Shown here: piece after piece, positions 1-64,000 of the stretch
How positions within the stretch are numbered: the first letter of the stretch is position 1
Layout: each line of letters starts with the position of its first letter
Source of the DNA: Scytalidium lignicola
Taxonomy: Eukaryota > Ascomycota > Leotiomycetes
Reading direction: 5' to 3'
DNA length: 64,000 nt
Assembly (NCBI GenBank): GCA_002812745.2
Contig: NCSJ02000046.1
Span: 62,001 to 126,000, forward strand
Notes under the pieces: generated by a model
Told to the model about the DNA's origin: nothing
Database searches by the model: none
What the model saw: the letters and a program-made list of their open reading frames with translations, nothing else
Translations under genes and position numbers: made by a program

Positions 1-579
1 AGCCGTGGCATGTAGGAACGTGTCCCGAGGTTTTTTATGCGCTGAAGTGCTTCTGGTTTTGAAAACCCTCTTACATACTTCTCAATGTTACGCTCCTGAT
101 AGTGTTGTCCTTCGAACCAGTCTCCAAGGACACTCCAGTTCTCAATTTCATGATGAGGTAGAAGTGATTTAATGATCCGGGGATCGGAGGAGGTAAAAAC
201 AATATTATCAGGATATGAAACACTGTCACTTGTAACCATGATCCAGAGATCAAGACGCACAAGACAAAAAACGATTTGACGTAGATAGTGAATATTGGCC
301 TCCGAACTTTCATCATTTAGCTGTGGTATGACACCTGACCATTAGATCAGCTCCCATATAATAACTGCACATGTAGGAAATACTTGGCGTACTGAGATGA
401 TTTAAACCATCAATTCGTTCGTGAGTACGTCTTAGCGTTCGGGACCTTTGCTCGGTTGTTATCTCGTCCATAGAAGGCTCTGAGCTCTCACTCTCTTTAT
501 CGTCCTGGTCGACCTCTCTAAATCGCTCTCTGTTGGAGCTGAGCACAGCCTCGTTTACAGCATTGAAGTTTTCGGTCAT
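1..579 (-). CDS. Hypothetical protein, 5' part only (runs off the window start)
   Basis: I do not recognise this gene. The start codon is at 577-579 and the coding region runs leftward out of the window. Exon 1 (393-579) encodes an acidic, charged N-terminus (MTENFNAVNEAV..., then DQDDKESESSEPS). A 58-nt GT-AG intron fits at 335-392 (donor GTACGC, branch-like GCTGATC). Exon 2 (1-334) then stays open to the window edge and reads as ordinary protein, for example NDESSEANIHYLRQIVF and GDWFEGQHYQERNIEKYVRG. Splicing is inferred from frame continuity and signals only. No transmembrane segment or known domain is apparent. The MITE-like element at 676-919 lies 97 bp upstream of the start codon, within its likely promoter. 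Confidence 0.55.
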
Positions 580-670
580 AGTGAGTGGTCCTTTGGTGGT
601 TTAGGGTTTCTTTGTTATGTTATGTTATCACTCGGGAACGAGTTTTGTTAGATATTTCTGATCTCCAGAT

Positions 671-675
671 GGTGG
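671..675. repeat. Left copy of putative target-site duplication (GGTGG)
   Basis: GGTGG directly abuts the left terminal inverted repeat at 676 and recurs at 920-924 directly after the right one, as expected for a 5-bp target duplication. The local sequence is G/T-rich, so chance similarity is possible. Confidence 0.5.
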
Positions 676-919
676 CACCCGGTAAGGAGGAAAAATGGGT
701 TTTATAACTTTTCTAAAAACTCCTCCCTTCCAATTTAAGCCTCCTTAATTGCCCTTTTTAGAAAAATTTTTATCTTCAACAATTACTTTATGCTCTTGTC
801 AAGGCATTGGAATAACTGACTCTATCGCTGTCATCTGTCCTCCGCTATATTACATCTGATAGACTTAATGGCTTATTTCGCTTAATGCGAAATAACCCAT
901 TTTTCCTCCCTACCGGGTG
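676..919. mobile_element. MITE-like non-autonomous element with terminal inverted repeats
   Basis: The two ends are inverted copies of about 26 bp with one mismatch: CACCCGGTAAGGAGGAAAAA from 676 and the complement of the matching sequence ending at 919. The element is 244 bp, AT-rich inside and has no coding potential. It is flanked by a possible 5-bp target duplication, GGTGG at 671-675 and 920-924. A second internal hairpin (TTATTTCGC / GCGAAATAA, about 873-895) lies near the right end. This structure fits a miniature inverted-repeat transposable element; the superfamily cannot be decided without other copies. Confidence 0.72.
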
Positions 920-924
920 GGTGG

Positions 925-1619
925 GTTTATCACTTGATCTAGAAAAGAAGAGGAGGCTGTGCTAGGCAGACTTCGAGACTGAGGCAAGGGCTGACTAGAC
1001 CCGAGCGGGCGTGCGCTGTGCTAAACCGGGACGGAATTCCCCCAGAAACACGCCTCTACTAAACTAGGACATACTCGTGCCCAGGATAAATAAATGATAA
1101 ATGAAAGGTATGGCGAAGTAGACGGGGCATAAGAAAATTAGATAACCTCACATTCAAGTCTCGATTTTATTGAATCAAGGCGCTATACACTTGAAGATAT
1201 TCCAAATGAGATATGAAGTAATACCTCGAATTGACACTTAATCTCAAGCTGTGCTTCTACATAATGTCCACATGGATGGACTGAAGTAGTTCCTTAGCAA
1301 CGATATCATGTCTACCAGTCAGGCCCCCTTTACTATCTGCCGATAGCTACCCGGATGGCCTCCATAGTGGCTCTTTACATCCTAACTGGTATATACGGCT
1401 TGTGAAATTCCAGCTTTCTGCGGCAATGCTTTGACGGTAATTTTGCGTACTCTCGGACATTGCGCTGCCATTGCTATTCGCCAGATTATAAACCGAGGAA
1501 TAGAGGATGCACCTTAGTAGTATCGCAGATTGATGTGGAGTTGACGTTCTCATTGAGAATGCCTGAGCTTCAGGCATCCTATAAGATCTAGTGTAGTTCT
1601 AGAGATGGGATTTCTAGAA
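925..1619. other. Intergenic, no gene seen
   Basis: Between the MITE-like element and the 3' end of the eIF2B alpha gene. Short open stretches exist, but none has protein-like composition or splice support. The part nearest 1619 is probably the 3' untranslated region of that gene. No RNA gene was recognised. Confidence 0.6.
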
Positions 1620-2788
1620 TCAATACCACACGCTGATAAGTTCTTCACTAACAGCACTCGGCGTCAAGACACCAGATTCAGTAATAAGAGCTGAGATCAG
1701 AGCTGGAGGCTAATAATAAGACCATTATTAGCGTTAGACCATAGGGGAGGTCATATGACTGCTTACCGTGAAATCCACTGCATCTTCGGGATTTTGTTTA
1801 TGTTTCGGCTTCTCATTCGGCGTTGTCTTAAAATAATCATCCCCCTCCACTGGTTTCAGCTCTTTTCTCTCCCCATTCGCCAGAACATCATCATCTTCTG
1901 TTTGAAACTCAATGACGGTCTGTTCGATTCCTAGATCATACTGCCCAAGAGGATAAAGTCTAACGAATTTATGGCTCTCTGCAGCGACATAAAACGGCTT
2001 TCCGGCTGCCTTCGCCAACAGTGCGATCTGATACGTTCCCATGCGTGAAATAATCCCTCCGTTCTCAACAACACCTTCTGCACCCACAATGACCAAATTG
2101 ACCTTGCCTATAGCATATCCAACAGCACCCTCGCTAATTGTAGCTACTGGTACACCCTTGGCTCTTAGACTTGAAACCACAGCTCGAGATTCTGAACTTC
2201 GACCATCATTCATAACATAAATGACCTTAAACCTTACGCTCCCGCTACCGGCACATGCATCGGCCGCCTTACTTAACAATGCTCCTACCACTCTTGATCC
2301 GCCTTGTGTCAGAACCACAGTACCATCCCTCACAAACTGCCGACCATGGCTAGCAATACGTTCCCTACTAGCCTTTGCCCTCGAAACAAAGAGTCTCCCA
2401 TTGCTAAGTAAATGCTGCCGCACACTGTCAAAATTCCCTGTACTGCTAGGCTTCAAACTCGAAATCATATACCGCTGAAAGAGGTCGGTTCCTGCGGAGA
2501 GCGAGATGGAATTCGGGATTTGTGATTTCAGGTAGTCAGACTGGGCCTTTACAAGGTCTAGGGTCTCGTAGACAGTTACAGCGCGGGACTGTACCAGAAG
2601 ATCGATTAAAGCTTCGATTGCTGCCACGGGCATTGTTAGTTCTGGATCTTCGGCGAGCAGGCGCTCGTAGGTTTTGACGATGCTGTGGATATGAGTCAGT
2701 CATGCTGTTCAGCGACAAAAGAACGAAATATAGCTACTTACTCAAAATTAGAGTCTTTCTCTTTGGGGGGATTATTGACTGTCGCCAT
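1620..2788 (-). CDS. GCN3: Translation initiation factor eIF2B subunit alpha
   Basis: Regulatory alpha subunit of the cytosolic guanine-nucleotide exchange factor for eIF2. It is non-catalytic in the family and senses phosphorylated eIF2. Three exons join in frame to 350 aa, the usual family length: 2742-2788, 1767-2682 and 1620-1709, with introns of 59 and 57 nt. Exon 1 gives MATVNNPPKEKDSNF and joins to DIVKTYERLLAEDPELTMPVA, typical of the family N-terminus. The Rossmann-like C-terminal half carries IVGAEGVVENGGIISRMGTYQIALLAKAAGKPFYV (shown in part: GAEGVVENGGIISRMGT). The last exon supplies GVLTPSAVSEELISVW, the conserved tail. Ending the gene at the apparent stop near 1734 would lose this tail, so the third exon is well supported. 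Divergent from the NECAP-like gene. Confidence 0.93.
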
Positions 2789-3726
2789 TATGCTTAACGC
2801 CTGGAAGGATACTGGAAGGTATTGTGGCTTAAATTGTTAGTACGAATCCGTTGATATATTCGAGCCAAATTTATTGAGTCATATCATCGTTATCTAGGCA
2901 CCCCGCTAGATTTTACCAGCTACACATGATGCGCGCTAAGCGGCTTAAGAGTTCACACTATGCCACAACACTTTGGAATGCAAACCCTTTAATAAAACAT
3001 CATTGAAAAGTAAAAGGTAGACTTTCGTTTGACTGTAAACAATTGAAGAAAGTTAATTGGCTAAATTTGCGTGACAGCTTAATTGAATTAACTCTAAGAG
3101 TGAGTTAACACCAAATTCAGTACATCATGTTGCCGTTTGAGCTTTGACCTAAGTTTAGCATTAAGATCGTTATATTGGGTACAGGCCACCTAGTTAAATG
3201 AAAAGAACGTGGAGTAGATTCGACTATTGCATGCATTGAAATGTATGGAGTATGTACTGTACAGTGTGAAGAAATTTGGTACAATAACAACCCGTATTAT
3301 AAATTAAATTGGTTTGATTAATGGTTTTTTTAATTTTAATTAAATTATAATTCTTTTTTATGCCAACTATGCTTATGAAAGGGTTAATCCCAAAGAAACT
3401 CCTATATACAAGCCAGTTATACGTTGGATTTTATATGTGTTTGTTGTGGTGCTCTGATAAAAACTATTGGCGCCTTAAAAGCAAGGCCTTACATAAAAGC
3501 CTTGTCAATCTGACAGCGCGGGTATGGCCGTAGGGTACCTCTCCAGGCGCAAGCCCGCCATAATAACAAACGAAACTTACGAGCCATAGCAGACGATCAA
3601 TTAGTCTCAAACCAAGATTATTTTGCCCTTTTCTATCTCATCAATACTCTCTAATTATGACCGACGCACGATAATACATCTCATCACTTCCGCTCACTTC
3701 AAGCCGAACTCAATCCATCTATCGCA
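2789..3726. promoter_or_regulatory. Divergent intergenic region between GCN3 and the NECAP-like gene
   Basis: About 940 bp with no open frame of interest. It must hold both promoters because the flanking genes point away from each other. It is AT-rich in the middle (about 3000-3380). A GTACTGTAC palindrome lies at 3254-3262. A small hairpin, CAAGGC...GCCTTG, lies near 3482-3506. No specific factor site can be assigned. Confidence 0.5.
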
Positions 3727-4587
3727 ATGGAGACCATCGACCCCTCCACTGGCCAGCCCCTCCCTCCTGATGCCATCCAACGAGTGCTTTTCATCAGCCC
3801 CAAAGTCCACATCTACAACATTCCACCATTAACGAGCACGAAAGGCTACATAGCAGCGCAATGGACAGAGAACAATAATGCGCGACAGATCTTCACTGCG
3901 CGATTACGAGTCCTGGAGACCGCCATTCCAACAACAACCCCCAACCCTCAAGCCGATACCGATGGTGAAACAGTAAAGACGGATATTATCCTCGAAGATC
4001 CAAGTAACGGCGCTTTGTTTGCCGCAGCGCCATATACCACTCCTTCGATTGTAGAGCAAGTTCTCGATTCCAGTCGATTTTTCGCGGTCCGCGTACAGGG
4101 CGAGGGTGGAAGGAAAGCTGTTCTTGGTATCGGATTTGAAGAGAGGTCTGAGGCGTTCGATTTCAGCGTTTGCCTGCAGGAAGTTAGGAAGACATTAGGG
4201 ATCCAGGCTGATGCACCCGGACCAGGAAATGCAGGAAAGGGAAGAAGACCAGGAGGAGGAGCGGTGAAAAAAGAGGAGGAGAAGAAACCGGAGGAGAAGA
4301 AGGATTTCAGCCTGAAGGAAGGAGAGACTATCACGGTTTCTATTGGGGGTAGAGGTTCAGGAAGGAGGAATAGAGAGAAAAGCGATGATGCTAACTCGCA
4401 GTCATCAGGGTTAGGCGCATTCTCGTTACCTCCACCGCCTAGCTCAGGTGGTGTTTTCCTTCCACCGCCGCCCAGTACTCAGGAACTGAAGGCAGAGAAG
4501 CGGAGAAGTCGGAATCTGGATAGGGAAATTAAGAAGCCCATTGAAGAGCTGGGATTCGACGATGGAGAGTTTGGGGAATTTCAATAA
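3727..4587 (+). CDS. NECAP-like adaptin-ear-binding endocytic protein
   Basis: Single-exon gene, 286 aa. In the family (DUF1681/NECAP) the N-terminal PH-like fold and the C-terminal tail bind AP-2 and AP-1 adaptors during clathrin-coated vesicle formation. Visible signs are the family start IQRVLFISPKVHIYNIPP, then GYIAAQWT, and the block from about residue 115 (FFAVRVQGEGGRKAVLGIGF) followed by EAFDFSVCLQE. After residue 180 the protein is low complexity: a Lys/Glu-rich linker, two PPPP stretches (SLPPPPSSGG, FLPPPPST) and an acidic end, FDDGEFGEFQ. That end resembles the short acidic aromatic adaptin-ear motifs. No intron is needed. Kozak context GCAATGG is acceptable. Confidence 0.88.
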   Translation: METIDPSTGQPLPPDAIQRVLFISPKVHIYNIPPLTSTKGYIAAQWTENNNARQIFTARLRVLETAIPTTTPNPQADTDGETVKTDIILEDPSNGALFAAAPYTTPSIVEQVLDSSRFFAVRVQGEGGRKAVLGIGFEERSEAFDFSVCLQEVRKTLGIQADAPGPGNAGKGRRPGGGAVKKEEEKKPEEKKDFSLKEGETITVSIGGRGSGRRNREKSDDANSQSSGLGAFSLPPPPSSGGVFLPPPPSTQELKAEKRRSRNLDREIKKPIEELGFDDGEFGEFQ

Positions 4588-6455
4588 GGGATTAGAAAGA
4601 AGACTATTGAGTAGTCTTATAATAAGTAATGATGTCATGGACCACCAATGCCAAATGCGTTCACCACCCCCCTTTTTATACCTTTGTAGCCATGAAATAC
4701 CAGATTAAAGAAATACGTCTTGTAATTCCTCTCAAAGAGGGCTTCTTATTATTTGTACTGAGAGACCACAATATCAATTCATACGAAAACACTGTGTACA
4801 TGAAACACCCAGTAGTCAACCACTTCTCTCAAATCACTGTTCCAGTTTACATCTACGTCATTCTAGCCAGGTGAACCTACAATCTTCTATCTCAACGTTC
4901 CTAAACTGCCAATATATACACGCACATCTACTTATCTACTTAGTACAAATAACTAAGCGCCGTAGAACCAAGCCCTGTTCCAAACGAGGGAGGGCTGCAG
5001 GGACCACCCACGGAAAATAGGAGAATAGGGAAATTTCTCGTCTCGGTGCTGAATCAAAAAAAGCCGGCTCAGCCACCTCCAAAAATGGTGAAACTACAAA
5101 AAAAAGNAGAGAGAGAGAAAGGGTCGTTGGGAAAGTAGTTAATTAAGATTTTTTGGCCAAATCATTATGATCTAGAATGGAGATATTTCATCGGAAAATA
5201 GGAGAATTATCCCCCCCTTTTCCCTTATCCTCCATTAGAAATGCATGCTCGCATTATATACCAGTACATGGATCTTTACTATAGGTGATTACCTTGTACA
5301 GTGGAGATCATGCAAAGGGCTAGGTAGAGTTAGAAGTACACTTGGAGAATCTATGATGGATCGTAGTAAAGATAAGCTCCCAAAATTGTCTATTCAACAA
5401 TGACGATGCAAGCTAAGGACAATAAGACAGGTTACTGTATGATGATGGTAAACGATCTGCTATTTCTGGTGAGAAGATGGGGCAGTTCTACCGGTTAAGA
5501 GACTCATTCACTCACCGTAATTGTTTTCGCGGTTTAATAGCGGATCTAGAAATTAAGTGGCTCGTTTTCTGGTTAACTGAGGCGCCTATTATGTTAGGGG
5601 ATGAATAAGGTGAAGGCCCTAACAACTTGGCAACTTAAGGGATCGCGGGTTAATGGCAGGGTATTTGGTATCCCGTCAAGGAACCAGCCTGTGTTCAATT
5701 GTTCACGATCTCTGAATATCTTAACCGCATCCGTAGAAACATTATCTAGGGCTTAACTGGTTGATGTTATTGGACTATATAGCTAGGGTGGTACGGTGCG
5801 GTAGGCGAGATGAGGGAAGTCGATGCGGCGACGTGGGCGGCTGGCCCGTAGAAAACAAAACAAAAATGGCCTGTGGTTTTCTACCGACTCAGTGAGAAAC
5901 ACCCGGAGACCAGATTAAACACACGCTCATCAAAACCGCCTTCCTTCCCAAATGTTCAATGCTCTAGGAAACCTCTTCGTCATTCACTTCTTGATCTCAT
6001 ATCTCACTATATCGTACACAAACAAAATATGCCTCCTGCGCCGGAAGAAACAACACTAGCCCCCAATGCGAGAAATCACCCCGCTGTGTTGATTTCATGT
6101 TTAACGCGCGAGAAAACGACCAAAGCATCGCTGCAAAATACAGCACAACATACAAAAGTGGTATTTTGATGAGAATGAGAAAGCAGTAGGAGAAAAAGTT
6201 GGTGCAGTAAAATTTGTACAGGGAAGTATAATCATCAATGTCGATGGTGATTGGCCGTTGATCATCATATGAATAGCGGGAAAAACCTCCGTGGCGGTGT
6301 GGGAATCAAGCCCATTGAGGACTTAAAAAGCAGACTTCGAGCACCATCGCTATGCGTCGTCAGGTAGTCTCTATCAGCTGGTTGGCACACTTNATACCCA
6401 TGAAGTGTGTGTAGGAAATGATGCGGTGTCAAGACTCTGGAATCCATAGCGACTT
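4588..6455. other. Intergenic, convergent 3' ends, no gene seen
   Basis: About 1.9 kb between two convergent genes. It contains one N (5107) beside an A-run and a second at 6393. Open frames of 60-98 codons occur (for example 5873-6169 on the plus strand) but lack domain-like composition and recognisable neighbouring exons. No repeat, RNA gene or element was recognised. Confidence 0.55.
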
Positions 6456-9400
6456 TCATTGCCTCCTACTAGAATGATCCGGCGTCTCGAGAAGACCGCC
6501 AATATCTAGTCGTCCTGGCCGGTCGTCTCTACGTCGCGACGGGTCTCCTAATACCTCTTCTCCACGTTGGTCACGGATGGGTGGTAACTGAAGATCATGT
6601 TGGATTTGCGCCTGCGCTGATGTGGCCTCATTTCGTCCTGGCTGATAAGGCGCCTGACTCTGAGAGTAATCCATCCGCGGTTGCCCTTGGGATTGGGCAA
6701 AGGATGAAGGACCTGCTGAAGGGGACACATTCGATCCAAGGGTCGGAGGAGCTCGATAGGCCATCACTTCTCCCCGAGGATCGGCGTATGACTGGCTGGG
6801 AATATATGGGGATACACCTGGATTTGGAGGATACACCTGCTGAGCGGTTTGGTAACCGTATTGCGGCTCTCTGGAATATGGGTCTCGTGAGAATGGTGAA
6901 GGCACGGGCTGGTGATACGCCTGTGGAGTTGCTGGTACATGCAATACAAGGACAACGAAATAGGTGGATTCTTTCTTTGCAAGGCCAAAGTGGACCTGAA
7001 AGGTTCTCTGCTGTCCATCTGGTCCTTGGAATGTGAAAACCTCGGGTCGGTCTGTCCTAAACTGGGCTACATCCTCGGGCCCAAAACCTACGGACTGGAT
7101 GACTCGGTCCTCCTCGAACTTGAGGTAAATTGGCGGTAAATAGCTTGGTTCTCTTTCACGTCGCTCATCCTCAAATACCCTCTGCAGTCGGAATGCCTTG
7201 TCGCGGTCTGCTGGGCTGACCAGGTCATGAAATGGACGGCCCACTACAGATTGTCCACCGAGTGCTTGACCAAAAGCAGGAGTTGATTTTGCTATCTGCA
7301 AATCCATGGTCAAATATGCCAAGGCTGGCTCTCGCCCTGATAGTGGGCGTGCATTTGAGGCAACTGTCCCAGGCGCTGAATACATACCAGTATCTCCTGG
7401 CGATGCCTGGTCAAAATATCTGGGCACAATCGGACCGCCGCCTTGTGATTTCAAGACCCTGTAAGGACCAGATCCCTGGCCATCAGCAAATCCCTGTTGC
7501 ATCTGAGCTTCATTGACCGAATACAGCGACAGGGGCCGCCTCATTGAAGCATCAGAAGGACCAGGTGGGTAGCCAGAACCTTCATATCGTGGCTCCCGTT
7601 CATCTCGCAATCGTGGCCGTCCTCTCTTCTTATGTTGCACGTCAACACACGTATCCTCCTTTCCGTTGCTCATACATCGAGAACATGGGCGCTGTGCTGA
7701 GAGAAAAGTCAGTCAACCAGCATGGTAAAAGCAGACATAAGAAAAGCCGCCGTGCAGTTTTGCATGTTGCAAAAAACTAGGCAATCTAGGGCTGGTCTTG
7801 TAGACTCATGTCACCAAACTTGAACGTCTAGTTCTTGAAGCACTTTTCATGAACGATGAGATTCTTTGGGCAAAACTTCCCAAATTAAATTCAAGGACCC
7901 CCCTTTTTTAAAAAAAAATTTTNAAAAAAATTCCACAATATCGCTGCCCTGCGACCAAATCTTTGTTGCCATGTGTTGGATGACGCATGACCTTCGTTTC
8001 CCAGAACGAGTGTGTGGCCCAGTTTGGCGATCAGCCACAGTTGAATTGTGGACAGCAGCCCGTGGCACGCCTCTTTCAAATGATTGGGGGTTGATGGCTA
8101 AGCTTAGAGAGCATCTAGGATCCTTGTCCAAGTCTTTGTCACATTCATTATTTTCCAAGAGGATAGGATAGGATAGGATAGGGAGAAGATCGCGCAGGTC
8201 ATACCCAGGTGATTGGGATACGCACAAGTCCAGCAGTGTACTGTAGTAGCACACCAGTGTCCTGTTGTTCAGTGAGCTGCAGGTCCCTGGCGCTCCTTGC
8301 ATCATCTCCCTCTGGGTTTTCCGTCAGGGCAAGCCACAGGCTGGTGCGATCCCGCCAATCGGGCCGGCCACCCCGCTGTGACAGGGCCTTGGGCCTTTGG
8401 GGGCGATCGCCTTTGCCTGGCGTCGCTCTCGCCGAAAAACCGAAACCCATAATTTTCACACCGCCGCCAACTGCCCTGGCCCCGGCAGGAACATTGGCAA
8501 ACTCGGGAACACACTTAGGGAGCACCAATATCGCCACAACATTATCGCTGCATGATGGCAATCCAACCTCCCTATCATCACCACAGATACCACGGGCACG
8601 TGGCTTTTAGATTATCCTGCTCGCTTGAGCGGAGCACCGTGCGTATCGACAGCCGCGTAGAAGTTCTAGATCTACCTTAATCACCACCCCTTCCCCTGCT
8701 TCATACGGACTCCCGCAGTCGCACCAATGGGGAAATAAAATGCACTTGCTGCTGAACGTGTTCTGCAGACCAGATGGAGACCAGGTGCGATCTTGGCGCA
8801 AAATGAAAGAAAAGGAGAAGTTTCAAAAAGTAAAAGGTTTTGAGGGCTGCACAATGTATAATAAATGTGTATGCGCGAGCGACCAAAAAAAATCAACATA
8901 TATCGCGATCTGAAGCATGAGAATGCAAGGACGTACCGTCGCATCTGCACATACGGTTAGCATCCTTACTATCTGCCAAAGCAAAGGGGAAAGTCCAAAA
9001 TAATCATTACTGTGCCCACTCACCTAAGATGCGCCCTCTTGCAAGGTACACAGGCTGAGGCTACATGCCCTTTGGTCTTCCGTTGTGCTTTTGGCGAAGG
9101 ATAGCCGGTTGGCTCCCCAATTGCTGCTCTATCTGATGTGGAATACCCCGCTGGCACCTGTTCAGAATGTGGTGCATACGAATGCCGCTCAGGAGGCATA
9201 TGTGCTCGCTGCTGCACTTGATATTGCGCTGACTGAACGTCCCCCATGGATAATGAGGAATAGGATTGCGGTGGGTGGGTCTCTTGTTGGTATGGCCTCA
9301 TAGATGCCATGCTATTATCAGACCGTTCTGATTGAGGTGTATGGTTCCCACGAAACATGTCTTGTCCAGTTGATCCATATCCCCCATAACCGATCTCACT

Positions 9401-9598
9401 TGAATCTGGGTTGTGACTTGGCGGGCGTGGTGGAGATCCTGACATGGGCGGCGAGGGGTATGCCCGTGAAAGAGCACTATCAGATGCCGCTCTAGTCCAA
9501 CTCAGATCAAGAGGTAGTCTTGCTGCCAGTTGTAAAGGTTCCCTTAGCCCACTAACCGAAATATTCGAATAATCAGTGCTGGAGGATATTGATTGCAT
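6456..9598 (-). CDS. Zn2Cys6 transcription factor with PAS-like domain
   Basis: Fungal-type binuclear zinc-cluster regulator, 607 aa. Exons are 9024-9598, an 8-nt microexon 8937-8944, and 6456-7696; introns are 79 nt and 1,240 nt. Joined, they give a canonical cluster: Cys183-x2-Cys186-x6-Cys193-x5-Cys199-x2-Cys202-x8-Cys211, followed by a basic patch HKKRGRPRLRDERE. The exon sum is 1,824 nt, divisible by three. The N-terminus is Ser/Pro/Gln-rich (AYPSPPMSGSPPRPP). After the cluster a PAS-like region is suggested by FGQALGGQSVVGRPFHDLVSP through KKESTYFVVLVLHVP, roughly residues 325-440. The C-terminus is Pro/Gln/Tyr-rich and disordered-looking, probably an activation region. The overall plan resembles fungal cluster-plus-PAS regulators, but I cannot name the target pathway. 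An upstream 5' exon is possible. Confidence 0.85.
7697..8936 (-). other. Unusually long intron (1,240 nt) inside the zinc-cluster coding sequence
   Basis: The donor is GTACGT (rc of 8931-8936) and the acceptor CTCTCAG (ending at 7697). Exon and phase logic demand a splice here: the residues before and after form one zinc cluster. The intron is about twenty times the usual length in this window. It holds a GGATA tandem tract (about 8161-8181), one N (7923) in an A/T run, and a GC-rich block at 8280-8500 with overlapping open frames on both strands that I cannot assign. Confidence 0.7.
8161..8181. repeat. GGATA tandem repeat
   Basis: Four perfect copies of GGATA followed by a partial copy, within the long intron of the zinc-cluster gene. 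Simple microsatellite. Confidence 0.8.
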
Positions 9599-12500
9599 GG
9601 AAATGGTCGTTCTGAGTGTGATAACTGCTTTCCAGGAAGGTGAACTCCTAGTCTGTCCAAGACTAAACCCTCTTCTGCCGATATATGTTCTCTGCGCCGC
9701 AATATTAACTCAGTTGACCATGTCATACTCCATTAAACACTGAGGATATTGCGCAGATACTTTCAAATCTATTCGAGTCGATATCTGCGATCAAGATGGT
9801 GAGCCCTACACATACNAAAAAAAACCTCATTCCGGGCTAACCAAGTGATCTCGCCAGGGAAGACTGACCTTAGACAATAGCGTCACCATATACGGAGCGC
9901 AAACCACCCGAAGACAAGATCTGATGTCGGTTGGTAGACAAGCTGGCGTAGTACGTCAACAGCGTGGGCAAGATCCCCCTTCTGAACTCAAATCCTTTAA
10001 TAAGTGTTCTGGTTATATGCTGCGCCAATTGCGAGCCGTTAGAAGTGGGACAAATAAGGGAGGAAGTACCCCGCGAAATCGGGAATTTCAAGCAGCAGAC
10101 TTCAGGTGATCTTGACTAACCATGCAGGTGTGAAAGTCGCTGCCGTATTATGGATTATATGAAGCACTTCTTGGGAGAGCTGGCGCGGAGATGTGGAGGT
10201 GAAGGGCTAAGACGAGCACCTAACCCCAGCGCAATAGATTGCCGTTTCACAGAGCAGTCCCGCCAACTCGGTATGGATATTGACCGTACCTCCACAAAAG
10301 ACTTGTGACTCGTCCAAGTGCTCGTAGATCCACCGGAATTGCCGATAACCAATTCACTGAGTAGATATTCTGAAGTATAGTAAATCATACAGAAAGGTGG
10401 GATCTGAATCTGGAAATAATTGTGTGAGCATGGTGGCCTGTGAAGTAGTGTGGTGTAGTTCGGGTCGGAAGGAAGGGTACCTCAAAGTTATTATTACAGG
10501 TCGGCAGGGAGTAGGGGTGCAATCACCCACGGTGTGTAGCCCGGGCCCGGTAGCGTGTAGCGTGGATTGGTAGCGTCTGGGAAAAGGATATTTAGCACAG
10601 AGTGGATTTAACCTCAGCGTGCGTTTTTCTGCCCTTTCCCAACGACGGGGGACCACCAAAGGCACGCAAAAGACCCTAGGGGGAGCCCCCAAAAGGATGT
10701 CGGTTGCTGGAGATGGCTTCTGGTCTGGTTGCAACTAACGTGCCCAAGACCAGGGACCAATGCAGGTTGCAGGTGGTCGGGGTCGCCAGACCAGGACAGA
10801 ACAGGAGAGCAGTAAACCCGTACAGAAGAGTAGTAACAGCACAGGCAGTGGAAGGACGTGCTTTGGCTGGCGGGACCAGGGGTTAGATCTCAAGGTCCCT
10901 CTGGGTGCAACCCTGGCTGAAAGTTTAGTTTAGTGCTCCGAGCTCCAAGGCATCGGCGGCCTGAGCAACCACAGAAGGAGCAAGTGGAAGGTTGTGGAGC
11001 CTACACCCTGGCTGGCAAGAGTGCTTTCTGGGGTTTGCGCGTTTGCTAGCAAAAAACCTCGAGGATGTGGATGTACGAATTATGGCATCCAACAGATCCA
11101 GCGCGTCTTCTCATTGACGGAGCCGCAGGCCAATGGCAGCCACAATTGTTCGAGGTATAGCAGAATGTATAAGCTGCATGTTGGATGTTGGTTGATGAGA
11201 CAAGAAAAGAAAAGAAAAGGAAAGACACCTGGTCTCCAGAAGGATGTAAGCCTGGAGAAGGCGTAAGATTGCGTAGCACACGGAACGGAGATGAGAGATC
11301 TGACTATACAAGTATGATAATTCGATTGACGTGGAGAAGAATCGTGGATGTCTTGCAGCAAACCCTCTTTTTCGTATTTGTTTGCCACTTTTGACTCAGA
11401 CGTGCTCGACGGCGATTGCTATATGAAGCACTTTTTTTGATCTGCTGGCCCACGCCACGAGTGAAGATTCCACTACAGAAACTTGCGTAGAATCGAGACA
11501 TACGAGCATGCCTTTCTCAGTCTAGCAACGAGGAATATCGACTAGACATGGCAGAGGCATCATTATAGTTGTCGGCTAGGTTGGCTGGTTGAAGTGATTG
11601 ATGGGTGAGGTTAACGTGGCCGAGGCAAGACATCTAAATATTCGCGGGTTCCCTGTCACTAGTCGCTCCTTCTACTTCTACCCGTCTAACACTCAATTAT
11701 CATGCCCTATATTGTGGTTACTCAAAACATTACACGAAATACGTGGGCCAGACAGAGAAATTGTTGTATACACCTATTGCGGGGCTGTCAACAAAAGCTT
11801 TCACTGTTTAAAAGTATGTTTCTGTCAAGAAATCGCTGAAAGAGCTTCTTACTAGCCTGCAACGGTACACCAGCTTCTTGCTGATTGCTCATATCGGCTA
11901 CCTTACTCACTACCATCTAGGATTAAATGTGTCATATCTCATTGTAGGTCTGCATACCAATAACTCGACACGATGCTGAATTATGCTGAACTTGCTAAAA
12001 AGGCGGATGGTAATAAGATGGCATCTCCTCAAAAAAGTGGGAGATTTTCGGCCACCGAGTCTGGCATTTGCCCCTCAGCTAAGGTATTTTCTCCACCAGA
12101 CAAGTGCCAATGATCCAACTGCCGAAAAATTTTGAGTTCCTGGACTTTCTCACTTCATTGGAGCCTTCGCATAAGCTACAAGACTGCTTTCGCAACAGGT
12201 CGTCAAGTATTGGCACATGGTTCCAACAGCATACTTGTCGTACGGAGTACGCGGTACACAATCTACAGTACACCATAGGGCCTAGCTCGTACGACTGTAC
12301 AGTACAGTACTGTATCACTGTGTACCTTTCTCAATGATCCTCGAGTCCCAATCTCAGATCCAAGTCAATCTGTACAGCGGGCGCGTGCAGGTGTAGCACT
12401 GCAGCTACCCTTCCAGCTGGGCTGGTACCTGAACTCTACGACATTCGCGGGATTGAACAACACATGCCCGTGGTTGCTCAGCTGCGACCGCGTGTAACGA

Positions 12501-15500
12501 GCGACCAGAACTCGACCTCAACGCTCCTGCAACGATGACCGACATGTCTGTCTCCTTATGGTGGTTCTATTTTCCCTAAGCTGGGTCAGATCTACAGCCG
12601 TGATGTGCTTTCCGTCACTCTGCCGCCTCCCCCTCTCGGCTCTTACGGCAGGCGCCACAGTGACAGCCCCCAATGTATCTGTCCGACCCGGGGCTATTAT
12701 CTGGCTGGGTATCTCGCTATCCCACGCGTCTTATCCTTCCACTGGCTGGCTCAGCATGGCAGCATGGTAATGGAATTTTTAGGTTCAGATCCTTCCTCCA
12801 GTGGCGTTCCGTGATTTCATGGCGGACAACTGAACAGTTCTGATCTGCTGTTGGCGGATCTCTTCCAGCTTTCTCACGCCTGGATCCTAAACGCTCTGCG
12901 AATCCTCCTCACGCGAGCGCTCAAAATAGCTGCACACCCTCCCGACACTCAAGCAGAACTTATTGACCAAGGCCAGCACTTGAAGCTTTCTATCACATTG
13001 AGGAAATCCTGTGTGCTTGCTCTCGGGCCCCGTCCACTACACCACAGTATGCCATAAGCAGTTAGCATTGAGCAGGAGCCCTGGATGGAAGACAAAGCAT
13101 AAATGCGACATTCCAAATAAAACCAATCTCTGGACTATTATTATCTCCTTTGAAAGACCGCAGATATTCGAGCCCTCCAATGACAGCGTGATTGCTACAG
13201 CCAGGGCGCGGTCGCGATGCGAATCAAACCAGCGCAACCGTAATGTCAGCAGCGGTCGTCCAGTGGCAGAAGTGCCCTTCCGCAATACCTATTTCCTCCT
13301 AGCTGGCCGGCTACTGCACCTCCCGTCTCATCAGCAAACGGACCTTCCACTTTCGATTAGCGACAAGCCNTTTTTTTTTAAACCCGTCGTCGGGTGTGCC
13401 TGAAGGTACTGGCTTCCCCGTCGTGCCCGTCCGTCATGGCGAAGGGTTGAACGACCACCCGTTTCTCGAACATCTCCATGTCCTCAGACACATCCTGTGG
13501 ACAGATCACCCACCACTTTTCAGAGATAGGCAGGCGGTAGCACGATGTTGGTTCGATGGAATCCGGAATATTAGTGTCGGTGTATAAGTCCGCCCACCTC
13601 CACAACGCATCCACAAATGCCAATAGTTCGGCTAATTAATTTTCTGTTCGTTTGTTTGCTGGAGCTAAATGCAACGGAGACGGCCTTGTGTTGTTGCGCC
13701 TTGTTGGTGGGAAGCAAAGAGGACTTGGGTACTCCGTAGGTAAGCCGTAATCACCTAGGCGCACGTTGTTCAGGCACTGTTCACATTAGTCCAAGCAATA
13801 TAGCCCAGGTACGGTACTGTACAAGTGGCGGAATTGGCATCATCATGCATGCCATCCATTACCGTACTTTCTCCCTGCAGCCAAAACGGTCGCTGCGATC
13901 AGCAGGAGCGTACTGGACAACAAAAGATGAAGAAGTTAGAGAAGTCGCAGGTTAGCCGAAAAGAAAACTTACAAGACATTGACTGCTTTGGGATGTACTC
14001 CACCGTTCGATTAATCATGTGTTATAGGTGATTTGAATCCCAGTCAAGGTCCTTCTTCGTGGGTCTGGTCTGCAATGGTTAGATCATCTGTTCTGATAAC
14101 TTACTGGGATTACTTGGAGGGCATATCTAACTCTGCGGTATCAGTAGGTGTTATCCGGGTCGAGCCGACATTGTATTCAAAATCCGGCATATTGGAAATG
14201 GCATGGGCGCAATGTCACCCCGTTAGCTGTGACCCATGGGATAGTACTGTAATCATGCAATACGAGCCCCCAATATCACTAACGGTCTCAAGGACTTCTT
14301 TGGACACCTGAAGCAGAGCGCAAAACCCACTCTTCGAAGCTACAGTACGTACCGCACTCACGGACGTGTTCAAGGAAGCGAGATAATTACTGTGCCGGTA
14401 TTGCTCCAGGTCACATACCCTGCGTTGTGCGCGCAGTACTGCACTCGTACAGTAGCTGGTGCAAACCCGACCGCAACAAAGTATTAATTTCCCAGGATTC
14501 TGTTCAGGGTGATCTCCGCGATGCCGCTATTGGGACCAGGCGATAGTATGAGTGATCAACTCAATGACCCTGTAATCGACGAGTTATTTGGCATATGGTA
14601 CGTATCTGCCTCTCCCCCTCCCATCGTACACATGGAAGTAGTGCTTGTCAGCCTAATCTAATGAGGGGAAGGGGTCGTTAATCAAGCATCAATCATCCTA
14701 GCAAGACAAGAAAATGACAGCTGCACCCGATTCGTACAGCATTAACGGAGCTCATTTCGCGGAGAAATATTCTCACACGAGCCCCTAGGTGATCAAATTG
14801 GAGCCAAATTCCCCGAGTATCTTAGCGCCAATATCATGCAACTGCCTCCCAAAGAGATATCTGATATACCGGTCACCACACGCGGTCGTCGAATGCCAGT
14901 CGCACTCCAGATGTTCTCAATAATAATTAGGTCAGACGGGAACCTCCTTGTTCGATGAGCGTCCATCCAATACGATGCTCTCCGGCATTCTGGTTCCGCA
15001 ATCCCCAAGAACCTCAAGCGCCGCAGATCCTGCGAACGTACCCGAAATGCGAATATATTGGCTTACCGAAACGGTCTTGGTGGACGATCATCAAAAGCCA
15101 GATGTTACCTTGATTCTGCCAAGGACCTCTAACCTTGAAGTAATAACACAAATCCTTGAACAATAGTTGGCGGGATAAGATGAGGCTATTCCATGCTGCC
15201 ATGCGCGCGACGGGACTAAAGCGATAGTGGGGGAAGCCCAAGCGTGAGGGGGACTTAACCATTTGTGCACCTAACTAAGATGACCTCTCCACACAGGAGG
15301 CCGTCATGCAGCGAACGCCAGTAGCGGCAATACTTGCGATTTCAAAGTTCTATCAACAGAGATTCTTGGGCCTGGCTGTGTACATGCTGCCCCGGAGCAG
15401 CTTACGCGGGAGGCTAATGAGAGGGATTGGGAATCTCAGAATCTCGAGGATCTTCGCTATCCAGGCGTGATTAATTGTGCTGTACAGTAGCAGACTGTCT

Positions 15501-18500
15501 GTTGTGGAGGGCCGTTGGACCTACCACGTAACATTCCTCATTTCCACATTCAATACCTCGTAAGGGCGGATGCATCGCACGACGAAGTGAGTAAGGTAAG
15601 ATTGCAACTTTTGCTGCATGGCTGTTCCAACATATCGAGAGAGTATCCACCACAAATACCATTCGAACGGTCGACTTCTGGCGCTGGGTCTCGTGGCACA
15701 CGTTTCTTGGTATTACACCCACCTACAGTACAAACCTAGATACACGAGTACGCGTACCTGCCTCCTTCTGTACTTACGCGCAAACATACAGATCTGCGCG
15801 CTTCACACGGCTAAGATGGAAAATGACATTGGAGCACAGTACAACTCATCCATATTTTGACAGCCCAGACAGTTTCCCAAAACAGGCATTAGTGCACAAG
15901 TCACAAGAAGTGATAGTGAGTATAGTGGTCTCATCCCACCCCGTTGGTTGAGAAGACACCATTCGACGCAACGCCCGTCGGGTTCTCCGTGGCCTGCTCA
16001 CACTGCACTGGCCACTTTCTACAGTGGAGAAGGGGACTTTTTGGCACCATCTATCTTTCACCTCCAAATCTCACACCGCCAACTCCCCATGGTTTTTTTC
16101 TTCTTCTTGCTCCTGGCACTAGGAAATGCAGGTCCCAATGCAACCATCGGGAATATTACATCCGGATTCCCCATCATTGTCCCTGTATCACGCATCTCGG
16201 TACCTTTTTCTGGCCTAAAAAGGACATTTAGTGGCCTCTCTGTACGACCCTGTGCTGCGTACCTTCGGCATGTGAGGCCGCGGGTTTTTCCATAGCCGTC
16301 TAACTAAGTTCTTACATATTGCTCTAGGAGATTACAATTAGGGTCATTTATCTTCTTTTGCTTCTAGAAGTCCCGAGTCTTGACGACCTTCCTTCTGCGC
16401 ATTCTGCAGCCTCTGTTAAGTTAAAAGGTTCCTGCATGCTGTGCAAGGGTTCATACCATCTGCCGGAGATACATGACCCTTTCTAGCTGCAAAGATACAT
16501 GATTTCCGTGATTGAGAATAGGAGATCGGAAAAGAAAAGNAAAAAGAAAGAAAATCTTGAAGTGGCATCATTCCCCGACTTCATAACCATCCATAGTGTT
16601 CTAAGACCACACTAAACTTCCCACCAGAGGGGCTATTCGGCTCTTCAAAGGCCTCTAATTTGTGGTGTTGTCCAGGGCTCTGGAGCACCCTAGGCGTAGG
16701 TTCTCCACAAGGAGCAGAGACACCCGGTGACACACACTGCTATCTTCACTGGTTTTGGGGTTTTGCGCCGAGTATAGCTCTAGGTCCGTCTCGGCAGGTA
16801 CAGTACAGTAATACGGACGGCAGGGCTCCATATCACCTGGTTGCTTCACCGGATTCTGACAGTCCTAAAAATCTAATAGAACCAAAGCCACAATGTGTCT
16901 GAGATGAAGCTCTTAACTGCATGGTGGGACATCAATAACATAGAGCGGTACTTGACAGCGCATTCCCGATAACAAGCATTTAGTTTGCCGCAACCCAGAT
17001 CTGTCTTGTCTGACTTCTCTCCATTCCCGTCTATTATTACAGTTAACAGATCCCGAATCACGGTACGCTACTGTTAGTATGAAAACCGACGCTGGTGATT
17101 GCGACGCTGTCTCGCAAGGCTGGTCGCTAGCACGCCATTAGGCCGAAAGTGATACAGTAAAAATGGAGGTGCTGGAAGTTGAATGGTTTCCTGGTCTCCG
17201 CGCTTCCACTTCCACCCCCCGTTAGCTCCCTCAATACCACATACCGTATACAACACCAGGAACGCTTCGAGTATTGACAGTTGTCTACCACCCTATAGTG
17301 GGACTGGCTTTCCCTCTAACTATAATAGCGACAAGGGGCGAAGTATTCTCTCAAAGGTATCCGTATTCTCATGCTGAGTGATAAGCAAGAGTGGATGCTG
17401 TAAATGTCATACACTGAGGTTTCACGGGCCGTCAACCATGACGACAAAACCAGATTCTGGGGCCAAATTTGTCAGAGTTCTGGGGGGATAATATCGGTAG
17501 GTCCCGCGGAAATTTTATTAGGATTCAAGGACTGCTATTCTCCGTACCAAGAGCTAGGGCTTGAAATGTTTGGATGTCTCCACACGTATCTGGACAAAGC
17601 CTGTGTTCTTTCAACCAACCCAACATGGAATGACTTGGTGTCCATGAACTCGGTCCATGCAGGAAATATTGCTTTTCCAAAAGTGGGCAATACTGCGTGT
17701 CCCTCTTCTCAACAACCATACTCGTACAATGGTCCGTCTCCGGAAAACCAAACGGCCTTTACATTAGAAGCCAGTCAGATAGGATGGAAACGCATCGTCG
17801 TACGAATATACAGTATAAATACTTTGAATGGGATCTGATCCCTAAGATAATTACCGCTGCTTCACTTGTGGCGGACGGAACTCTGGCCAAAATGTGTGTG
17901 AGAGTGAGACGGGACTTCTTAACACTGCCCCCACACTCTGTCTGACCAGGAAAGCAAAACATATGCCATGTAAACTGCCGTCTAACGTAAACCCAGCAGT
18001 ACCAAAAATAAAAGGTTTCATCTACTGTACTGAGAAAAAGAAAGAGAAAACAATAGTCTTAACTAACTTACAAGATTGTTTACGTGAGTTTTCATGGTCC
18101 ATCGGAATAAAATTGTCTTGACCACGGAGTGCTGCTGCAATCTAGAAATAGGAAATAGTCACCGGCTTATCATATACCTTACCTAGTTCAAATAATAAAT
18201 TACATATATTAGACCCACTCCTCTTCTCTAGGGACTGAACCACGTGGGTGGAATGCCGTAAGCATTATTCTCCGCGGTTCCTCAGTCTCCCACAAAATGT
18301 TACAAGCAGTTTTGGGTCGCGTGGCCACGAACAAAGTGATCATGCAAGCGTCAGTTACTAAAAGAAGAAATGATGCAAATTTTAAAAACAGGTGAGTTGA
18401 TTGAGACGCATACAGTGGTCCATTTTCTCCTATAGCTTTTCGAGAAGACTGTAGGCTTCCAGATTACCGTCATTACGTACGTAAGTTTACTGCTCAGAGT

Positions 18501-19290
18501 GGCTGAAGAGTTTAATCCTTTGATCTTCTAAATATAGGATATAACTAGAGTCCTATTTACTCGTTAGCACCGTCAAATGGTTTCTGTAGTGCTAAAATAA
18601 CACTAATGTTAAATGAGATTAATGGCACAGTACAGTATATTTCCNTTTTTTTATCATTATGCTACTATATTTATATATATCCTGGGCTCAGATGATTAAA
18701 ACCTCTGGCTTTGCTCAACGACAGAGCAGAAACGGCCGAAGCTTGTTAGTATATAAATAAAATAACCATGCAGTAATATGTGACTTTTTATCTTTAATAT
18801 GCTTATGCTGTGTCTTTTCGGGCTGAAAGGCATGGAAGAGAAGTTTAATACGCAGAGGAAGGGATAGTGCAAACGTCTCTTTCTCTCAATCTTTTAGAGT
18901 ATCACAGGCGGAAGATCGACTCAGGGAGTAGTTTACCAGTGTTGGACGAAAATGGCAAAAAAGAGGAAGAAGAAGGAAAAAATGGTAGGACAGGACTATG
19001 TCGTGTAACTCTCATCTGACAACCCTGCAGCCACGTAGCTCATCCAAACAGTAGTACAGCATAATGACAGAAGGCATGTCAAAAGTTGGTGGAACGAAAA
19101 TAATTTTGCTTGCTCAAAATCGAGATAGATTAATTAGAGTATAAACATAAATAAAACGAATGGCGATATACATTAATAACAAAACAATTTGAAGCAAAAT
19201 AAAATTTTGTTGAAACGCCTGATAATGTAACTATAATTCAAGAACAGAAAATATGTTCATGGGTCAATAACTCGTTAAAAAAAGNAACTA
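9599..19290. other. 9.7-kb gene-poor region upstream of the zinc-cluster regulator
   Basis: No gene could be supported in this stretch on either strand. The longest open frame (17404-17838, 144 codons) has no recognisable motif and no convincing exon partners; others at 13378-13623, 15948-16295 and 10354-10734 are equally unconvincing. Base composition is mixed: GC-richer at about 10.4-13.8 kb, AT-rich at 18.1-19.3 kb. The octamer TACAGTAC/GTACTGTA recurs (12264, 12303-12314 as a 12-bp palindrome, 13814, 14341, 15724, 16799, 18023). Ns at 9816, 13370, 16540, 18645 and 19285 mark homopolymers. It may hold the promoter and long 5' untranslated region of the minus-strand regulator, non-coding transcripts, or decayed elements. 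Confidence 0.5.
12294..12314. repeat. Palindromic TACAGTAC cluster
   Basis: Overlapping copies of TACAGTAC/GTACTGTA, including the perfect 12-bp palindrome TACAGTACTGTA at 12303-12314. Another TACAGTAC lies 30 bp upstream at 12264-12271. Function is unknown; it belongs to a motif dispersed in non-coding parts of the window. Confidence 0.6.
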
Positions 19291-22200
19291 TTACAATCTA
19301 CTCTCAATTCCAGCAAAGTTTTCTTCACCAGGCCAATGAGAATCTGGCCAGATGTGCCGCATTGCTTCCCAGATATGTCTGTACAACTAGGTTAGCGAGA
19401 TATCCGGAAGGGAGGTCATACAGCTAGTTATATAGATATAACATGTATAGGGATTGAGTAGCACCAACGAGAATAATACATACCTGATAGGGATTATCTG
19501 CAGCCCCTCCTTCACCTCCTGAGGCAAGTCCTTGACACTATTCTAATGTTAGCATGTCCCAAGTCTAGTACATACACTAAACTTACTCCTTCCTGTTTTG
19601 TGCAGGTAGAAGTACAGTCTTGACTCCTGCACGCAAGGCTCCAATAAGCTTTTCTTTAATTCCTCCGACTGCAGTAACACGACCACGGAGAGAAATTTCG
19701 CCCTATAGTTAAATCAGCATGCACACAATTAAATTAATCTCCCGATATTGCCTACCGTCATTGCTACAGTAGGTGGCACAGCCTTGCCAGAGAACAAGGA
19801 AATCAGAGCTATTGTATGTGCCATACCAGCAGATGGCCCATCCTAAAGATCGTTAATATATTAATTGGGTTCTAGTTAGAAGGTTACTTGCTTTTGGAAT
19901 TGCTCCGGCAGGACAATGCACGTGTATGCTCCTATTCTTCATAATATTTTCAGAGGAGTCATGTGTCAGGCCAAGTTCAAAGGCATGTGCTTTAACCCAG
20001 GTCAGTGCAACCTCCACGCTCTCTTTCAACACGTCGCCAAGGGTTCCGGTAAGCTGCACAGTACCGTTACCTGGCATGTCCGCTACTTCGATGAAAAGTA
20101 TGCTTCCATTACCGCCGGAACTGTAGGCTACAAGGCCCGTCACTATGCCAGGGCGACTATTGTTTTATTAGCACAGTTCAAGTCTTGTCTTTTGTAATAG
20201 CNAAAAAAANGTTTATGTTATCGGGAGCAACATATGAATACCTTGTTTGCTCAGCAATCTCCTCTTCAAATCTCTCAATACCCAGAATTTCTTCAACATC
20301 TTCTACGGATAATTGGGGATTATAATTTTCTGTATCTGAGTTAGAGATAGGAGATATTGGATATATATTTGATAAGCTTACCAAGGTGACTGGAGTCCTT
20401 TGCATCGGCATATTCAACCGCTTTGGCACGACACACGGATCCTATTTCACGTTCAAGATTCCTAACACCAGACTCGCGTGTGTACGACTCTATGATTTTT
20501 GCCACAACTTCGTCATTAAACTTGACCTGGCCATCTTCAAGTCCATCTAAATCCAATTAGTATCTAATATGTAAATATAAACTGCACCCGAAACTTACTT
20601 GTACGAATTTGTTTTGGGATGAGATGGCGCTGAGCAATGTGTCGCTTTTCAAGTGTGGTATAGCCAGACAAGTAAATAGTTTCCATACGATCAAGAAGTG
20701 GAGCGGGGATTGTATCCAGGCTGTTTGCAGTTGCAATGAAAAGCACCTTGCTCAAATCTATTGGGATATTTATGTAGTGATCCATAAAAGTGTGGTTTTG
20801 CTCTGGATCAAGAACCTCGAGCATAGCCGCCGAGGGGTCGCCATGGAAATTTGATCCCCTGGTTTTAATTAGCTTCTAAATGTGAGTAAATTGTTGGTTT
20901 GAAGATATACTCACCCAACCTTATCAATTTCATCGAGAAGGAAGACAGGGTTCGCAACTCCAACCTTTTTCAATCCATTTACTATTAGCCCCGGCATAGC
21001 TGCAACATACGTCCTGCGATGACCTCGTATCTCTGCTTCGTCTCTGACGCCGCCAAGAGATATACGGTGGAATTTTCGGCCCAAAGCTGTTGCAACTGAT
21101 TTGGCAAGACTAGTTTTGCCGACACCAGGAGGTCCGACAAGCAACATAATTGGGGATTTATCAACCATGCGTTTAGCCTTCAGAGTATCAATCTGAGCCG
21201 AGGCACCGTCTTTGTCTCCGTCCTCAGTTAAGGCAGCATCCTCCTCTGCCTTTGTAACTTGGGCATCGACGTTCTCGTTGATCGACTGCTTGAGTTTTAG
21301 GACAGCAAGATACTCAAGAAGGCGTTTTTTAACCTTCTCTAAACCGTAATGATCATCGTCAAGCTGTTTCCTTGCACGGCTTAATGTATCTGCTCCGAGT
21401 CGATCCTCAGTGACGATAGTCCAAGGAATTTCTGCCAGGTTCTCCAAGTAATTTCTTATAACTGAATACTCTGCCTGCGCTGGAGACATTTTCTTTAGCC
21501 TCTTTAGCTCTCGCTCGGCAACCTTCGCGGCCTCGGGAGATAATTTCGCAGCTTCAAGTTTTTTCTTCAGATCGTCCATTTCATTCGGTTCCTTCTCATC
21601 ATCTTGTGGACCATTCATTCCTGGAAGACCAGGTGGAAATGAGAAGCCTTTGGGAAGCGGGTATCTAGCCATTCTATTCGGCATCCGTGATCGATCCCTG
21701 ACTGGTCTATCCCCATCCTCGTCGGAATCACTGGTACTGGTAATATGTGTAATGGTAACATTTTTCTCAAAGTTCTGTACTTGACGTTCTACAAGTTCAA
21801 CAGCTTTCCGTAGACGACCAGCGATGTTTACTGTAGACAATATTTGTAGTCTTTCCTCAAAAGAAGCGTCGACAATATTTACCATAAAGTCTGCAAAGAA
21901 CCCGGCATCACTTAGTCTCTTGCTTCTGATGAAGACCCCTAATTTTTGTATAACTAAAGGCGACAGCCCCATATTCCCAGAGCTCCTTGAAATAAGTGAG
22001 GTAAGTCGTAAAAATGCCGCAAGCTTTAGGGAGATCGATTTCAGTTGCAGGAAGAGCTTTGAGATTTCGTCATCATTAGGCGCTACAACTTCGAACCATT
22101 AGCACAAGCCATCCTATTCTCATGAGCAATTCTGGCTTCCTTACCTGGGTCATATTTATATGTAACTGTGCCCTCAAAATACGGTGTCTCTTGCTTGATT

Positions 22201-22622
22201 TTGTCAATCTGTACCCGATTCACCCCTTCAACTAGCAAAGAAAAGCCCTCGTTACCTCCTCCTTCCACTCCAAGTATTTTTGCCACAACACCATATCCAA
22301 ATAAATCCTCTTTTTTAGCACTCCAAGGGTTTATCTCCGGTTGTTCGTTCGCACTGGAATCCTGTTCCTCCTGCGAGATTAATCGCTGTCCCTGCTTATT
22401 AAGGACTGGAGAATTTAACGGCACGCAGACAACAGGTACGCCTTCCGCTGGTCTGCCAGGTGTTTTCGAAGCTGCTCGGCTGTATGTGTTAAGCAAGAGC
22501 GCTGGAACATCAGGTCTGTTTGGCGGTACGTGGATCCGTAATTTGATACCCGGCAGGAGCACGACATCTCTGGCTAGAGGAATTATTGGTAGTGTAGCAG
22601 TCTTAATTGGGGCCATATTCAT
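19291..22622 (-). CDS. Lon protease homolog 2, peroxisomal
   Basis: ATP-dependent serine protease and chaperone of the peroxisomal matrix, 922 aa. Ten exons join in frame: 22145-22622, 20915-22082, 20599-20858, 20382-20546, 20242-20329, 19892-20156, 19756-19842, 19587-19702, 19484-19537, 19291-19378. The N-terminal substrate-binding domain starts [20 protein letters not shown]. Walker A is [13 protein letters not shown] near residue 475 and Walker [11 protein letters not shown]. The protease domain has the catalytic Ser in [10 protein letters not shown] (Ser812) and Lys in GGIKEK (Lys853). The C-terminus is SRL, a type 1 peroxisomal targeting signal, and no mitochondrial presequence is seen, so this is the peroxisomal and not the mitochondrial paralogue. 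Intron 6 (19843-19891) begins with GC (GCAAGT). Two in-frame starts, 22622 and 22616, are possible. Confidence 0.95.
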
Positions 22623-22961
22623 CCGACAATAACAAAATGCGATGCAAAATAATGAGGGTGTTGAAGTTAGAATATAGGAGTGAGGGTGCGGGCGATGGAA
22701 TCAGACAGAATGGAAGTTGGGATTCCGGCAATCCAGGCTCGATACCATGACGCCTTTGGTAATCGTGATATGGAACAACCTCGGCTCAGCTTGTCCCGGC
22801 ACTTTCAATTCTGGGGAAGCAAACGCGGAATAATCTAGAACTAATCTTTCTGCGAACTTTATGATACTGTTTCTTCTACAACCAACTATTCTCCAATTCA
22901 TATACGAATGCATTGTCGGACTTAATATCTCTAGCCATATAGATTGCAGCTCTCCAAAACA

Positions 22962-24748
22962 TTAGCATCTAAAATATCGTTTCTCTAACCACCTTTCTTC
23001 AGAATCTCCTACTACCTTACACACCACCACTCTGATTTGAGGGAACACCTTGGTCAACCTATTTAACCCCAGCTTACCAGCAAAATATGTCACGAAGACT
23101 ATTCGATCTTGCGAAACCCCATGATCAAGCAAGACCTGCACCGCCATTAATGCTGCGCCTCCACTCGACATCTGAGGGTCAAGAAGGAGAACGCTGTTGT
23201 GAGAATGGATGTTTTCTGGTAGTTTGAGATAATGTAATTCTGGCTCGCCAGTTCGAATATTAGATTGTATGAGAACACGACCGGTTCTGCAATCTGGAAT
23301 AACACGCTTTAATCCCGTCTCCAAAGCAGCACCGCCTCGAAGAATCACGACTGCACTAGTTTCTCCAGTGGAAATTAATCCACAGTATTTGTGGCCAGTA
23401 GCCGTCTGCACAACCTTTTCAGCGAAGTAAATGTTGTTCATTGCACTTCGGTTGTGAGCAGGACGTAAATATATGAATAAGTTGGAGGCTTCTACTCACT
23501 TTTCTACAAGCAGTGTTGCCATTCGGTCGAAATAGAATACAAACTCCTCAGGATCAGTGCCAATATCCTGAATAATCGTATTCATTCCCCTGACTTGTGG
23601 CGTCTGTCCAAGTACCAGAACTCGATCCGATAATGGCTGATCTTCAAAGGCAAGTCCCAGTCGTTTCAGGTGGGCCCGGTGGCTAGTTGACTTTTCAAGC
23701 AGTCTTCGTTCAATATATTGAATGACCATGTCTATAACCATCAGTCAAAGAAATGTCGAGGAGGTAGTGTGGCAAGTTGCTTACTTATTGCAACCCGATT
23801 CTGTACTCCTCTAGGAACAATGATATCTATCAATAAGTAGACTGAAATACTAGCATGTGTAGACCAGCGCACCTGCAACCTTTCTTTGAGGTTCAACATA
23901 ACGTTCAAAGTTCGGTTTGACGAAAGCAAACCATTGCTTGATACATCCCTCAATGTCTCTACCTCGCTCCTCGACATCTCTCAGTACTTTGAAAGAGACA
24001 TTAGTAATACACGAAAGCAATTAAACTACAGAATCATACTTCTTCGAGATAAACAGGTGTCTGCATCTGCTTCACAAAATATCTTTATCCCGAATGTTAA
24101 TAGGAGTCATATTCTCAGATATATATATTTACAAAACANAAAAAAAAAGGCTGACATACTTTCATATCGAGTAATTCAAGCACCCGTGGATCATATAAAG
24201 CAAGGATTCCTTCTAATATTAGAACATGCGGTGAGTATATAGAGGTAGTCTCTTTTAGTCTAGCATGTTTTGCAAACGAATATATAGGGATCTCTGCCCT
24301 TTTCCTGCATCTTCGCGTTAATGACTGATCAAAATAATGATAAATATGTGAAAGAGAATGTTATTGAAGTCAAATACAATGTTGCACCCTATGGATACTC
24401 ACCCTGCCTTGAGGTCTCGCAGCCGTTCTACCAGGACATCGAAATCAATGGCATCAGGAGAATCGAAGTCATATTCATTTTGAAACGCCAATTTGGAATT
24501 CGTCTCATCCAGAGTCTTATAGAATGAGTCCTGAATTACCAAATAAATATTACAGCCTTCATATTTCAGAATAAAACAGTTACCATAGAAAGTATCACCA
24601 CCCATGGAAGGCTCAGCTCAGAAACAATAGCACGAGATAAGGTTGATTTTCCAGATCCTGAGCTTCCAGCTATCCCAATAATGCTGACATCGGCCCAGGG
24701 TGGTAAATAATGAGCCAGTTCTCTTCCATCGTGAACGGCTTCTACCAT
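22962..24748 (-). CDS. URK1: Uridine kinase with C-terminal uracil phosphoribosyltransferase-like domain
   Basis: Pyrimidine salvage enzyme phosphorylating uridine and cytidine with a nucleoside triphosphate. Eight exons join in frame to 450 aa: 24584-24748, 24403-24530, 24160-24304, 24040-24082, 23873-23986, 23785-23826, 23500-23731, 22962-23445. The P-loop is GIAGSSGSGKST near residue 30. Kinase blocks follow: DSFYKTLDE, HVLILEGILALYDPRV, and IFCEADADTCLSRR with RDVEERGRDIEGCIKQW. The UPRT-like half carries GLISTGETSAVVILRGGAAL and LLLDPQMSSGGAALMAVQVLL. The start at 24748 (MVEAVHDGRELAHYLPPWADVS) gives a short N-terminus; an upstream exon in 24750-25180 is possible but I could not place one. 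Divergent from the Gid8-like gene. Confidence 0.9.
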
Positions 24749-25198
24749 GGTCACTTGGACTCTGTACCTATCCTGCGAGGGAAAGTTATGAAGTCAAGTT
24801 CGATTTTCAAGAGGTGTCAAACTAAAGCAAATTTCTTAGACACCAGTTCTCTTCAGATTCACCTATACATATCGCATAGACAAAAGAAAGAGTGTAAAAT
24901 ATGTGATTTGAATGCAGCTCCACGCAGGTAGTGGAGAAGTGCGCTGTAACCACTTCTGGAAACCTTCAAGATAATGCTATCCCTAATTTGGACTAGGGCG
25001 CACATTTTTCGCCTATGAGAAACCAAGCTAATAAGCTCTTCAAACCTCTCTTCATCCCACAACCTTACACATCAATCTCCTTCCTTCTTAGAAAACTTCT
25101 CCAGAGCCAGTGCTGGACACTGCAAAGTTCTGCAGCGATTGACAGTTGCCTATGGGGACTCTGTAATAGCAGTGTCTGCAAAGATGGTGAGCAGGATG
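24749..25198. promoter_or_regulatory. Divergent promoter region, URK1 and Gid8-like genes
   Basis: About 450 bp between the chosen start codons of two outward-facing genes. It must contain both promoters and may also hide a first exon of the kinase gene. No factor-binding site was identified. Confidence 0.5.
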
Positions 25199-26428
25199 AT
25201 GTATGCTTCATCATACCAAGCTGATTCCAAACAGGCCTCTTCAACGGCTTCAACGGCAACACCTTCGCGACATGCATTTGATCGACGTGTCGAGGAGGTT
25301 AAACCTCCGAAGAAGTAAGTACTCAGTTGCTCTCCTCACTTTTCATCGCGTCTCATGTCCAGTTCTCGAACCCCACCATCCACGGTGTCCGATAATCTGG
25401 ACAAGGCTTTCTTACATGATGTGTTTAATCAACTGGGAATCTCTCCTAAAAATTACGCATGCGGAAAATTTATTTTGTTGCTTATCTGAACCGTTGCCTT
25501 ATATATAAAGAGAAAATTTTGCCAAAGCTACAATTTGGGAAGCTACTGACTTAAAGCCTCTAAACAGTGAGATTAACGCTCTGATCCTGGACTACCTTAC
25601 CACTGAAGGATACACGTCTGCAGCTGCAAAATTCTCCAAAGAGGCCAATCTTCGTCCACAGCAAGATGAAGAGTCTGTGCGCCCTCGGCAGCAGATTCAA
25701 AGCTATATTCATCGGGGCCGCATCCAGGATGCGATTGAGGCCCTGAATGAACTTGAACCTCAGGTTAGTGAAAAATTTCTTCTATATATATGTCTTTGCA
25801 ATGATTAGAATCGAGTTCATGCACCACTCATAGCCTTCGGGTATTGATGAGAAAAATTACCAACTTCAGTCCTCAGAATGAGCAAAATTATCCATTGTCA
25901 CCAGAAATATTGATCCTTTAAACGATGCTCTCGCTAATAGGGTTATATTAGATTCTTGATGTTGATCCGTCACTACATTTTGCCCTACTTCGGCTGCAGC
26001 TTGTTGAGCTCATTCGCAAATGTAATTCTACACCTGGCGGGGATATTACACCTGCTATCAACTTCGCGACTGCAGAGCTTGCCCCTCGTGCGCCTACTAA
26101 TCCCGACTTTTTGGAAGATCTAGAAAGAACCATGGCTCTTCTAGTGTTTCCGGCAGACAAGCTAGAGCCTCAGCTTGCAGCCCTTTTGAATCCAGTCCTC
26201 CGACGGTATGTTGCCGACAGGGTTAACAAAGCTGTCTTGAAGTATCAAGGCCAAAAGCGAGATGCTGCAATCCGAAGATTAGTTCGGCTGCGTGCCTGGG
26301 CTGAGAACACTGCACGGGATGGGAAGAAAGATATCCCTAACCACATCGAGCTTGGTCTAGACAAAGACAGTTTGACATCTCAAGGTGGTCTCGCCGATGA
26401 GAATGGCCATGAGCCAATGATTACATAA
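25199..26428 (+). CDS. Gid8-like LisH/CTLH protein (GID/CTLH ubiquitin ligase subunit)
   Basis: 262 aa from exons 25199-25314, 25568-25763 and 25952-26428; introns are 253 and 188 nt, longer than typical here. In the family this subunit scaffolds the GID E3 ligase, which degrades gluconeogenic enzymes such as fructose-1,6-bisphosphatase. After a Ser/Thr-rich N-terminus comes HAFDRRVEEVKPPKNEINAL, then a LisH motif (ILDYLTTEGYTSAAAKFSKE). A CTLH stretch follows (RQQIQSYIHRGRIQDAIEAL) and then the CRA region (DPSLHFALLRLQLVELIRK to NKAVLKYQGQKRDAAIRRLV). Joining exon 1 codon AA to T restores an Asn and matches the expected sequence. In-frame ATGs at 25184 and 25196 could extend the N-terminus by a few residues. 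Confidence 0.87.
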
Positions 26429-26905
26429 TTACATGATTGGAGTTCGCTGGGTGGTGCACTATATTTTATGTTGTAGTCTGTATGATTCTAGATAGTATGG
26501 CGTTATGAGGTGGGAGGGTAATGTCTTGGCGTCCTGGTCTAGGGGTCTTGTACCGGTTGCGGCACACTCGGCGTCGTTGGACAGCTAGAAACTACTATAT
26601 TAGCTAGCTTCAATAATTATGGTTCTTGACATATGCGTCATTTTGGTCAAATTTCGGTACGTTTTTTTACATGACTAGCTTTCTGTGGCGCTTAGTGAAC
26701 GTAGCCGCAGATCCGGGCCTAGCTTTCACTGCTCCAAACTACGTCAGAGAGGCCCCTGCTCCATTGTAATGTTGCATAGGACTGCTGCATCCAACTCCTC
26801 CTCAGCTTGCAATGGTCGTAAATTACTGGAGCAATCATCTCTCTCATTCTTTATCACGCTCGCTACGCACATGTGAACAATGATTATCTACATCTCTTAA
26901 TATAG
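26429..26905. other. Intergenic, 3' end of Gid8-like gene and promoter of the NADH dehydrogenase
   Basis: About 480 bp between tandem genes. TATATTAGCTAGCTTCAATA-like AT-rich sequence occurs near 26600. The last bases before the next start read AATATAG, which could be a splice acceptor of a 5' untranslated intron. Nothing else seen. Confidence 0.45.
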
Positions 26906-29089
26906 ATGCAAACGTTAAGGTTATCTCAATTGGGCGGCATAATGTTGCGACAACGCTCAGCAGCTTCTGCTGCAGCTCTAACCTCGCGGTTTTCGGCGCC
27001 TATCTTCACGAAACATACTCCGCGGCTTGCACACCAGTACCGGTATCTTGCAAATTATTCCTATCCTTCAGGAAAGGCGCGATCGCACTTCAACCCTCTG
27101 ATTCGACATTCCGCGTTCCATCGGTCTCCCTCACTACACCTTGTTCGACTGGTTTCCGGGAAGCCGCTCCCGCAGCGCCGGTCCTGGCTTCTTAACTTCT
27201 TATATCGATCTACAGCTTGGTTCGGCGGCTCTATTCTGTTTTTGGGCGTAGGAGTTGTTGCCTTCTTCCTATATGATGCCTCCACCTACAAGGAAGACCC
27301 GTCGTACAAAGATATACACGTGTCTGAAATAGCATTGTCACCGAGAAGAGGAGGCCCTAAGAACTTACCTATAGTAGAGGTACAATTGGATGATGATGAT
27401 TGCGAGGAAATGTTAGATCAGAAGGACAAGCCCAAGCTTGTGATCCTAGGCGGTGGTTGGGGCAGTGTAGCGCTGTTGAAGTCACTGAATCCCGGGGACT
27501 ACCATGTCACATTAGTGTCTCCTACCAACTACTTCCTCTTCACACCTATGTTACCGTCTGCAACTGTTGGGACTCTGGAATTTCGCTCTCTAGTTGAACC
27601 TATTAGACGAGTTATTACAGCCATCAGGGGCCATTTCATTAGAGCAACGGCAGAGAGCGTTGATTTCTCTGCGAAACTTGTCGAAATAGTGCACAAGGAT
27701 GCCGTTGGGAATGAATCACGGTTTTATCTCCCATACGATAAGCTTGTTGTTGCCGTTGGTTCAACGACCAATCCCCATGGAGTTAAAGGATTAGAGAACT
27801 GCCACTTTTTAAAAGACATTGATGATGCCCAAAAGATTCGAAACCATATTCTAACAAACCTAGAATCAGCTTGCCTCCCAACTACAAGCGATGAAGAACG
27901 CAGAAGACTACTTTCATTCGTTGTCAGTGGTGGTGGCCCTACTGGCGTCGAGTTTGCAGCGGAGCTATTCGATCTACTAAACGAAGATCTAACGCCGCAT
28001 TTCCCCAAGATTCTACGGAATGAGATCTCAGTACACCTAATCCAAAGTAGGGGGCATATTTTAAACACCTACGACGAAGCTGTCTCCAAATATGCCGAGG
28101 AGAGATTTGCACGCGACCAGGTGGAAGTTTTGACAAACTCGAGAGTCAAAGAAGTTCAACCAGACAAAATTATATTTACTCAGAAAGACGAGAATGGACA
28201 ACCAATCGTGAAAGAAATCCCAATGGGATTCTGTCTTTGGTCTACTGGTGTGTCTCAAACGGATTTTTGCCAGCGGATTTCAGCGCAGCTTGGCTCTACC
28301 CAAACCAATCGACACGCTTTGGAGACTGATACACATCTTCGTCTGAACGGGACACCTCTCGGTGATGTCTATGCGATTGGTGACTGTTCTACGGTTCAGA
28401 ACAATGTAACAGATCACATGCTTCGATTCTTACAGACTATAGCATATGAGAAAGGAAAAGACCCAGAAACCATGCAGATCACATTTCCTGAATGGCGAGA
28501 GGTTGCACAGAGAGTCAAGAAGCGGTTCCCCCAGGCCGCGGATCACTTGAAACGGCTTGATAGGCTCTTTGCTGAATATGACAAAGACCAGTCTGGAACC
28601 TTGGATTTCGGCGAATTACGAGCCCTCCTTTCTCAGATTGATAGCAAACTAACATCTCTACCCGCAACTGCACAGCGTGCTCATCAACAGGGTCAATACC
28701 TGGGACGAAAGCTTAGCAAAATGGCGAAAGTAGCGCCAGCATTGAAACTGAATGAGATCCGAGACGGTGATCTAGATGAGGCTGTATATAAGGCGTTTGA
28801 ATATCATCATCTGGGTAACTTGGCATATCTCGGAAACTCAGCCGTGTTTGATCTTGGTGGTGGGTGGAATCTCTCGGGAGGTTTATGGGCTGTATATGCT
28901 TGGAGAGGTGTGTACTTCATGCAGAGTGTTAGTTTCAGGACGAGGATTCTTCTGGCCATGGATTGGGCTAAGAGGACACTTTTTGGAAGGGGTAAGTCCA
29001 AAGAACCTAGTGAGAACCTCCTTTATAAGGATATCATAGCTGACCCGATTAGATATAATGAATTGGTAGACGGTATAACGGGAATGTAA
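26906..29089 (+). CDS. External alternative NADH:ubiquinone oxidoreductase with EF-hand
   Basis: Rotenone-insensitive type II NAD(P)H dehydrogenase of the mitochondrial inner membrane facing the intermembrane space; it passes electrons to ubiquinone without pumping protons. Intronless, 727 aa. The Arg/Ser-rich N-terminus lacking acidic residues is a good mitochondrial presequence. A hydrophobic segment, WFGGSILFLGVGVVAFFLY, lies near residue 110. The first Rossmann motif is LVILGGGWGSVALL (about residue 177), and the second is FVVSGGGPTGVEFAAEL (about 338). A canonical EF-hand loop, DKDQSGTLDFGE (about 558-569), is inserted before the C-terminal membrane-binding helices, as in calcium-dependent fungal and plant external enzymes. 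Start choice is between 26906 and the in-frame ATG at 26942. Confidence 0.93.
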   Translation: MQTLRLSQLGGIMLRQRSAASAAALTSRFSAPIFTKHTPRLAHQYRYLANYSYPSGKARSHFNPLIRHSAFHRSPSLHLVRLVSGKPLPQRRSWLLNFLYRSTAWFGGSILFLGVGVVAFFLYDASTYKEDPSYKDIHVSEIALSPRRGGPKNLPIVEVQLDDDDCEEMLDQKDKPKLVILGGGWGSVALLKSLNPGDYHVTLVSPTNYFLFTPMLPSATVGTLEFRSLVEPIRRVITAIRGHFIRATAESVDFSAKLVEIVHKDAVGNESRFYLPYDKLVVAVGSTTNPHGVKGLENCHFLKDIDDAQKIRNHILTNLESACLPTTSDEERRRLLSFVVSGGGPTGVEFAAELFDLLNEDLTPHFPKILRNEISVHLIQSRGHILNTYDEAVSKYAEERFARDQVEVLTNSRVKEVQPDKIIFTQKDENGQPIVKEIPMGFCLWSTGVSQTDFCQRISAQLGSTQTNRHALETDTHLRLNGTPLGDVYAIGDCSTVQNNVTDHMLRFLQTIAYEKGKDPETMQITFPEWREVAQRVKKRFPQAADHLKRLDRLFAEYDKDQSGTLDFGELRALLSQIDSKLTSLPATAQRAHQQGQYLGRKLSKMAKVAPALKLNEIRDGDLDEAVYKAFEYHHLGNLAYLGNSAVFDLGGGWNLSGGLWAVYAWRGVYFMQSVSFRTRILLAMDWAKRTLFGRGKSKEPSENLLYKDIIADPIRYNELVDGITGM

Positions 29090-29771
29090 GGATGGTTCTA
29101 GAGGTATTATCTAAGGGTGGCGGGCGTTAGTAAGCAGAAGATTCTCAAGCTAGATCGCTATGAATGCATATTTCCTATGTCTCTTATATATCTTGCAACT
29201 CGAAAAGTGCGAGTCAAGATCTACATCATTTTCTGCTCGTGAACTAGATTTGTTCAGCGAGCCCATTTCTCAACTTGTACTGTCATTAGACAACTTCTGA
29301 GCTTCTTACATGATGCCGTTAGACTCATGATTTAATTGCGAGGTACTTGCACTTTTCGTGTCTATACATCTGTGATGTACAGTAACTGTACATATTAATT
29401 CACTCGCACGATTATTTGTTGATAATGATTTTACTAACGTATCCACAAACTTAGTGATCTCTCCTCTAGGTATTATTCTTGAAGGCAATTGACCTAGCTC
29501 CGTAGAGAGATAGGCTAATATATTTGTATTTGAGGACAAGTTAAACTCAGACCCGAGAAAAATAGATATCTACGGCAAAATATTGTGTTATTCCGTAAAA
29601 GCCAAGACACGAAATCTGTATTTCAATAAGAAGTTAATCAATACTTTCAAGACCTAAAATATCGCGACTGCATTGATTTCAGATTTTTGTTTTTAAATAT
29701 AATGACATTTCCCGTAAAGCCCAGTTTTTAATGCACCATCCTTAATATAATTCTACTAATCCAGACTATTA
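29090..29771. other. Intergenic, convergent, AT-rich
   Basis: About 680 bp between the 3' ends of two convergent genes. It is strongly AT-rich from about 29540. It contains an imperfect palindrome around ATGTACAGTAACTGTACAT (29375-29393), close to the dispersed TACAGTAC motif. No gene supported. Confidence 0.5.
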
Positions 29772-31153
29772 TCAATGCAACATAAAGTCTTTGTGAGTCC
29801 ATTTCTCCGTAGCCTTCCGTTTTGGTTTCTTAGCAAAAACTGATGTGGCGCCTGGCCTCCAACTTCCCTCTCACCAACAGATTCCTGTATCTATCTCTCA
29901 ATAAGTTTCCTTCCGGTTTCAACAGCCTTAAAGACTCTTGCAGTTCATCCGGCAGTACCAGTTCGAGATCTTTCTGGGGAAGGTTAATCTTTCCAAGTTT
30001 CCTTCTGCGTAATTCAACGTCATCTCCCTCACTACTGCTTTCATCTTCCTCTACCCGCATCAATGCACGAGATCTCTCTTTTTCTGCTAAGGCTTTCGCA
30101 ATCTTCTTCGCTTCGGCTACCTGCAATTCCTTCTTCTTAATATCAGCCGCCATTTTAGCTTTCCGCTCCTCCTCTTTACGTCTCTTAATCTTGTTTCTTT
30201 GTACTAATGTCTTCCTTTCTGGTCGCTTCGTCTTTAGTCCCACTTCCTCAGTACCACTCTCGAAGCCCTCCCAAGCGGAATCTTCTTCCCATTCAGATAA
30301 GTCTGCTCGAGCTTCAGCTGCTTCGGCTTCGGCAGCAGATATAGTAGCAGCCTCCCGTTTTCGACGTTCTTCTTCAGCCTGTGCTAATCGTTTCTTTTCA
30401 GCAGCCAGTTCCTTCTCTCCCTCAGCGATGAGCCGTTCTTCATAATCTGTGTATATTGGATTGTAACTGAAACCTCCATCCGGTTTCTTAACAGCCGTAA
30501 TAGGCTTTCCACTCGCAGCTAAGGAGATAGGTTTATGCTTCAAGGTGACAGGCGCTCTCTTTTTCTTTGGGTTTTCTAGGAACGAGAACTTTGGATCTTG
30601 GACTTCTTCTGCTGCAGCCTTTTCCATATCCCAAGGATCATAGGTCGCCTCTGTAGCTTCTACAGACGTCTCAGTTTGTCCATTGGCGATTTTTCGCAGT
30701 CGCTCTACTTCCTTATGGGATACGTAGGCCACTCTCTGCCTCTTTTCATTCGGTCCAAGAATGCCATCTGTGGTTTTATCACTGGGTCGCTTTTTCATCG
30801 AGACAGCAGGGACAGAAGAGCGTTGAGCAATAATTTCATCGGCTTTAAGAGGCTTTGAATCCTTCAAATGCTTTTTAGGTATAGAAACATCACCAGTAGT
30901 ATCGATGGCAAAGAGATCTGCCGAGTCCTTTTCTGCAATAACTCCACTGAGATTTAAAGGTTAGTCAAAGCTCATTGCTATATGGTATGGTTTAAGCATA
31001 CCCTTTAATCACTTCGTCCCGCACTTGCTCGAGGCCCTGCTGAACTTCTGTAATATCGACATTTTTTCTCCATGCCTTCTTTCCTTTTCTCGACGGTTGT
31101 TTATGCTGCGCTGGAGCAGCGGGTGATGCCGCAGGGCCTTTGAGAATTGCCAT
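29772..31153 (-). CDS. NOP53: Ribosome biogenesis protein NOP53, with an apparent 1-nt frameshift near the 3' end
   Basis: Nucleolar 60S assembly factor; in the family it recruits the exosome-Mtr4 machinery for 5.8S rRNA processing. Exon 1 (31002-31153) starts MAILKGPAASPAAPAQ and includes RKGKKAWRKNVDI, a family signature. A 55-nt intron (30947-31001) follows and exon 2 starts at 30946. The protein is highly charged with a long Lys/Glu coiled-coil-like region and carries PDELQESLRLLKPEGNLLRDRYRNLLVRGK. As sequenced, the frame then closes at 29830 (RRHISFC). One base fewer in the A5 run (29835-29839 on the plus strand) would continue as a Lys-rich tail ending KWTHKDFMLH with a stop at 29772-29774, matching the family's conserved end. 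A base-call error is the likeliest cause. Confidence 0.88.
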
Positions 31154-31482
31154 TGTGCCGTCGTTCTGCTACCATCAATTCGTAGTTTTCTAGTTCAGAT
31201 AAAACTGACCGATAATTATCGATATTGAAAATTATCGCGGAGAAACCGGCCGTAAACGAGTGCGGGCCGCCACAATCGCCAATCCGATCTTAGCGCACGG
31301 AGCCAACTACATTACTTGCTCCAGACCGACTATCAACCCCCCTTTCTTTGTGCTGTATCTTAATACATCATCATCTTGAGCATAGTAGACGAGTCACGAA
31401 TTTATTGCGTATACCCCTCCCGCAATATACGAATCACGACGAGACGCTAGTGACTCCAATTTAACGACGAATATCGAGCAAG
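31154..31482. promoter_or_regulatory. Divergent promoter region, NOP53 and Rab6-like genes
   Basis: About 330 bp between divergent start codons. It includes an inverted AT element near 31205-31235 (CCGATAATTATCG, AAATTATCGCGG). No known binding site can be assigned with confidence. Confidence 0.45.
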
Positions 31483-33061
<1,579 letters not shown>

Positions 33062-34103
33062 ATGGCTCCGTTATCCAGATATCTGCGCCTTCCGCGCCCC
33101 AAGGTATGTGCGACCCGGTTGCGTCAAAGCTTTGCGATGCGTTGAGCGTCGGCGAGAGACGACGATAGGAAATAGTATTGCTAAGACATTTTAACTACAG
33201 TCATTCCTCTATTTCCTATCGTTACGTACCGGAACGGAGATGATTTCGTTGTCCATGATCTTTAACAAGCTCACGGGCTTCTACGGTCTGCTCGCCATCC
33301 TTACCGGCCTCCAACTCTCGCCACTTCAGCTCTCCATGTACGTCTACTCCGTCGCGGCTCTCATTCTCCTCGGCTTCCTTATGCCACATATTCGAAAACA
33401 AAGTCCTTTTGAGTGTCTTGCACTAGCGTGGTTCTACCTTCTCGACACCGTTATCAACACTGCTTTCACAGCCGCTTTTGCCGTGACGTGGTTCCTTGCT
33501 GTGAGCGCACAGCACACGGATGGATCGAGTAGCATTCCTAGTAGCGCGCCTGGTAGTGGAACAATCGAAGAGACTGCTGGCTTCAATTTCACCAAGCCCG
33601 TTTCAGCGGCGGATGTTGCGGGAGGACAAGAGGCAGTAAGCTATTCAGCAGCAGCTTCTCCAAGCCTTGGACATGCGGTTGGCATTGAGGAGAGCATCCC
33701 AAGTATTCTTATTGTGGTGGTGTTGACTCTGATCCGCATCTATTTCATTTTTGTGGTCATGGCATATGCAAAACAAGTTCTACGACTACATTCAGCGGGA
33801 GGTCCTTCAGCGAAGATGTTCTTCCATACCGAATTTGGTAATGATTCCCCTGTAGAAAATCCGTTCGCTGTTGATTCGCCGCTTGGCGAGGGCTGGAGAG
33901 GACGGTTGGGAAGGATCATGGTCAAGATTGGAGAGGGGTATTGGCTTGAGGCTCAAGCTGATGATTCGTGGTCAAGAGGCTTGGAGGGACGATTCAGAAG
34001 TACGAAGCCTGTCGCTGGGCCTCCTCATACTCTAGAAAGAGAGAGGCGAGCCAGGAGTGGAACTGGTCCACCAGTTCCTCCCCCAAACCTTGGAAAAGTA
34101 TAA
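33062..34103 (+). CDS. Kei1-like regulatory subunit of inositol phosphorylceramide synthase
   Basis: Golgi membrane protein that in yeast binds Aur1 and is required for inositol phosphorylceramide synthase activity. Two exons, 33062-33103 and 33201-34103, give 314 aa. Exon 1 encodes MAPLSRYLRLPRPK and joins in phase 0 to SFLYFLSLRTGTEMISLSMI. Four hydrophobic segments are visible: around ISLSMIFNKLTGFYGLLAIL, YVYSVAALILLGFL, FYLLDTVINTAFTAAFAVTW and the last, SILIVVVLTLIRIYFIFVVM. A lumenal Ser/Gly-rich loop separates segments three and four. A cytosolic tail follows with ENPFAVDSPLGEGWRGRLGR, a family signature. Start context is ATCATGG. Confidence 0.88.
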
Positions 34104-34826
34104 GTCTTAGAGGGGTTTAGGTAATATGGCAAATGGTAACCGGGCGGACAGAGCTGGATGAAGTGCTTAGAACCATTCATTCAACTGGACTTGAATGATC
34201 TTTGGGGCGTATTCGGCGGTTAATTTGGGATCTACTAATGAAGGTAATCTGTGGTGGAGTGATCTGATCTAATGTGTCCATGCTGAGCTGCAACGATAGA
34301 AGTAGGAAGTTCACTAGCGAAGTGTTCCATTACTATCCAGTTGTATATGTATTATAAACCAACCAAGAAATAAATACCGTAGACTTATACATAATGTGAA
34401 TGAGTTTTTGAAGTATTTGGATGAACACCTTGTGCTTTCACTTTGGACGCAGTATCAATAATGCTATGATGAAAGCGTGCATGACCTGGGGAAATTTTGA
34501 TAGTCACAAGACCTTATCCCAACAAAACTTTGGCGGACCCCGGATAAGACTAATTTAGAAAATATTTTCTGCTTTATGCTTGAACTATAATTTCCTTTCA
34601 CGAGGACCCTGGATCAACGAAGTACACGGAAGAACATATTTCCATATTCCAACCCAAATAGCACATTTAAGCCTCAGGCATGAATATCCGTCATAAGGGC
34701 CAGCATGGAGCTTTCCACAGGCATATATTGGTCGCACCTTAAATAGATTTCCCATAGCTCAACAACGGCAGGAATTGAATTGTGGTCTACACAACCTAAA
34801 GACAGGTTCTCCATCTCCTTGACACC
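34104..34826. other. Intergenic between Kei1-like and Ufe1-like genes
   Basis: About 720 bp, AT-rich, no supported coding sequence. It holds the 3' end of one gene and the promoter of the next. Confidence 0.5.
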
Positions 34827-36244
34827 ATGACGGATTTAACGCCTATTCTTAACGACCTGCTAAAAAAGCACAATGCGGGACCAACAGCCAACCCAGCCTT
34901 AACTCTGCAGAGCATCGACGGGTTCTTAAAAGAGGCCTACAGAATAGTTCGTAACCCCCATAATCTCTCCCTCTCTCTCATTGTTCCTCGATTTTATCTT
35001 CTATCTTCTGTCTTAATTTTATGAATCGAGCCCACCAATTATCCGCATGGAAATCCCCTTTTCAACTAAACATTATATTTTTATTGATGTGTTTCTATAG
35101 AATTCCCACATCTCCTCACTCAACACCTACCTGCGCTCAATCCGACAATCATACCTCTCCACAACGCCTCCACCCCGCCGGACGACAACGCAGTACAGTT
35201 TGAAGCCCAACGCGAGTAGTAATCGACAATGGAAGTACCTGACGGATCAACAACGGGATGAAATCGACGCCGAGACAAAACAGTTACTTCGCGAACTCAA
35301 CGTCTCGATCCGGAATCTCGCGGATGCGGAACAACTGCGGCAGGATACTGAATCTACTCTCCGACGGAAGAAATATCACAGGTTGGGATTGGGCGCGCTA
35401 GGTGCCTGGGCGGCTGGTGGAGGAGGAGGCGCGAATGGGGGTAGACAGACGAGGAGTCGGGAGGAGGAAGAGGAGGTGGTGAGGAGTGATGCGATTAAGT
35501 TGCATAGGGAGAGCGTGCTGTGGTTCTTGAGGAGGATGTTACAGGGTGCGGGGCAGGTGCAGGCGGAGATGATGGAGAAGCGGATTTTGAGGGAGATGGA
35601 GAAGAATAAGAGTGTGCTGGCTAGGACTCGGAGGGCGAGTATATCAGAGTTTGGGGGCTTTGAGAGGGTGGGATCTGTGGCTGGAGTAGGAGGAGGAGGA
35701 GGAGGAATGAAGGGACCTGCTGGTGGTGGAGCTGGGTTGACGGCTGTGGAGATGGAGACTAGGGAGTTGTATCCCGAGGAACAATTGAGCGAGGAGCAGA
35801 TCCAGATGTTTGAGAAGGAGAATCAGGAGATGCTTAAGCATTACGAGAGCACGTTGGATCAAGTCAGGTGAGCATTATCTGTTTTTTCTTTTCNTTTTTT
35901 TCCTTCTCTCCATATATGTGTGTTATAATGGATGTGTACATGGTAGTGGGTGGGTTGAAGCGAAACAAAACGAAACGAGAAGCTAATCGCGAGGTTATTT
36001 CAGGACGGCGGAAAAGTCGCTGATCGAGATCTCGGAGCTACAGACGCAACTGGTCAACAACCTGGCGACGCAATCGGCGCACATCGACCAGCTGGTGGCG
36101 GATTCGTACCACATGACGGAGAATGTAGGAGGTGGGAACAAGCAGCTGAAGAAGGCCGCGGAGAGGAAGAGCACGGCCAAGTACGTGTTCTACGTGAGCT
36201 GCGGGTTGAGTCTGTTCCTGGTGGTGTGGGACTTGGTGATCTAG
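34827..36244 (+). CDS. ER SNARE, Ufe1/syntaxin-18 family
   Basis: Q-SNARE for Golgi-to-ER retrograde fusion and ER homotypic fusion, 375 aa. Exons are 34827-34946, 35101-35867 and 36004-36244 (introns 154 and 136 nt). The N-terminal syntaxin-18 domain is seen in MTDLTPILNDLLKKHN and NSHISSLNTYLRSIRQSYLS, and later TDQQRDEIDAETKQLLREL. A Gly-rich, poorly conserved linker (AAGGGGGANGGRQ; GGGGGGMKGPAGGGAG) separates it from the SNARE motif, which begins near ELYPEEQLSEEQIQMFEKEN and runs through VNNLATQSAHIDQLVADSYH. A single tail anchor, YVFYVSCGLSLFLVVWDLVI, ends the protein, as expected for an ER tail-anchored SNARE. An N (35894) lies in the second intron. Confidence 0.9.
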
Positions 36245-37528
36245 GGGATCTTGGGGGGATCTCGGGGTGCATTACTGTAATTTTTTTGAGGGGGAGAATC
36301 TCCCGGGAAAGGCGGGTGTTCCTGGCGGGCCAATGGGCAGATGCTGGAGAATTGTGCATGACATTAAAGTATGAATATATTAAAGTATATATATGATGAT
36401 GCGGTGGGCCGATTGCGGTGGTTCTAATATTATAATACGAAATCCAGTAATTTCACTGTAACCCTTGTGTATAGTAACTCACTGCCATACGTACCTGCGC
36501 TGGTTCGATATCTGTTTGATGTTTGATGTTTTGATTAATCATTGACGCTGCCCTTAACTTATGTCTTGTGCCTTGTGCCTCATGCCTCGTGTGCCCTCGC
36601 GGTGGTGGCGGTGCAAGTTGTCGGGGTCTGGCGGGGTCTTCTGTGGCATGTGAATCCATCGCACGGGCCCCCCTGTGGAGATCGAGAGTCATGGAAGTCA
36701 CCTCCAGGTACCGTCCCACACCGAACAGTACACCAGAGTACGCGATGGTACCGGGCCGTTGGGAAAGGAGGAGAGCGAGAGATGGAAAGAGAAGATGCAT
36801 GTGAGTCGAGCTCTGGATGTACGAATTGTAATACAGCGAGGAAAGAAAGAGGAATTGCCGGCCTAAGTTACCTATTACTAGTCAAATAACCTCGGTCCAA
36901 GGCATTGAGACAGAGCAAGAGAAGCGTGAAGCGTGTGTCCAGCCATGAGTGCGCGATATAAAACCCACCGGTCGCCATTGGGCACGCCTTGGTGTTTTGC
37001 AGTCAGGTGCGATGATTCCAACAATTGGGCAAGTCAGCAGCAGCAGGTACGGAGGTTAATCACCGAGCAAAGGACTCCGGGATTTGGGGATTGAGCAGAT
37101 AATTATTATTACTGTATCAGGAAAACGACATAGCGACGAGTTCATTATTATTATTATCTCTTTTATTTTCTTTTCTCCCTAGGATTGGTTTGATCCCGCG
37201 CAAAAGCAAGGGCGGCAACCCAACGAAAAAGAGCCCAGCAAAGCATCCGCCATCCCCGCGCGCCCCCCCCTCACTGCACGCTGCCCACCACCACCAGAAC
37301 TTACTATTACCTGCAAAGGCCACAGCCGCGCCAAAGGAGAAACTGACCATGGCCAGATTCGACGCATCAACCTCCCACCACTCCCTTGCTACTGCTGCCT
37401 CCTCATCTACTCCAACTTCCTCCATATCTTCTGCGACCTTTCCTTCGGCTTCTTCTTCTTTTTCCTCCTCATCTCCTTCGACTTCTTCTTCCTCTCCACA
37501 AGCTCGACTGCAGAGCATCGCCGCACAT
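36245..37528. other. Intergenic and leader region upstream of aspartate aminotransferase
   Basis: About 1.3 kb. The last 180 bp (37349-37528) are open in frame with the next gene and pyrimidine-rich (many TCT/TCC codons). It could be a 5' untranslated CT-rich leader or an N-terminal extension. The GC-richer part (36550-36830) has overlapping open frames on both strands with no recognisable protein. A possible intron in the leader ends at CCCTAG (37182). Confidence 0.5.
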
Positions 37529-38915
37529 ATGTCGTCCTCGTCGAATACAAGCTTCTCGCCCGAGGCGGTCCCTCAGGCGCCCGAAGACCCTCTCTTTGGG
37601 CTGATGGCCGCCTATCGAGCCGACTCCTTCGACCGGAAAGTAGATCTGGGCATTGGAGCTTATAGAGACGATAATGCGAAGCCCTGGGTATTACCAGTGG
37701 TTAAAAAGGTAGATTGATAAATCACCCAGTTCTGGCTGTTTTTCTTTGTTCTTTTTTACTTTTTCTTTCTCTCTCTCTTTGTTATTCTAAACTTGCCTTG
37801 CTAACACAACTCTCTCTCTCCTTCTCCAGGCAGATGATATCCTCCGTACCGATCCCAATCTCAATCACGAATACCTCCCCATCGCCGGTCTCCCTGACTT
37901 CACCAAGGCGGCTGCAAAGCTGATCCTCGGCGCCGATTCACCAGCTATACAAGAAAGCCGAGCTACCTCCGTGCAGACGATTTCCGGCACAGGCGCCGTG
38001 CATCTGGGGGCCCTCTTCCTCCAGAAATTCTACCCCGGCAGCCCCGCGGTCTACTTCAGCAACCCGACCTGGGCAAACCACAACCAGATCTTCACCAACG
38101 TCGGCCTGCCCATCGCTACCTACCCATACTTCTCCAAGTCCACCAAGGGCCTCGACTTCGAGGGCATGAAGAAGGGCATCGCCGACGCCCCGAATCGGAG
38201 TATTATCTTGCTGCATGCATGCGCGCATAACCCCACGGGCGTCGACCCCACACAGGAGCAGTGGAAGGAGCTAGCGACCCTCATCCGGGAGAAATCGCAC
38301 TTCCCCTTCTTCGACTGTGCATATCAAGGCTTCGCCTCCGGCGACCTGGCCCGCGACGCTTGGGCGGTTCGCTACTTCGTCGAGCAGGGCTTCGAGTTGT
38401 GCGTGGCCCAGTCCTTCGCCAAGAACTTTGGCCTCTATGGCGAGCGTGCCGGTTGCTTCCACTTCGTCACGTCCCCTGCCCCGGATGCCGCCAACACCAT
38501 CAAGCGCATCTCCTCGCAGCTGGCCATCCTGCAGCGCTCTGAGATCTCCAATCCGCCGGCTTACGGTGCCCGCATCGCCAGTCTGGTCCTGAACTCTCCC
38601 GAGCTCTTTACCGAATGGGAGCAGAATCTGCTCACTATGTCGGGACGCATCATATCCATGCGGAAGGCGCTGCGGGGGAAACTGGAGGAGCTAGGCACGC
38701 CGGGCAAGTGGGAGCATATTACGGATCAGATTGGCATGTTCAGCTTCACGGGGCTGAACGAGAAGCAGGTCGCCAAGTTACGTGAGGAAGCTCACGTCTA
38801 CATGACCAAGAATGGTCGAATCAGCATGGCTGGTCTCAACACAAAAAATGTCGAGTACTTTGCCCACGCCGTGGATAAAGTGGTCAGAGAAACAGAGGCG
38901 GACTCCAAGTTGTGA
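37529..38915 (+). CDS. Aspartate aminotransferase with C-terminal PTS1
   Basis: PLP enzyme interconverting aspartate/2-oxoglutarate and oxaloacetate/glutamate (class I aminotransferase). From the ATG at 37529 it is 421 aa, the usual length for the cytosolic/peroxisomal enzyme. Exons are 37529-37708 and 37830-38915, with a 121-nt pyrimidine-rich intron. Family blocks: APEDPLFGLMAAYRADSF, DLGIGAYRDDNAKPWVLPVV, EYLPIAGLPDF, QTISGTGAVHLGALF, HACAHNPTGVDPT. The PLP lysine is in QSFAKNFGLYGERAG (Lys258). The protein ends ADSKL, so SKL is a strong peroxisomal targeting signal; the yeast cytosolic enzyme likewise ends in a PTS1-like tripeptide. An in-frame ATG at 37349 would add 60 Ser/Thr-rich residues; I prefer 37529 because homologues begin there and the upstream tract looks like a CT-rich leader. 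Confidence 0.93.
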
Positions 38916-40458
38916 AGTGTGTGGCTGGAGTTTTTGCATTATTATAATAATGATGATGATTAAAAGAAAAGACGCTTATGAAACGAATATAACCTAGCTA
39001 TTCCCTCTGATTCTGATGCAGGAATCAGGAGAGAGATATTTACCTTTTTTTGATTATTCATCTTCTCCTTCTCTTCTTCTCTCTTTGTTTTCCTTGCCTG
39101 GGAGTTTTGGCATGGTTAGAGAAAAAGAACATTATCACACATGTTAGAGAGCCTCGTCTCACTCAACTCAACTTTTTATTTCCCTCAGAGAGCCTTTTGT
39201 CATTGGCTAAACAACCCTTCTCCGACTGCTACTGCTGCTGCTTCCGTTTACTTCATAATACCAATACAGTACGATAGTAATAGACAAAAAGACCCCATGT
39301 TTATATTAGCATCCATTTTGTCTATGACCTAATAGAATAAACTAGAGTCCTTTCATTCTGCAACTTTTGTTTTTTCAATTCTTTTCAAGAGGAATAAAAA
39401 AGAAAATCTACATCGCTTCGTACCAAAAAAAACAAAAAAAGGNAAAGGAAAAAAGATTATGTGACAATACAGTAGTGAGCCCATAGTTTCATAAGACCAC
39501 NTTTTTTTTCCCTTTTTCCCACCCTACCCTGCCCTGCCCTGCCATCCTTTTCCCCGGGCAATCATGCATTCATGTATCACGTATCATGTATCATGTTTCA
39601 CGCCATAATTAGGTGCCTCCATGATGGTCCGACATTTTTTGTCTTTGATTTTCNTTTTTTGCTTTTTTTTTAATATGAAGAAAATTGCTTCTTTTCTCTG
39701 CGTAATTAATTACCCTGTTATTTTAGGGGTGGATGGAAGTTAAAGGGAGTGGAAAGTAAGGGGGTTCATGTTTTTTGGTATCTATAGTATATCAGTTATC
39801 AATATCTTCGAGACCATCCCAACTATCACCGCTATCACTCTTGTAAGCAGAGCTATATATATCTATTTGGATGAAATAGAAATTGAATCTCGGGTTAGTG
39901 ACGATTTCCACACAAGGGGAAGAATTGTGTTGGAGGAATGCATAAGAGTAGAGTCGATTCAGTAGCCAGACACTGCGCTTTCACTCAGTCCTCGCAAGGG
40001 TTTCTCTTTTAGGTTCGACGACAAACAAGGTTTTGCGGCCCATTTCCTCTGGAGAACTCACTCATACCATAGAGTATAAATAATTAGTCGGCAAAAACTT
40101 GCGAAAGTCCGATTTTTGATTTTTATACTTGAGTTGGAAAGGTGAGTGCAGTTTTTGGACTTTCAATTGAACAGGTTCTGGTTTAGTATAAAGGCGGGTA
40201 GAACCGCCTCGGAGAGGGTACAGAGTAACTTTTTGGTCAAGCTTCGTAAAGGACAGAGACTTAATCCGATAATTGAGCTTATGCTGAGTATATATATGTA
40301 TAATTAATATAACTTACAAGCTTTCCAAGCTTTACAGGCTACAAGTTACAAACCTTATATAAGTTATAAGATTTTAAGCCAAGCTAACTGTCGGTTCACC
40401 TGTAGCACGTAGTACGAAAGCGTCTTGCTTTTTGATGGTTACCATTTTATGTTACTAA
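38916..40458. other. Intergenic, low-complexity and AT-rich
   Basis: About 1.5 kb with no supported gene. It contains pyrimidine tracts, CCCTG tandem copies near 39523-39541, an ATGTATC-type imperfect tandem around 39570-39600, and three Ns (39443, 39502, 39654) beside homopolymers. From about 40060 to 40400 the sequence is rich in TA dinucleotides (TTATATAAGTTATAAG-like), as in RIP-degraded repeats. Confidence 0.5.
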
Positions 40459-40955
40459 TTTGAAGATCACCCTCCATTTCTTGATGGCCACTACATTAGT
40501 TCATATTCTTACCTGAAGCCCGGTGGACGGTTAATCGTTGATGTCCCCGCTCTTAAGAGTATGCTTGCGCTTAAAATCTTTGGAGACATTGCACCAGAGT
40601 TTGGAGTTGAGGTTCTTGGTGATAGGAGATGGATTCGTGGAACAGAAAGCTTGAAGGAGGTCCTAGAGGGTGCTGGATTGGTGGGAGTTGAGGTTACGGA
40701 GACGGGTATCTAGGATGACATCCCTGCACGAACGAATGTAGAGGGAAGGATGGGGAGAGGAGTGTGGAGCATAGATGANGGGGGGGTTGGTATTTGATAA
40801 AGAGGTGGAGAAGGGGAATTCATTTCGTAGGCTTAAAGAGCAAGACTTGAGAAGAGCAAAAGATAGATTCGTGCAGGAATGGGAGAAAATCGCAGAGGAA
40901 GGATTGGTTAGGGAGGAGGGAAGGCTCTACATTGGGTTGGGAGAAAACCAAAATG
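40459..40955 (+). pseudogene. Truncated, interrupted SAM-dependent methyltransferase
   Basis: The conceptual frame from 40459 reads FEDHPPFLDGHYISSYSY then LKPGGRLIVDVP, the post-motif strand of class I methyltransferases. It continues to a stop TAG at 40711-40713 in VEVTETGI. Protein-like sequence resumes as DDIPARTNVEG, shifts frame at a G-run containing an N (40779), and continues GGLVFDKEVEKGNSFRRL to RLYIGLGEN. That resembles the C-terminal end of fungal UbiE-like methyltransferases. The N-terminal half with the SAM-binding glycine loop is missing: a stop precedes 40459 and the flank is AT-rich. The break at the N may be a sequencing fault, but the missing N-terminus and the internal TAG make it a likely pseudogene. 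Confidence 0.7.
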
Positions 40956-41035
40956 ATTTTATGTGTATATCTAATACTGAATGGAGTGGCCCGCTCACTT
41001 CTACAGCTCAACTACCCAGACTTTATTCTTCCCAT

Positions 41036-41788
41036 CTATGCAGCATCCTTAACAACCAGCTCTCCAGTCTCACAAAACCTAACATCCCATTTCCCTTGTT
41101 CCTGTTGATTAACCAAATCCCAATATACTTTAACGTGAGCTTCTGCAACAACCTGATCATTGCTAGTCAACGTCGTCCCATCTTTTGTAACCTGAGAGAC
41201 ATAGTAGAATCTATGTCCTTCCTTCCCGTACAATTGTGCACCACAAGTAACAAGATGCGCCAGCGCCGACTTGCCAGCCCCAAGTGTGAATGCAAGCGGA
41301 AGCGGGGAATATGGCAGAATGCTTCCAGTTACAATGAAAGCAGTTGCTACACCTTCAAGCTTCTTCCAGCCAAGCAGAGTTTCTTGCATCGCAGTAAATG
41401 CTCCAATGGCGTTGGCATTCATGTCTTGGGCAAAAGATTCAGGAGTGACTGTCAAGTATGGATCATCGAAGTTCCCAGGGTAGGTTAAGCCCATTGCTTT
41501 CCTTTATATTAGAAAATTATTCTGCACCTGTAGGAAATTGAAGGAGTTCTTACCATTATATACTACGACATTTGGGATTCCATGAAGGGAAGAGACCTTT
41601 TTAAATGCTTCTCTGACACCATTTATATCGCCCGCGTTGACACTCACGGTTTCATAGCCCTTTGCTTTTGCTAGCTCGATGTCTGGATTCCTACTGGCAA
41701 GCACTACGGTATATCCTTCGCTCTTGAACTTCTCTGCAAGACTGAGTCCTATGCGAGGACCTGCACCGAGAATGAGGATGGTAGGCAT
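41036..41788 (-). CDS. Short-chain dehydrogenase/reductase-like protein lacking the usual catalytic Tyr
   Basis: 231 aa from exons 41554-41788 and 41036-41496 (57-nt intron). The start is the ATG giving MPTILILGAGPRIGLSLAEKF, a Rossmann nucleotide-binding loop. Typical SDR features follow: VVLASRNPDIELAKA, then NANAIGAF corresponding to the NxxG region, and VTGSILPYS with Ser137. Where the family has YxxxK, this protein reads LGAGKSALAHLV, so Lys154 is kept but Leu150 replaces Tyr. Related fungal SDR-like proteins can be degenerate in this way, so it may bind NAD(P) without normal catalysis. It is divergent from the Zn2Cys6 regulator, 305 bp away, and convergent with the methyltransferase remnant. 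Confidence 0.82.
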
Positions 41789-42093
41789 GTCGGAGTATAT
41801 CAAAGGAACAATAACGAGAATGAAGAAAGTAAAGAAAGGAGCAATAGAACATACTTACTTGTTTACTTACTTATACTATCACATTAACGTAGGTAATTAA
41901 GACATTCATTGTCTTCACGAATCATAATGTTGTAGTCTTTGTAGTCTGTAAAGGGGCCGCAAATCGATTGGTTACCCGCAACTCCATTTGCCACCCGGCC
42001 GCAAAAATTGCGGCCGCCAGTACTTATACATCCATCCCGCCACTCCCTTCAACCTACGACATATCTGTAATCCTTTCGTAAACTTGAAATACA
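41789..42093. promoter_or_regulatory. Divergent promoter, SDR and Zn2Cys6 regulator
   Basis: 305-bp region between divergent start codons. It contains a perfect inverted repeat (41996-42016) and a further GGCCGCAA at 41955-41962. Co-regulation by the adjacent zinc-cluster protein is inferred, not shown. Confidence 0.6.
41996..42016. promoter_or_regulatory. Candidate operator: perfect 9-bp inverted repeat CGGCCGCAA with 3-bp spacer
   Basis: Arms CGGCCGCAA and TTGCGGCCG are separated by AAA. Each arm contains CGG and CCG triplets, the half-sites commonly bound by Zn2Cys6 dimers. The site lies 78 bp upstream of the regulator's start codon and 208 bp upstream of the dehydrogenase start. A direct half-copy GGCCGCAA occurs at 41955-41962. 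Confidence 0.6.
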
Positions 42094-44049
42094 ATGCGAC
42101 CCCAGTATAGAAATTCGGAGTATGCTTCGCAAGTTTGCTCATCGTGCAAAATGCGGAAGCGGAAATGTGATAAAAGGCTCCCAAAGTGCTCCCTTTGCTC
42201 GAGGTAACCGCAATTGGCTTTCACAACTCTGTTACGTTGTGAAAAGATGAATTTTTTGTACTGATTTGTGAGGTAATAGAAAGAACTGGATATGCCAATA
42301 CTCCTATATTGATTCTTCCGGAAAAGAGATCGAATCCTTCCATGTGAAGCGCACTGGAACCCAGAGTTCCGGCGTGCCAGAAGACACATCCGTCACTAGA
42401 GCGTTTCCTCGGAGCTCATCATCCCTTGTAGTTTCAACTTCAAGCAATTGGCAAAGCCAGAAGACCGATGCTCTATCTATATTCTTTCTCGATCTGGACA
42501 TCTTCCAGCAACGCCGAGTGGATGTCTCGAATACCTGCTTTTCAACTCCAACATCTATCATTAATCTCTTAGGTACTCATGCAAATGTGCAAGAAACAGC
42601 ATCATGGTTCTTCAAATCAGTTCACCCATGGATACCAATCGTTTCGAAAAAGCGGTTCTATGACCAGTTATTGTACATCTCACCTCAGTCCCATCCAGAC
42701 ATTGCTTTGCTGCTTCTTTGCATGAGACTACTTAAATGGTCTCCGTCAGAAAATGAGAGCGATCCAAGAACGCTTCTATATTCTAGGGCGAAGCAATTCT
42801 ATCTTGAAGTTGAGACTGCAGGTGTTTTCTCAATTCATGCCCTGCAAGCTGGAATTTTAATTGCAGTATATGAGCTAGGTCATGCTATATACCCCTCAGC
42901 ATATCTCTCTATTGCTTCTTGCGCTCGATATGGGTATTCGCTTGGTATTAACCCAAGAGGAACATATCGAGCTAGGAAGCCGTTCATCTGGGTTGAGTTG
43001 GAAGAAGAGAAGAGGGTCTGGTGGGCGATTATAATAATAGATCGGTACGGCAGACTCTTTACTCTAGTTCATCCATCCTATAGTTCAGTTATTTTTCAAT
43101 ATAATTCGCATTATAAAAGTCATGGTGATGTAAGTAATACTGACTCCATAAGATTTGTAAGTTTAGGATGCCCAGGACGCCCCTTTGCGTCAGAAGACCC
43201 TTACCCAGAAGATAGCTTGCCATCGGATGATGGTCTGTGGGATCAAGGTGTATGTTCCTCTGATTTTGATAATCATACCAGACTAAATTATCTAGATTAT
43301 GCCGACAGACGAACCATTCACAACTGCGTCGCCGTCAAGCGCCAACATGGGAAGATTTACCCTCGTTGCTCACATTGCTAAGTTGCTTGGCCAGGTCCTC
43401 AGACATGTATCGGACAAGATATTAGATGCAACAACTCATTATGAGGAGGCAATACAACTTGATCGCACTATCCATGCACTACTTGGGGTCTCCGAAACTG
43501 AGAGTCGGGAGAGCCCGAACCCAATCTGTAACCAGTCGGCAATCTTAGAAAGGTATACAGATGGAACAAGTCAGATCAAAGGGCGAAGAACTGATGCTTG
43601 GACAGTACTCTCATGACACTACACGAAAAATACTCTTCTCCAAGCATGAAACCATCATCCAGCCCGGTGATGGATCACAACTACTCTCGGTCCGTCATGG
43701 AGAATTTGGCAACCGACATGGTTGCTGCTACACGGTACTACTTCCACATTCTCACACCCCCTGCCTACGATGACTTCTCCCCATTCTTTCTACATTCGAT
43801 ATATCAGTGTACCACTACATTTGTTCGTATGTATCAAGAGAATAGGAATTCGGAGACATTAGAGTCGCTGGATATGTTAAAGAAGGTATTGAGGGTGTTA
43901 GATGGAAAGTGGAGGGTTGCAGGTATGTCTTTCTATATTCTAGCCTTTTCCATGTTGAACCTATAATTAACAAACGGCTCTTTTGAAATGAAGGCGCGTA
44001 CTTGAAGATTGTAGAAGCAAGGGAGATAGCCTACATGGATGGAATCTAG
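42094..44049 (+). CDS. Zn2Cys6 transcription factor with fungal-specific regulatory domain
   Basis: 533 aa from six exons joined in frame: 42094-42203, 42280-43044, 43153-43249, 43296-43552, 43606-43922, 43994-44049; introns are 46-108 nt. The zinc cluster is Cys15-x2-Cys18-x6-Cys25-x6-Cys32-x2-Cys35-x6-Cys42 (CSSCKMRKRKCDKRLPKCSL...). The last Cys comes from exon 2, which begins KNWICQYSYIDSSGKE. A middle homology region is visible in ASWFFKSVHPWIPIVSKKRF and EEEKRVWWAIIIIDR joined to FVSLGCPGRPFASEDPYPED, a signature of the fungal_trans domain. The C-terminal part includes LMTLHEKYSS and AGAYLKIVEAREIAYMDGI. The target is unknown; the gene next door suggests the dehydrogenase. Exon joins fit family expectations well. 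Confidence 0.88.
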
Positions 44050-46135
44050 ACGTAATTTTGTCATGTCGCAAGGTACTGAGGTGTCTCAATCTGACTTAGG
44101 CACTTGAAGACCTTAAGAACATAGAGTGTAGCCCACTACATAGCCAAATAGATCACCTTCTGCGACTCGTACCTTTCGAACTCTTATTAGTCGAAAGGCA
44201 GTTTTTCTTATAGCATTCAGGGGTGCAGATCGCAAAGGAGGTAGTTTCTTCGTGTCTGTAGGAAGTACATATGAGCAAGAAGACAGAAAGAAGAAGGAGA
44301 GTGAGGATGGGTATTAAAATTAGAACAAAGCTAAGGACTGCAAATTGAAAAGGAGATGTCTTCAAAATTCTCGAGTCATAACTCTTTACTTTTCCAGGCA
44401 ACACCAAACAGCAAAGCATTACCCTGTGCAACCAACTCGCGCCGAAGCTGTACGACTAACAAAAAACTTAAATCTACCACTTAACTACTGTTCCAGCCAC
44501 AGCAAACTCCCCAGCATCAACTAAGTCATTTCCACCACAAGGACAACTAATAAGGAATATTGGACGTATGGTGGAAGTCTCACAGATAGATGGGGTAGGA
44601 GACTACGCAGTTCTTGACGAGCAAGCTATCAGAGGATTGGTTAGTGAATTGCGTAAGGGAGGATAGCAAAATACGTTTCCAGGTAAACCATACGTCGGTA
44701 AATCTCTCAAATCTTCGAGCTATGTGCTTGTCGGAACCTTTAGGGAAGATTGTCTAGAGGGAGAGGACACCCGTCATAAGAGAATGGCGAAAGAGAAGGC
44801 AGAACGCCATGTCGAGAACAAGGAGTCTATCACCATTCTATTTATTTTCACTTAGGATAATCTCCGTCGGATAAAAGGAACCCTCGAGAAGATGGTTATA
44901 ACAGCGCAAGATTTGCTTCCTGTTTTCAAAATAAAAACCATGGACAATTGTCACACATCAAGAGAACTAGTTAATTTTGACGTTGAGTTGCCAAATTCAA
45001 TGTTTGAAACGATCATAGCTCATGATGAAGTTATGTACATCAGGACTACATTAGTGAATATGTCAAAACTAGTCCATGCAATACGTTAGGATATATGAAT
45101 TCATGAAGGGAACAGTATTCTCACTGATAAGAATTNAAAAAAAAATTCAAACTAACATTACTTGGCCTAACCTATCATTGCATTCCTTTGTTACACTTGG
45201 ATTCGAGCACTTGCAATACCTTTACAATATATTCAACGAGCAAACCCTCTAGCTCCGAAAAGCAGTTAATTCCCTAGATTATGATCTAGCATGTGCAATT
45301 GATAGTCAAGCAGATTAGCATGCTAAATGGAATGCTGGTGCACAACAATGGTTCTCCGCCTAGCTCCACGGATCTCGAGTAACTCAAATCTATTGTCTAT
45401 ATCATCCTTATTTGTCTTCAAAGCTCCAATAACCTGAGAATTACTCGGTCCATTAAGAATTCCTACAACTCTAAAGTATGTACAAAGATCATTTTTATAC
45501 ACTTCTTGTATTTTCCTACTGGAAACCGGTTAGTCCTAACTTTTAAATAGTCATTTGAAATATCCTTACATATGATTTAGTTCAGGTTACGACATTGAAT
45601 TACGACATTACGTTTATTCTTAACAATCACACTATATTCTTGAAGACAACCAAAAGAGCTTCAGAATTTCACTAAGCAGCATCTGCCAGACAAGGAAATC
45701 CAAATACGCATGGGGGAAAATAAAGTAATACCAGCATTGTTCTTGTCATATTTGGCCTCACATCTCTTGAGTCTATATGCATGTATGAATGAGTGAGACT
45801 TCTTAAAAAGGCCGTTTGTAATTATATATGTAAATGAGAGCGCTATATGTATGTACTCCAGATCAAAGCCATATTTTTTTTTGAGCAGATGAAAAAAAAA
45901 AAAAACCAAGAAAAAACAAGACAATAAAGAGCAACAAAGAAACATACATGTTAATGTCAGTTCACAACGCCGCATAAAGAGCATTCCCATCCACCTTATT
46001 CCAATATGCAGAGAATTACAATATTTCATATACCTTTTCTTCCTCCAAATCTGTCTTGATGAGGAGAGTACATCAACCAAAATTATTAGATCTCAGCCCC
46101 AATCCTTCCTATCAACTTCATACATCTTCCTCCTT
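44050..46135. other. Intergenic, with a short coding-like fragment
   Basis: About 2.1 kb. Apart from the short open frame at 44568-44666, I see only AT-rich sequence, an N (45136) in an A-run and small frames such as 44892-45089 that lack recognisable motifs. The right end is the 3' side of the chitin synthase gene. Confidence 0.5.
44568..44666 (+). other. Coding-like 32-codon open frame, unassigned
   Basis: ATG at 44568 reads MVEVSQIDGVGDYAVLDEQA then IRGLVSELRKGG and a stop at 44664-44666. The frame is open further upstream (PPQGQLIRNIGR precedes it). Composition is protein-like, with balanced acidic and hydrophobic residues, unlike the AT-rich surroundings. It may be the last exon of a lost gene, a small protein, or chance. 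I cannot identify a family. Confidence 0.3.
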
Positions 46136-49100
46136 TTACATATTAGCCAGCTCATTATCAATACCTCTGTCCAAGAATGCCTTTCTCTCTCCAATAAGCT
46201 CCGTCTGTAACCTCTGTTCTACTAGAGCACGGACTTGCTTCTTGGTCACATTATCTAGATCAACCTCCCTCAAGCAAGCTCTAATTGCGTCCATAATGAC
46301 CGCATCATCAGGTCCATTGGTGGAGCGCTGGAAATCAAAGCCTGACTGTGGTCGCGCGCCAAGACCAAGAGTTGAGGCGCGGGGTCCTGGGGAGGTGGAA
46401 GGTGGGATGCCACCAAGTAGATTGGATGTTGAGAGGCTGTTAGTACTCTGGTGTGCTCCAAGTTGATGTGTGCTTGCGCGTGGATTATCTTGGTATGGGG
46501 TGTATTGCTCCTGGAGACCTCCACCAAGCGACAACATAGATTGACGCATTTGCGGGTTATCGGAGTACGGAGTATTTGAGTATACGGTCTGTCGATTGTT
46601 GCCACCGAATGGAGCTGGTGATTGAGGAGGCATGTATGGACCTGCGCCACGGCCTGGGAAGCCGGTAAGGACGGTGGATGCAGGTTTCACGGACGAGTAC
46701 ATGGATCTCATGTCATCCATCTCATAGTAATCGTCATAGCCACCGTTGTAGCCCTTCTCAACCTGGATACCACGACGACCTGGGAGATTGTTTGCCATGG
46801 CGTAGTCGTCCCATCGCTGAAGTGGGATGCTTCGTGGGTCGAAGCCTTCGTCATCGATAGCAATTACCTGCTTACCTCCCTTTTCACCAACCACGATACG
46901 TGTGTTACCCCAAGAGAAATTGTCTTGGTTCCAGAATGAATAGACAGGAAGGACAAATGAGTAAATGGGGAAAGCCATGAGGTAAATGATCATCCATCCG
47001 ATGTGTTGCCATTGGCGTCTAAGAATAAAGATGAGGGCCTGGAGACCGTAGACGGCTGCTAACAATACAATCGAAATGATGGGGAATTGACCTTGGTGAG
47101 CTGCAAGTCGGTAGATGAGATAGGCGAGATAGGAACAGGTGGCGGGGAGGATGATTGTACCGAAGAGATCGATGAAAACGACGAATCTCATACTGAAACA
47201 GCAGAAACCGCACATTTCCTCAAGCCAAACCAATTCAGCCAAGTTGTGGATGGTAGAGTTGATCCATCTTCTTCTCTGGGAGAGCAACACACTCCAGGTG
47301 TCAGGAGCAGCGGTGCTAGCATAGGCATCGGGAATGAACTTGTATGACATATATGGAAAGTGCTTGGTCATCAGGGTCGTCAGGTAACGATCTTCACCGA
47401 GAGACAGAAGATTCTTCTTGTGTAGAGTATCAACGTTACAATCACTGTATTCACGAATCACCTCATCCGAGATAATCAGTGGCTTGCCCTTGTCAGCAGT
47501 TCGGAGACGGTACATGGAGAAACTGGGGTTATCAGGTTAGCAACAGGCTGCCGAGACAGGAAGAGTTTAAGGGGTTAAAAAGACTTACCAACCAGGCAAA
47601 CAAGTAACACTGCCAAAGAGAGACTCGAAAGCCTTAGACAAGTGATGGGAAATGTAGTATTCGTAAACCTGGATCATAGTCCACCAAGACCTATCCTCGT
47701 TCTCAAGACTCGTCTCTCCACAAATGCCAGCGATCTTAGCATTATTGGCACAGGCGGCAACCAGACGATTGAGCGAGTCTTCTCTGACGCTAGTATCGGC
47801 ATCAACCATCAAGAGATATTCGTACAGTTCAGGATCCACCCCGATAATATTGTTAATCTGATGGAACATTTCTAATTCAAGAGGATTCATTGGTGCTCGA
47901 TGGTGAACACGATTAAGGAAGCTCATAAGTAGGATCTGGGAGTCACGCTTTCCACGATTTCCGGGCTTGGTTTTGCTTTGCTCGGATTCCTTGCCGACTT
48001 TCACTATGACCAGGTATGGAACGACATTGCCTTCATATTCGTAGAGACCTGAGTAAACTTTGCCGTAGTTGAGCTGATCACTGCTTTCACCGACAGATCT
48101 GAACGGAAGAGCGGGAGGGTCCATCTTTGGATCAACTCCAAGGATATCCAGGACAATCTTTGGCGTAGGTCTGTCATTACCACCTCCGACAATCATACCA
48201 TCGCAGATGACGCAAATCAGCTTTCTCTTATTGTCGTATTGGAGAGCGGTCAATGAATCGAGTGCTTTTCGTAGAGAATCTTCTCCTTCAGTATACGCTG
48301 GAACCTGGCAGATGACAAACTTGTCTTGTGGAGCTGGTCGGCGTTTCGATCCAAACTGCAATGCAGCCAAGAATTTAACAAGAATAACTGCACAGATAAT
48401 AATGGTGAAAGCAAGTAAGAAGTAGTTGTTGAATTGACATCTGACGCTTTTCCTGAAATCTGGAATTCCGACGTAGAAGCGGTTTAGGAAACAGTTCTCG
48501 GTATTCTGTATCAGAGCTCCGTAAGTCGAGTTGGCAGTGGCCAGGTTCTGGTCCCACTTATGCGAAATATCGAGGCCTGGATTATCCTTGATCAATTGAG
48601 AAATGGTTGGGTCGAGGAATGCAAACTGTGCTAGGTTGTTTTCGAGTCCCAGCGTGTAGAAGTAATCCGTTAGATCGAAGATCTTCCCGTGAAGGATGAA
48701 CCAGTCATGGTTATTATTTTGACCATCAGACTCAACTTGGCCCTTCTTCGTGACCAGATCGCCCTTGTAGTATTCCTTGATACTAGGTAAGAAGGTATTG
48801 GGATACCAGTCAATATTGTAGAGCTTGCTGGTCCTGTACGGCTGTAGGGGACCACTCAGGTGAATTGCATTCGGATACAAAACAGTGTTGTTTGGCTGAA
48901 GTGCGAGAGTTGAATCCGCAGGTATTACACCTTTACAGGCGAGCGTGAGAGGTGGCTGGAAATACTCGTCAAGATTTAAGCCTGCAAACGGCTGCATGTT
49001 GGCAGTGTTGGTTTGAATAACCGTATCACTGTGCTGGAGCTTCCAGAACTTCGAGATGTCATAAACTTTGCCATGGATGCTGACCCAAAAGTCATTGTCA

Positions 49101-51615
49101 CCTTGATGGGTCGACACTTCTGTCTGATCCCAGGCCTTGTCAAAGTTCGGACACAATAATTTTCCAAACTCTACGATCCAGAAAACGATGACACCATTGA
49201 TCAAGAAGATGATAAAGACCAAGACCACTTTCTCTCGCCATGCCATTCGAACATCTGGACGTTTCATACGGCCAACATACCGAAGGGCAAATGAAGGAAT
49301 CCAGAAGGTTAAGGCCCAGACAACGGCAACCCAGACGCGACGACCCTTTGAAACGGTTTGGGTGGTCATGTTCTTATGTCCAACTTCGGGGTCCAGTTCA
49401 TTAACAAAGTCTCCAATTTCGTCGTTGAAGAACACCTGGCCCTTTTGCTCATCACCTTTAAGACCTAAGCCGTAATCCCCATTGCTTGCCATCCGAGATT
49501 GATTCATCATTGAGCGTGCTCCTAACGCACTTTGGGATCTTGCGGCTGGGTTCATTTGTGCATCCAAGAGTTGATCTCTGCTTCCTTGTGGAGTCAAGTC
49601 ATTCATTTGGCCAAAGAAGCCACTTGCGTTGGGATTAGCACTTGAGTAGCCTGTGTCCATGGCTGGCTGATCCATCATAGAGCCAGGCCCAGTGAATGGA
49701 TTGATAGGCTTGAGATCGAGCATACTCTCAGCTTCCCACCAGGCGCTTTCTCTGATCCATATACGCTCTTTGCCGATAACGACCTCTCCATTGCTCCAAC
49801 CCCGCTCCGTAATCCAACTTTCAATTCCATCTTTTCCGTCTTTGCAGCCAAGTAATGCATATCGCTGAACGAACTCGTCGTAATCAAAGTCTGCAGTGAA
49901 GTCAAGATTCTTGTTCCTGCGGTTTGACCATTCTGGTAGGCGCCATGCCCTCAGCTGTCGAGACACAGCACCTGCAGACCATGCGGAGGTTGTCGATGGA
50001 AGTCCGGCAAGACTTGCTGATGGGTCATCTGTGGGATGGAGCGACAGGTGATACCAGACTCGACTGCTGCCAATGACATTAGCCAAGCTTATCCTGCCAG
50101 CTCGTCCCAGGTTTACGCCTTGTCCCTCAACTGGGAACAATAGTTTTCTCAAGATGGCGTCCTCCTCAGCCTCTAGTCCGACTTTCTCCAGCACAGTTTC
50201 ACGCCGTTCCCTTTCGTGCTCACGTTCGCGGCCAGACGGACCCGACATGATCCCAAGATCCGGCGCTACCTCATTTACAGCATTTTGCATCTCTCGCAGA
50301 ACAGAAGATCCAGCTTGGACCACTTCAACACCGTCCTCTTTCATTTCGGCATTGATACCCTGAGTATCGTCGAAGACACCACGCATTGCAGCAGCTTTGC
50401 CAAGAGTTGGGTTTGGGACCTCTAAAACAGTGATGCAAACCGTATCACTGTTATCCTCATCGGTATTCGGTGTTCGAGCACCAACACCACCTTCGTCGGA
50501 GTCGGCCTCCAGAATTCTTGCCATGTCGACCAGGATAGCCTCATTTGCCTTAACAATGATCCAGTCGACCAATGCCTCATAGATACCTCCGATGAGCGTC
50601 TCTCTCTCAGCCGAGGAGCACTGCTTCTGAAGCATATCGGGCTCGACGCCTAACAATCCTCCAACGTCTTCACAGATAGTTTCCAGCTCATCCTCGTCAA
50701 CTGCAAAGCTAAGGGTATCACCAAGCTTCAATAAGCCAGCCAGGACAGAGATCAAATTTCGGTGATCTGCGCCTTTGACTCCAATAGCCTTCAAAGACGC
50801 TCTAAAATCGTCCGCTGCAGCGGCATCATCTGCAGTTGGTAAAAAGGATGGAGGGTCGTATGTGCCTGATTTTGAGAGTAGAGTGTAGCTGGAAGCATGT
50901 TTCAGTCCCAGGAACTCTCTTTCAGCAGGAGTGGAGGCGTTGGTCAGCAGATAGTAGAAGACATCGAATGCTCTGTATCCTGCTTCGCTGGGGATGTTGA
51001 GGAGGCCCTTGGAGGTATTAATTCCGCCTTCCGACAAAGCCAATGTTGCTGTGGTGAGATTGCCTGCTAGGGACATGGTTAATGTGACACCGAGAGCAGT
51101 ATGTTGAGGGGCCGTCGGATTGTGCGGGGAGACACAGTAGATGAATGGTCGTAAGACATTCAGGGCTGTGAAAAGAGCTGGTGGAAGGTTCAAGGGAAGA
51201 GTTGAGAGGAAGGGAACGAGAACTGAAGGTGTAGACTCGTGGAGAGATCTGGGTGGGATGAGTTAGCATATGCCGCAGAAATTATCATGATCAGGGTGAT
51301 TTACCCCAAGAGGATGCAGCCATCTTCGGCACGTCGTCTTGCGTGTTCCCACGCTCGAGATGCCAGGGTTGTGTCGACGGTACCTCCAACTCGGCCTTCG
51401 TGATCTGGCTGAGAGACGGTTAACCAGGAGTTCATGACCAAACTCGTGCTGGCATCTAGCGGAAACGGTTGACCGGAGGTGTAGATCGTATGAACCGCAT
51501 TCAGCAACGTAGTCGTTGAGACCTGCGTTGATTGTTGACCTGGAGCATTTCTCATGCTACCTATTCCTCCTGCTGAGTTCACCGAGTACATCGACATTCT
51601 GTTGTTGGAAGCCAT
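46136..51615 (-). CDS. csmB: Chitin synthase with short myosin-motor-like domain (class VI/VII, CsmB type)
   Basis: Plasma-membrane family-2 glycosyltransferase polymerising UDP-GlcNAc into chitin, 1,785 aa. Exons are 51305-51615, 47589-51248 and 46136-47522. The N-terminal region is a reduced myosin-like domain; where the class V neighbour has a P-loop, this one reads [19 protein letters not shown], so ATP binding is not expected. Membrane segments ([39 protein letters not shown]) flank a cytochrome-b5-like region ([20 protein letters not shown]). Catalytic blocks are [43 protein letters not shown] and QRRRW (near residue 1406), followed by several transmembrane helices. A DEK-like C-terminus ([20 protein letters not shown]) ends the protein. 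The last intron splits the CLPGC motif. Symbol is by analogy to the Aspergillus csmA/csmB pair. Confidence 0.93.
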
Positions 51616-54501
51616 GGTTGGTGAGATAGGGAGAGAGGAAGACCCTCCTCTCAGGCGTGAGGCCCGTGAAAAAGCTTCCTCGAGGTGATCCGCACGGCAG
51701 AGAAAGCAATGCTAACGACTTAAAAAAATGGAAAAGCTGCAAAGCAATCTATATCGTGAGAAGCATGTAGTACTAATTGGTAACGCGTTGTCTTAAAAAG
51801 GGTGGAAGCCGCACAACACAACACGGGGGGATCGAAACAAGTTTTGCCGTGTGGGCGAATCAGGCAAGGTTGTTGCTAAGCAACGAGCGGCAGAGGTAGT
51901 ATTAGAGTATAACGAGAGAACAAAAGTTCAAAGATAATAGCAAAGGAACCAGAAGCCACCAAAGCGAATGAGGTGGGAAAAATGGAGGGGAAAAAAGGGA
52001 AGAAGGTAGGAAAAGAGAAGTGAGGAAGATTGATTTGATGATGATGATGATGGATCACAGACGGACGAGAATAGAGAGAAGCACCAGCAGCCGTCGAAAA
52101 AGGATCTAAGAACGAGGCGTCTCCTCATCCACACGGGGTGTGCACGGACGCTCTGAATCGTGTTGAAATCGTGTGAAAGTCCCGGCACCAAGTACGGCGG
52201 GGCGCGAGGGCCAAAGACGCACCAGGGCTACGCCAGCCCCTGAGTTTACCAATCGACCGATGGACACAGCCAAAAACCCTCTTTGGGCCATGCACGATAT
52301 TATTATTAGCTCTCCTGCTCACCCAACTAAGTTACTCTTCACAGACTCTTCAGAGTCGCTCTCCGCATGAGCCGCGCCGCGAATCCAACCCGATTTGCCC
52401 TGCCACGCTTGCCCTGGCCCGGATGGATACGAACATCGCGTTGCTCTTTTAGCAGCGTGGCTCGACCCGGGCTCGTCACCACAGACTGGCTCGGGCTGGT
52501 TCTCGCGGGGGAGTCCAGTTTATTTTTGCTGGCCAGATCGGGCTGTGGTTAAAGGCGGCGATGCTCCGAGCTATTTTAAGCAGCAAGCTTCCTCTTCGCC
52601 AATGAATTTTTTCCCTGACCCTTTTTTGCCTTGAACATGCAATAGAGCGATGTCATGCATGCGACTTTTCTCCTCCTAAAAAGTACGCAAGTACCTCCGT
52701 ACCTCCTCCCCTATCTCCTATCTGCCCACCTGGATCGGCTGCTTTCCTGCCTACTTTTTTATTTATCATCCATCGGAAGCCGAACTGTTGTCATGAGTAA
52801 TACCGTAATGAATAATAGGAGAAGACGGCCGGGTCTGATCGCCAGATACGGAGGTACGGTAAAACTTCTTCTGTACAGTACCGTAAGTTACTGTACTTAC
52901 ACAAAAAAAAAACCCAACCAAAACAAGCCTTTCAGAGTGACTGCCGTACTAGGTTAACGGCGCCGTCCCAGCCATTCTTACAGGATGCAGCAATGCAATA
53001 GCATGATTATGATTGGAGAGCCGTCCAGTCCAACTCACCAACTCACCAGCCCCATGGCTAGTGCTCGACTGTATCTTACAGCATCAGTGATAATAATAAG
53101 TTAACGGCTGCGAAATATTCTACGCTGGCAAAGCAAAGGAAGCGTTGCTGAGAAGGAGGCAGGATCTTGGTTGGGGCTCATCACTCATTATTATTCAGCC
53201 CTCCAACAGCCATGATGATGGGCTGGCAGGCGGAAAGGATCGGCGTCTGTAAAATCTCTCCCGGGGGTGCGGTATCTCCTTAGGCGCGAATGGTCCCCCT
53301 TGAGTTTGTTGATCCAGCGTTGGATTCCACATGTGCCCTGTTATAATTGTAACAAGAAAAAAAAAAAGGACTTCGTATTCATTCGGTGTTGTGATGCTTT
53401 AGCCGTACGCTTCCCCCTCACCTAGCAGCAGTCGTAGTGGGCAGAAGAAACACTGCAGAATCTTCTCGTGTTCGTGCACGCAAACCGAGGGATCCACCAA
53501 CCAGTGGCAATAGCTTTGCACCACCTCTGCTGCCCGCCGTTGCATCCACGGTGCTGTATTCTACTGTACTGCAACTCTTACTTGGTGAGCACACGCATGC
53601 TGTCGGAGGAAGTAAGATATGGAGCAGAGGTAATAATAATACAGTACAACAAAAGCGAATGGAGAGTGGAAGTGAGTGAGAACGAGCAAAAACGGATGGC
53701 GTCCCCAGCCTCTTGCCGCTTCAACAGACACCTCGCATGGGCAGATCCAGGCTTGCGCAGCGAGGGCTGGGATGGGCTCATTTACCCCTGCAGCTCGTGG
53801 TCGAGCCCGCCAGCTTGCCCAAAATAGCGTGTTGTGGCACCAAATACGGGCGTGGAGACCGCGTCCGGGCTAAGCAAAAAAGAAGGCCAGCAAACTAAGA
53901 TGCCCCCTTCCCCCCTGCCCCCTGGCTCCCTTGCCCCAGCAACGCCCGCTGCTTGATCGGTTTCCCTGTTCCAGATCCCCCGTTGCCCAAAAAGCATGAC
54001 TGCTGAGCTAAACTGCTAGTTACGGCACTCCAACTAACTTACTCCCAACTACCCTACTCTACTACCTACGACTCTTCCTTCCGTTGCACCAACACCTGGA
54101 TTCTCTCGATCCCATCCCATCCCATCCTATCCTCTAATCCCATCCTCATTCCGCAGTCCTGCTTATTTCCTATCCCTTTTTTCTCTTTTACTTCTCCACA
54201 TTCGCTCCGCCTGTTTCTTCTTCATCTCTCACTTTTATTGTTATTCTCGACGCTCCGTTGCACGCCCTGTTGCTACTCCAAGTCGTTCGTTGTTTGTAGG
54301 GGCCGCAATAATTTTTGGGAGCCAAGAATCCACAACATTCCATCTCAGGGACAAAGAAAGAAGAAAAATCCACCAGAAAATAGCAGCAATCCACAGTAGT
54401 AATTTGGCTTTGATTAATTAGACACACACAGGGAGAGAGAGAAAGAGAGAGAGGAAGGAACCGCAGTTGAAGGAGAGGGTTTCGGCCCACACGCGTTCAA
54501 C
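51616..54501. promoter_or_regulatory. Shared intergenic region between the divergent chitin synthase genes
   Basis: 2.9 kb with no supported gene; it must carry both promoters and probably long 5' leaders. TACAGTAC/TACTGTAC copies lie at 52874-52881, 52889-52896 and 53640-53647. A GTTGCTAAGCAAC palindrome is near 51870. CCCAT tandem copies (about 54111-54130) and a CT-rich tract (about 54160-54200) precede the class V start, a common fungal promoter feature. GC-rich stretches (52370-52560; 53690-53980) contain overlapping frames on both strands without family resemblance. Confidence 0.55.
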
Positions 54502-57500
54502 ATGTCGTTGCATCTCACCACTGGAGGGGCTCACTCACAGCCTTCTCTTCCTTCCTTACCAGCACATCTTCAATCGGACACTCACATCACCGCACACCTG
54601 GCCAGTCGATTCCATGTGTCCTTACCAACGGCACTGCTCTCTGCACATGCATTAATTTCACTCAACACTTACACATCCTCGACCAAAGGCCCAGATGGCG
54701 GAAAGGAAGGTAGTGCTATGGGAGGAGCAGAAGACCTGGCCGACCGAGCTTGGACCCGACTAGGAGCACGCTCGGAAAATCAAGCTGTTGTATTTTTGTA
54801 AGCCGATGTTTTCAATCTAACAAGCAGAGCCATAGGAAAGTGATTGTGCTAACAACAGTCCTCAGGGGCGAGTCCGGCTCGGGTAAGACTACAATCCGTG
54901 CGCATCTTCTTACTGCGCTCCTCAATAAGTCGTCAACACCATTATCTACCAAACTGTCTCTTGCTTCATATGTTTTCGACACGCTCACTACGACCAAGAC
55001 CGCCACCACCCCCACAGCATCAAAGGCGGGTTTGTTTTACGAATTACAGTACGATACGGCCTCGAGCGTCAGTCCAACCCTCATTGGTGGAAAGCTTCTC
55101 GACCACAGATTGGAGAGGAGCAGAGTGACCGAGGTCCCAACCGGAGAGCGAAATTTCCATGTTCTCTACTATCTCTTAGCCGGCACGAGTGCTGCTGAAA
55201 AATCACACTTGGGCATTGATTCCCCCGGACTCATCTCTGACGGCAACTATGTGGGGAACCGAAATTCACAGGGAAACCAACACAGACGGTGGCGGTATTT
55301 GGGACATCCAACCCAATTGAAAGTTGGTATCAATGATGCCGAAGGATTCCAGTTGTTCAAGACTGCGCTGAGGAAGTTGGAATTCCCACGAAGTGAGATT
55401 GCTGAGATCTGCCAGGTCTTAGCAGGTATCCTTCACATTGGACAACTCGAGTTCGAGGTTACGCATGATACGACCGTCACCGGAGATGACAGCGGTGGCT
55501 TCTCACACGAAGGTGGTCAAACTGTCACTGCTGTCAAGAATAAGGAAGTCTTGCAAATCGTTGCTGCTTTCCTTGGAGTCAGTGCTCAGGATTTGCAGAT
55601 AACTCTCGGCAATAAAACCAAGATCCTTCACCGAGAGCGTGTCACTATCATGCTTGATCCTAAAGGTGCAAGAGCAAATTCGGATGAGCTTGCCAGGACC
55701 CTTTATTCCCTCTTAGTCACTTACGTCATGGAATCCATTAACCAGCGTGTATGTGCCGAGGAGGCGGCCATCTCCAACACTATTTCTATTGTCGACTTCC
55801 CAGGATTTGCTCAGCAAGCCTCTACCAGTTCGGTGTTAGATCAGCTGTTGCACAATACCGCCACCGAAGCCCTATACAACTTCACCCTTCAAAGCTTCTT
55901 CGACGGGCCTGCGGAGATGCTCGAGAGCGAAGAGGTGACTGTGCCAGCTAACACCTATTTTGATAACTCCGATGCCGTCAAGTTGCTTCTTAAGTCTGGA
56001 AATGGCCTTCTTAGCATTCTTGACGATCAGACTAGGCGGAACCGGACTGATCTTCAGCTTTTGGAGAGTTTGAGGAAGCGTTTCGACGGTAAAAACCCTG
56101 CCATCACTGTTGGCAGCGCAACTGCAAAGCTTCCTGGCAGCAACTTCGCCACTCATAATACTGCGGCAGCCTTTACCGTGAAGCATTTCGCCGGAGAGGT
56201 AGATTACCAAGTTACTGGGCTTGTCGAGGAGAATGGAGAGGTTATCTCCGGCGATCTGATGAACCTGATTTCTTCCACCAAGAGCGACTTTGTCGCTAAA
56301 CTCTTTGGTTCGGAAGCTGTCCAAAAACAGGTCCATCCCCAAGAACGCACAACAGTCATGCAGGCCCAAGTCAGCTCCAAGCCTCTGCGAAAGCCCAGCG
56401 TTATGCGACGGAAAGGTGACCGCCCAACCAGAGCTGGTGCTCGCGCTGCCACAACCGATACATTTGATGAAGCCAGCGAAGATGGGATCTCGGAATCGAG
56501 AAGTAAAAAGCATAGCAATCAAGGAGCAGCGGGCCAGTTCCTCTCTTCCCTCGACAATGTTATCAAATCTTTGACTGCGCCCAATACCAACCCATACTTT
56601 GTTTTCTGTCTCAAGCCTAATGACCGCCGCATTGCGAACCAATTTGATAGCAAATGCGTCAGGACACAAGTTCAAACGTTGGGCATCGCGGAGATCAGCC
56701 AGAGATTGAGAAGTATCGACTACAGCATCTTCTTGCCTTTCGGCGAGTTCCTGGGTCTTTGTGAGGCCGAATCTATCATTGTTGGTAGTGAAAAGGAAAA
56801 GGTCGAGATGGTGTTGGACGAGAAGAGATGGCCAGCCAATGAGGCCAAGGTTGGCAACACCGGAATTTTCCTGAGCGAACGCTGTTGGTCTGAAATCGCC
56901 AAGCTAAGTGAGAAGGGCTTCGTTCAAGGTCGGTATCCCGCACCGTCCGACGATGGTGAAGGTGGATTGACACCGGGTGGAGATAATGGCGGAGGATACG
57001 GAACATCTAAAGAGCGTCTACTCCAAGGGCAATCTCCTGGGGATTTTGCTTATGGAAACGACAAGAAGTCAGGATACTTTGGCAGTCAGGATATCGATGC
57101 TCGGTCTGACGCTGGAGCGTCTGCTCTTGGCCAAGGCGATATGTTCAGAAATCTGGATACTCGAGCCCAGATGGCAGAGAAAGGTAACGAAAAGACCATG
57201 GTGGAGGTTGAAGAAGTTGAAACCAGTTCTAGCCGAAAGAGATGGCTCCTTATCGTCAATACTATGACTTGGTTGATCCCTGACGCCGTGATTCGAATGG
57301 TTGGCCGTATGCCTCGAAAAGACATTCGAATGGCATGGAGAGAGAAGTTGGCCATCAACATGATGATCTGGCAGAGCTGTCTATTCGTTGCTTTTATGAT
57401 TGTCATCTTTCCACTTCTCCTCTGTCCTCGCCAGCATGTTTACAGTCCCGCTGAGCTAACGTCACACGATGGTAAACATGGCCATTCAGCTTATGTTGCT

Positions 57501-60249
57501 ATTCGAGGAATTGTCTTTGACCTGGGCGATTACGTTTCGTCTCACTATCCAAGAATCATTCCTGAAAAATCCCTTCTTGCATATGCTGGTCTTGACGCTA
57601 CTTCGCTTTTCCCAATTCAGGTTTCAGCACTCTGTCAAGGAACGTCCGGATCGATTAATGAATTTGTTCAGTTGGATTACACCAATACCAATACATCTGG
57701 CTCTGCACAAGTTATATCTGCAACCGATACCAATCCGAAGTATCACGATTTCCGTGCTTTCACAAATGATAGTCGACCAGATTGGTTTTACGAGCAGATG
57801 CTCATGCTGAAAGCTGGCTATAAAGTCGGAAATGTTGGATATACGGCAAAGTACCTCAAAACTTTGGCTAACAAGCAAAGTTCTATCGCCAGCTTGAACG
57901 GCCGCATCTACGACTTTACCAATTACGTCACAGGTGGTCGCCGTGTTGTGGTTCCCCAGGGCAAGCCAACGCCATCGAATGTAAACACCGATTTCATGAA
58001 TCAGTTAGTTGTTGACCTCTTCCAGCAGAAATCCGGAGATGATATCACAAAATACTGGAATGCCCTTGCCTTGAGCACAGACGAGCGTCAGCGTATGCAA
58101 ATATGTCTTGACAATCTCTTTTATGTCGGTAATGTCGATACAAGAAACTCAGTGAAATGTCAGTTCTCTGAGTATCTGATGCTGGCTGTTTCTATTGTCC
58201 TTCTCAGCGTTATTGGATTCAAGTTCTTGGCAGCTTTGCAATTTGGAGGGAAGAATATTCCTGAAAATCTGGATAAGTTCATCATGTGCCAGGTCCCTGC
58301 TTATACCGAAGACGAGGATTCTATCCGTCGTGCCATCGACTCTGCCGCTAGGATGAAGTATGATGATAAACGCAAGCTTTTGGTTATTGTTTGTGATGGT
58401 ATGATTATTGGTCAGGGTAACGATAGGCCTACACCACGCATTGTCCTCGACATTCTTGGAGTTTCCGAAACCGTCGATCCTGAACCGCTGAGCTTCGAGT
58501 CTCTAGGCGAGGGAGCTAAGCAGCACAATATGGGTAAGGTCTACTCTGGTCTCTATGAGGTCCAAGGTCATATTGTACCCTTCTTGGTTATTGTCAAAGT
58601 AGGTAAACCATCCGAGGTTACTCGTCCCGGTAACAGAGGCAAGCGTGACTCTCAAATGATCATGATGCGATTCCTCAACAGGATTCACTACAATGCACCA
58701 ATGAGTCCTCTCGAACTTGAGATGTACCACCAGATCCGCAACATCATCGGTGTTAACCCTGCATTTTACGAGTACATGTTGCAAATTGATGCCGACACTG
58801 TAGTCGCTCCCGATTCAGCATCGCGAATGGTTTCCGCCTTCTTGGACGATACAAACCTCATTGGGGTCTGCGGAGAGACAGCTCTTACGAATGCAAAGTC
58901 TTCCTTTATCACCATGATTCAGGTCTACGAGTACTATATCTCTCACAATCTTTCCAAAGCCTTCGAAAGTTTGTTTGGCAGTGTCACTTGTTTGCCAGGT
59001 TGTTTCACCATGTACCGCATTCGAGCTCATGATTCTGGGAAACCACTTTTCGTCAGTAAAGAAGTCGTGGAAGGCTATTCAACAATTCGTGTGGACACCC
59101 TTCACATGAAAAATTTGCTTCATTTGGGAGAAGATCGATTCTTGACAACATTACTCTTGAAACATCACGCCAAATACAAGACAAAGTTCATCTTCGACGC
59201 CCATGCTTGGACCATTGCACCTGATTCCTGGAAAGTCTTCCTGTCACAACGTCGTCGTTGGATCAACTCGACAGTTCACAACTTGGTTGAACTTATACCC
59301 ATGGACCAACTTTGCGGTTTCTGCTGCTTCAGTATGCGTTTCGTTGTCTTTATTGATTTGCTTTCAACAGTTATCCAGCCGATCACTGTTGCCTATATTG
59401 TCTATTTGATTGTTACGATCGTTCGAAACCCATCTAGCATTCCAATCACAGCATTCATTCTTTTAGGTGTCATATATGGTCTTCAGGCCATTATTTTCAT
59501 CCTTCGACGGAAGTGGGAGATGGTAGGTTGGATGTTGATGTATATCGCTGCCATCCCTGTCTTCTCTTTCGCTCTTCCTTTGTACAGTTTCTGGCATATG
59601 GACGATTTCTCCTGGGGTAATACTCGTGTTGTTACTGGAGAGAAAGGTCGTGCCGTTGTCATTACGGATGAAGGAGTGTTCGATCCTTCATCTATCCCTC
59701 ACAAGAAATGGGAAGAGTATCAAGCTCAGCTGTGGGAAGGACAAACCCAACGCGATGACCGCTCAGAAGTTTCAGGCTACTCCTATGCCACAAAATCTCA
59801 TTATCCTCAGTCTGAATACAACTATCCCGCTTCCCGCCCAATGTCGCAAATGCCTTTACCCAGCTATCCATATGATGCCCAAGCACCTAACCTCTACAAC
59901 TCGACATCGCGCATGTCTCTTGCGCCATCGGAAATGGGTAATGTGGCTCGCATGTCACATTTCGGCGGTAGCCAACATGAGCTCGAGATGGCGAATCTAG
60001 CAGGCTTACCCAACGATGATGCTATCTTGGCAGAGATTAGGGATATTCTTAAGACGGCTGATTTGATGACTATTACGAAGAAGAGTATTAAACAAGAGCT
60101 GGAGAGACGTTTCAACGTCAATTTGGATGCTAGAAGGGCTTATATTAATTCTGGTATGTGCTTTTCATATCCTAAATCCTATTAGCCTTTGATATATTTG
60201 ACTAACCTGCCCTCTAGCTACCGAAGCCCTCTTATCTGGTCAGTTGTAA
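54502..60249 (+). CDS. csmA: Chitin synthase with myosin motor-like domain, class V (CsmA type)
   Basis: Family-2 glycosyltransferase making cell-wall chitin at hyphal tips and septa, 1,871 aa. Exons are 54502-54797, 54866-60153 and 60218-60249. The N-terminal motor-like domain (to about residue 750) has a full P-loop GESGSGKT (100-107) and switch-II-like IVDFPGF, and ends with [20 protein letters not shown], typical of myosin heads. Two hydrophobic segments near residue 860-930 precede a cytochrome-b5-like region ([20 protein letters not shown]). Catalytic blocks: [46 protein letters not shown] (near 1560). Further membrane helices and a C-terminal DEK-type domain ([20 protein letters not shown]) follow, ending [13 protein letters not shown] via the small third exon. 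In this family the motor domain binds actin and localises the enzyme. Head-to-head with the class VI/VII gene. Confidence 0.95.
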
Positions 60250-61011
60250 TCTGGGTAATGTGGAGGTTGAGAATTTGCTTGCTTTTTGGTTTAGCCTCAT
60301 GGTTTAGGATATGATTCCATTTGAAACCTCATTTTATATGGGACCATTGGATCGAAAAAAATAAAGGAATCAGCAATGTTGTCTTACTAGGGAAAGCGTA
60401 GTTGCATATTACAAATAGGCTCGGAGTTTTTGTCTTTTATTATAAATAGTACGCTAATATATACTGCTCTCAATTCATATATCGTCATATAATATTCNTT
60501 TTTTCTGTCTTACGAGGCCTGCTCCTACTGAGAGATGGTTTCCGATATTATGTGTTGCGTGTGTGAATTCTCATTGATTTGGGTAAGTTCGACTAAATAT
60601 AGCTCTCTTCTCTCTTTCGATACCTCTCCACGTTCCATCCATAGTTCTCTCAAGACTAAATCCTTTGCTTAGTTAACAATTACATTAGCCACTTTACGAC
60701 TCGATGAAGCAGGATACTAAAGTTTCTGGTTTTATTAAAGAGTACCAATTCAAAGACATCGCAGAAACGTGAAATGAAAGTAAATGGTTCATGAATCTTT
60801 TCAATTGAAACATCTACTCCGTACACAAATCCAATTCTGACCAACCCGCACATCTTTTCCCAGTGGATCTAAATAACATAGGTAGAACACTACTATATAT
60901 TACATGCCAGAAGATGAACATAACTCCGTCCATAAAAGCAACGTGCACGGTTCTTGCGTAAGTTGAAAAAGTCATAACACAAAATTCAGTAAAAGAAGGA
61001 TTGCTGCTCCC
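60250..61011. other. Intergenic, convergent 3' ends
   Basis: About 760 bp, AT-rich, with an N (60498) in a T-run. Convergent 3' untranslated regions; no gene or repeat recognised. Confidence 0.55.
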
Positions 61012-62129
61012 TTAAGAACTACCAGGGGTCCGGCCTCGCGAATAGGATTCATCCTGATTTCCATTAAGCAGTGGCGTCCTGTCCGTAGCTTCACCGTCCA
61101 TGATGGAAACACCGTCACTACTACCACTTCCGAGCTTCGACTGTCTAGCCTTGACTTCGAAGTATATCCCCATGACAAGGAGACACACTTGCAGAAGTCC
61201 AGTAAACAACAATATGCTCCATGTGCTCCATCCTTCCCAACCCAACCTCGCAGCCAAGGAACCAGCCCAGACGAAGCTCCCTGGTGCCTGAATCAACATC
61301 GTCGGTATGCTCAGACTGCCTACATGGCCGAGATGGTATGTCATCCATATCTGCGGAAGGTATTGCGTCCCTGCTAGGATCGATCCCATCACGCCGAGGA
61401 TATTGGCCCAGAGTCCGAGTTGCTCTGGGTGGCGCACGACGAGCACGGAGCTGACTATTAAGACGGTAAATCCGTGGAGGACACATATTATGGCGACGGA
61501 CACGGCGGTTCGCCAGGTGTGTTGTTTTGATTCGGTATTATATGGGAGGGCGGGCTCTCGAGGGAAGAATATAAGGAAGAGTAGTAATCTGGGGGAATTT
61601 TAGTATTTGATGTCAGTAAAAAGAGATGGTAATGCTCTGTAGTGTAAGATTTGAAATACTGGGATGGGATGGGGGAAGAGCTTTACATCACCCAGAAGCA
61701 AAACCACTGCACTCCCACCTGTGCTATGCCTAGTAACCCAGCCGCGCACTCAAATGCACTGACGGTTTTGCAACATGCTACATCCGCTCGTGACGCTGGT
61801 TGGACTAATATGTTTGCGAAGGCGGAGGTACTCGATGTCGTTCCTAGGAGGACGAAATATGGAGAGATACCTTCGGAGGTTGCGCGCGAGATGATCCTGT
61901 GATGTTGGGGGAGGTAGGAGATGAGGATCCCTAGGAGGATGACTCTAAACACTGTTATTTGATGAATTTTGTATAGTCTAGCTTTGGTTGGGGAATGAAG
62001 TGTTTTTTGTGGTGAGTTTTGTGTTTTATATACGTACACTGATATTGTGAGGTTGAGATAGCTGACCGACTGCAGCTTCTCGCACCGCGTGGGAGCAAGA
62101 CCGGCGGCTAAGCCGCTGAAGAAGTCCAT
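61012..62129 (-). CDS. PQ-loop repeat membrane protein
   Basis: 308 aa from exons 62038-62129, 61687-61944 and 61012-61588 (introns 93 and 98 nt). Seven hydrophobic segments are apparent. Two PQ-loop motifs are visible: the first, ILLGILISYLPQHHRIISRA, is completed by SEGISPYFVLLG; the second, LAGTQYLPQIWMTYHLGHVG, is followed by SLSIPTMLIQAPGSFVWAG. The cytosolic tail is hydrophilic with SKLGSGSSDGVSIMDGEATD. PQ-loop proteins include vacuolar cationic amino-acid exporters and cystinosin relatives; the substrate here is not known. The protein starts MDFFSGLAAGLAPTRCEKLQ. Divergent from the WD40 gene. Confidence 0.85.
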
Positions 62130-62480
62130 GTCGGTCCTTTTGACTCCCAAAGTGCCTCAGATTACATACAGATTTGCTCTTAATGTTTCTGAGGATGCGG
62201 TGGGATGAGAGTTGATGTTGGAGAAGTCACGGACTTGTCTCCCATAAGTCTAGGTCGGTCATCAGCAGGTGACGTGGGAGCTTCCCCTGGCTGATCCTCG
62301 GCACTATGCCGCTTATGGTCAAGTTGTGCGCTAGTGGCCGTTATCTTGGGCGGTGTATTGTAGCAGTATGTCAACCTCCGAGGTACTTTTTACCTTGTTT
62401 GATTCTGCAGGTTCAAAGATAAAACACATTTATTGCTGGCTGGCATACTTGTCGGAGGTATAAGGAGCGATGTCTATGAT
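62130..62480. promoter_or_regulatory. Divergent promoter region, PQ-loop and WD40 genes
   Basis: About 350 bp between divergent starts. An ATG at 62368 followed by a donor-like GAG|GTACTT could be an upstream exon of the WD40 gene, but no in-frame join was found. No site identified. Confidence 0.45.
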
Positions 62481-63955
62481 ATGACTTCGCCAGCTAATGA
62501 AGATGGACTTCAGCCGAGACTGAGGAATGTTTCCTCCACAGGGAACACTTATGTTGGTTCCATTGAGGAATCAAGGGTTCGAGAGCTGCAGCTTCGAAGA
62601 AAATCAGACACCACAGACGAGTTGGAAGATCTAGCAATACTAGATTCATTGGAGAGATCAGAGTCAAATTACTTTAAAAGTGCACAATGGTATGCGACAG
62701 AACCACCAATTGTTAAAATCAACGGCTTACTGAATCTCAGGACTGCAGATGGGTCTACCTTGCTCACATCCAGTGCGGATAACACTATTCGAACCTTCAT
62801 ATTACCACCTAATATCCTTGATGCACTAGACGACCCAAATTCAGTGCCTGAAATAGCACCATACACAATTCACAGTCACCCAACATCGATAAACTGCGTT
62901 GCGCCTTACCCACATTTCTCCCTCTCAGACACCTCAACCACACTTTATCTCTCTACACCTACTGATCTTCCGATACGTCTCAATAATAGTCTTTCAGGAA
63001 CGTCAAGCATATATTCTCCACCACTTCCCGTCTCAACGTACCTCCTCGTCTCACCTACGACAGAAGCCTACCTCACACCATCCTCTCTCCAATGGACTCA
63101 TTCGGGGTCTCATTTCTTGACTGGCACGGATTGTCTCATAGCTCTATTTGATGCTTCTAATAATGGTGGAGGGCCTATTACAAGACTGCCTACCATCCCA
63201 AGCAAAAGGCATAAGTTGAAAGGCGGAGGAGTTGGAATAAGGGGGATAGTTTCTGCTTTATCAATGCAACCGAATGCACTAGGCACTGGAGATGCTATAT
63301 TAGCAGCTGGCACATGGACGCGTTATGTTGGTCTGTATGATGCTGGCGGTTTAGGTGGAACAATTTCGACATTTTCAGTAGCAGATGCTGCTGATAGCAT
63401 CGCTGGTATAGGCGGTTCTGGGATTACTCAGACTGTATGGAGTCCTTGTGGTAGATATCTAATTGCAGTCGAGAGGAAGAGTATGGGAGCTCTCTGTTAT
63501 GATGTTAGAGTCGCCGGAAAGCTACTTAGTTGGATAGAGGGACGGAAATCAGACACGAATCAGAGATTGGGGTTGGACGTATTTGAAGGTCCACATGGTA
63601 TGGAGGTCTGGGCTGGGGGGACAGATGGTTATGTGAATATTTGGTATGATTTACTTCGGACTGAAGGAGCTATTACTCCATCTTGGAGCTTTTCTGCTTC
63701 TAAAGGTATGTCTTAAGCCATTTTCTAGCTTTAACAGCTCGTTAACATGACATAGATCCAATAGGCTCAACTGTCATTCATAGTTCTGGTGTTGTAGTAG
63801 CCACGTGCTCAGGACAAAGGACTTCTGGAAAACATATCGCTGAAAATGAGGATGACGACGAGAGCAGTGAAAGCGACTTGTCTGAGGGACAACCATCTGA
63901 TGATGTCTGGAATACTAGAATGTCAGACAACAGTCTGAAAGTATGGGCCGTATAA
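62481..63955 (+). CDS. WD40 protein of the WRAP53/TCAB1-Swt21 type
   Basis: 474 aa from exons 62481-63705 and 63756-63955 (50-nt intron). WD40 blades are suggested by LLTSSADNTIRTFILP, SLQWTHSGSHFLTGTDCLIA then LFDASN, GDAILAAGTWTRYVGLYDAG, and TQTVWSPCGRYLIAVERKSM with GHGMEVWAGGTDGY-like spacing (here EVWAGGTDGYVNIWYD). The arrangement matches the WRAP53/TCAB1 family and yeast Swt21: human TCAB1 chaperones telomerase and CAB-box RNAs, and Swt21 acts in U1 snRNP-linked splicing. The function in this organism is inferred. The C-terminal exon adds an acidic tail (ENEDDDESSESDLSEG) and ends NSLKVWAV. The start at 62481 is the first in-frame ATG. Confidence 0.83.
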
Positions 63956-64000
63956 GACATATTTATAGCAACTATACAGCTATTAGGCTTCAGGATATTA

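What the first reader, a model, noticed from the sequence alone, without database searches (positions are those of the whole stretch)
7697..9023. Zinc cluster built across an 8-nt microexon
Coding sequence stops after CKRAHLR at 9024 and resumes with QRPCSRC at 7696. The only join restoring a perfect Zn2Cys6 motif uses an 8-nt exon (8937-8944) encoding part of Arg-Cys-Asp-Ala, bounded by good AG and GTACGT sites. Skipping it would remove the third cysteine and shift the frame, so microexon inclusion could act as an on/off switch for DNA binding.
Basis: partly seen in the sequence, partly recalled or inferred. Interest (0 to 1): 0.75.

Follow-up and report, generated by a model that had tools for sequence, protein, structure and literature searches.

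The report
Conserved 8-base exon completes zinc cluster
A fungal gene regulator gets the third zinc-holding cysteine of its DNA-binding domain from an exon only eight bases long; relatives in two fungal classes show the same arrangement, which automatic gene finders often miss, but whether the exon is ever switched on and off is unknown.

Summary
On the minus strand a Zn2Cys6 gene runs as exon 1 (9598-9024), a 79-nt intron, an 8-nt exon (8944-8937, ATGCGACG), a 1,240-nt intron and exon 3 (7696-6456): 607 aa with a Zn cluster and a predicted PAS fold. The organism is Scytalidium lignicola. Five joins restore the bare cysteine pattern, but only this one has ordinary splice signals. No orthologous fungal DNA was reached, so I read splice sites from run-on proteins. 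All 120 listed exon-1 relatives (of 383 hits, length-limited search) keep the sequence exactly to AHLR; 70 stop there, as AG|GTGA/GTAA donors predict; several then show the 8-nt exon, in Leotiomycetes and Sordariomycetes. The deposited S. lignicola model and, in all, 24 of 37 named non-Sordariomycete models break the cluster. The 'switch' is untested: no transcript data, and no skip product among 307 fetched proteins. I favour mostly constitutive inclusion through intron definition. The precedent is a 20-nt microexon in the GAL4 domain of Trichoderma Xlr2, reported as glucose-dependent (PMC11121469).

The parts
9024..9598 (-). Exon 1: start codon to first two bases of Arg192; carries Cys183 and Cys186 of the zinc cluster
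   Evidence: in 9 aligned sequences (this one and 8 homologues) M1, Q2 and residues 172-192 except 188 are invariant
8945..9023 (-). Intron 1, 79 nt, phase 2, GTGAGT...GTGCAG, branch-like GCTAAC at 8961-8956; read through it gives an immediate stop (AG G|TGA)
   Evidence: 70 of 120 listed exon-1 relatives stop at the same residue; exposed intron-1 lengths 49-94 nt in 11 relatives
8937..8944 (-). 8-nt microexon ATGCGACG: last base of Arg192, Cys193 (third zinc ligand), Asp194, first base of Ala195
   Evidence: same-type exon readable in relatives
7697..8936 (-). Intron 2, about 1,240 nt, phase 1, GTACGT...CTCTCAG, branch-like CTGAC at 7712-7708; single match in the genome, GC-rich middle, one N at 7923
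   Evidence: lower bounds of 454, 379, 307 and 290 nt in four relatives
6456..7696 (-). Exon 3 with stop: Cys199, Cys202, Cys211, basic KKRGRPRLRD stretch, PAS-like domain, low-confidence C-terminus
   Evidence: YAG acceptor signature in 15 of 15 unnamed run-on relatives
6939..7325 (-). PAS-like fold (residues about 319-447)
   Evidence: AlphaFold2 pLDDT mostly above 90 over model residues 124-252, one block of ten at 73; the 50 PDB matches shown are PAS-domain proteins, the first at E 2.3e-5; Pfam PAS_4 in 3 of 33 aligned proteins, best E 7.6e-7, none for this protein itself

Best explanation
This is a real gene for a Zn2Cys6-PAS transcription factor in which two introns lie 8 nt apart inside the zinc cluster. 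Each intron is recognised by its own donor, branch site and acceptor. The short first intron leaves first, so the 8 nt become the end of a long exon; then the long second intron leaves and the cluster C-x2-C-x6-C-x5-C-x2-C-x8-C is complete. Inclusion is probably constitutive or nearly so, and any splicing failure (intron 1 kept, intron 2 kept, or the exon skipped) truncates the protein before the cluster is finished. By parsimony the arrangement dates at least to the common ancestor of Leotiomycetes and Sordariomycetes. Shown: sequence, splice-like signals, conservation as read from proteins. Inferred: order of splicing, constitutive inclusion, DNA binding, age.
For: Exons, signals and motif. 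Exon-1 search: 120 of 120 listed relatives (of 383 hits; the search's length limit admits only proteins of about 106-336 aa, so it is the exact end point, not the shortness, that counts) match to AHLR; 70 stop there; the next residue in the other 50 is always one with a codon that can start with T (GT donor) or C (GC donor, e.g. RQV = AG|GCAAGT). The microexon can be read after intron 1: RCDG[T/M] in P0122, P0137, P0163, P0164, P0171, and Q[M/V]R[R/W]YV in P0139, P0147, P0187. Same-species pairs: unnamed P0147 is 100% identical to P0090 (Hypomontagnella submonticulosa) over exon 1 and runs through a 58-nt intron into the exon, while P0090 reads AHLRCDAQRPC; P0128/P0014 (Monilinia fructicola) and P0134/P0010 are further pairs. 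Exon 3: in the list all 15 unnamed proteins that have QRPCSRC without AHLRCD have I, V, T, L or P and then A before it, as a YAG acceptor requires (P0031 and P0096 look alike and may not be independent). Of 124 fetched proteins with C..CK.AHL outside the exon-1 search, 113 have CD at the microexon site. Full clusters in one ORF on short Logan contigs (P0034, P0266, P0303) look like transcripts that include the exon.
Against: No transcript of S. lignicola was seen. Conservation is read from proteins, not DNA, and only the 120 best hits of each search were listed. Eleven of those 124 proteins lack CD, with other joins (P0001, P0003, P0004, P0012, P0013, P0027, P0037, P0118, P0270, P0279, P0296); I take them for faulty models but did not prove it. 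Of 15 named proteins with QRPCSRC and no AHLRCD, 8 do not have A before it and 3 carry CD on a shortened exon 1. Intron 2 is long here and in several relatives, which a purely neutral account does not explain. The related Xlr2 case was reported as regulated (PMC11121469). One clade has no introns here.
Confidence: 0.75

Rival explanations
1. Regulated switch: inclusion of the exon is controlled by conditions (carbon source, stress), so that active DNA-binding protein is made only when it is included.
For: Skipping, or keeping either intron, gives a truncated protein (for skipping; the others from the sequence); the arrangement is kept across two classes; intron 2 is long in several lineages; Xlr2 in T. 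virens has a 20-nt microexon in its GAL4 domain reported to be left out with glucose (PMC11121469).
Against: No skip product (AHLST) among 307 fetched proteins, though most of these probably come from DNA. Intron definition needs no regulator. In Xlr2 itself no reads joined exon 1 to exon 3.
Confidence: 0.17
2. Two transcription units: a promoter inside the long second intron makes a short PAS-only protein without the zinc cluster, beside the full-length form.
For: Many relatives are held as exon-3-only proteins, e.g. P0007 in Xylogone beside P0140; intron 2 is long; Xlr2 was reported to make a short form.
Against: Exon-3-only entries are what gene finders make when they miss the exon. Met203 at the head of exon 3 is Met in only 6 of 150 relatives with RPCxRC. 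The Met before RRP is not fixed: 19 of 29 scored proteins of my non-Sordariomycete set and 10 of 22 of my Sordariomycete set have it.
Confidence: 0.08
3. The deposited model is right: exon 1 joins a roughly 350-nt exon inside intron 2 and no zinc cluster is made.
For: NCBI protein P0001 (B7463_g3451, partial) has the same exon 1, then 115 residues encoded at 8570-8226 inside intron 2, then RPCSRC.
Against: 113 of 124 fetched proteins with the first half of the cluster (P0001 among the 124) have CD at this site.
Confidence: 0.01
4. Assembly error: the introns or the 8-nt exon come from bad sequence.
For: 18 single Ns in the window, one inside intron 2 next to a low-complexity A/T run.
Against: No N within 800 nt of the microexon (nearest 9816 and 7923); relatives show the same junctions.
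Confidence: 0.01

Closest known systems
Xlr2 microexon, Trichoderma virens (PMC11121469)
   Same: Microexon inside a Zn2Cys6 (GAL4) domain, missed by gene models, with truncated annotated proteins; canonical splice sites conserved in its genus.
   Different: 20 nt encoding PCRRCE (cysteines 4 and 5 by position; my reading) against 8 nt encoding cysteine 3 here; Xlr2 has PF04082 and a putative transmembrane segment, this protein a PAS-like fold and no PF04082 match; Xlr2 has RNA-seq and RT-PCR evidence of glucose dependence, this has none; microexon conservation reported there within Trichoderma, here across two classes.
AcuK/AcuM (Rds2/Ert1) Zn2Cys6-PAS regulators
   Same: Zn2Cys6 cluster followed by a PAS domain (PMC12719309, passages); some relatives are labelled ERT1 by their depositors (P0084, P0251, P0269, P0273).
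   Different: Orthology not established; a basic block, mostly KKRGRPRLRD, follows the cluster in this group. I did not compare it with an AcuK or AcuM sequence.
Other fungal microexons: P450 genes of Phanerochaete (PMC1184071, passages), Tuber nank genes (cited in PMC3689799, one passage), S. pombe (cited in PMC11121469)
   Same: Very short exons in fungal genes.
   Different: Not reported in a zinc cluster in the passages I saw; those of Tuber are described as codon-sized and alternatively spliced, this one is 8 nt and frame-breaking.

Membership tests
Fungal Zn2Cys6 (Zn_clus) proteins | Six cysteines in the binuclear pattern, over the curated score | tested here: met
   PF00172 27.4 bits against 21, for the spliced product; exon 3 alone has no Pfam match
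Microexon (very short exon between two introns) | Internal exon of at most about 30 nt with canonical sites | tested here: met
   8 nt between GTGCAG and GTACGT; same type in relatives; no RNA evidence
Xlr2-type microexon switch | Microexon in the GAL4 domain | tested here: met
   against PMC11121469 section 2.4
Xlr2-type microexon switch | Inclusion depends on growth condition | not testable with these tools
   no RNA data reachable
Xlr2 orthologues | Fungal TF domain PF04082 | tested here: not met
   Pfam finds only Zn_clus up to E 1; PF04082 is not among the 11 families found in the 33 proteins of A2
AcuK/AcuM (Rds2/Ert1) | Zn2Cys6 plus PAS domain | tested here: met
   PAS fold by model and Foldseek; PAS_4 in 3 of 33 aligned proteins
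AcuK/AcuM (Rds2/Ert1) | Orthology to AcuK or AcuM; role in gluconeogenesis | not tested
   no AcuK or AcuM sequence compared; depositor labels only

The most novel reading that the evidence does not exclude
The 8-nt exon with its long second intron is an ancient splicing switch, kept since before Leotiomycetes and Sordariomycetes split, that decides whether a PAS-domain sensor protein carries a DNA-binding domain, so that condition-dependent splicing gates a whole regulon in much of the filamentous ascomycetes.
Probability: 0.13. Interest if true: 0.8.

Novelty: new member of a known kind. Interest (0 to 1): 0.5.

Why it matters
It shows that a regulator found in two large fungal classes is often mis-annotated: 24 of 37 named non-Sordariomycete models in the list lack an intact cluster, so surveys of regulators based on those models would miss it. 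It extends fungal microexons from a Trichoderma case to a deeply kept, frame-breaking one at a zinc ligand, and gives a clear place to ask whether filamentous fungi use microexons as switches: one RT-PCR would go far to answer it. It also shows that run-on proteins from intron-blind gene calling can be used to read splice sites when genome DNA is out of reach.

Tried and rejected
Rejected: chance restoration of the motif as evidence (97% of 300 controls also restore a bare cysteine pattern). Repeat or transposon origin of intron 2: the only genome match is itself (a search that skips simple repeats and very common words), no Rfam match up to E 0.5, only short tandem repeats. Conserved internal start for a short form: not supported. 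Paralogue with the same structure in this genome: none found; the five other hits share at most 38% over the cluster region, and the loci fetched for them show clusters in one frame.

Led nowhere: viral-contig scan for fungal DNA (30 stretches matched a pattern, none a relative); PDB sequence search (three weak Zn-cluster matches, best E 0.13); papers on Zn2Cys6 with PAS (abstract of PMC11708020 and passages of three papers, nothing on this gene; no 'exon', 'intron' or 'splic' in the main text of PMC12719309). Searches for this microexon in print; from the listings only Xlr2 was comparable. Text seen: PMC11121469 abstract, sections 4, 12, 16, 41 and passages; PMC1184071 and PMC3689799 passages; PMC11708020 abstract and passages; PMC4855978 and PMC12719309 passages; the rest as listings only.

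Weak points of my counts. The exon-1 search admits only short proteins by its length rule, so '120 of 120' is not a share of all orthologues. The +1-frame class (6 tails) includes three that merely end in QM, and 0.72 such matches are expected by chance; the in-frame class (10 tails against 0.054 expected) includes five that begin with CD directly, which may be spliced models, transcripts or lost intron 1; the CDE form (P0175) was added to the pattern after I had seen it. The tally of 111 clusters fixed R, C and D in its pattern and so says nothing about their constancy; one search repeats it with those places open (113 of 116 with the normal spacing have CD, 114 the cysteine). The 19 proteins with I, V, T, L or P before AQRPC are 15 unnamed and 4 named ones (P0004, P0012, P0013, P0024); 3 named ones with CD (P0011, P0017, P0032) were set aside. 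The two sets were sorted by me from the names; P0120 (ncbi, no name) and P0110, P0114 (Colletotrichum, both full) were left out. The full-cluster pattern misses P0244 and P0245, which read CKNAHLRCDVMRPC and CKYAHLKCDEMRPC. The 11 relatives with exposed intron-1 lengths include the three QM-ending ones. Intron-2 lengths in relatives are lower bounds, and 12 of the 16 read upstream of exon 3 are 121 nt or less.

Full report
What is there. The window lies in a 46.9-Mb genome of 664 contigs. The protein of the finding matches a deposited Scytalidium lignicola protein, B7463_g3451 (P0001), at 100% over 68% of its length (exon 3), and the first 191 residues are identical too; the species is a leotiomycete. 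On the minus strand the gene reads: exon 1 9598-9024, intron 1 of 79 nt, exon 2 of 8 nt (8944-8937, ATGCGACG), intron 2 of 1,240 nt, exon 3 7696-6456 with stop, 607 residues. Both introns have ordinary signals: GTGAGT...GCTAAC...GTGCAG and GTACGT...CTGAC...CTCTCAG. The product has C183, C186, C193, C199, C202 and C211 in zinc-cluster spacing and scores above the Pfam cut-off. C193, the third ligand, comes wholly from the 8-nt exon.

Is it more than chance? The bare cysteine pattern is easy to restore: five joins do so here, and 97% of 300 resampled interiors give at least one. Requiring a good donor, acceptor and branch site leaves only the 8-nt exon; 2% of the controls give any, and none gives HLRCDxxRPC.

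Conservation, read from run-on proteins. I reached no fungal DNA other than this genome (a viral-contig scan gave none). But the protein collection holds ORFs that look as if called without regard to introns, and such ORFs run across splice sites. Searching with exon 1 alone (nine aligned sequences) listed 120 of 383 hits. The tool's length rule admits only short proteins here, so what matters is where they end. All 120 carry C..CK[KR]AHLR, and 70 end exactly there. That is what AG|GTGA or AG|GTAA gives: AGG then a stop. In the other 50 the next residue is Y, Q, F, C, S, L, H or R, all with codons that can start with T (GT donor) or C (GC donor; RQV is AG|GCAAGT). Beyond the first intron several show the microexon: five in frame as RCDG followed by T or M (P0122, P0137, P0163, P0164, P0171) and three in the next frame as Q[M/V]R[R/W]YV (P0139, P0147, P0187), consistent with CAG|[A/G]TGCGA[C/T]G|GTAYGT. 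P0187 is Lasiosphaeria hispida, a sordariomycete. P0147 is identical over exon 1 to P0090 of Hypomontagnella submonticulosa, also a sordariomycete; it runs through a 58-nt intron into the exon, whereas P0090 has AHLRCDAQRPC. Xylogone sp. PMI_703, the most similar named relative over exon 1 (83%), has two models: P0140 ends AHLRCDGTS, as exon 1 plus microexon plus the start of intron 2 would, and P0007 starts inside exon 3.

On the other side, 15 unnamed proteins of the list have QRPCSRC without AHLRCD; in all 15 it is preceded by A, and that by I, V, T, L or P, as a YAG acceptor demands. Of 15 named proteins of the same kind, 4 fit this, 3 carry the microexon's CD on a shortened exon 1, and 8 show other joins. 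Among 124 fetched proteins, outside the exon-1 search, that have C..CK.AHL, 113 have CD at the microexon site and 11 do not. The 11 include two Fusarium models (P0270, P0279) although another F. fujikuroi entry, P0265, reads RCDAQ.

Exceptions. P0092 and relatives P0241-P0246 carry the whole cluster in one ORF, on contigs of up to 169 kb, so at least one unnamed clade has no introns here. Whether it lost them or never had them is open.

Mis-annotation. The deposited S. lignicola protein fills the gap with 115 residues encoded at 8570-8226 inside intron 2 and loses the third cysteine. Of 37 named non-Sordariomycete entries, 13 have an intact cluster and 24 do not; of 36 Sordariomycete entries in my set, 35 do.

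The rest of the protein. Model residues 124-252 of exon 3 fold with high confidence into a PAS-like domain; the 50 PDB matches shown are PAS-domain proteins. Pfam PAS_4 matches 3 of the 33 aligned proteins, but not this one. Zn2Cys6 plus PAS resembles AcuK/AcuM regulators, described in PMC12719309 (passages), and some relatives are labelled ERT1 by depositors; I did not test orthology. No close paralogue turned up in this genome.

How it works. In fungi with short introns the intron is the unit recognised (established knowledge, recalled; the S. pombe paper on intron definition, cited within PMC11121469, was not held). Intron 1 is short, 79 nt here and 49-94 nt in 11 relatives, so it can be removed by itself, after which the 8 nt are part of a normal exon. 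No regulator is needed, and constitutive inclusion is my preferred account (0.75 for the whole statement). What it does not explain is intron 2: 1,240 nt here, and at least 454, 379, 307 and 290 nt in four relatives (the others give lower bounds too small to tell).

The switch. Skipping shifts the frame and ends the protein 18 residues after HL. That makes the exon necessary, not regulated. None of 307 fetched proteins contains AHLST, the skip junction, but these probably come mostly from DNA. The precedent is Xlr2 of T. virens: a 20-nt microexon in the GAL4 domain, seen without glucose and not with it; there, too, no reads joined exons 1 and 3, and the annotated proteins were truncated (PMC11121469). 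Xlr2 is a different gene, with PF04082, which is not found here.

Verdict. A conserved, frame-breaking microexon in a zinc cluster, real on comparative evidence; a new member of a known kind; regulation open.

Noticed in passing
window, 18 positions incl. 5107, 6393, 7923, 9816: Single Ns scattered through the window; one lies in intron 2 beside a low-complexity A/T stretch, so that intron's exact length is uncertain.
   Followed up: partly
46136-51193 (-) and 54750-60185 (+): Two divergently oriented myosin-motor chitin synthase genes (Chitin_synth_2, Myosin_head, Cyt-b5, DEK_C), the first split into two ORFs.
   Followed up: no
8160-8182: AGGAT tandem repeat (4.6 copies; pyrimidine-rich CCTAT-type on the coding strand) inside intron 2; it could belong to a promoter, untested.
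   Followed up: no
P0092, P0241-P0246: Intron-less clade of the same gene, with diverged copies P0244 and P0245 whose clusters read CKNAHLRCDVMRPC and CKYAHLKCDEMRPC.
   Followed up: partly
P0128, P0012, P0146 and others: Run-on tails RQV and RHV after AHLR suggest GC-AG donors (GCAAGT, GCATGT) for intron 1 in several relatives, including Lachnellula and Monilinia (for P0012).
   Followed up: partly
P0016 and P0008: Leptodontidium sp. has a second, diverged copy (756 aa) with an intact cluster beside one whose model lacks it.
   Followed up: no
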